From the IMG/VR virus record IMGVR_UViG_3300009151_006187, positions 1 through 25,712 of that record: a stretch of DNA of 25,712 bases, one strand, 5' to 3'. This stretch comes from a virus. The notes beneath the pieces are model-generated. The model saw only the letters and a list, made by a program, of their open reading frames with translations, was not told the DNA's origin and searched no databases. Shown here one piece after another: positions 1 to 25,712 of the stretch. Made by a program: the position numbers and the translations under genes. Position 1 is the first letter of the stretch. The number at the start of each line of letters is the position of its first letter.

Positions 1-657
1 AATTTTTTCAGACTCAAACAGTTCTTCGGCACGTTTAATGAATGGTTTGCGATCAACCTTTAATTGTGTGTAATAATACTCCGTGCCGTCTATGTCGCGA
101 GTATTGCCCAATGGAACTTTGCCTTGTACAAGATCACACATAGCAAATGCCATTTTTTCGCGAGCTTTACTGGCATCCTGTGTATGCTCGTGTAGGCCAT
201 CTTCGTTGTGCGGCCTGGCCCATATAACTAACTCGTGTTGACTAATATTTTTCAAATGTTTTGTGCGCATGTCGTATATCTTGCCACTGTGATTTGTTTT
301 ATTACCGCGCCAATCACCCTCAAACATTTTAAGACGTTTGAACATGCTTACAGTACTTTCGCCTATATACAAACAACGGGTTTCGAATGGAGTTGTAACG
401 TTACGAGTTGTGTCTAGAGAAATTGCATATATACCAGGCTGGTGTATGAAATGACTCGCATCACTGTTAAACTCAGAAAGTTCAGACAGGCTAAGTGTAC
501 AAACTTTTTTCCACCCTGTGGTGATATCACACATATTCTCTTGCCACTGGGGCAATGCGTCTGGTTCAATACTATAGTCGAACGCATTAATCTGTTTCAT
601 TAGCGTGTCGAGTTCGTTGTAATTACCTTCAAAGTTAATTTTAGCAGTGACGATCAT
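1..657 (-). CDS. GIY-YIG family endonuclease, C-terminus cut by window edge
   Basis: The frame is open without a stop from an ATG at 657 to base 1, so 219 residues are visible and the C-terminus lies outside the window. Residues 75-77 are GIY and residues 97-99 are YIG (in CLYIGEST), followed by Arg108, which matches the order GIY, YIG, conserved Arg of the GIY-YIG nuclease fold. The spacing of 19 residues between the two motifs is longer than in I-TevI or UvrC. An AGGA lies about 10 bases upstream of the ATG. By family, such proteins are homing endonucleases or free-standing phage nucleases that nick or cut DNA; the exact role here is inferred. No intron or host gene split is visible next to it. 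The remaining N-terminal 70 residues are not recognised. Confidence 0.72.
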   Translation of the reverse strand, partial: MIVTAKINFEGNYNELDTLMKQINAFDYSIEPDALPQWQENMCDITTGWKKVCTLSLSELSEFNSDASHFIHQPGIYAISLDTTRNVTTPFETRCLYIGESTVSMFKRLKMFEGDWRGNKTNHSGKIYDMRTKHLKNISQHELVIWARPHNEDGLHEHTQDASKAREKMAFAMCDLVQGKVPLGNTRDIDGTEYYYTQLKVDRKPFIKRAEELFESEKI

Positions 658-785
658 ATAGTTGGGTCCTATGGTTATGGTACGACGAACGCAGCGTTAT
701 TGCTGCATATGATCACACCTTGTTAAATTTTCTTAGCACAATATATTTTTGATACAAACATCATTGCATCAGCAGTATTTCGAAA

Positions 786-959
786 TTAGATACCAGATCC
801 ACCGATATCGTGATCCAATTCAAAATAACGAGCATCATCTACGGACTTTAGCCAACGGCCAGTTTGATCTGGATGAGTAAGCACATATGCACCGAGTGCA
901 ATGATCGACACACCTATAACAATAAAAACAACATCGCGAATATTTTTGATTACATACAT
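786..959 (-). CDS. small single-pass membrane protein, 57 residues
   Basis: A short ORF starts at ATG 959 with GGAG about 9 bases upstream and ends at TAA 788-786. Residues 8-28 form a hydrophobic segment rich in Val and Ile that could span a membrane once. It is preceded by a basic N-terminus (K5, R8), which predicts a cytoplasmic N-terminus, and followed by a short polar tail containing several Asp. I recognise no family; small inner-membrane proteins of phages can be holin-like or superinfection factors, but nothing here decides that. The roughly 128 bases between it and the GIY-YIG gene hold only a weak hairpin (GCAGC, six-base loop, GCTGC near 692-707). Confidence 0.6.
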   Translation of the reverse strand: MYVIKNIRDVVFIVIGVSIIALGAYVLTHPDQTGRWLKSVDDARYFELDHDIGGSGI

Positions 960-1046
960 TTACAAACTCCATACAGTGTGTGTTATCACATGCCATATGA
1001 TAAGACGTATTTGCTAGTAGTCAACTGATCGTAAAAGATAAAGTTT

Positions 1047-1346
1047 TTAGTAATTGCCGTCTTGCAGTATGACTGCATTTGGTACAGTCATATCAAGTTC
1101 AGTCATAGTACCTCTGTATGCAAGTCCTATAGCAGCAAGCTTGTCTGTTAACAACAATTCTGCTCGCTCAAGTGATTCTGCAACAACCACTGCACTTGTG
1201 CCAACTGGCCAGAGACCTTCAAAGTCTGTGTTGTAGTAGACTTTTAAACGCTGTATTTCTAGTTTTTGTTCTGCATCATATAATTTAACTCGCAGTGATT
1301 CTGCTATTGCCTGCGCATATGTTGCTTCATTAAGCCAATCTGACAT
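1047..1346 (-). CDS. hypothetical protein, 99 residues
   Basis: The ATG at 1346 is preceded by AGAAGG about 11 bases upstream, which supports this start. The first 40 residues (MSDWLNEATYAQAIAESLRV onward) look helical and could form a short coiled coil. The C-terminal half is mixed and ends in an acidic/amide stretch. No motif or family is recognised. It is divergent from the nitroreductase-family gene, with 100 bases between the two starts. It has none of the low-complexity character of a shadow ORF, and its gene order and Shine-Dalgarno match its neighbours. Confidence 0.6.
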   Translation of the reverse strand: MSDWLNEATYAQAIAESLRVKLYDAEQKLEIQRLKVYYNTDFEGLWPVGTSAVVVAESLERAELLLTDKLAAIGLAYRGTMTELDMTVPNAVILQDGNY

Positions 1347-1417
1347 ATGTTAGCCCTTCTAGTAAAATTAAATTATAAGTTATGTTAGGTCAAAGCACAA
1401 CTGGTGTGAAAACAAAA

Positions 1418-1425
1418 ATAAATAC
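1418..1425 (+). promoter_or_regulatory. T4 late-like promoter motif ATAAATAC
   Basis: ATAAATAC lies 21 bases upstream of the ATG at 1447 and is followed by a good Shine-Dalgarno (AAGGGAG, 1432-1438). It resembles the T4 late promoter element TATAAATA, which acts as a lone -10 box read by a phage sigma factor. The same octamer precedes two other genes of the window, in the correct orientation. The assignment is by pattern only. Confidence 0.45.
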
Positions 1426-1446
1426 TATGAGAAGGGAGATATCGCC

Positions 1447-2085
1447 ATGTCAACAGATTACAGAGATATCATGAAAGCCGTGATTAGGAGTCAGCATTGC
1501 CAGCGAAACTTCGATCTATCAAAGCAAATGCCACAAGAAGACTTGGAGTTGTTGGTACAAGCTGCTACCAATTGCCCAAGCAAGCAGAATATTTCGTTCT
1601 ACGATCTACATGTGTTAACAGATCCTGAATTAATTGCAAAGATTCACGTGTTGTCGACAGGTGTTACAGCAGACAACGTTGTAACCGGCAAACATGTGCC
1701 TACAACAAATAGTCAAACATTGGCTAATGTGTTGTTTGTTTATGTACATAAAGAATTGGATGAAATTACGCCAAAGGCATTTGAAAAGTGGAGCAATGCA
1801 GATGAGTCAGAGCTCAAAGTATTCGAACGTGATGTCAATACTGCAATAGGTATTTCATCTGGCTATGTTAACTTTATTGCCAGCATGCTGGGATATGCAA
1901 CAGGCTGCTGCCAGTGCTTCCAAAAGGATGAAATTGGCAAGTTGATGGGACTAAAGCGTGGTCCAGATCTGCTTATGGGCATCGGCTTCAATGACGATTC
2001 CAAAAATCGCAGAGTCCATGCAACCGACTCAGAGCTGGTATTCCCAACTCGTACCAAAGAAAAGATAGAAGTCTTCTATCGCTAA
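1447..2085 (+). CDS. nitroreductase-family flavoprotein
   Basis: This 212-residue protein has the arrangement of the FMN-dependent nitroreductase family. Near the N-terminus is a basic stretch RSQHCQRNFD (14-23), where the family has its R-x-F phosphate-binding Arg. AATNCPSKQN (39-48) corresponds to the AAxxAPSxxN flavin-contact loop. A helix around AIGISSGYVNFIASMLGYAT is followed by a Gly-rich segment in the position of the C-terminal GxG flavin site. Family members use NAD(P)H to reduce nitro compounds, quinones or other oxidised substrates in the cytoplasm; the substrate here is unknown. It is a lone plus-strand gene between minus-strand genes, with its own late-like promoter and Shine-Dalgarno, and is probably a host-derived auxiliary gene. 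Confidence 0.72.
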   Translation: MSTDYRDIMKAVIRSQHCQRNFDLSKQMPQEDLELLVQAATNCPSKQNISFYDLHVLTDPELIAKIHVLSTGVTADNVVTGKHVPTTNSQTLANVLFVYVHKELDEITPKAFEKWSNADESELKVFERDVNTAIGISSGYVNFIASMLGYATGCCQCFQKDEIGKLMGLKRGPDLLMGIGFNDDSKNRRVHATDSELVFPTRTKEKIEVFYR

Positions 2086-2099
2086 TTTAGCCACAGCAA

Positions 2100-2125
2100 G
2101 TGGCCCGGAATACTAACCGGGCCAC
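2100..2125. terminator. hairpin between two convergent genes
   Basis: A perfect 9-bp inverted repeat, GTGGCCCGG and CCGGGCCAC, encloses an eight-base loop. It starts 15 bases after the nitroreductase stop and ends 10 bases before the stop of the convergent gene. No U-tract follows on either strand, so it may be a bidirectional terminator of weak type or an mRNA 3'-end protector. Confidence 0.55.
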
Positions 2126-2134
2126 AATTGCATA

Positions 2135-2458
2135 TCAATAGTCGGGCTTAACACTTTCTATAATATTGCCCGTTAGCAATTTGAATAACATTTCAAACTC
2201 TGCCGTTACAAACTCGATATCAACAGGTTTATTCTCTATAACTTGATTGTGTACATTCTTAACAAATCGCAGTTTATAGTTGCCTATGCCAATGTGTTCT
2301 GCAAGAAATGCCACAAGGTGTGTACATGTACTATGGTACTGTTGATTGGTAATTGTAATTGTATGCGGACCTTTAGATGCGACGATCTGCTGAGTGGATC
2401 TGCGAGTTGGTGCATTGTTATATACTGCGGTCTGGTAGGTGGTATAAGTTTTAGTCAT
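2135..2458 (-). CDS. hypothetical protein, 107 residues
   Basis: The ATG at 2458 overlaps the stop of the CCA-adding enzyme gene by ATGA, so the two are probably translationally coupled. The product is a small mixed alpha/beta protein with a His- and Thr-rich middle (TNQQYHSTCTHLVAFL) and an acidic C-terminal helix (EFEMLFKLLTGNIIESV). No motif is recognised. Its position behind the tRNA nucleotidyltransferase is the only hint about its job. Confidence 0.6.
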   Translation of the reverse strand: MTKTYTTYQTAVYNNAPTRRSTQQIVASKGPHTITITNQQYHSTCTHLVAFLAEHIGIGNYKLRFVKNVHNQVIENKPVDIEFVTAEFEMLFKLLTGNIIESVKPDY

Positions 2459-3627
2459 ACCACCACCAGGGCCATCAGTTCTTCTTTAGTAGCAACATAG
2501 CCACTGTCTGCCCAAGCATCTTTCAGCTGTCGCAGAACGTCCCCCATTGCTTTACCTTGCTTCATACCAACCGCAAACAGATCTTCCCCCGTTACCGGGA
2601 ACGGATCAAATTCCCAATGCACAAGAGCATTTTGGCTCCATTCATCGCGTTTTTCAAATGCAGCAAGTTCTGCAACCCATTTACGAGGTGCACCATCTAC
2701 TGCAATCAGACGACGCAGATCGTGTCGTTTAGCATATGGTCCTTTGATATGATTACACAGCCACAGTGCATGGTCACGTTCACTACTGCTCCATTTCAAA
2801 TTAGCCGATGCCTTTTCAACAACAGTGTGGCGGAGATTCATCCATGCTGCCATTACAACTTCGGGATCTTGCGACCATTGCAGCAGTTCATTGATAAGGT
2901 CTGGCATATCCGGCGCACGTACAGCACCTTCAATTGAAATGTATGGCCACATGCCAATGTCAGACATCACACGAAATAGTGCAGAACCGCGAGGATGAAT
3001 AATGATACGTTTCAGTTCGCTCCATACACGCTCGCGACTGATTTTTTCCAGTCCTTCGAAGTTGTCCAAGATAGCTTGCCATGCAGCAGGATCAATGTTA
3101 TCTTGCTTGCCAAATCGTGCTTGAAAACGGAACCAGCGCAGGATGCGCAGGTAGTCTTCCTTAACACGAGCATCTGCATCGCCAACAAAGCGAACAATCT
3201 GATTACGCAGATCCTCTTGTCCACCAAACGGATCAATCAGCACACCGTCAAAGGTCATTGACATGGCATTGAACGTAAAGTCTCGGCGACTCAGATCATC
3301 CATCCAATTGCGAGTGTATGCAACAGTTGCATGACGCCCATCGTGATTAGTTTCTGTACGCAGACTGGTGATTTCGTAGCCAACATGGTCAATTACAACA
3401 GTAATCGTGCCGTGTTGCAGACCAGTTTCTGCATACTTGTAGCCATTTGTTGTGTAGATTTCCAGTTGTTCAGTGGGATCTGCATCAGTGCAAAAGTCCA
3501 GATCCTTGGGATCTTCGCCTGCAACGATATCACGCACTGCACCGCCTACTAGGCGGATATCAAATCCACGAGCTTGAAAAGCTGCCCGCAGTGTACGGAG
3601 TTCTTCTGTGATATACTTGTTGAACAT
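2455..3627 (-). CDS. cca: CCA-adding enzyme / tRNA nucleotidyltransferase
   Basis: The enzyme adds or repairs the 3' CCA of tRNAs using CTP and ATP. Counting from ATG 3627 (390 residues), it has the class II nucleotidyltransferase signature: GGAVRD at 28-33, the metal-binding DLD at 42-44, and RRDFTFNAM at 114-122, which is the ERRDFTxNAM block that selects nucleotides. RILRWFRFQARFG follows at 161-173 in the neck. The length is normal for the bacterial type. The frame stays open to 3681, but translation from there would read through a 14-bp hairpin and add an unlikely tail. At 3627 there is an AGG six bases upstream. The gene lies behind the WYL_2-like gene and is coupled to the 107-residue orphan by ATGA. 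It would also mature tmRNA or host tRNAs during infection. Confidence 0.9.
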   Translation of the reverse strand: MFNKYITEELRTLRAAFQARGFDIRLVGGAVRDIVAGEDPKDLDFCTDADPTEQLEIYTTNGYKYAETGLQHGTITVVIDHVGYEITSLRTETNHDGRHATVAYTRNWMDDLSRRDFTFNAMSMTFDGVLIDPFGGQEDLRNQIVRFVGDADARVKEDYLRILRWFRFQARFGKQDNIDPAAWQAILDNFEGLEKISRERVWSELKRIIIHPRGSALFRVMSDIGMWPYISIEGAVRAPDMPDLINELLQWSQDPEVVMAAWMNLRHTVVEKASANLKWSSSERDHALWLCNHIKGPYAKRHDLRRLIAVDGAPRKWVAELAAFEKRDEWSQNALVHWEFDPFPVTGEDLFAVGMKQGKAMGDVLRQLKDAWADSGYVATKEELMALVVV

Positions 3628-3631
3628 GTGG

Positions 3632-3677
3632 CACCTGTTGCTGTTGTTTGTGCATAATAACATAACAGCAACAGGTG
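3632..3677 (-). promoter_or_regulatory. 14-bp hairpin that covers the cca ribosome binding site
   Basis: CACCTGTTGCTGTT (3677-3664 read on the minus strand) is perfectly complementary to AACAGCAACAGGTG (3645-3632), with an 18-base loop between them. The last bases of the downstream arm, AGGTG, form the only Shine-Dalgarno of cca, whose ATG begins five bases later. In RNA the stem would hide that site. No U-tract follows, so control of translation or an mRNA-processing site is more likely than simple termination. Confidence 0.6.
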
Positions 3678-3687
3678 TCAATAGGTA

Positions 3688-3942
3688 TTAGGCCAGTTGC
3701 GTAAGTTTGGTGACGTTTTCTACACGAAAACTGCGCCATTCTTTCTTATCAGTGCAGAATGCAGACATAAGAGTATCGTTATGTTTGCGTTCTGTACGCT
3801 GTTCGACTACAGCGGCATGTGCCGGCAATAGATCTGTTTTTAGCGTACACGGCATTGTGCGAACTTCGCCGTTTACTTTAGTAAATGTAACCTCGCAAAT
3901 ACCTTGTGTAAGTGCAGTGGTCAGTTCCTGTTTGGTAATCAT
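3688..3942 (-). CDS. small DUF2693/WYL_2-like protein (Sm-like barrel)
   Basis: This 84-residue protein has the pattern I associate with the DUF2693 (WYL_2) family of T4-like marine phages: a short N-terminal helix, then CEVTFTKVNGEVRTMPCTL (residues 16-34), a charged linker, and WRSFRVENVTKLTQL at the end. The family is predicted to form an SH3/Sm-like beta barrel, and its role is unknown. Its ATG overlaps the topoisomerase A-subunit stop (ATGA at 3942-3939), so it is probably translated as part of that operon. The assignment comes from memory of the family pattern. Confidence 0.6.
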   Translation of the reverse strand: MITKQELTTALTQGICEVTFTKVNGEVRTMPCTLKTDLLPAHAAVVEQRTERKHNDTLMSAFCTDKKEWRSFRVENVTKLTQLA

Positions 3943-5294
3943 CTGTCAACCTTTCCTAGTTTTTTAAGAGTTACAACTTCTCGACGATAAATGTCTTTTT
4001 GCTTTTTTGGGTCTGCCAGCACTGTTTGGTGTTCTGCAATTTTTGCAATAAGATCTGCAATTTTAGCAACAATTTCTGCATAGGCATCTTTAGCCCACCT
4101 GTAGCTAGGCAAGCTAGCAATACGTTCCATTTGTTCATCGTCGACTTTGATAGTATTGCATAGATGCTTAACCTTGTCAAGCACATCTATCTTGTTTGCT
4201 GCGTTAGGCAAATACTCGGGCAACTTGCCATCGATACAGGCTTTGAGCGCAGAATTCCAATTCAACTGATAAGTCAAATCGGCGATCATCTTTTCAAAAC
4301 GTGTTTTGTACCAGCCCAGGCGCCATTGTACAAACTCGTTGACCAGCAATTCTGCTGTTTCAAATTGACGTACACTGTTGCCGTTCCAATCCAGCACAAC
4401 AATACGTTCGGTAGAACGGCTGCGCAGTTTGAAGAAATCTATAGCTGTTTCTTCTGTCCAATCTGCAATTGTGCCGCGTTTGAAACGAATTTCAATTTTG
4501 ATAGTTTTGGTACTGCGATCCACATAGGTCTGAATCTTATCTTCATCTTCCATTGCATTGAGTCGTTCTTTGAACTTCTCAAGGCTCAGGTTGGGAGGTA
4601 ATTCTTCAATCCACACTGTGCTGCCGTCGATTCTAGCACGCCCTGTAAATTCCCAAGCATTACCTGTGATGTTGCGCACGTTGCAATCAAGATAATCATA
4701 CTTGGGTGCCAGTGTTTTAATAGCTTTGCCATCAATTGCAGCCAGTGTTGCATCAATCAAATCGTCAAGACTGCGAGGTAGAATGTCTGTACTCCACCCA
4801 ACTGCAATACCACTTACGCCATTTAACAACACCATGGGAATCAAAGGCAAATAGTTCTTGGGCTCTAACACACTGCCGTCGTAGTTTTCTTTTAACGGCA
4901 CGATGTCATAGTCAGTGAACACCAATGCATCAGTGTGTGCGTTGCGTTTTAGATATGTATAGCGTGGTGCGCCCCAATCAGTAGGACCAATCTTAGTACC
5001 GAATGCACCGATACCATGTAATAGTGGGATATTGTTGCAATAAGGTGCAGCCATAAGGCTAAGTGTTTCTGCCGCACTGGCATCGCCGTGCAGATAAACG
5101 TTTTGACTGATCATTTCGCCTGCCAACGAGATTGTTTTAATCTTATCAGCTTTGGGTTTGATTACAAACAGTGCTTTGCGTTGTGCATCTTTGAGACCAT
5201 CACATACACTGGGAATACCGCGTGTTTGACACACATAGATACTGTAATCTCTGCTGGTACTTTTGATGTAGTCTGTAGTTAAGTAGTCGGACAC
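3939..5294 (-). CDS. 52: DNA topoisomerase II, DNA-cleaving A-type subunit (T4 gp52-like)
   Basis: This is the ParC/GyrA-type breakage-reunion subunit that, with the ATPase subunit at 6437-8314, passes one duplex through another. The N-terminus ([29 protein letters not shown]) is the conserved winged-helix entrance of the family. [10 protein letters not shown] contains the Arg111-Tyr112 pair, with Tyr112 as the expected DNA-linking tyrosine. [15 protein letters not shown] matches the conserved IAVGMAT-IPP block. The 451 residues equal the short T4 gp52 type, with no GyrA-style C-terminal wrapping domain. The start is GTG at 5294, with AGGAG nine bases upstream; a nearby ATG at 5301 is out of frame. 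A consensus -35 promoter precedes it. Confidence 0.93.
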
Positions 5295-5321
5295 TATCCA
5301 TAACTCCTGTAATTGTATTAG

Positions 5322-5350
5322 ACATTACACTATATTAGCCAGTCTGTCAA
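5322..5350 (-). promoter_or_regulatory. sigma-70-like promoter of the topoisomerase A-subunit operon
   Basis: A perfect -35 TTGACA (5350-5345) is followed after 17 bases by TAATGT (5327-5322). The -10 is weak but has TG directly in front of it. The predicted start near 5315 leaves a leader of about 20 bases that carries AGGAG before the GTG. This fits early expression by host RNA polymerase. Confidence 0.5.
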
Positions 5351-5365
5351 CTTATCGAGCATCAC

Positions 5366-5372
5366 ATAAATA
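5366..5372 (+). promoter_or_regulatory. T4 late-like promoter motif ATAAATA
   Basis: ATAAATA lies 28 bases before the ATG at 5401 on the plus strand, and a TAGG Shine-Dalgarno (5391-5394) follows it. It shares the core of the other late-like motifs in this window and lies between the diverging topoisomerase and glycosyltransferase genes. Confidence 0.4.
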
Positions 5373-5400
5373 TTCCGTAATATTAGCAGTTAGGTATGTT

Positions 5401-6435
5401 ATGGCGAGAAAATTTGTGTCTCGTGCAACGGCTGTACATCGTATCGCCATGCCGCCAAGAGTCGTCATACCCACCGAAGAACAAATTCAAAATAAAATAA
5501 TTGCTGCCAGTGTACAGCAAGAAGCAATAACTGCTGTTGTACCAGAGCCAGTTATAGAGCCAATAGCTGAACCGGAACCGGAACCAGTTATAGAGCCAGA
5601 GCCAATAGCTGAGCCAGAACCGGAACCAGTTATAGAACCAGAGCCAATAGCTGAGCCAGAACCGGAACCAGTTATAGAACCAGAGCCAATAGCTGAGCCA
5701 GAGCCAATAGCTGAACCGGAACCGGAACCAGTTATAGAACCAGAACCAATCGCTGAACCAGAACCTGCTGATAAAAAGTATACCATAGCAATATTGTTTA
5801 GAGGTACGATTAGAGGTGATGTGAATACTGTTATAGAATTCATACAGAACAGTATAGACGAATTAAGAGCAAATAATCACATAGTGCATGCATATCTTGC
5901 AACATGGGGAACTACACACGATCCTAAGATCAGTGCGTTACTGTCTGCTATAAAATTTGAAAACGTTATTTTACAAACTGCACCGGCATTAGAACAAATT
6001 CAAAGATTTGTTAAAAAATCTGCGATGGGATGCTATCCGATTAGTAATATGTACCGCATGTATTACCAAACAAAAACTGCGTTGGATGTAATAACAAGTG
6101 CATACAATTATGATTACATTATTCACAGTAGAACAGATGTCAAAGTAACATTTGGAGAACATCTTTCAAACTGGCTTGTAAAAGGATATTATACAAGTCC
6201 ACCAAGCGGTGCACCGTGGTTATGTGATTGGGTAGGTGCAGCAGAGTCCAAAATTATGAAAGATGCATGGGATTACGGCACACTTGAACGACTAGGGCAA
6301 CTGCTAGACGACAAACATGTACCAGAACATATATTCATAGACCTTATGTCTGCACATAGTATACAGCACAGAACTGCACCTGTCGCAAGTATCTTTCTCG
6401 ATCCACACCGAGTAGAGTCCGGCGACAGGTTATAA
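5401..6435 (+). CDS. glycosyltransferase-like protein with N-terminal Glu-Pro repeat
   Basis: The 344-residue protein has three parts. A basic N-terminus (residues 1-45) is followed by a Glu/Pro tandem repeat (about 46-123) and a globular domain from [11 protein letters not shown] (about 128) to the end. The globular part resembles WavE-like or other GT-A-type glycosyltransferases: a beta-strand start, a central [13 protein letters not shown] (around 237-250) in the place of a DxD metal site, then a [14 protein letters not shown] block. The acceptor is unknown. The repeat is a likely stiff linker that holds the enzyme away from a surface or partner. It has its own late-like motif and AGG site at ATG 5401, and its stop lies one base from the convergent topoisomerase stop. 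Having no operon partner, it looks like an inserted accessory gene. Confidence 0.62.
5569..5754 (+). repeat. 42-bp in-frame tandem repeat coding for a Glu-Pro linker
   Basis: Four near-identical 42-bp units (5569-5610, 5611-5652, 5653-5694, 5713-5754) each encode [14 protein letters not shown]. An 18-bp partial unit, EPEPIA, sits at 5695-5712. Differences are mostly silent (gag/gaa, cca/ccg), which suggests duplication by slippage or recombination with copy number free to vary. The Gly-Ser-rich reading on the opposite strand is a by-product. Confidence 0.95.
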
Positions 6436-6436
6436 A

Positions 6437-8314
6437 TTAAGTATCTAATGCAATCCACTCTTTGCGAGCATCTGCGCCTTTGGGATCAAATATCAGTTTC
6501 AATGCAGCACTGAGATTGCCGTCATCTGTTAGTGGTACCAGTTTGGGCTTAACCAAACTGTGTCGCCAATCTGCTTCTTCCAAGCTACCAAGACCTTTTG
6601 CGCGAGTTGGCTTGGGACAGTTCTTCCAATCTTTAGCATCATACAAGTGGTAGTCGTCTGCATACCAATAATAGCGTGCTTTGCCTTTCTCTTGAATAAT
6701 GAACGGCGTTTGAAACGCATAGAAGAACGGTTCCTGCTGTGCATCAAACAGCTCAGGCCAGTGTAAATAGAAGAAATTTACCAACAATGCTGTGATGTTA
6801 GCGCCGTCGGGATCTTGGTCCGCAGCTAGATATACTTTCCCGTATCTCAAGTCTTTTCGCACAGCTTTTTGCCCTAACGCACAGCCCACACTGGTCATCA
6901 AGTCCATAAGGATTTGACTATCTAACAATGTCTTGGGTGCTTCACCACGCACGTTGAGAATTTTACCACGCAGCGGCAGCGCACCGTGTATTTCAGGATC
7001 TCTAACAGCACTGACCATAGTCTTGGCACTGTCGCCTTCTGTGATAAGAAGAATACATTTTGTGCGATCCTTGCCATTTGCATCAAGCAGCTTAGGTACT
7101 TTGGTACGCATCATTTTGCGTCCAGCTTTGGCTAGCTCTGCATCGTCCTTTTTCTGTGTACGAGCAGCACAGCGAGCATAGATTTCATCAATCCATTCTT
7201 TATTCAGCTTGATGATGTTTTTGAATGTGGTATCATCATCCAGTGTTTTGCGAATATACGCATCAACACCGTCGTTAATCAGTCGTGTTTTACTTTGACT
7301 GTCAAAGTTAGGTGCATGCATCACTGTTACGTTGTAGATAAGCAAGCCATCTGCAATGTCACTGCGGTTGGGTGTAAGTCCGCGACGTTTGCTTTCACGT
7401 TCCAAGCTTTTGACTAGTCCGCTGTAAAACAGTCGCTTAAACGTATCAATATGCTGCCCGCCATTAAACGCAGGAATGTCGTTGACAGTGGTATGTAGAT
7501 ACTCGCCATCTTCTGCAAAGTTAGGTACTAGATAGTAGCTGCTGTTGAAGTTGGTGTCTTTTACGTTGATTTCAATTACACGGCGTTCATCAAAGAACGT
7601 TTTAACCACAGTGGGTTTGACATTTACTTTTTCGCTGTTGAAGTAAAACTTAATCTTGGGATGGTTTGCAGCAATTTCTGTAATGCGTGCTTTGACAAAT
7701 GCCAACGGTAAGTTGATCTTTTTGAACACGCTTTTGCTAAGCTTGAACGTTACAGTGGTTCCGCTTTTGGCTGCGCTTTTGACAATCTTGGGTTCGCGTA
7801 TATCCAGTTCGTCAAATGCAGCATTGCCTTCGTTGAAGGTCTGCTGGAATCGTTGGCCGTCTCGGATAATGTCAATGGTAAAGTATTCACTGCAACTTAC
7901 AACAGTGCTGGCGCCGATGCCGTTGGTACCACGAACTTCTTCGCGCACACCAAAGTTACGACCTGCACGGGCCTGTGTAAGTGCCAGTGTTGCTTTGTGC
8001 ATACGTTCGCTTTCATCCCAATCAATGGGAATACCGCGTCCGTCATCTGCAACTGTAAATTCCATTGTCTTGACATCGTAGCCAACATCAACTCTGCTAC
8101 CGTGACCATGTCCGATAACTTCATCTAATGCGTTGTCTAATATCTCTCGGAATGCACAATAAACAGCAGGAGTCCACGTCATCTCTACTGGCTTTAGTGC
8201 TTTACCATCCCAATTGACAATGGTTTGGGTATGAGGGCTGCGACTGCCCAAATACATTTCTGTGCGCAACCTATGGTGCTGATAGTCTGTGAGTTTTTGA
8301 ATGTTTTCTGTCAT
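6437..8314 (-). CDS. 39: DNA topoisomerase II, ATPase plus TOPRIM subunit (T4 gp39/60-like)
   Basis: The 625-residue protein is a full GyrB/ParE-type subunit. The GHKL ATPase motifs are EILDNALDE (57-65), DDGRGIP (90-96) and GTNGIGAS (129-136). The transducer QTK-like loop is QSK (340-342), with Lys342 as the gamma-phosphate contact. The TOPRIM acidic sites are TEGDSA (425-430) and DQDPDG (499-504), in place of the usual DxDxDG. In T4 this subunit is split into gp39 and gp60; here it is one chain. It partners the A-type subunit at 3939-5294 but is separated from it by the inserted plus-strand glycosyltransferase-like gene. No Shine-Dalgarno is visible, and a sigma-70-like promoter lies so close that the mRNA may be leaderless. 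It ends one base from the convergent gene. Confidence 0.94.
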   Translation of the reverse strand: MTENIQKLTDYQHHRLRTEMYLGSRSPHTQTIVNWDGKALKPVEMTWTPAVYCAFREILDNALDEVIGHGHGSRVDVGYDVKTMEFTVADDGRGIPIDWDESERMHKATLALTQARAGRNFGVREEVRGTNGIGASTVVSCSEYFTIDIIRDGQRFQQTFNEGNAAFDELDIREPKIVKSAAKSGTTVTFKLSKSVFKKINLPLAFVKARITEIAANHPKIKFYFNSEKVNVKPTVVKTFFDERRVIEINVKDTNFNSSYYLVPNFAEDGEYLHTTVNDIPAFNGGQHIDTFKRLFYSGLVKSLERESKRRGLTPNRSDIADGLLIYNVTVMHAPNFDSQSKTRLINDGVDAYIRKTLDDDTTFKNIIKLNKEWIDEIYARCAARTQKKDDAELAKAGRKMMRTKVPKLLDANGKDRTKCILLITEGDSAKTMVSAVRDPEIHGALPLRGKILNVRGEAPKTLLDSQILMDLMTSVGCALGQKAVRKDLRYGKVYLAADQDPDGANITALLVNFFYLHWPELFDAQQEPFFYAFQTPFIIQEKGKARYYWYADDYHLYDAKDWKNCPKPTRAKGLGSLEEADWRHSLVKPKLVPLTDDGNLSAALKLIFDPKGADARKEWIALDT

Positions 8315-8323
8315 TGTGTTTTA

Positions 8324-8352
8324 GTTATACACGAAACGAAAGGAATACACAA
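8324..8352 (-). promoter_or_regulatory. possible promoter giving a leaderless topoisomerase mRNA
   Basis: TTGTGT (8352-8347), a 17-base spacer and TATAAC (8329-8324) precede the ATG at 8314. The predicted start, near 8317, would leave only about three bases before the ATG. That fits the lack of a Shine-Dalgarno there. The -35 matches only half of the consensus. Confidence 0.35.
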
Positions 8353-8396
8353 GAGTCTGTGAAATCATATGTCTGCACCTGCTTGTAAAACAACGA

Positions 8397-8423
8397 AATC
8401 GGAATGCTGTATGCATCCCGATT
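8397..8423 (-). terminator. hairpin downstream of the tmRNA gene, terminator-like
   Basis: On the minus strand, AATCGGGATGC pairs with GCATTCCGATT (11 pairs, one G-U) around the loop ATACA, followed by TTCGTTGTTTT. The pairing is better on the minus strand than on the plus strand (G-U instead of A-C). It is a plausible, imperfect intrinsic terminator that would separate the tmRNA transcript from the topoisomerase gene. Confidence 0.55.
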
Positions 8424-8458
8424 GCGCTGTATTCTCTTTATAATATAACTTTTTAAGC

Positions 8459-8494
8459 CAGGAAGATTCAACGCCTACGGCGTGGCCTTGCCTG
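8459..8494 (-). other. structured RNA element of unknown role
   Basis: An outer stem pairs 8459-8466 with 8486-8494 (eight pairs, one of them G-U in the minus-strand RNA, with one bulged base). It encloses a hairpin ACGCC-GTA-GGCGT (8471-8483). It lies in the AT-rich 160 bases between the recognised tmRNA parts and the terminator-like hairpin. It could be a 3' domain of the tmRNA coding piece or a separate element. No protein gene or tRNA is visible in this stretch. Confidence 0.4.
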
Positions 8495-8631
8495 TATAAT
8501 AATATATCTTGACTGTATTTGTATGTTTACTGTCTTGATTGGTAGTCTTTAGTTAGTACATGTTATCAGTATAGGTTAGTAGTAAGCGGCAGTTTGATTC
8601 TGTTTCCAAGTCCAAACTGCCAAAAACTCAT

Positions 8632-8673
8632 TTACGCTGCGAGAGCGTAAGAAGGTGCAGAATTTTCATTTGC
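8632..8673 (-). other. tmRNA tag reading frame, ANENSAPSYALAA
   Basis: The resume codon GCA (8673-8671) is preceded by TAGAT, close to the TAGTC before the E. coli resume codon. The frame reads ANENSAPSYALAA and ends in TAA. The A-N-[DE]-N start and ALAA end match tmRNA tags of alphaproteobacterial type; the terminal LAA is the signal seen by ClpXP-type proteases. Confidence 0.93.
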
Positions 8674-8758
8674 ATCTATAGTTTTCTTCGCGATAACGGT
8701 GCTTAGATCCCGGTGACTCCATCCTGCCTAGTTCGCCTGTCGATCCTATTTCGACCCC

Positions 8759-8824
8759 AGCAAAGATACAGATTTTGCCAATCATTTATTCCCTTTTTCC
8801 TCACAAAAAAAGAATCTGTATCTG
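8759..8824 (-). other. intervening segment removed from the permuted tmRNA
   Basis: These 66 bases join the CCA end of the acceptor piece to the 5' end of the coding piece. They begin and end with a perfect 11-bp inverted repeat (8813-8823 and 8764-8774, AGATACAGATT and its complement). This would stack on the acceptor stem and bring both processing sites together. The 38-base loop is A/T-rich and includes a run of seven T. Confidence 0.8.
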
Positions 8825-8891
8825 TGGTGGAGCCGTCGGGTACCGCCCCCGAGTCCAGAACGTGTTCAGTGAATATCAACATCACAAGTTA

Positions 8892-8920
8892 TTTATAGAC
8901 TACTTTGTTGATCTTGTCAA
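8892..8920 (-). promoter_or_regulatory. strong sigma-70-type promoter of the tmRNA
   Basis: TTGACA (8920-8915), a 17-base spacer and TATAAA (8897-8892) form a near-perfect housekeeping promoter with start near 8885, giving an acceptor piece of about 61 bases. The same -10 region extends to TATAAATA (8897-8890), which is also the T4 late consensus. The gene could therefore be read by host polymerase early and by the phage late sigma later. Confidence 0.75.
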
Positions 8921-8966
8921 GCCTATGTTAGTAAATTGTTACATTAGGACTGTTAAATACAGTATC

Positions 8967-9656
8967 ATGCATTACAAAAGTATTTTTATATCAGACTTGC
9001 ATTTGGGTACAAAGCAAGCAAAAAGCAAAAGATTGCTTACATTTTTAGATACTCATACCTGCGACAACTTATTTTTAGTAGGCGATGTCATAGATGGATG
9101 GGCATTACAGCGCAGACATTATTGGACAGACAAACAAACTGAAGTAATACGTAAAATATTAAAGATAAGCCTCACTACAACTGTGTATTATTTGCCAGGC
9201 AACCACGACGAATTCGTAAGACCATTTTTCAAATATGGATTTAACTTTGGTAGCTGCAATGTAGTTGACAATGTCGTATATCATGCCATAGATGGTAGAC
9301 GAATACTAGTAGTACACGGCGATTACTATGACATCTGGATGAAATTTCCTAAAAAACTCATTAATTTTTTGGCACGCATCGGAGACTTTATACCCATAAG
9401 TTGGATAGAGCATGCTAAAATACGTAATCAAAGTCCCTATCGATATCTACGCACAACTAGAACCGAACATCGTATAACAAAATACGCACAACATAATAAT
9501 TACGATTCTGTAATTTGTGGACACACTCATATACCAAAAATGTTGGATAACTATATGAATACCGGTGATTGGGTAGATAATTGCACTGCAATTGTGGAGA
9601 CAATTGACGGTAAGTGGGAACTGCTAACACATGTCGAAGATACTGTTAATAACTGA
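8967..9656 (+). CDS. plcP: PlcP-like metallophosphoesterase (phospholipid phospholipase C)
   Basis: The 229-residue protein has the calcineurin-type dinuclear metal sites in order: SDLHLG (D10, H12), GDVIDGW (D40), GNHDE (N79, H80), HGDYYD (H117) and GHTH (H186, H188). It ends with the MNTGDWVDNCTAIVE block typical of the COG2908 group. PlcP of that group cuts phosphatidylglycerol and phosphatidylethanolamine to diacylglycerol under phosphate starvation. The pattern fits PlcP better than LpxH, and the overlapping glycosyltransferase gene behind it is the usual PlcP partner. The frame is open upstream to 8775, but that part overlaps the tmRNA; ATG 8967 begins just before the first strand of the fold. 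ATG 8925 is a possible alternative start. No Shine-Dalgarno is seen. TTAAATAC at 8953-8960 is a weak late-like motif. Confidence 0.8.
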   Translation: MHYKSIFISDLHLGTKQAKSKRLLTFLDTHTCDNLFLVGDVIDGWALQRRHYWTDKQTEVIRKILKISLTTTVYYLPGNHDEFVRPFFKYGFNFGSCNVVDNVVYHAIDGRRILVVHGDYYDIWMKFPKKLINFLARIGDFIPISWIEHAKIRNQSPYRYLRTTRTEHRITKYAQHNNYDSVICGHTHIPKMLDNYMNTGDWVDNCTAIVETIDGKWELLTHVEDTVNN

Positions 9657-10644
9657 TGCATGGCATCCTCAAGTAAACGGTGTAGTTACTACTCTCAGTA
9701 ACTTGGTAGATCAAGCAAAAAAGAATGGTGATATCATACATGTGTTTCATCCACGTAGATGCACTTTTAGATTTCCATTACCATCATATCCCGAAATTGA
9801 AATAGCCATACCAAATATATGGTTTGTTTACAAACTTATCAAACGACAAAAATGGGATCATATACATATTGCAACACCAGAAGGCCCGTTGGGTATGGCA
9901 TTTGCCACAATGTGTAGATGGGCAAAGGTACAATTTAGTACAAGTTGTCATACTAAATTTCCAGAATTTGTCAATGCACGGTGGCCGTGGATAAAAACAA
10001 ACTGGGGCTGGCGATGGATGAAACACATCTACAGAGGTAGTACACGAATACTGACTACCACTGCTACTATGGTAACTGAACTAAAAGGACACGGGTTCAC
10101 TCAGGAAATATTTGCATGGACCAGGGGTGTAAACAGAGAAATATTCAATCCCAACAATAGAACTTCAATGATATGCGGCAAACCAGTTTTGGTATGTGTA
10201 AGCAGAATAAGTCATGAGAAGAATTTAGACGTGTTTTGTTCTCTGGTTTATAAAAATGCAACTAAAATTGTAGTAGGTGACGGCCCCTATCTAAAAGAAC
10301 TTAAATCAAAATATCCAGATGTTATTTTTGTAGGTAAAAAATCTGGTAAAGATCTTGCAGATTATTACAGGCAAGCAGATGTATTTGTATTTCCCAGTGT
10401 ATCTGATACATTTGGAGTCGTAAACATAGAAGCATTGGCATGTGGTACGCCTGTTGCTGCGTATCCTGTTACTGGACCGATTGATATAATAGAACAAGGT
10501 ATAAACGGTTATTTGGATAAAGATCTTGTTACTGCCATTGACAAATGCCTGACATTGGACAGAGCTGTTGTATACCAGAGCAGTTTAAAATGGACCTGGG
10601 AAAACTGTTATACGCAATTTAAATTTATATTGATGAAAATATAA
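9631..10644 (+). CDS. agt: GT4 glycosyltransferase, Agt-like diacylglycerol glycosyltransferase
   Basis: The 337-residue protein is a GT-B fold, retaining GT4 enzyme. The N-terminus has TDAWHPQVNGVVTTL (8-22), typical of the alpha-mannosyl/glucosyl MgtA-like group, and HTKFPEF at 107-113. The C-terminal nucleotide-sugar domain shows GVNREIF (166-172), SRISHEKN (191-198), GDGP (216-219) and SDTFGVVNIEALACGTPVAA (258-277), with Glu267 in the EX7E-type position. It starts inside plcP with a 26-base overlap. In SAR11, roseobacters and rhizobia the plcP-linked Agt glycosylates the diacylglycerol released by PlcP to make glycolipids; that function is inferred from the pairing and family. The C-terminus is short compared with cellular enzymes. 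The stop is two bases from the convergent gene. Confidence 0.8.
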   Translation: MSKILLITDAWHPQVNGVVTTLSNLVDQAKKNGDIIHVFHPRRCTFRFPLPSYPEIEIAIPNIWFVYKLIKRQKWDHIHIATPEGPLGMAFATMCRWAKVQFSTSCHTKFPEFVNARWPWIKTNWGWRWMKHIYRGSTRILTTTATMVTELKGHGFTQEIFAWTRGVNREIFNPNNRTSMICGKPVLVCVSRISHEKNLDVFCSLVYKNATKIVVGDGPYLKELKSKYPDVIFVGKKSGKDLADYYRQADVFVFPSVSDTFGVVNIEALACGTPVAAYPVTGPIDIIEQGINGYLDKDLVTAIDKCLTLDRAVVYQSSLKWTWENCYTQFKFILMKI

Positions 10645-10646
10645 AT

Positions 10647-11648
10647 TTACACGGATGTATTCTTACCTGTCGCATAATAAAACATATTATGCTGTTCTGT
10701 GACAACGTTTGTCGTCAAATAGCGTTCCATGATATTGACATAATTTTTAATTCGTTCAGCTTCTGCGTCGTCGACCAACGACGAATACCGAGTTATTAAA
10801 TCCAAATTTGTTTTGCTATAATTATATATATTATCTTTTTTTAACTTTGACAGATATCCGGTATTTGGTATTTTTAATTTAAAAAATAGATCAGTGTAAT
10901 TGATAACGGTACAGTTTCCAAAGTTTGACAAGTAATTTTTAATTTCAGATAATTGATCTAACGAAACATTTAAATCTGAGTCATAATTAAATATATCTTT
11001 TATAAAATTATTGAATATATCCTTTGTAGATACGAGATTATGTTGTTTACAATATAACAGGTAATCCCAAATTATAAACGTATGAGATAGGTCTACATTA
11101 GATTTGCAATAATCATTTACCAGTTGTGATAATATTACAATATCGTCTCCTTTTACTTTAAAATTGACAGAGAGTACTCGATCTATTAATTCAGATATAG
11201 AATTGGTATTCCATGTAGTATTAAATCTATGTTTGATTATCAACAATACTCTAATTAAATATCTGCTTTCCTCATCTGGATATATAATTACGATTTCTTT
11301 AGAACTAAAGTTAAAAACTTTTGATAATAATAATGGATAGTTATGAGTTCGTAATATACGGTTATTTTTTGAAGTATCAAATCCAATTAATGTGTCATAT
11401 ACACTATCCAAATATCCAATCATTTCGTTGGGATTTACATGATATAATTGCCTTTGGTCTAAATGATTGGATAACGAATCTGGGTGAATAAATTCATTTA
11501 ATAAATTTGTCGGATATTTGTTGTCTGCGATTTCATTGCAAATAAAATGACCGCCTGCACCAGACGGCCAACACAATGTCAAATCTACATCTATATGTAT
11601 GTGCTTGGCATCTTCAAATATACGATGCTGCGGTAATTCCAGTTTCAT
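10647..11648 (-). CDS. hypothetical protein, possibly sulfotransferase-like
   Basis: The 333-residue product is not firmly recognised. Its N-terminal WPSGAGGHFI (27-36) follows a beta-strand (HIHIDVDLTL) and could be the phosphate-binding loop of a sulfotransferase or other P-loop enzyme. RTHNYPLL and an IVIIYPDEESRYLIRVLLI segment would then be the next strands, and NYTDLFFKL lies near the C-terminus. The rest is rich in Asn, Asp, Ser and Ile. The gene is clearly more AT-rich than its operon neighbours, which suggests separate acquisition. Its ATG overlaps the stop of the Zn-ribbon gene by four bases (ATGA). If it is a sulfotransferase it would use PAPS to modify a glycan, lipid or protein, but this is speculative. 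Confidence 0.6.
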   Translation of the reverse strand: MKLELPQHRIFEDAKHIHIDVDLTLCWPSGAGGHFICNEIADNKYPTNLLNEFIHPDSLSNHLDQRQLYHVNPNEMIGYLDSVYDTLIGFDTSKNNRILRTHNYPLLLSKVFNFSSKEIVIIYPDEESRYLIRVLLIIKHRFNTTWNTNSISELIDRVLSVNFKVKGDDIVILSQLVNDYCKSNVDLSHTFIIWDYLLYCKQHNLVSTKDIFNNFIKDIFNYDSDLNVSLDQLSEIKNYLSNFGNCTVINYTDLFFKLKIPNTGYLSKLKKDNIYNYSKTNLDLITRYSSLVDDAEAERIKNYVNIMERYLTTNVVTEQHNMFYYATGKNTSV

Positions 11649-11857
11649 GATACAGTTTTATGTTTTTCCATACAAAATGCTGTAGCACAAGCAGGGCCAC
11701 AAAAGCCGGCTTTGTATTCTGTGAGATGATATAGCGGCGCCCGATACACTCTCTTGCTGACTTCAAAAGAATGTATGACAGATTCAGTGGGTTTACCGCA
11801 TTGACTGCAAGGCTGACCATCTGTCCAAATCAATATATCCGGGCGCCCGTTGTTCAT
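11645..11857 (-). CDS. small zinc-ribbon-like protein, 70 residues
   Basis: CSQC (Cys17, Cys20) and the cluster CGPAC with a further Cys (53, 57, 62) suggest a small zinc-binding fold of the treble-clef or ribbon kind. The linker between them is basic and aromatic. The ATG at 11857 lies two bases after the upstream stop, and its own stop overlaps the next start, so it is translated as part of an operon. No precise family is recognised; phage proteins of this kind can bind DNA, RNA or polymerase. Confidence 0.65.
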   Translation of the reverse strand: MNNGRPDILIWTDGQPCSQCGKPTESVIHSFEVSKRVYRAPLYHLTEYKAGFCGPACATAFCMEKHKTVS

Positions 11858-11859
11858 GT

Positions 11860-12198
11860 TTATCTAACAAGACCAGTTTGGCGACCAGCAGGCACAGCAA
11901 GTCCTGTTGTGTTGGTAATATAACTGTTTGTTGCGTTCTCTTCTGACAATGTAATAGTAATCACATGTTGCATATCAATTTTAAGTTTGGCATCAGGTTT
12001 TGCGCTAAACAAAAAGGTGGGTAGCATTTGCAATTGATATTGTTGCGTTTGTGGATCTACACCTAATGACAGCACCAATGGTTTGGTAATAAGAATCCAC
12101 GACGGTGCAGAGTCTACAATTTTGGCTACAACTTCATCGCCTGTGGTCATTTTAATTGTACAGACATCGTCGTTCTTCCAAGTTCGTTCTAGTAGCAT
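11860..12198 (-). CDS. small beta-barrel protein, possibly Sm-like, 112 residues
   Basis: The N-terminal part (residues 8-60) alternates strands: CTIKMTTGDEVVAKIVDSAPSWILITKPLVLSL. The TGDEVVAKI turn is reminiscent of an Sm/LSm-type barrel as found in marine T4-like phages. The second half (KLKIDMQHVITITLSEENA) looks like the last strands, followed by a loose C-terminal tail. AGGAG stands seven bases before ATG 12198. The role is unknown; RNA or protein binding is a guess from the fold. Confidence 0.6.
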   Translation of the reverse strand: MLLERTWKNDDVCTIKMTTGDEVVAKIVDSAPSWILITKPLVLSLGVDPQTQQYQLQMLPTFLFSAKPDAKLKIDMQHVITITLSEENATNSYITNTTGLAVPAGRQTGLVR

Positions 12199-12254
12199 TG
12201 AGTTCTCCTATTGTTGAACAATATTGTGCAGCAACGATACCGCGATGTGCAATA

Positions 12255-13190
12255 TCAAACCAACGGTACGTTGTACTGATCTGGTATAGGCCAGTTGCGG
12301 CCAACAAATGAAATTCTATCAATTGGGTAACCTGATGTAGTTACACTGTTACCTTGATTACCGCCTGTGCAATATGCATGACCATTTTTAATTTCGCGTA
12401 TAAACGATGCATGGCCCCAGTCGAACCATACAAGATCGTTTCTACGCCATGCAGTTACATCTTGTACATTTACTCTTGTACAATTCCATGCTTGTGTATA
12501 CGATTGAGAATTCAAACTGTTTAGATAGGTGGATCCTGCCGCCTTTAATACAAATCCTGCAAATGCAGCGCACCAGTAGACTTGATCGCCGGGTTTTCCT
12601 GGACCAGGGCCTGGGAATGTGTTATCTAGTACACTTTTAGGATATCCCACTTGTGCAAACGCCTGCATGATATTGTCGTTGGCAACATAGTTTGGTGCGA
12701 TGGATCCAGGTGGTGTTTTTTCAGACCATGCTCCGCCTGCTGCTTCTTGTAAACACTGATTTAATAGATTTTCTATTCTTCCCCATATTGTGTCCCCCGG
12801 TGCCAATGCGATTGGGCTTGACAAATTTTGCGGATTACCAATTGGATCGTTGGGGTCACCTGTGCCGTATGCAGGCGCATCTCCACCAGTTGTGGCAATA
12901 TTTTGGTTAACATTGGCACCTGCTACACTGTCAGTGTACACGGGATTCAATGCTGCTAAATTTTGATTAGAAGAATAGTTGTCTTTTTGACTTTGATTAG
13001 GCGCATAATTATCAACAGGTGAAGCCGACGGCATAGACAGCGCACTCAATGTGCTGTTACCAGTAATGGGTTCTTTCCACAATGCAACAGGTACGTTGTT
13101 TATAAACACAGATGGACTGCTGTAAATATCTTTAACACCGGGATCTAAGTAGTCTCGTGCTTGCGGAAATCCGCGTTCAATATATGGCAT
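12255..13190 (-). CDS. CHAP-type cell-wall hydrolase with spike-like N-terminus
   Basis: The last 120 residues match a CHAP/NlpC-like amidase-peptidase of the TIGR02594 kind: YWCAAFAGFVLKAAG with Cys207 as nucleophile, NDLVWFDWGHASFI with His260 as general base, then CTGGNQGNSV (274-283) and RISFVGRNWP at the end. The N-terminal 40 residues (SSPSVFINNVPVALW, 25-39) resemble the start of PAAR-repeat spike proteins, and a Ser/Asn/Gln-rich linker joins the parts. I infer a tail-spike or baseplate component that cuts peptidoglycan during DNA entry, rather than a soluble endolysin. AAGGAC precedes ATG 13190 at a good distance. It lies in an operon behind glutaredoxin. Confidence 0.75.
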   Translation of the reverse strand: MPYIERGFPQARDYLDPGVKDIYSSPSVFINNVPVALWKEPITGNSTLSALSMPSASPVDNYAPNQSQKDNYSSNQNLAALNPVYTDSVAGANVNQNIATTGGDAPAYGTGDPNDPIGNPQNLSSPIALAPGDTIWGRIENLLNQCLQEAAGGAWSEKTPPGSIAPNYVANDNIMQAFAQVGYPKSVLDNTFPGPGPGKPGDQVYWCAAFAGFVLKAAGSTYLNSLNSQSYTQAWNCTRVNVQDVTAWRRNDLVWFDWGHASFIREIKNGHAYCTGGNQGNSVTTSGYPIDRISFVGRNWPIPDQYNVPLV

Positions 13191-13220
13191 GTTTACTGTC
13201 CTTTATCGATTACTTATATG

Positions 13221-13484
13221 TTAAACGTTTAGGTATTTTTCTAGAGCATCGCAGCCGCCAATGTATACCTCGTCTATCCATATTTGCGGAAAAGTTCGTG
13301 CAGTGGGCGCAGCTTCCAATAACTTTTCACGAGTACTCCATGCTTGATTTTCGGTCAATTCTCTGCCATCTGGCCCTGCGGGGTTTACAATAAGCTCTGC
13401 ATACGATATACCGCAGTTACGCATAAGCATTTTTGCTTTTGTGCAATAGGGGCAATGGTCTTTGGTGTAAATTACAGCATGCAT
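13221..13484 (-). CDS. nrdC: glutaredoxin
   Basis: The 87-residue protein has the thioredoxin fold with active site CPYC (Cys12 and Cys15, after YTKDH), the cis-proline block TFPQIWI, and GGCDALEKY near the end, as in glutaredoxins. It would pass electrons from glutathione to ribonucleotide reductase, whose subunits nrdA and nrdB lie upstream in the same strand and operon, as in T4 where nrdC does this. The insertion VNPAGPDGRELTENQAW between the first helix and the cis-proline is longer than in E. coli Grx1. AAGGA of its ribosome site overlaps the end of the GT2 gene. Confidence 0.88.
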   Translation of the reverse strand: MHAVIYTKDHCPYCTKAKMLMRNCGISYAELIVNPAGPDGRELTENQAWSTREKLLEAAPTARTFPQIWIDEVYIGGCDALEKYLNV

Positions 13485-13487
13485 AGT

Positions 13488-14192
13488 TTAAGTTCCTTTG
13501 ATTTGTTGATCACCGTGTCTGCGGTGTATAAGATTACCGGACGCATCAGTGTCTATCCATACTGCATCATCTGGAATTGGTAAATTGGCATGTTTGTAAT
13601 GCCATGCCCATTTTGTAGCATATGCAACAGTTGGCTCGTCGCTTCTCACAATACCGATACCACTAGCAAACATGGCTTTGGTAAAATGCCTATCACTCCA
13701 TAAACGCTGACTGGGATCCACAATCCATGCCGGCATAATGTGCATGGCTTTGCGCATGATAAACCAACTGTTGGTATCTACCATATTTTCACCATTACTT
13801 TCAACACGATCCACATACATAGGTGCACCGTCTAATGCATGTATAGTACGAGTAGCAACTACTGCATCTGCATTGCTGGTTTTGGCAACATTAATCATTG
13901 TGTCTATATGATGTGGATTATACCAGTTATCAGCATCAAGGAATGAAACTGCATCAAACCCCTGACTAAATGCAGAAAGGGCCCCAATGGCCCTAGGTGT
14001 TGCGCCTGCATCTTTATGACTGTATGGTAATACAATATGCTCGAAAAACATAGCACGCTCAAATGGCTGCGGGTACCCATCCGCAACCATAATATGAGTA
14101 GCACCATATGTCTGCGCTCGAACGCTGTTCATACAACGTTCGAGCTGGTTAACAGTTTCTTTGTAGTAAGGTGTTACTACTGCAACTCGCAT
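13488..14192 (-). CDS. GT2-like (GT-A fold) glycosyltransferase
   Basis: The 234-residue protein starts with RVAVVTPYYKETVNQLERCMNSVRAQ, the beginning of GT2 enzymes, followed by THIMVADG and then SFLDADNWY with DADN at 86-89 as the metal- and sugar-nucleotide-binding DxD. The later SDRHFTKAMF segment fits the catalytic-base region. It would transfer a sugar from an activated donor; the acceptor could be phage DNA, host surface glycan or protein and cannot be read here. Its start overlaps the nrdB stop by one base (TGATG), so it is coupled to the nucleotide-reductase operon. It lacks membrane segments and should act in the cytoplasm. Confidence 0.82.
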   Translation of the reverse strand: MRVAVVTPYYKETVNQLERCMNSVRAQTYGATHIMVADGYPQPFERAMFFEHIVLPYSHKDAGATPRAIGALSAFSQGFDAVSFLDADNWYNPHHIDTMINVAKTSNADAVVATRTIHALDGAPMYVDRVESNGENMVDTNSWFIMRKAMHIMPAWIVDPSQRLWSDRHFTKAMFASGIGIVRSDEPTVAYATKWAWHYKHANLPIPDDAVWIDTDASGNLIHRRHGDQQIKGT

Positions 14193-15319
14193 CAGAGGCT
14201 AAATCCTGTAAAGCTGTTGCTGTCAACGTCCTGTTTAACACCGCCGCTAACGTAGCTGCTAAGTTCAACTTCTTGTGGTGCAACCTGCACTTCTGATCCA
14301 GAAATCCATTTCATGGTCCATGGCAACGGATTACTATGGTTCTTGTACTTGGTAGGAAGGCCAACTGCTGCCATACGTTTGCCTGCAATAAATTCCACGT
14401 ACTCTGCCAACAGTTGATTGTTAAGACCAATCATACTACCATCTTTGAAAAGATATTCTGCCCAACGCTTTTCTTGCTCCACTGCATCTTCAAACAGTTT
14501 AACTGCCATGTCTTGGCATTCAATTTCAATTTTAGCATAATCAGGGTCGTCTTTTGGCAATATTTTCAGTAGTGACTGGGTGCTGCCCAAGTGTAGATTT
14601 TCATCTCTACAAATAAACTTGATGATCTTGGCATTGCCTTCCATCTTCTTAACTTCTGCAAATGCCCAACTGCATGCAAAGCTAACATAGAAACGTACAC
14701 CTTCGAGAATATTAACACTCATCAGTGCTAGCCACAGTTTCTTCTTCAATTCATACATGTCAACTACGACAGTTTTGCCGTTAACAGTGTGTGTACCCAC
14801 TCCTAGCAAATTGTAATAGCCAGATAGTTCAATCAAGTCGTCATACAGCTTGGTAATATCATCTGCACAGTCTACAATTTCTTGAATGTCCATCATGTCG
14901 TTAAATATCTTGCCGGGATTGGCATAGATATTACGAATGATATGTGTGTAACTGCGGCTATGGATAGTTTCACTGAACGTCCATGTGGTAATCCAGTTTT
15001 CAAGTTCAGGCAAGCTGCAAATTGGACCAAACGCAATAGCAGGGGCACGACCTTGCACACTGTCTAGTAGAATTTGTCGCTTGAGATTGCTGGTAAAAAT
15101 ATGCTGCTCGTGATCGGTTAGATCTTTGAAGTCTTTGGCATCGCGCAGAATGTCTACTTCTGTGGGTAGCCAGAAGAAAGACAATTGACTTTCAGTAAGT
15201 TTATCAAGACTCTTGTATTTCATTGTATCATAACGTTGGATACTAACACCCCCGTTGGGATCAAGAAATGCCAAGTTTTTAGTATGATCCGATCGATTAT
15301 CGACGTTAAAAACGCTCAT
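14192..15319 (-). CDS. nrdB: ribonucleoside-diphosphate reductase class Ia, beta subunit
   Basis: The 375-residue protein is colinear with E. coli NrdB. The di-iron ligands are Asp86, Glu117 and His120, then Glu206, Glu240 and His243. The radical tyrosine is Tyr124 in SETIHSRSYTHII. The C-terminus carries VQVAPQEVEVSSY-type sequence and ends in TGFSL, close to the NFQL tail that docks to NrdA. It forms the tyrosyl radical used by NrdA to make deoxynucleotides for phage replication. GAGGGTG lies about eight bases before ATG 15319. TTAACA and TATAAC with a 15-base spacer (15366-15340) may be an extra weak promoter. No intron or intein interrupts the gene, unlike T4 nrdB. Confidence 0.96.
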   Translation of the reverse strand: MSVFNVDNRSDHTKNLAFLDPNGGVSIQRYDTMKYKSLDKLTESQLSFFWLPTEVDILRDAKDFKDLTDHEQHIFTSNLKRQILLDSVQGRAPAIAFGPICSLPELENWITTWTFSETIHSRSYTHIIRNIYANPGKIFNDMMDIQEIVDCADDITKLYDDLIELSGYYNLLGVGTHTVNGKTVVVDMYELKKKLWLALMSVNILEGVRFYVSFACSWAFAEVKKMEGNAKIIKFICRDENLHLGSTQSLLKILPKDDPDYAKIEIECQDMAVKLFEDAVEQEKRWAEYLFKDGSMIGLNNQLLAEYVEFIAGKRMAAVGLPTKYKNHSNPLPWTMKWISGSEVQVAPQEVELSSYVSGGVKQDVDSNSFTGFSL

Positions 15320-15392
15320 GTAGTCACCCTCTATTGTCAGTTATATTATGCTGTTAATATTGTTAAATGCCAACCTGATATGTGGCAGTTGT

Positions 15393-15417
15393 GTGCCGCA
15401 GATCTAATCTGCGGCAC
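15393..15417. terminator. strong hairpin between nrdA and nrdB
   Basis: A perfect 11-bp stem (GTGCCGCAGAT with ATCTGCGGCAC) has a three-base loop and begins seven bases after the nrdA stop. It lacks a U-tract. It is a candidate partial terminator or 3'-end protector that sets the nrdA to nrdB ratio. Confidence 0.55.
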
Positions 15418-15423
15418 AGTATA

Positions 15424-17739
15424 TTAGATTTTGCAGCTATCGCAATCTTCATCTTCCACAGTCGCAATGTTAGCAGCATCGTTTTCCATCAATTTGTCCA
15501 CGTCAACTTCACCTTGACCATCGTTGGTATTGAAGTAGTAAAGCTGCTTGCCACCGTACTTGTAGAACATCAAAATATGTTTGAGCATGTCGCTTAGTGG
15601 AATCTTGCCATCTGCATAATGCTGCGGATTGTAACTGGTATTAACACTGATACCCTGATCCACATACTTTTGCAGTATCGCACAGATTTTCAAATATCCT
15701 TCTGGTGTTTTTTGATCCCACAACAGTTCGTATTTGTTTTTCAAACGGCGATATTCTGGCACCACTTGCTTGAGAACACCATGTTTGCTTTGTTTGATAG
15801 ACACATAGTTGCGTGGCGGTTCAATGCCATTGGTGGCATTGGCAATCTGTGCAGAAGTTTCAGCTGGCATCATTGCCATGAGTGTGCTGTTACGAATACC
15901 AACTACCTTGAGATCTTCACGCAGCTCTGCCCATGGCATGCGTTCAGTATGCGGTACCAATTCGTCAACTTCACGCTTGCGAGTGTCCACAGGAACAATG
16001 CCCAGTCCATATTTGGTTTCATTGTTTTTGAGGCAAGCACCTTTGGTACGTGCAAGATCCACAGATGCTTTGATGAGATAATAACTCATTGCTTCCATAT
16101 ACTCGTCGACCAGTGCCAGTGCAGCAGGATCGCTGTAGCTTACGCCATTTTTAGCCAGCCAATATGCAAAGTTGATAATACCAATACCCAGCGGACGACG
16201 GTTCATTGTGCTAACCTTGCCAGCTTTGACAGGGTAATCTTGATAGTCTAACAGGTTATCCAACGCCATTACTGCTAGACGGCATGGCTTTTCAAAGTCT
16301 GCTGGACTTTTAATGTTGCCCCAGTTAATTGCACTCAATGTGCAAAGGCTGATTTCGCCTTCTTCGTCGTTGATATCAACAAGAGGTTTGGTAGGCAGGT
16401 CGATTTCTGCACAGAGATTGCTTTGGCGAATAGGAGCAAGATGTTCAATAAATGAACCGTGCGAGTTGGCGTTGTCTACGTTTTGAAGGTATACTCGACC
16501 TGTGTTTTTACGCTCTTCCATAAAGCTGCTGAACAGATCAATTGCCTTCACAGTTTTTTTGCGAAGCTTTTTATTGCGTTCTGCTGCTTCGTACAGTGTT
16601 CTAAACAGGTCTTGATTTGCAAAGAATGCGTCATACAGTCCGGGTACATCGCTGGGAGAGAACAGTGTAATATCACCGCCCGCAATCAGTCGTTCATAAA
16701 ACAATTTGCTAAACTGAACACCGTAATCCATGTGACGCACACGATTGTCGTCAATACCTCGGTTATTTTTCAACACCAATAGGTTTTCTACTTCCAAATG
16801 CCAAATTGGATAATACAGTGTAGCAGCGCCATTGCGCACACCGCCCTGACTGCAACTGCGAACGGCAGCTTGGAACATTTTATAGAAACTGATAACACCC
16901 GTGTGACTCGCATCGCCATTGCGGATAGGACTGCCAATTGCACGAATGCTACCTGCACCAATACCAATACCTGCTTTTTGGCTAACATATTTTACAATTG
17001 CACTGGTTGTTGCATTGATACTGTCTAAACTATCACCAGTTTCAATCAGCACACATGAGCTGAATTGACGTTGAGGTGTGCGTACACCTGCCATAATGGG
17101 AGTTGGCAAGCTGATATCGTGCTTGCTAATAGCATCGTAATATTCTTTCACATGTTGCATACGAGTGTTGCGGTCATGGTTGATGAATAGAGTTGCTGCA
17201 ATCAATGCATACGTTATCTGCGGAGTTTCTTTTTTCTCGCCTGTTACACGATTTTGTACTAGGTATTTGCCACGCATCTGTTCCATGGCAACATAAGTCA
17301 GTGTCATATCGCGATCATGGTCGATGAAGCGGTTGATGGCGTCCCATTCGCTGTCGTTGTATTTTTCAAGTAATTCCTTGTCGTAGAATCCATCTGCTAC
17401 GTTTTTGTCAACTAGCTTTTTGATATGCCATGGTTGATATTGACCATATACATCTTTGCGAAGGTGATAGTTTACAAGGCGACCTGCAACATATTGGTAA
17501 TTGGGATTTTCTTCACTAATCAAATCTGCTGCTGCTTTGATCAGGGTCTCTTGCATTTCAACAGTTTTGATATCCTGATAAAATTGTATTTGGCTACGAA
17601 TTTCTACTTCGCTAGCACTAACGCTATTAATGCCATCTGTTGCCCAGAATACAACTTTGTGCATCTTGTCAAGGTCCAGTGGTTCTTTTCGCCCGTCTCG
17701 TTTAATTACCATTATGTCTGATCTATGTGCGGCTGCCAT
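15424..17739 (-). CDS. nrdA: ribonucleoside-diphosphate reductase class Ia, alpha subunit
   Basis: The 771-residue protein aligns throughout with E. coli NrdA. It has an N-terminal ATP-cone (about 9-95, starting MVIKRDGRKEPLDLDKMHKV) for dATP feedback, then active-site Cys229 (SSCVLIE), Cys443 and Glu445 (SNLCAEI) and Cys466 (SLCTLSA). A C-terminal Tyr pair (LYYFNT) passes the radical, and the redox tail CDSC (766-769) is reduced by glutaredoxin. All catalytic residues are present. The start at 17739 is supported by AGGGGAG about 11 bases upstream; an internal Met10 is less likely. It leads an operon of nrdB, GT2 and glutaredoxin. A leader of about 100 bases with small hairpins separates it from a good promoter. 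Confidence 0.97.
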   Translation of the reverse strand: MAAAHRSDIMVIKRDGRKEPLDLDKMHKVVFWATDGINSVSASEVEIRSQIQFYQDIKTVEMQETLIKAAADLISEENPNYQYVAGRLVNYHLRKDVYGQYQPWHIKKLVDKNVADGFYDKELLEKYNDSEWDAINRFIDHDRDMTLTYVAMEQMRGKYLVQNRVTGEKKETPQITYALIAATLFINHDRNTRMQHVKEYYDAISKHDISLPTPIMAGVRTPQRQFSSCVLIETGDSLDSINATTSAIVKYVSQKAGIGIGAGSIRAIGSPIRNGDASHTGVISFYKMFQAAVRSCSQGGVRNGAATLYYPIWHLEVENLLVLKNNRGIDDNRVRHMDYGVQFSKLFYERLIAGGDITLFSPSDVPGLYDAFFANQDLFRTLYEAAERNKKLRKKTVKAIDLFSSFMEERKNTGRVYLQNVDNANSHGSFIEHLAPIRQSNLCAEIDLPTKPLVDINDEEGEISLCTLSAINWGNIKSPADFEKPCRLAVMALDNLLDYQDYPVKAGKVSTMNRRPLGIGIINFAYWLAKNGVSYSDPAALALVDEYMEAMSYYLIKASVDLARTKGACLKNNETKYGLGIVPVDTRKREVDELVPHTERMPWAELREDLKVVGIRNSTLMAMMPAETSAQIANATNGIEPPRNYVSIKQSKHGVLKQVVPEYRRLKNKYELLWDQKTPEGYLKICAILQKYVDQGISVNTSYNPQHYADGKIPLSDMLKHILMFYKYGGKQLYYFNTNDGQGEVDVDKLMENDAANIATVEDEDCDSCKI

Positions 17740-17819
17740 GTTTATTATTCTCCCCTGAACGTATGTATTGTCGCTTGGCCAGCGATAGGTTATTTAACAC
17801 CGGTTGCCCGGTTTATGCG

Positions 17820-17834
17820 TTGCAATATATGCAA
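17820..17834. promoter_or_regulatory. palindrome in the nrdA leader, possible operator
   Basis: TTGCAATATATGCAA is symmetric (TTGCA, centre, TGCAA) and lies just downstream of the predicted nrdA transcription start. CAATATAT matches the centre of the NrdR-box consensus, but the right half departs from it and no second box is seen at the normal spacing. An operator function is only a possibility. Confidence 0.25.
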
Positions 17835-17847
17835 TAATGAGTTGCAA

Positions 17848-17875
17848 ATTCTAACATAACACCTGCGTACATCAA
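17848..17875 (-). promoter_or_regulatory. sigma-70-like promoter of the nrdA operon
   Basis: TTGATG (17875-17870), a 16-base spacer and TAGAAT (17853-17848) with an extended TGT in front predict a start near 17841, about 100 bases before ATG 17739. The leader contains two short hairpins (ACCGG-GCAA-CCGGT and TCGCT-GGCCA-AGCGA). Confidence 0.5.
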
Positions 17876-17947
17876 CACACACAGTTGTTATCGAGCAGTA
17901 ATTAAACTATTGAAATGCATAGTTAAAATTATGCATTTCGCTATAGT

Positions 17948-18457
17948 TTATAGCTCTACTGACTCTACAGTGTTATTAAAATTCCATATTGTGGTTTCCT
18001 CTATACACCGTAGACTGGAGTTGTAATTATATATCTGCCGGTACTCAAAGTCACTCTGGTCTTTGACATTTATCAGGCAAGAATGGTGATAACCCAATAA
18101 CCATTCACCATCAACAATGCATACCAAGTGTTCAGTACTGTGCTTGCGGTTTACAACAACTGCCAATGACAATCGTTTAGAGTTCCATTTGCCACCTGGC
18201 GCAAATAACAACGTATAAAACATGCATAACGATACACTATTGACATCAAATTCTTTACGGTCTATCATATTCCAAGGATCTGGCCACGCTGCACAGTTTG
18301 TGTAATCAAGGTACTGTTTACTGAGCGGCGCACGGCTCCACCAGTCTATTACAGTTTGATAGTGTACTGTGTTGTCTGCATCTGTTGTAATTTGTTTACG
18401 CAGTTCTTGCCATTCATGCCGTAGTTCGGTCGGGTGTAGAAGGAAATTATTATGCAT
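17948..18457 (-). CDS. hypothetical protein, 169 residues
   Basis: The product is compact and rich in Trp and Tyr (WWSRAPLSKQYLDYTNCAAW, then PDPWNMIDRKEFD). It has strands such as RLSLAVVVNRKHSTEHLVCIVDGEWLLGYHH in the second half. I do not recognise the family. The mix of buried aromatics and a late beta-sheet suggests a globular enzyme-like fold rather than a structural repeat protein. The ATG at 18457 stands 30 bases after the tail-fibre stop, with AGAAGG-like bases not obvious nearby; TTAAATAA at about 18485-18478 is a poor late-type motif. It is the last gene of its block before the nrdA promoter region. Confidence 0.6.
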   Translation of the reverse strand: MHNNFLLHPTELRHEWQELRKQITTDADNTVHYQTVIDWWSRAPLSKQYLDYTNCAAWPDPWNMIDRKEFDVNSVSLCMFYTLLFAPGGKWNSKRLSLAVVVNRKHSTEHLVCIVDGEWLLGYHHSCLINVKDQSDFEYRQIYNYNSSLRCIEETTIWNFNNTVESVEL

Positions 18458-18487
18458 AGTGGTTGTGCATCCATTTTAGATGTTTAT

Positions 18488-20026
18488 TTAAGTGGTCCAA
18501 TTTGTTTGGATATACGTTATTGTACCCGATGTTGTGCCGGTACTTGTATAATAAATTGTAATCACTGCACCACTAATTCCTGCACTGAATACCACAGACG
18601 CATCTGTGTTTAATTCTGTATTAGTATCGGATAGCTTTACAGTTACCGTATCTGATATTACGGATAATCTACCATTTCTACGATACGTGCCCAGTACTAT
18701 AGCATAATCTACCCATGCTGTTAACAGATTGGTTGCAGTAGCAACATCAAATGCAATACCCGTTGAGGTGTTCACTTGATTTGTGAGTATACTGTGACTT
18801 AACGGTGTAGGAGTATTGTTTACCAACTCTGTGGATTGTGTATTGTATACAGCATTGCGTGCAGGTGCACCGTTGTATATTTGTAAACTGCGTGTTATTT
18901 GGCTAAACACATCTCCCATACTGGAACAGCCTGTTGACAATGTATCCCAATATATTGCAGGCACCGAGTATACAGTACCCACTGTGTTATAAGTGTTGTT
19001 AAGACTAGTAACACCTCTGCGTCTAGTTGTTACACGCAACCCATATGATGCAATATTGTCAAACGTGTTATTGCTTATTTTGGTATATTGCGGTCCGCCG
19101 TCGCTGCTATGCAATAAACCTATGCCATAGTAACTATCGGTTAACACTGAACCGTCTACAGTTATGTAATCAATGGGATCGGCTGAATATATACCATAAA
19201 CTACATTTGTGGCAGTAATGTCATTGAATGACAAATATTCGGTTGTAACAGCAGTGCCAAGACTTTCTATTGTAATGCCATTGCCAGCAGATGTATTAGT
19301 ACCGCCTTGTACCCATCCACCTATTAATTTGCACGATGCTATAGATATGTTATTGCAACGTTGTAATAGCACAACAGGATTTATTACATCAACACTGCCA
19401 TCGAGGCTAAAACCGTCTACAGAAATACTTGTGGGAATTATACCACCATTGGTACCTATGTTGGCACCAACTTGTCCAAGACTATCAGCAGTTCGCAATA
19501 TGGGACCCACAAAGCCGGACTGCAATTGTATAATGGATCTGTCTACACCGTCGCCTATCAATGTGACATAGGGATAGAGATTTATGCTTGCTGATATTAG
19601 ATACGTGCCTGCTGGAAAATAAATTGAATTCCTACTTTGTGTGTATCCATAGGGATTTGCAGAAATCCTTGCCCATTCATCGTCGATAGCAGCTTGAATT
19701 GCAGCGGTATCATCTGTCACACCGTCGCCCACTGCGCTATAGTCCTTGACGCATAGTGTATCGTCTAATATGCTGCCCAACGTGCGATAAGTAGGACCGG
19801 TTGATGCAGTGATACCGGTGTCACCCATATATGCATGCTTGATAAGCTGATCATTGGGTCCCCACTGTGTCAATACCTGACTGTTACCTGTATAGGTATT
19901 ACCATTACCTATAAACAATTCACGTGTGTCTAAACACCAACCTAACTCAGCTTCGTTTAAGTTAGTGGGCAAATCTGCCCGTAGACCTCTGCGATGTTGA
20001 ATTCTACTGATTGATATGATAGCCAT
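18488..20026 (-). CDS. tail fibre/tailspike with beta-helix domain
   Basis: The 512-residue protein begins with IQHRRGLRADLPTNLNEAELGW and RELFIGNG, the N-terminal attachment motif of many phage fibres (hyaluronidase/tropism-determinant type). VKDYSAVGDGVTDDTAAIQAAID (93-115) opens a pectate-lyase-3 right-handed beta-helix, with rungs such as ISVDGFSLDGS and ISIASCKLIGG up to about residue 370. The C-terminus is beta-rich, with Thr, Asn and Ser strands, and would form the trimer tip. Beta-helix spikes bind or cut surface polysaccharides; whether this one is an enzyme is not visible. A late-like ATAAATAC and AGGATG precede the ATG. Confidence 0.82.
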   Translation of the reverse strand: MAIISISRIQHRRGLRADLPTNLNEAELGWCLDTRELFIGNGNTYTGNSQVLTQWGPNDQLIKHAYMGDTGITASTGPTYRTLGSILDDTLCVKDYSAVGDGVTDDTAAIQAAIDDEWARISANPYGYTQSRNSIYFPAGTYLISASINLYPYVTLIGDGVDRSIIQLQSGFVGPILRTADSLGQVGANIGTNGGIIPTSISVDGFSLDGSVDVINPVVLLQRCNNISIASCKLIGGWVQGGTNTSAGNGITIESLGTAVTTEYLSFNDITATNVVYGIYSADPIDYITVDGSVLTDSYYGIGLLHSSDGGPQYTKISNNTFDNIASYGLRVTTRRRGVTSLNNTYNTVGTVYSVPAIYWDTLSTGCSSMGDVFSQITRSLQIYNGAPARNAVYNTQSTELVNNTPTPLSHSILTNQVNTSTGIAFDVATATNLLTAWVDYAIVLGTYRRNGRLSVISDTVTVKLSDTNTELNTDASVVFSAGISGAVITIYYTSTGTTSGTITYIQTNWTT

Positions 20027-20049
20027 GCTGACATCCTAATACTTGCTGA

Positions 20050-20057
20050 GTATTTAT
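20050..20057 (-). promoter_or_regulatory. T4 late-like promoter motif ATAAATAC
   Basis: ATAAATAC, read on the minus strand, stands 23 bases before ATG 20026 of the tail-fibre gene. It is identical to the octamers before the nitroreductase-family gene and the 65-residue orphan. A late promoter is expected for a virion gene. Confidence 0.5.
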
Positions 20058-20070
20058 CGGGATGTCTATG

Positions 20071-20766
20071 TCAAGTTGCAGTGCTGTCGAATACATGGTT
20101 GTTGTAGTATTGTTCAACACGTTTGCTCCATAGCAATGTGCTTTCTTCAAATTCTATACCGGTCCACACAAACTTTTGGAATTCACATTCTCTGCTGCAC
20201 ATGAGAACCACTGTGGTTTTAATATCAGTGCCATGTAACAGATTATGAGACATTGCATATGCTGCAAGCTGCAAGCGGTAGTCTTCAACCCATTCTCGTT
20301 TTTTGGGTTTGATAGTTGTTTTGAAGTCTATAATTGCAGGCTGTCCTTGCCACATGCCAACCAAGTCAGTAGTACCGGCCCACAAGTTATGATAATGCAA
20401 GTGTGCTTCTACGCCCCAAACTTCATCTACATGTACCAGACCTTCCGTGATGATAGTGTCTGCCATCTTTTTGGCCATAACTCTACCATAATTGGTACCA
20501 CCGGGCCGTGCTTGTCCCAGAACATATGCTTCTAAGTGAGCATGCATGGTAGTACCCAGTCCAGCACTTTCTGCTGAAATTCTATTTGCGTTGTCCTCAC
20601 CTTTACGCTTTCGCCAAGCAATAAGGTGTTCCATGTCTTTGGTAGCACTGAGTATTGTTGTAACGCTGGGCATACCATTGCCAGCTTCATCTACATAGAC
20701 ACGGCCTTGTGCGCCGCCGTCTTGTCTGTCTAACTTTTTATATGTGTATATGGGATTGTACTGCAT
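20071..20766 (-). CDS. PD-(D/E)XK exonuclease (RecB-like)
   Basis: The 231-residue protein has the RecB-type nuclease layout: GTTMHAHLEAYVLG (71-84) as the H-bearing first helix, Glu120 further on, GTTDLVG with Asp134, IIDFKT with Asp147 and Lys149 as the DxK catalytic pair, and RLQLAAYA with Gln166 in the final motif. These metal-dependent enzymes trim or cut DNA ends in recombination or host DNA breakdown. A near-consensus promoter is placed so that transcription would start at the ATG itself, and no Shine-Dalgarno is visible. It lies between a tail-fibre gene and small orphans, not beside recognisable recombination genes. Confidence 0.83.
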   Translation of the reverse strand: MQYNPIYTYKKLDRQDGGAQGRVYVDEAGNGMPSVTTILSATKDMEHLIAWRKRKGEDNANRISAESAGLGTTMHAHLEAYVLGQARPGGTNYGRVMAKKMADTIITEGLVHVDEVWGVEAHLHYHNLWAGTTDLVGMWQGQPAIIDFKTTIKPKKREWVEDYRLQLAAYAMSHNLLHGTDIKTTVVLMCSRECEFQKFVWTGIEFEESTLLWSKRVEQYYNNHVFDSTAT

Positions 20767-20772
20767 GTAGCA

Positions 20773-20801
20773 ATTATATCACATGTGTAAATCAGTGTCT
20801 A
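20773..20801 (-). promoter_or_regulatory. near-consensus promoter giving a leaderless exonuclease mRNA
   Basis: TAGACA (20801-20796), a 17-base spacer and TATAAT (20778-20773) predict a start at about 20766, the A of the ATG. There is no room for a ribosome binding site. Confidence 0.55.
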
Positions 20802-20813
20802 ATGAATAATTTA

Positions 20814-21308
20814 TTATTGTGTAATCGAAGCTTCGAGACTTTGCCAGTTATCCTGACCTGCCATTTTTTTAGCAACTGATTTTTGTTTTGATATTTTTTC
20901 AGGTTGTCCAGTACCGCTTTCGTCATGAGTGAGTACAGCATACAATTTAATAACCCGTGGATTTGAACCAGATATGGTGTACCATAATGATATATCAAAT
21001 GTTAAATGTACTTTGCGCATACCGGGTATTTCAGTAGCAAACGGCCTGTTAATTGTTGATATTTTGTCAGTAGGGCCGGCAGGTTTGATACCGTTTTCAA
21101 CTTTAAAATTTAAAAATGTATCAATTTTAGATTCTAATTCAGGATATTTGTCAATATGAGTGCTGCTGGTATCCAAATACATAGGACACATTTTAATTAT
21201 AGTAGAAGGTGTATCTGCTTGCTTGTTATCGCTAACCAATGGCAGCTTTTGCACATTTGGTTTTTTTATTGATTCAACTGCCGCACCGATTAATTCATAT
21301 AATCTCAT
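20814..21308 (-). CDS. hypothetical protein, 164 residues
   Basis: Its N-terminus MRLYELIGAAVESIKK is an amphipathic helix similar in type to that of the four-HTH protein at 23392 and to T4 internal head proteins, but without a clear protease site. The C-terminal half (GMRKVHLTFDISLWYTISGSNPRVIKLYAVLTHDESGTGQP, split here by turns) alternates strands and faintly recalls RelE-type toxin folds; catalytic residues cannot be assigned. The ATG at 21308 follows the previous stop by three bases, with GGAC about ten bases upstream. Function unknown; a virion or injected protein is one option. Confidence 0.6.
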   Translation of the reverse strand: MRLYELIGAAVESIKKPNVQKLPLVSDNKQADTPSTIIKMCPMYLDTSSTHIDKYPELESKIDTFLNFKVENGIKPAGPTDKISTINRPFATEIPGMRKVHLTFDISLWYTISGSNPRVIKLYAVLTHDESGTGQPEKISKQKSVAKKMAGQDNWQSLEASITQ

Positions 21309-21311
21309 ACG

Positions 21312-21509
21312 TTATTTTGTCCTATTTTTACGGTAATTGCGCATCGCATCCATTGCATCTTTCACCGAAGTGACAGTCTGCCAATTATCGGAGTTATGCG
21401 AATTAACCATTTCAACAAGATCATCGGTACTGACACCGGATTGATTGTCAGTGTCAATCGCTTCATACAGAGCGTTATCATTGTAATTGGTAACATCGTT
21501 GCGTTTCAT
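21312..21509 (-). CDS. small acidic hypothetical protein, 65 residues
   Basis: ATG 21509 with AAGGA eight bases upstream is preferred over the in-frame GTG at 21512. The first half is acidic and rich in Asn and Asp (YNDNALYEAIDTDNQSG); the end is basic (MRNYRKNRTK). No family is recognised. It is the first gene after a late-like ATAAATAC and runs directly into the 164-residue orphan. Confidence 0.6.
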   Translation of the reverse strand: MKRNDVTNYNDNALYEAIDTDNQSGVSTDDLVEMVNSHNSDNWQTVTSVKDAMDAMRNYRKNRTK

Positions 21510-21530
21510 CACAGTGGTCCTTGTGCTGCT

Positions 21531-21538
21531 GTATTTAT
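21531..21538 (-). promoter_or_regulatory. T4 late-like promoter motif ATAAATAC
   Basis: The minus-strand octamer ATAAATAC stands 21 bases before ATG 21509, with AAGGA between them. It is the third identical copy in the window. Confidence 0.48.
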
Positions 21539-21569
21539 TATAGTCAACATAACAGATTATGACACGTTG

Positions 21570-21824
21570 TCAACCGGATAATTTATCCGGATGGTGTAAT
21601 CGTGTCATCATATCTGCCAGGACTTCTGCACGACTTGCAGACTCTGCATTCATCTTTAGTTGTTTAATATTAAGTAGACCTTTGATGATGTTGGGCTTTT
21701 CATTAAGTGCTCGAATTTCATCGTCTGTCATGTTGTAACATGCAGCGACCAATGCCTGCTCTCTAGGCTTTTTGCTTTTGAGCAGATAAGTCTCTGGACC
21801 GTACAGGGTACTGCGCATATTCAT
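21570..21824 (-). CDS. hypothetical helical protein, 84 residues
   Basis: ATG 21824 has AAGGAC eight bases upstream, located within the spacer after the radical SAM stop, so the two are probably co-transcribed. The product is mostly helical and charged (MTDDEIRALNEKPNIIKGLL, then MNAESASRAEVLADMMTRLH). Nothing specific is recognised. Its small size and position suggest an accessory protein of the radical SAM gene or an unrelated regulator. Confidence 0.6.
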   Translation of the reverse strand: MNMRSTLYGPETYLLKSKKPREQALVAACYNMTDDEIRALNEKPNIIKGLLNIKQLKMNAESASRAEVLADMMTRLHHPDKLSG

Positions 21825-21839
21825 TGTGATTGTCCTTTG

Positions 21840-23303
21840 TTATCCCAACCATGAATCATTTGGCAATGATCCTTCTAATTTTTTATCGTAGTTTTTCAAT
21901 GCTTTTTCTGTCAACCACGACTGTACATCTATATTCTGTAGTTCTTTAATGAGACTGTTGACTTCTTTAATTCGGCGTATACGGGTATTGAGATCATTAT
22001 CTCGGTATTTCCAGTCTATATTGCTATGGTAGTACTCTAATTCATCTTCAATCAGTGGGAATAGCGGCTGACTGCGATGCAACATTAGCGTATTGCCAAA
22101 ACTGAACCTTGTGTTTTTTTGCCAGCCCAGTTTGAAAATATGCCTGATACAAGCTAGAGTATGCTGATGGTCAGCTTCTGTTTCAGTGGGATACCCTACA
22201 ATCATCAACAACACATGCGGTATATCATAGTTGTTTAGCATCGCCAAACAATGCCACATGTCATCGTCGGTGAACTTTTTACCCATGTGGTATCGTATAT
22301 CCTGACTGAAACTTTCCAGTCCGATTTCAAGCATGGAGCAGCCACTGGCTTTCATGCTTTGATAATCTTCCTCGGGGCTTTGATGTTTAGGACGTATGAT
22401 CCATTGACTTACCCAACTGAAATCACTATTGGTTTGTCTATAGTTGATCAACGACTTCATTAAATTTCTAAATGCTTTCATGCTGCCGTTAATCAAGCTG
22501 TCTGTGAACAGGAATGTTTTTCTGTCGTATTTTTCTTTTATCTCGATAATTTCTTGTGCAATGTATTCACCATCTCTGAAATAATAGTCAGGCCATATCC
22601 TGTATACATTGCAAAATGTACAACGTTTAACACAGCCTCTACTGCCTGTAATATATACAGGATGCGGATGACCTTCATTTTGATATTCAGACCAATCTAT
22701 ATCATCATAGTTTGGTATCATGACACTGTTGAGGTCAGTGACTTGGTTGGGATCTAATGAGTTGATACCTTTACCAGTAAAGTTGCCTTTTAAGTAATCG
22801 ATAATGCTGGCTTCACCGTCGCCGTAAATGTAATCATCACAGTAGCCCAGTTCTTGAAACACATGTATACCGTATTCAATGGCTGCGCCGCCCCATAGTA
22901 TTCGTATGTGAGGACAATGAATTTTAAGCAGCACTCCCAGTTTGGCTGCAACTGCCACGCTGTGTGCAGACAACAAACTCATACCAATGATACGGGGATT
23001 TTTTTGTTTTATAAACTCAATCCAGTCTAAGAACACATACTCCAGTGTGTTGTAGAATTTGACAAAGTCCGGATGTAGCTCTGGATGATCATGTTCCAAT
23101 GCAAAAATGTAATCATCTTCAAAATAGTAATTTTGTAAATTGTGTTGTTTTGCTGCATTGAACAGCTTCACATTGAAGTCTACAACTTCGCAGGTCATGC
23201 CGTGGGCTTCGATATGCGATTTTAACACTGCTGGACCAACTGTGGGTGCATCGGGATTTATCTTTGGGATAATGCCTATCAGTATATCTAGCTGTGCGGT
23301 CAT
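21840..23303 (-). CDS. B12-binding-type radical SAM protein
   Basis: The 487-residue protein has an N-terminal Rossmann-like, cobalamin-type domain (about 1-175: LIGIIPKINPDAPTVGPAVL, then IIGMSLLSAHS and ILWGGAAIEYG). A radical SAM core follows from about 215. The 4Fe-4S site is Cys224, Cys228 and Cys231 in SRGCVKRCTFCNV, followed by the core strands LFTDSLINGS, GCSMLEIGLES and HVLLMIVGYPTETE. The DxHxxG cobalamin-lower-ligand motif is not seen, as in many members. Such enzymes methylate or rearrange unreactive carbon, but the substrate cannot be read here. A promoter with perfect TATAAT precedes it, with no clear Shine-Dalgarno. It is an unusual phage enzyme and likely host-derived. Confidence 0.85.
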   Translation of the reverse strand: MTAQLDILIGIIPKINPDAPTVGPAVLKSHIEAHGMTCEVVDFNVKLFNAAKQHNLQNYYFEDDYIFALEHDHPELHPDFVKFYNTLEYVFLDWIEFIKQKNPRIIGMSLLSAHSVAVAAKLGVLLKIHCPHIRILWGGAAIEYGIHVFQELGYCDDYIYGDGEASIIDYLKGNFTGKGINSLDPNQVTDLNSVMIPNYDDIDWSEYQNEGHPHPVYITGSRGCVKRCTFCNVYRIWPDYYFRDGEYIAQEIIEIKEKYDRKTFLFTDSLINGSMKAFRNLMKSLINYRQTNSDFSWVSQWIIRPKHQSPEEDYQSMKASGCSMLEIGLESFSQDIRYHMGKKFTDDDMWHCLAMLNNYDIPHVLLMIVGYPTETEADHQHTLACIRHIFKLGWQKNTRFSFGNTLMLHRSQPLFPLIEDELEYYHSNIDWKYRDNDLNTRIRRIKEVNSLIKELQNIDVQSWLTEKALKNYDKKLEGSLPNDSWLG

Positions 23304-23335
23304 TGTACTACTTTCGATAACGTGCCTAACATGCT

Positions 23336-23362
23336 ATTATACAGTATCCAGTGCACCTTCAA
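23336..23362 (-). promoter_or_regulatory. sigma-70-like promoter of the radical SAM gene
   Basis: TATAAT (23341-23336) with TG directly in front is preceded at 15-16 bases by TTGAAG or TTTGAA (about 23363-23357). The predicted start near 23329 leaves a leader of about 26 bases. Confidence 0.5.
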
Positions 23363-23391
23363 AATTAATAGTTGTAGATACGTTGGATGTA

Positions 23392-24219
23392 TTAATTGAG
23401 TTTTTGCCAGTCTACGCCGCTTCTATGTCTACTATTAGGACCTTTAAGACGTTGGTTGTCGCCGATGCCACCGCGAGTTTTAGTTGTTGTTACGGCAACT
23501 GACGGTTTAGATTGTCTATTAATCAAATGTTCTGTTCGTAGTTCTATCCAATTTGGTAATCTTCTAAGGTGATAATCAACTGTAGAGTTTTGTACATTTA
23601 AACCAAGCATCTTAGGAATACTACTTGCAACATATCCTTTACGATACAGATCTGCCATCTGTTGCACTTGCTCTGGAGTTGTACCAACTGTCAACCCCTG
23701 CTGCCCGTATCGTAATTTTTTTATTTCTTTATATTTGTCAATACCAATCAATCTATACAACAGTTTAGGTATAGTACTAATATCTATTCCGAATTGATTG
23801 GCAATGTCAGTTGCAGATGCACCATTTAAGAATGAATCTTTAATTTTTTCCATATCTTCGTCGGTTAATGCTCGTCCCAACATTAAATTTTTATTTTGAC
23901 GTTCTGGATATTTAAGTTCTAGTATTCTATTAACTTGTCTAAGAGAAATACCAAGATCTTTAGAAATTGCAGTAGGACCTTTACCTTCATCCCACAACAT
24001 TTTTACTAGCTCAATAGTATCGTTATCTATAGGCTGTTGTAGTCTTACTCTGTCTGTATAATGTCGTTTTATTATGTGTTGAACCTGGCTTACACTTAAT
24101 CCAATTTCATTTGCAATTTTACTTGCACTATCACCGTTATCTCGTTTTGTTTTTATTAGATCAATAGTTTGCTGATCGTATTTGGTAGAGGCTTCTGTTA
24201 TAAATTCACTTGCTCTCAC
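23392..24219 (-). CDS. four-repeat helix-turn-helix protein with capsid-targeting-like N-terminus
   Basis: The 275-residue product contains four resolvase/sigma-type helix-turn-helix units: residues 14-54 (SASKIANEIGLSVSQVQHII), 64-107 (GPTAISKDLGISLRQVNRIL), 117-156 (SATDIANQFGIDISTIPKLL) and about 180-221 (VASSIPKMLGLNVQNSTV). This is a likely multi-site DNA-binding protein. The first ten residues, MRASEFITEA, resemble the targeting peptide of T4 internal head proteins (MKTYQEFIAEA), with a possible gp21-type cleavage after ITE. The basic, Gly-rich C-terminus is probably disordered. The start is GTG at 24219, four bases beyond the stop of the upstream repeat-protein gene. Role inferred: packaged or regulatory DNA binder. 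Confidence 0.75.
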   Translation of the reverse strand: MRASEFITEASTKYDQQTIDLIKTKRDNGDSASKIANEIGLSVSQVQHIIKRHYTDRVRLQQPIDNDTIELVKMLWDEGKGPTAISKDLGISLRQVNRILELKYPERQNKNLMLGRALTDEDMEKIKDSFLNGASATDIANQFGIDISTIPKLLYRLIGIDKYKEIKKLRYGQQGLTVGTTPEQVQQMADLYRKGYVASSIPKMLGLNVQNSTVDYHLRRLPNWIELRTEHLINRQSKPSVAVTTTKTRGGIGDNQRLKGPNSRHRSGVDWQKLN

Positions 24220-24223
24220 AGCA

Positions 24224-25712
24224 TCACCACTTTACATTCCACTGCAAGGTATTACCAGTTGCAGGATTAGTTTGTCGATTGATAGTGTAACCCAAATTGG
24301 TAAAGTAGGCAATCACAGTGTCCATACGTTCTGCATATGGGCGTGTTAAGTTGGGATCGCTTGGCGTTTGATTCTGCCAAATTAACCAATAATCCCTACT
24401 AGAAGCATAGGGTTGTATAGTCATTGTGCCAGTGCCGTAGCCTATGGTAGCAGTTGCAGTTGCAGCGTTACCAATCAAGTTATGCGGCGCACTGATGGCA
24501 ACTGTGGGCGCAGCAGTGTATCCGTCACCTGAGCTTGTTATCACTATGCTGTCTATGCTAAAACCACGTGTAACTGTGGTAGTTGGTTGAATAGGTGCAG
24601 CAGTCTCACCTGCACCTGGTATAACATTAACCTGAGGCGCACTGGTGTATTTGCTGCCGCCGTTGGTTACTACAATTTGCGATACGCTTGTGCTATACAG
24701 GCTGACATTGGCAGTTGCAGCACCGCCAATTGAAACAGTGGGAATGCTGGTATAGTTTTGTCCATAGTCAGTAATGCTGAGATAATCCACAGTTGTAGGT
24801 CGCAATTCTGCATAAGCTGCGGCATCGTGACCGTCGCCGTCAATAATAACAGTGGGTGCTAATATGTAACCACTACCTTCGAAAGTGACATCTATACTAA
24901 CAATTTGCCCACCAACAATCACTGGTACCGCAGTTGCATTAACACCATGCTCTGTTACGAAAATAACAGTTGCAGTTGTATAGCCAGAGCCAGTGTTGCT
25001 GACATTTACATATTGTACACCGGTTGCAGATAATGTAGAGGAAATTGCCGCACCACTACCGCTGGTTATGGTAACAGTTGGAATTGCAGTGTAATTTGTA
25101 CCAGGTGCAGTAATTACCACACTGCTTACAGAACTTGCAGACATTGTGGCATATGCACTGGCACCGTAGCCTGTTAGATCATTTGGTGTTATAAGAACTG
25201 TAGGGGGCGCAGTGTAACCTGTGCCACCCGACGACACTATGATATTGCCAATTCCTGCTGTTAGATTAAAACTTGCTGCCTGGCCAGTGCCGCCATAGAC
25301 TGCATTATAATCCATAACTGGTAATATGCTGTAAGATCCGCTGGTTTGCAATGTGTACAGCACAATCTGTCCTTGCAATCCCACTTCGTCAACCATAATT
25401 GTTGCAGAATCAGTCCCAGAGCCGCCTGCAATAATCAGCACATCACCTTTGCTATATTGGCTACCGGCGCCTCCTGTGGCAAGCACAGCAGATATTATAT
25501 CCATGTATACTGCTGATACAGTTGCACCTGCACCAGCAGATGTTATACCCACACCTGGTGGGCTGATATATGTTGCACCGCCATTGTTTAACAGCGTTAC
25601 GTTACCTATACCTGTTGGCACCAAATATGGAACAGCAGTTGCACCACTGCCGCTTGATATTGTTATAGTTGGTGCAAATGTATAGTTGCTACCTGTGCTT
25701 GTGACAGGTATG
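24224..25712 (-). CDS. large repetitive structural protein, N-terminus outside window
   Basis: The frame is open to the right edge, so the gene begins beyond 25712; 495 residues are visible. It is built from about a dozen imperfect units of 30-45 residues with the pattern GSGYTxxPTVxI, then GxGAxAxA, then a strand such as VSSVVITxxG. These would stack as beta-strands of a fibre or beta-solenoid. The last 65 residues (about YWLIWQNQTPSDPNLTRPYAE, split by a turn, to LQWNVKW) form a distinct C-terminal domain of a kind I recall from structural proteins of marine T4-like phages. A virion surface, tail or neck fibre is likely. The Leu codon TTG at 25624 is not a start, because the same repeat continues upstream. 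Confidence 0.75.
   Translation of the reverse strand, partial: IPVTSTGSNYTFAPTITISSGSGATAVPYLVPTGIGNVTLLNNGGATYISPPGVGITSAGAGATVSAVYMDIISAVLATGGAGSQYSKGDVLIIAGGSGTDSATIMVDEVGLQGQIVLYTLQTSGSYSILPVMDYNAVYGGTGQAASFNLTAGIGNIIVSSGGTGYTAPPTVLITPNDLTGYGASAYATMSASSVSSVVITAPGTNYTAIPTVTITSGSGAAISSTLSATGVQYVNVSNTGSGYTTATVIFVTEHGVNATAVPVIVGGQIVSIDVTFEGSGYILAPTVIIDGDGHDAAAYAELRPTTVDYLSITDYGQNYTSIPTVSIGGAATANVSLYSTSVSQIVVTNGGSKYTSAPQVNVIPGAGETAAPIQPTTTVTRGFSIDSIVITSSGDGYTAAPTVAISAPHNLIGNAATATATIGYGTGTMTIQPYASSRDYWLIWQNQTPSDPNLTRPYAERMDTVIAYFTNLGYTINRQTNPATGNTLQWNVKW

Follow-up and report, generated by a model that had tools for sequence, protein, structure and literature searches.

Two-piece tmRNAs are already known from phages: the OM43 phage Melnitz carries one, and two-piece forms account for 53 of 133 unique phage tmRNA structures (PMC9004378). 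Both tmRNA and SmpB have been reported from huge phages generally (PMC7162821), and a tmRNA has been published for the jumbo phage AP-J-162 (PMC11242549). The stretch of viral DNA analysed here (25,712 nt, IMG/VR record IMGVR_UViG_3300009151_006187; hereafter the window) carries on its minus strand, at 8885–8588, a complete circularly permuted tmRNA gene according to both Rfam and ARAGORN. An earlier note on this DNA had called a permuted tmRNA notable in a T4-like genome; given Melnitz (PMC9004378) and the roseophages DSS3P8 and MAL1, such an arrangement is not new, and what the locus adds, at the level of sequence, is conservation, a promoter and covariation within one jumbo lineage together with the co-occurrence of ClpX/ClpP.

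Melnitz and related T4-like marine phages share with the window a permuted tmRNA of alphaproteobacterial type, located downstream of an early (sigma-70) promoter in a genome of the T4 superfamily. The window differs from Melnitz in belonging to a jumbo lineage, in having topoisomerase instead of a transcription coactivator as the neighbour, and in that no glutamine riboswitch was found, the tmRNA being the only Rfam match. In roseophage DSS3P8, 39 letters comprising GGAC, the T-arm, the acceptor strands and CCA are identical to those of the window, but in DSS3P8 and DSS3_MAL1, phages of 146–150 kb, the gene lies among tRNA genes, the tags end in IAA, and the upstream region is without the clade promoter described below. 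The rhizobial jumbo phages AP-J-162 and Phosso belong to the same wider lineage; each has Clp homologues and a single tmRNA. The tmRNA of Phosso is an unannotated permuted one (L215/L293, PV764938.1 349553–350242, tag ANDNVSTKVALAA), which, in contrast to that of the window, lies about 28 kb from the topoisomerase gene; since its Rfam match spans 690 nt, its intervening sequence (IVS) is much longer.

Anatomy, promoter and conservation of the tmRNA gene

The Rfam model alpha_tmRNA (RF01849) matched 8924–8588 (−) over its full length with 120.4 bits (E = 1.2e-32), and tmRNA_permuted (RF04321) likewise matched 8886–8632 (−) with 111.3 bits (E = 3e-21), both above the curated cut-offs of 50 and 47 bits, respectively. 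These E values, together with the independent call by ARAGORN of a permuted tmRNA with the tag ANENSAPSYALAA, rule out a chance match. The 3′ half precedes the 5′ half with the IVS between them, which is the permuted order. The earlier note had placed a permuted two-piece tmRNA at 8588–8885, with an encoded CCA, a 7-pair acceptor helix including G3-U, the T-loop GGCGGTA and a tag frame, and had proposed to run the alpha-tmRNA model and ARAGORN on the minus strand; these searches scored highly with the pieces arranged as described, and every element was found at the position given (Table 1). Its span of 8588–8885 also fits the predicted mature RNA better than the 8541–8918 of ARAGORN.

Table 1 Features of the tmRNA locus in the window
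Feature	Position	Strand	Basis
−35 element TTGACA	8915..8920	−	Sequence; conserved in clade upstreams
−10 element TATAAA, inside TATAAATA (8890–8897); 17 nt from −35	8892..8897	−	Sequence, clade comparison
Acceptor piece of mature tmRNA (P2 5′ strands, T-arm, acceptor 3′ strand, encoded CCA)	8825..8885	−	RF01849, RF04321
P2 5′ strand	from 8885	−	Start of acceptor half
T-stem/loop TCGGG/GGCGGTA/CCCGA	8836..8852	−	Rfam; compensatory changes in 4 of 5 stem pairs among relatives
Acceptor stem 3′ strand CGGCTCC, holding U70 of G3-U70	8829..8835	−	G3-U70 invariant in 15 distinct phage sequences
Discriminator A and encoded CCA	8825..8828	−	Rfam alignment
IVS, 66 nt, predicted to be removed on maturation	8759..8824	−	Same anatomy in related phages and bacterial genes
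Coding piece of mature tmRNA	8588..8758	−	Rfam, ARAGORN
Acceptor stem 5′ strand GGGGTCG	8752..8758	−	Pairing with 3′ strand, covariation
D-like loop AAATAGGATCGA	8740..8751	−	Rfam alignment
P2 3′ strands, after D-like loop	8739–8734, 8717–8713	−	Rfam alignment
Tag frame ANENSAPSYALAA and TAA stop	8632..8673	−	ARAGORN; tags of relatives
3′ hairpin GGCAGTTTG..CAAACTGCC, loop CTTGGAAACAGAA	8588..8621	−	Rfam; compensatory G-C to T-A versus L188
Terminator-like hairpin and T-rich tail, between tmRNA and topoisomerase gene	8387..8423	−	3 such sites in region versus 0.4 expected
DNA topoisomerase II large subunit, conserved neighbour of tmRNA	6437..8314	−	PHROG 543, E 3.8e-159; synteny

The seven pairs of the acceptor helix include G3-U70 and a U5-G68 wobble, and the helix is lengthened by pairing of the IVS ends (AGATACAGATT / AATCTGTATCT), as in related phages and bacterial genes; because bacterial genes also have an IVS hairpin, it was rejected as an unusual trait. 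The tag frame ANENSAPSYALAA* ends in an AA signal of the ClpXP type. The folding energy of the whole RNA is unremarkable (z only −1.9) and was dropped as support, the case for a tmRNA being made by the model match and covariation, not by stability.

Covariation was assessed in 15 distinct tRNA-like domains of the lineage. Pairing itself was used in part to find the acceptor strands, which biases the set towards paired cells, although GAC, CCA and the D-loop served as anchors for the motifs; the set excludes sequences whose T-stem has 6 bp or whose acceptor is mismatched. In this set, the 12 pairs of the acceptor and T-stem are standard in all 180 of 180 cells, 8 of the 12 show compensatory changes, and both partners differ in 41 cells, a number that is 11.4 in shuffles and does not exceed 9 with the partner slid. 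G3-U70, the alanine identity pair, is invariant throughout. On this comparative evidence the tRNA-like domain (7-bp acceptor, G3-U70, T-arm and CCA) is under selection; the mismatched acceptor stem of the relatives L199/L200 possibly represents decay. The 21 distinct phage tags all end in AA, 15 of them in LAA, and 18 start with ANDN or ANEN, their mean length being 14.2 aa versus 12.3 aa for bacterial tags. The tmRNA gene is real and, in our judgement, very probably functional, a member of an already known kind.

The arrangement TTGACA-17-TATAAA predicts a start at about 8885, where the outer P2 helix begins. TTGAC-N15–18 followed by a −10-like box is present in 18 of 20 distinct upstream regions of the lineage, against 0.03 expected in shuffles, a ratio that is somewhat flattering because the −10 alternatives were picked after viewing the sequences; a comparable search of bacterial tmRNA upstreams found the arrangement in 1 of 49. 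A T4 late promoter was considered and rejected, as TATAAATA is well placed but occurs as a single copy in the window despite the tail genes, with 2.1 copies expected by chance. This lone TATAAATA and the TTGACA lying 15–18 nt upstream in most relatives are better explained by a promoter of the sigma-70 type, which, as predicted, is readable by host RNA polymerase and ends just before the predicted 5′ end of the tmRNA; late use of TATAAATA alongside it may also occur.

Lineage of the phage and origin of the gene

Besides tail genes, the window encodes both subunits of topoisomerase II, NrdA/NrdB, an exonuclease and a CCA-adding enzyme. In 50,697 phage records, the closest counterparts of its topoisomerase large subunit are those of Phosso (55%) and Atu_ph07 (53%), the next listed isolates being at about 45%. 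Both of these nearest isolates are rhizobial, Phosso being a Sinorhizobium phage of 469 kb and Atu_ph07 an Agrobacterium phage of 490 kb. A viral contig of 518 kb (G023) contains 14 genes of the window in order, with a topoisomerase 92% identical. Synteny with this contig and the affinity of the topoisomerase therefore identify the window as a probable fragment of a jumbo phage of about 0.5 Mb in the Phosso/Atu_ph07 lineage of the T4 superfamily, the size being estimated from relatives, since the record itself is 25.7 kb; its host, judged likewise from the relatives, probably belongs to the Alphaproteobacteria. The genome had been described earlier as T4-like, which is correct as to the superfamily, whereas the topoisomerase and the 518-kb contig assign it to the Phosso/Atu_ph07 jumbo lineage and not to ordinary T4-like phages.

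A permuted tmRNA over the cut-off was detected in 35 of 45 searched records encoding the topoisomerase or a relative (window included), in most cases upstream of the topoisomerase gene at a distance of some hundreds to some thousands of bases; in the 518-kb relative it stands beside the topoisomerase genes, with the gene order of the window. The other ten related contigs, some of them fragments, have no tmRNA over the cut-off. Atu_ph07 (490 kb, described as complete) likewise gave no tmRNA match over the cut-off, so that the gene is dispensable. The permuted tmRNA is a stable, selected part of one giant-phage lineage and not a stray host gene. Related sequences are now numerous enough to ask what phages gain from ribosome rescue, and the rhizobial isolates with (Phosso) and without (Atu_ph07) the gene make the benefit to the phage testable.

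The tmRNAs of the Caulobacter type in RF01849 share with the window gene the permuted order, the GGCGGTA T-loop, the encoded CCA, the paired IVS ends, a GGGGNCG acceptor with G3-U70 and an AND/EN..AA tag, and the 3′ element, CTTGGAAACAGAA here, resembles the RF01849 consensus CCUGGCAACAGAA. In contrast to the bacterial members, the window gene has a conserved promoter specific to the phages and a tag with ANEN instead of ANDN, and lies in a phage genome in which no SmpB was found; it also scores lower, at 120 bits, whereas in 105 of 114 sampled alphaproteobacterial genomes with a tmRNA over the cut-off the best (main) tmRNA scores 143–313 bits. A tree of 73 tmRNAs unites the window with L188 and L189 (support 100/100); in it, the 21 rows of the lineage fall on one side of a weakly supported branch (20/39), and a supported branch (95/93) sets apart phage Bajun and 46 of the 48 bacterial rows. 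A single origin of the tmRNAs of the lineage is not proven by the 20/39 branch. Of the capture from an alphaproteobacterium proposed in the earlier note, the alphaproteobacterial type of the RNA is borne out, but a recent capture from the host is rejected by the synteny within the lineage, the score below those of the sampled Alphaproteobacteria, and the tree. The evidence is most simply read as showing that the gene was acquired long ago from an alphaproteobacterium and was then inherited vertically by the phages, some of which, for example Atu_ph07, lost it. An exact 32-base match of the T-arm, tried for tracing the donor genus, was uninformative, as it is found in seven scattered Alphaproteobacteria. 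One alphaproteobacterial genome (G143) has, in addition to a normal tmRNA, a second, diverged permuted one (L292, contig 5, 72.8 bits), which is possibly of phage origin.

Proposed role and rival explanations

We assign a probability of about 0.85 to the reading that the window carries a working ssrA gene of an alphaproteobacterial jumbo phage, serving ordinary ribosome rescue in infection. In the predicted pathway, host RNA polymerase would produce one precursor from about 8885 to about 8390, from which host tRNA-processing enzymes would excise the IVS, its paired ends extending the acceptor helix, and the two resulting pieces would be held together by acceptor and P2 pairing. Host AlaRS would charge the G3-U70 acceptor, host SmpB would deliver the phage tmRNA to stalled ribosomes, and the ribosome would append ANENSAPSYALAA and stop at TAA, the LAA end routing the tagged product to ClpXP. 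The phage would likely benefit because ribosomes are recycled and truncated proteins removed at a time when mRNAs are being cut in the infected cell; phage-encoded ClpX and ClpP, which are present in the nearest large relative, may contribute. The RNA itself has all the parts that the pathway requires, and host SmpB, AlaRS and processing enzymes are presumed to serve it; SmpB was not found in the 40 related records searched, and host SmpB must therefore accept a tmRNA of 120 bits, against 143–313 for host tmRNAs.

ClpX is encoded in 11 of 22 related records and ClpP in 4 of 22, both being present in the 518-kb contig, and their motifs look intact. The lineage might accordingly possess a tag-and-destroy system of its own, in which the phage tmRNA would mark unfinished host and viral proteins for degradation by phage ClpX/ClpP, with only SmpB and ribosomes coming from the host, a proposal that we regard as tentative and rather doubtful. 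It is unlikely that the phage RNA acts by interference, that is, by competing for SmpB, AlaRS or EF-Tu or by retargeting tagging for the virus, instead of adding rescue. A tmRNA from mycobacteriophage DS6A that has no tag frame is reported to inhibit the endogenous tmRNA in E. coli (cited in PMC11915505), and the longer average tags of the phages and the divergence of their RNA from host tmRNAs would suit such a role; however, the tag frame, its AND/EN start and its AA end are kept across the clade, none of which a decoy needs, making interference a weaker rival than ordinary ribosome rescue.

The latter reading also has to be weighed against a non-functional relic or passenger, left for example by integration or transduction. 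Although prophages integrate into ssrA and can carry fragments of it (PMC9004378), and some relatives are without the gene, the gene in the window has intact pairs, its CCA and an uninterrupted tag frame free of early stop codons, and the compensatory substitutions and conserved promoter extend over long divergence, so that a relic is very improbable. That assembly joined phage to bacterial DNA close to the tmRNA, a chimera envisaged in the earlier note, might be suspected from the neighbouring genes at 8973–11648, which the 518-kb relative does not have and two of which resemble a bacterial gene pair. Such a chimera is contradicted by two separate IMG/VR assemblies of the same phage (L121, L169), which continue from the upstream genes across the tmRNA into the topoisomerase gene with 100% identical proteins, and by the presence of the tmRNA in the 518-kb relative, and can be given practically no weight.

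Neighbouring genes and variant tmRNAs

A calcineurin-like phosphoesterase (8973–9656, +) and a GT4 glycosyltransferase (9631–10644, +) overlap by 26 bases, and a relative of the glycosyltransferase lies beside each of the phosphoesterase's ten best alphaproteobacterial matches. By these matches, the pair at 8973–10644 resembles plcP-agt, with which phosphorus-starved bacteria remodel their lipids (PMC4796936); the only viral contigs found to carry it are those of the same phage, and it is absent from the 518-kb relative. Also absent from that relative is a protein with a long repeat encoded between both topoisomerase genes (5401–6435, +), and a B12-binding radical SAM protein (21840–23303, −) was not found at the same place in it.

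In three relatives (L188, L190 and L191; tmRNA about 1500–1900), the flanks and coding part are nearly identical to those of the window, and the T-arm, acceptor, IVS and D-like loop have been exchanged as one block, the T-loop now being the canonical TTCGAAT and the D-loop altered; this replacement probably reflects recombination between tmRNAs. Two others (L205 and L273) have a tmRNA without an encoded CCA, AGAA following the acceptor, and an IVS of 3 nt; a CCA-adding enzyme is encoded by the lineage (2455–3681 in the window). In L193–L195, L197, L198, L202, L275 and L276, the IVS has only 2–5 nt and the halves nearly touch, and some bacterial tmRNA genes likewise have a short IVS of 2–6 nt.

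Follow-up and report, generated by a model that had tools for sequence, protein, structure and literature searches.

A permuted two-piece tmRNA gene with its own tag in a DNA fragment assigned to a lineage of T4-like jumbo phages

The tmRNAs of phages, including those of huge and aquatic phages, are already known; this analysis adds a gene with a new tag and a ClpX gene in the same phage population. In the portion of PMC9004378 available to us, tmRNA is reported in 402 of 18,146 phage genomes and the two-piece form in 53 of 133 unique phage tmRNA structures, 50 of these being marine or aquatic. The same source describes OM43 phage Melnitz and the pelagimyophages, aquatic myophages with an alphaproteobacterial-type two-piece tmRNA. 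The phage described here resembles them in these respects but belongs to a separate, jumbo lineage, and no glutamine riboswitch was reported by Rfam within the DNA analyzed. Huge phages (over 200 kb) also carry tmRNA, together with SmpB (PMC7162821, in the part available). In contrast, SmpB (PF01668) was found in 0 of 10 records related to ours, several of which are fragments, in a search that recovered it from 10 of 14 known genomes used as a positive control. The available part of the huge-phage paper makes no mention of ClpX or ClpP. Sinorhizobium jumbo phage AP-J-162, a relative of Atu_ph07, has one tmRNA and a ClpX gene adjoining those of IF-3 and topoisomerase, and the accessible text of its description (PMC11242549) draws no link between tmRNA and ClpX and does not discuss the tag-contact loop of ClpX. 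In the PMC literature searched, so far as its texts were accessible, we found neither a connection between phage tmRNA and phage ClpX nor an earlier description of a uniform change in the ClpX loop accompanying a clade-wide tmRNA. Compared with the alphaproteobacterial two-piece tmRNA (RF01849 and RF04321), the gene described here has the same permuted order, G3-U70 pair, encoded CCA and AN[DE]N...LAA tag but differs in a glutamate at tag position 3, a SAPSY middle, a shorter 3' part and lower scores.

The DNA analyzed, referred to hereafter as the window, is the whole of the 25,712-base IMG/VR virus record IMGVR_UViG_3300009151_006187. It encodes matches to phage protein families (PHROG) for ribonucleotide reductase subunits, an exonuclease and a tail-type protein, and its topoisomerase is 55% identical to that of Sinorhizobium phage Phosso and 53% identical to that of Agrobacterium phage Atu_ph07. 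A protein scan of IMG/VR yielded 55 relatives. Contigs of the same phage in IMG/VR matched the window with DNA identities of 99.8% over 7.9 kb, 99.99% over 8.5 kb and 99.77% over 7.4 kb, while aligned pieces of a sister record of 518,643 bases (G001, the sister) were 76-81% identical to it. From these near-identical contigs, the size of the sister and the phage-type proteins, we assign the window to the genome of a jumbo phage, of which it is a fragment. The comparisons place it in a lineage of T4-like jumbo phages that are relatives of Atu_ph07 and Phosso and appear tied to alphaproteobacteria.

As shown in Table 1, the window carries a complete permuted two-piece tmRNA gene of alphaproteobacterial type on its minus strand. 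ARAGORN detected a permuted tmRNA at 8541-8918 (-) with the tag ANENSAPSYALAA. The Rfam family alpha_tmRNA (RF01849) matched 8588-8924 (-) with 120.4 bits (E 1.2e-32; gathering score 50) and tmRNA_permuted (RF04321) matched 8632-8886 (-) with 111.3 bits. The permuted order was confirmed by the positions of the two ends, in that CCA ends at 8825 and GGGGTCG begins at 8758, downstream on the minus strand. All seven pairs of the acceptor stem are formed and the ACCA end is encoded. A preliminary description of this DNA had placed a tag with an AN[DE]N start, an ALAA end and a SAPSY middle at 8632-8673; the codons of the tag, GCA AAT GAA AAT TCT GCA CCT TCT TAC GCT CTC GCA GCG TAA, fill exactly these coordinates on the minus strand, which that description had not named. 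The gene is shortened 3' of the tag, and RF01849 scores within the phage clade were 65-120 bits, compared to about 195-313 bits for the bacterial matches listed.

Table 1. Features of the tmRNA gene and of selected neighboring genes in the 25,712-base window
Feature	Position	Strand	Basis or remark
Permuted tmRNA gene, extent of the Rfam model including the 5' flank	8588..8924	-	RF01849, RF04321
Promoter-like TTGACA-17-TATAAATA	8920-8890	-	Consensus match, putative
Acceptor piece: D-side helix, T arm, acceptor 3' strand CGGCTCC (8835-8829), discriminator A and encoded CCA (8828-8825)	8825..8886	-	Rfam, sequence
Intervening segment, 66 nt, with 11-bp closing stem AGATACAGATT/AATCTGTATCT, predicted to be excised	8759..8824	-	
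Coding piece; 5' start GGGGTCG pairing with acceptor strand, G3-U70 retained	8588..8758	-	
Tag frame ANENSAPSYALAA and TAA; resume codon GCA at 8673-8671	8673 to 8632	-	ARAGORN, sequence, clade-tag comparison
Hairpin TTACGC-TCTCGCA-GCGTAA containing the stop codon of the tag	8632..8650	-	
3' hairpin of coding piece, loop GGAAACAGAA	8588..8621	-	Same motif in relatives
Type II topoisomerase large subunit	6437..8314	-	Pfam; downstream neighbor of tmRNA, same strand; synteny in relatives
Phosphoesterase gene, divergent	from 8955		Upstream flank of tmRNA gene
tRNA nucleotidyltransferase (CCA-adding) like protein	2455..3681	-	Pfam PolyA_pol 3.2e-30

RF04321 scored above its cut-off in all 14 larger relatives and in 22 of the 41 smaller IMG/VR relatives, many of which are short fragments, as well as in Phosso. 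The 44 other records scanned (the 41 smaller relatives, Phosso, Brevundimonas phage Bajun and Atu_ph07) gave a match in 26, above the cut-off in 24; Bajun had a match and Atu_ph07 had none. Where ARAGORN detected the tmRNA in IMG/VR relatives, it lay upstream of the topoisomerase gene on the same strand. When the acceptor stem was compared across 25 loci, pairs 4-7 were found to covary, pair 5 for example being C-G, G-C, A-U, U-A or a wobble, and G3-U70, which is an alanine identity element, was kept in 24 loci. The search for this stem favored G-U at pair 3, which makes the covariation of pairs 4-7 the less biased evidence. In L070, the single locus without G3-U70, the end departs from plain ACCA; near base 1560 of that locus AGAA follows the acceptor strand, and CCA may not be encoded there. 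In 14 of the 19 loci in which the intervening segment could be assessed, a stem of 9 bp or more closes it, and the sequences of these stems differ. The segment measured only 2-5 nt in six further loci (L065, L066, L067, L072, L125 and L128), in which the two pieces are almost adjacent, and 410 nt in Phosso (L108).

A tag of the AN[DE]N type occurred in the same register in 35 of the 39 tmRNA loci of the phage clade, giving 21 distinct tags; the other four loci yielded no tag with the pattern used. The tag frames of the window and the sister differ at five bases, namely two silent AAT/AAC changes, GAA/GAT (glutamate to aspartate) and TCT/GTT (two bases, serine to valine). Taken together, the register shared by the clade, these differences and the hairpin around the stop codon indicate that GCA at 8673 is the resume codon. 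The preliminary description had made the same assignment, and the frame correction that would have refuted it was not borne out. The 73 bases at 8587-8659, which reach from mid-tag to the 3' hairpin, are identical in the window and the sister (L062), with surroundings about 76-81% identical; this identity might reflect either strong constraint or recent exchange.

The tag had also been called phage-specific, and this holds in the collections searched (viral_contigs, genome_contigs and 140 alphaproteobacterial tags). The pattern AN[DE]NSAPSYALAA gave two matches in viral_contigs, both from the same phage as the window (99.8% and 99.99% DNA identity). The looser pattern AN[DE]NxAPxYALAA was present at 11 loci of genome_contigs, as ANDNRAPAYALAA in nine (eight with Rhodobacterales-type titles and one titled 'bacterium') and as ANDNFAPEYALAA in two (Proteobacteria and Asticcacaulis). 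The exact tag was absent among these 11 loci and from all 140 sampled alphaproteobacterial tags. For this sample, 190 genomes of the class were drawn evenly, 176 had a match and 150 of these were read; eight loci from the tag-pattern search were added and are the non-random part of the 157 bacterial loci, which yielded 140 tags (90 distinct), 17 loci having no tag by the pattern. The nearest tag to that of the window was ANDNVAPSYALAA of the sister, and the nearest bacterial tags, from the Rhodobacterales and Asticcacaulis groups, were three edits away. Position 3 of the bacterial tags (n = 140) was D in 139, N in one and E in none; within the phage clade, E at this position was found only in the phage of the window. 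None of the 21 distinct phage tags was shared with the 90 distinct bacterial tags. Median tag length was 14 residues in phages and 12 among distinct bacterial tags, and an LAA end was present in 18 of 21 distinct phage tags compared to 50 of 90 bacterial tags; these contrasts are descriptive, since the phages are related and do not count as independent cases.

In a tree of 69 tmRNAs (19 from the phage clade, Bajun and 49 bacterial), the 19 phage rows formed one side of a branch with support of 100/98. This branch was recovered in 100% of 200 bootstrap trees, in a bootstrap that had not settled (correlation 0.966), and lay near a Proteobacteria/Asticcacaulis pair with support of 80/88. The 49 bacterial rows are a subset, 21 of the 157 bacterial loci having failed piece extraction, and the tree also omits some phage loci that gave no readable tag or extraction. 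Because the phage rows form a single clade, the tag belongs to the phage lineage, in which it evolved, and is not a recent host copy; it names no host. The SAPSY middle and the glutamate at position 3 most likely reflect divergence within an old phage lineage and not the copying of a host tag. The expectation of the preliminary description that an exact match would name the host or settle the question of mimicry was thus not upheld, the lineage being old and the nearest bacterial tags being three edits off and in two groups. Naming a host from the looser matches was also dropped as too weak, since nine of the 11 were Rhodobacterales-type (one titled 'bacterium'), two were Proteobacteria or Asticcacaulis and none was exact, and the tree placed the phage branch near the latter pair with support of only 80/88. 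Tag identity does not decide whether the tag mimics or alters host degradation. The suggestion in the preliminary description of ClpXP and SspB contacts with the tag is reasonable; a literature search on Caulobacter SspB gave no result.

Some of the same phages encode the unfoldase ClpX. In the annotation of Atu_ph07 a Clp ATPase lies beside the topoisomerase, and a ClpX-sized match (417-431 aa) was found in eight of 11 records searched (G001, G002, G005, G006, G007, G008, Phosso and Atu_ph07), with no match in G003, G004 or Bajun. ClpP was found in four of these 11 records, which are the four larger than 450 kb. A second set of 24 records contained full-length ClpX in six and a partial ClpX in one. 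There is no clp gene in the 25,712-base window; the ClpX of this population is on another contig (G044, locus L046), which matches 7.4 kb of the window at 99.77% identity and encodes a ClpX of 417 aa. Placed by overlap, and assuming collinearity, this gene shares its strand with the tmRNA and lies approximately 21 kb downstream of it. The idea of tmRNA and ClpX as an obligatory module was rejected, as Atu_ph07 has ClpX with no tmRNA match and G003 and G004 have tmRNA with no ClpX match.

The ClpX of G044 aligned over its full length to E. coli ClpX (best PDB match 8e91_A, E 6.3e-143), with an asparagine opposite H230. The zinc domain, Walker A motif, GYVG pore loop and IGF loop are present in the ClpX of the window's population (L324) and of the clade. 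The loop containing this asparagine read GGRKNP in all 14 readable clade copies (two of them identical proteins) and GGRKHP in all 26 alphaproteobacterial rows (among which one protein appears twice), three of 29 bacterial loci having been dropped because they gave no full frame. The GYVG loop and R228 were kept in all 14 clade copies, the pore-2 threonine in 13 (serine in Atu_ph07) and the ClpP-docking IGF in 12 (FGF in Atu_ph07 and VGF in one contig). According to the available text of PMC7652416, residues Y153, V154, T199, V202, R228 and H230 of E. coli ClpX shape tag recognition, H230 contacts the ssrA end, and the H230A mutant has a KM for GFP-ssrA of 140-240 uM compared to 1.3 uM, values from constrained fits. 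The same text reports that ssrA-tagged proteins are not degraded by human ClpXP, in which leucine occupies the positions of T199 and H230, and that a YALAA end suffices to target GFP to ClpXP of E. coli. On this basis ClpXP should be able to degrade proteins carrying the phage tag. Substitution of the histidine by asparagine is milder than substitution by alanine, and its effect on tag reading is not predictable.

ClpX was found in 69 phage records at E 1e-30, several short records among which may be bacterial carry-over. Outside the clade, Bacillus phage G, Prevotella phage Lak-B5 and uncultured phage LR756511.1 are similar in having a tmRNA above cut-off and ClpX in one genome, but they are unrelated phages with the standard-form tmRNA family (RF00023) and an intact RKH loop. 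Pseudomonas phage 30-3, also among the four outside phages checked for both features, had neither a tmRNA match nor the RKH loop. As a lead from these few, hand-chosen phages, the combination of tmRNA and ClpX seems to recur in unrelated huge phages, with RKN seen in this clade only. The phage G tag was read by ARAGORN as AKLNITNNELQVA, the end of which is not AA. An Acinetobacter phage record, which may be bacterial DNA, has a ClpX that keeps RKH and adjoins clpP.

The complete gene, the conserved register, the G3-U70 pair with its covarying stem and the clade-wide position upstream of topoisomerase argue that this is, with good probability, a working two-piece tmRNA inherited within a T4-like jumbo phage lineage. 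Set against this are the lack of strict linkage between tmRNA and ClpX across the clade, the divergence seen in the lower RF01849 scores and the shortened part after the tag. The RNA is most likely a phage trans-translation RNA that uses the SmpB and alanyl-tRNA synthetase of the host, possibly with a re-tuned unfoldase. Its transcript would start at the TTGACA-17-TATAAATA element, and removal of the 66-nt intervening segment would leave two RNA pieces. The RNA would be charged by host alanyl-tRNA synthetase and delivered by host SmpB to ribosomes arrested on broken mRNAs in infected cells, where tagging would add (A)ANENSAPSYALAA to nascent proteins. The YALAA end would direct the tagged products to ClpXP of the host or the phage for degradation, a step that the phage ClpX, joined by a phage ClpP in the largest relatives, would share or take over.

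A bolder form of this explanation, which extends the working tmRNA and is not an alternative to it, would have the phage tag matched to the phage RKN-loop ClpX such that tagged proteins escape or outcompete host control. The uniform loop difference between the clade and the alphaproteobacterial rows favors such a match, as do the contact of H230 with the ssrA end and the KM of H230A in E. coli (PMC7652416, in the text available). The RKH loop of phage G, Lak-B5 and LR756511.1 points in the same direction, since it implies that phage ClpX does not, as a rule, carry this change. However, the LAA end kept in most distinct clade tags should be readable by host ClpX too, Atu_ph07 has RKN with no tmRNA match, and most phage copies retain five of the six residues that contact the tag in E. 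coli; we regard the matched pair as a tentative proposal, possible but less likely than not. The same measure of doubt applies to a partly private tag-and-destroy pathway, consisting of the phage tmRNA, a phage ClpX with specificity changed by the histidine to asparagine substitution and ClpP in the largest genomes, with SmpB alone borrowed. The clade offers a pair that can be tested, namely a phage tag together with a phage unfoldase that differs consistently at one tag-touching residue, and this pair bears on whether phages tag proteins for their own protease or for that of the host. Phosso, a relative with a cultured host, carries tmRNA, ClpX and ClpP and infects Sinorhizobium meliloti.

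Other explanations do without a working phage-inherited tmRNA. If the RNA were a decoy that titrates host SmpB and blocks host trans-translation, a role suggested for mycobacteriophage DS6A in its tag-less form (PMC4131195 and PMC11915505, in the parts available), the failure to find SmpB in the 10 phage records would fit; a decoy would have no need of a tag frame, a stop hairpin or an alanine identity pair, all of which are kept intact here, and we consider it improbable. Recent capture of a host tmRNA, with the tag as host mimicry, is highly improbable given the single phage branch and the absence of all 21 distinct phage tags from the 90 distinct bacterial tags sampled, even though the tag is alphaproteobacterial in type and three edits from those of Rhodobacterales and Asticcacaulis. 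That the gene is a relic without function is hardly credible, because the acceptor stem covaries and the register, promoter and position are conserved; the shortened 3' part and the scores below those of bacterial tmRNA are what such a reading would explain.

The promoter-like element of the proposed working tmRNA was identified as the single match in the window to TTGACA-N15-18-TATAAATA. A generic sigma-70 scan did not return it, as that scan demands T at the sixth -10 position. Among 26 upstream stretches, a set to which Bajun and another copy of the phage of the window belong, TATAAATA was exact in 13, and the -35 hexamer matched in at least five of six positions in 21. In 240 kb of the sister TATAAATA was observed 18 times compared to 18.7 expected, so the motif alone is uninformative, and a T4-type late promoter was dropped on the same count. 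The combined TTGACA-N15-18-TATAAATA occurred only three times in this 240 kb, at the tmRNA, ahead of a tRNA array (about 490 bp from its first tRNA) and at a presumed nucleotidyltransferase-like gene, the name of which we assigned from its sequence. Given this rarity, we read TTGACA-17-TATAAATA as a putative ordinary strong sigma-70-like promoter. The elements before the array of 33 tRNA genes and the nucleotidyltransferase-like gene of the sister, at G001 L338:469 and L340:779, have spacings of N16/17.

Several other features of the window were recorded. The CCA-adding-like enzyme encoded at 2455-3681 might have a part in repair of the tmRNA 3' end. A tandem repeat of approximately 42 bases at 5556-5765 corresponds to a stretch rich in P, E, V, I and A in a 344-aa protein (5401-6435) that had no match in PHROG. 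A 487-aa protein (21840-23303, minus strand), also with no match in PHROG, contains CVKRCTFCNV, which we take to be a motif of the type found in radical SAM enzymes. The 24 main genes of the window end in TAA (15) or TGA (nine) and never in TAG. In the sister, TAG ends 12 of 217 ORFs in 240 kb, and there is a tRNA with anticodon CTA (L338:9519-9593); this tRNA and the absence of TAG from the window genes suggest amber suppression as a possibility.
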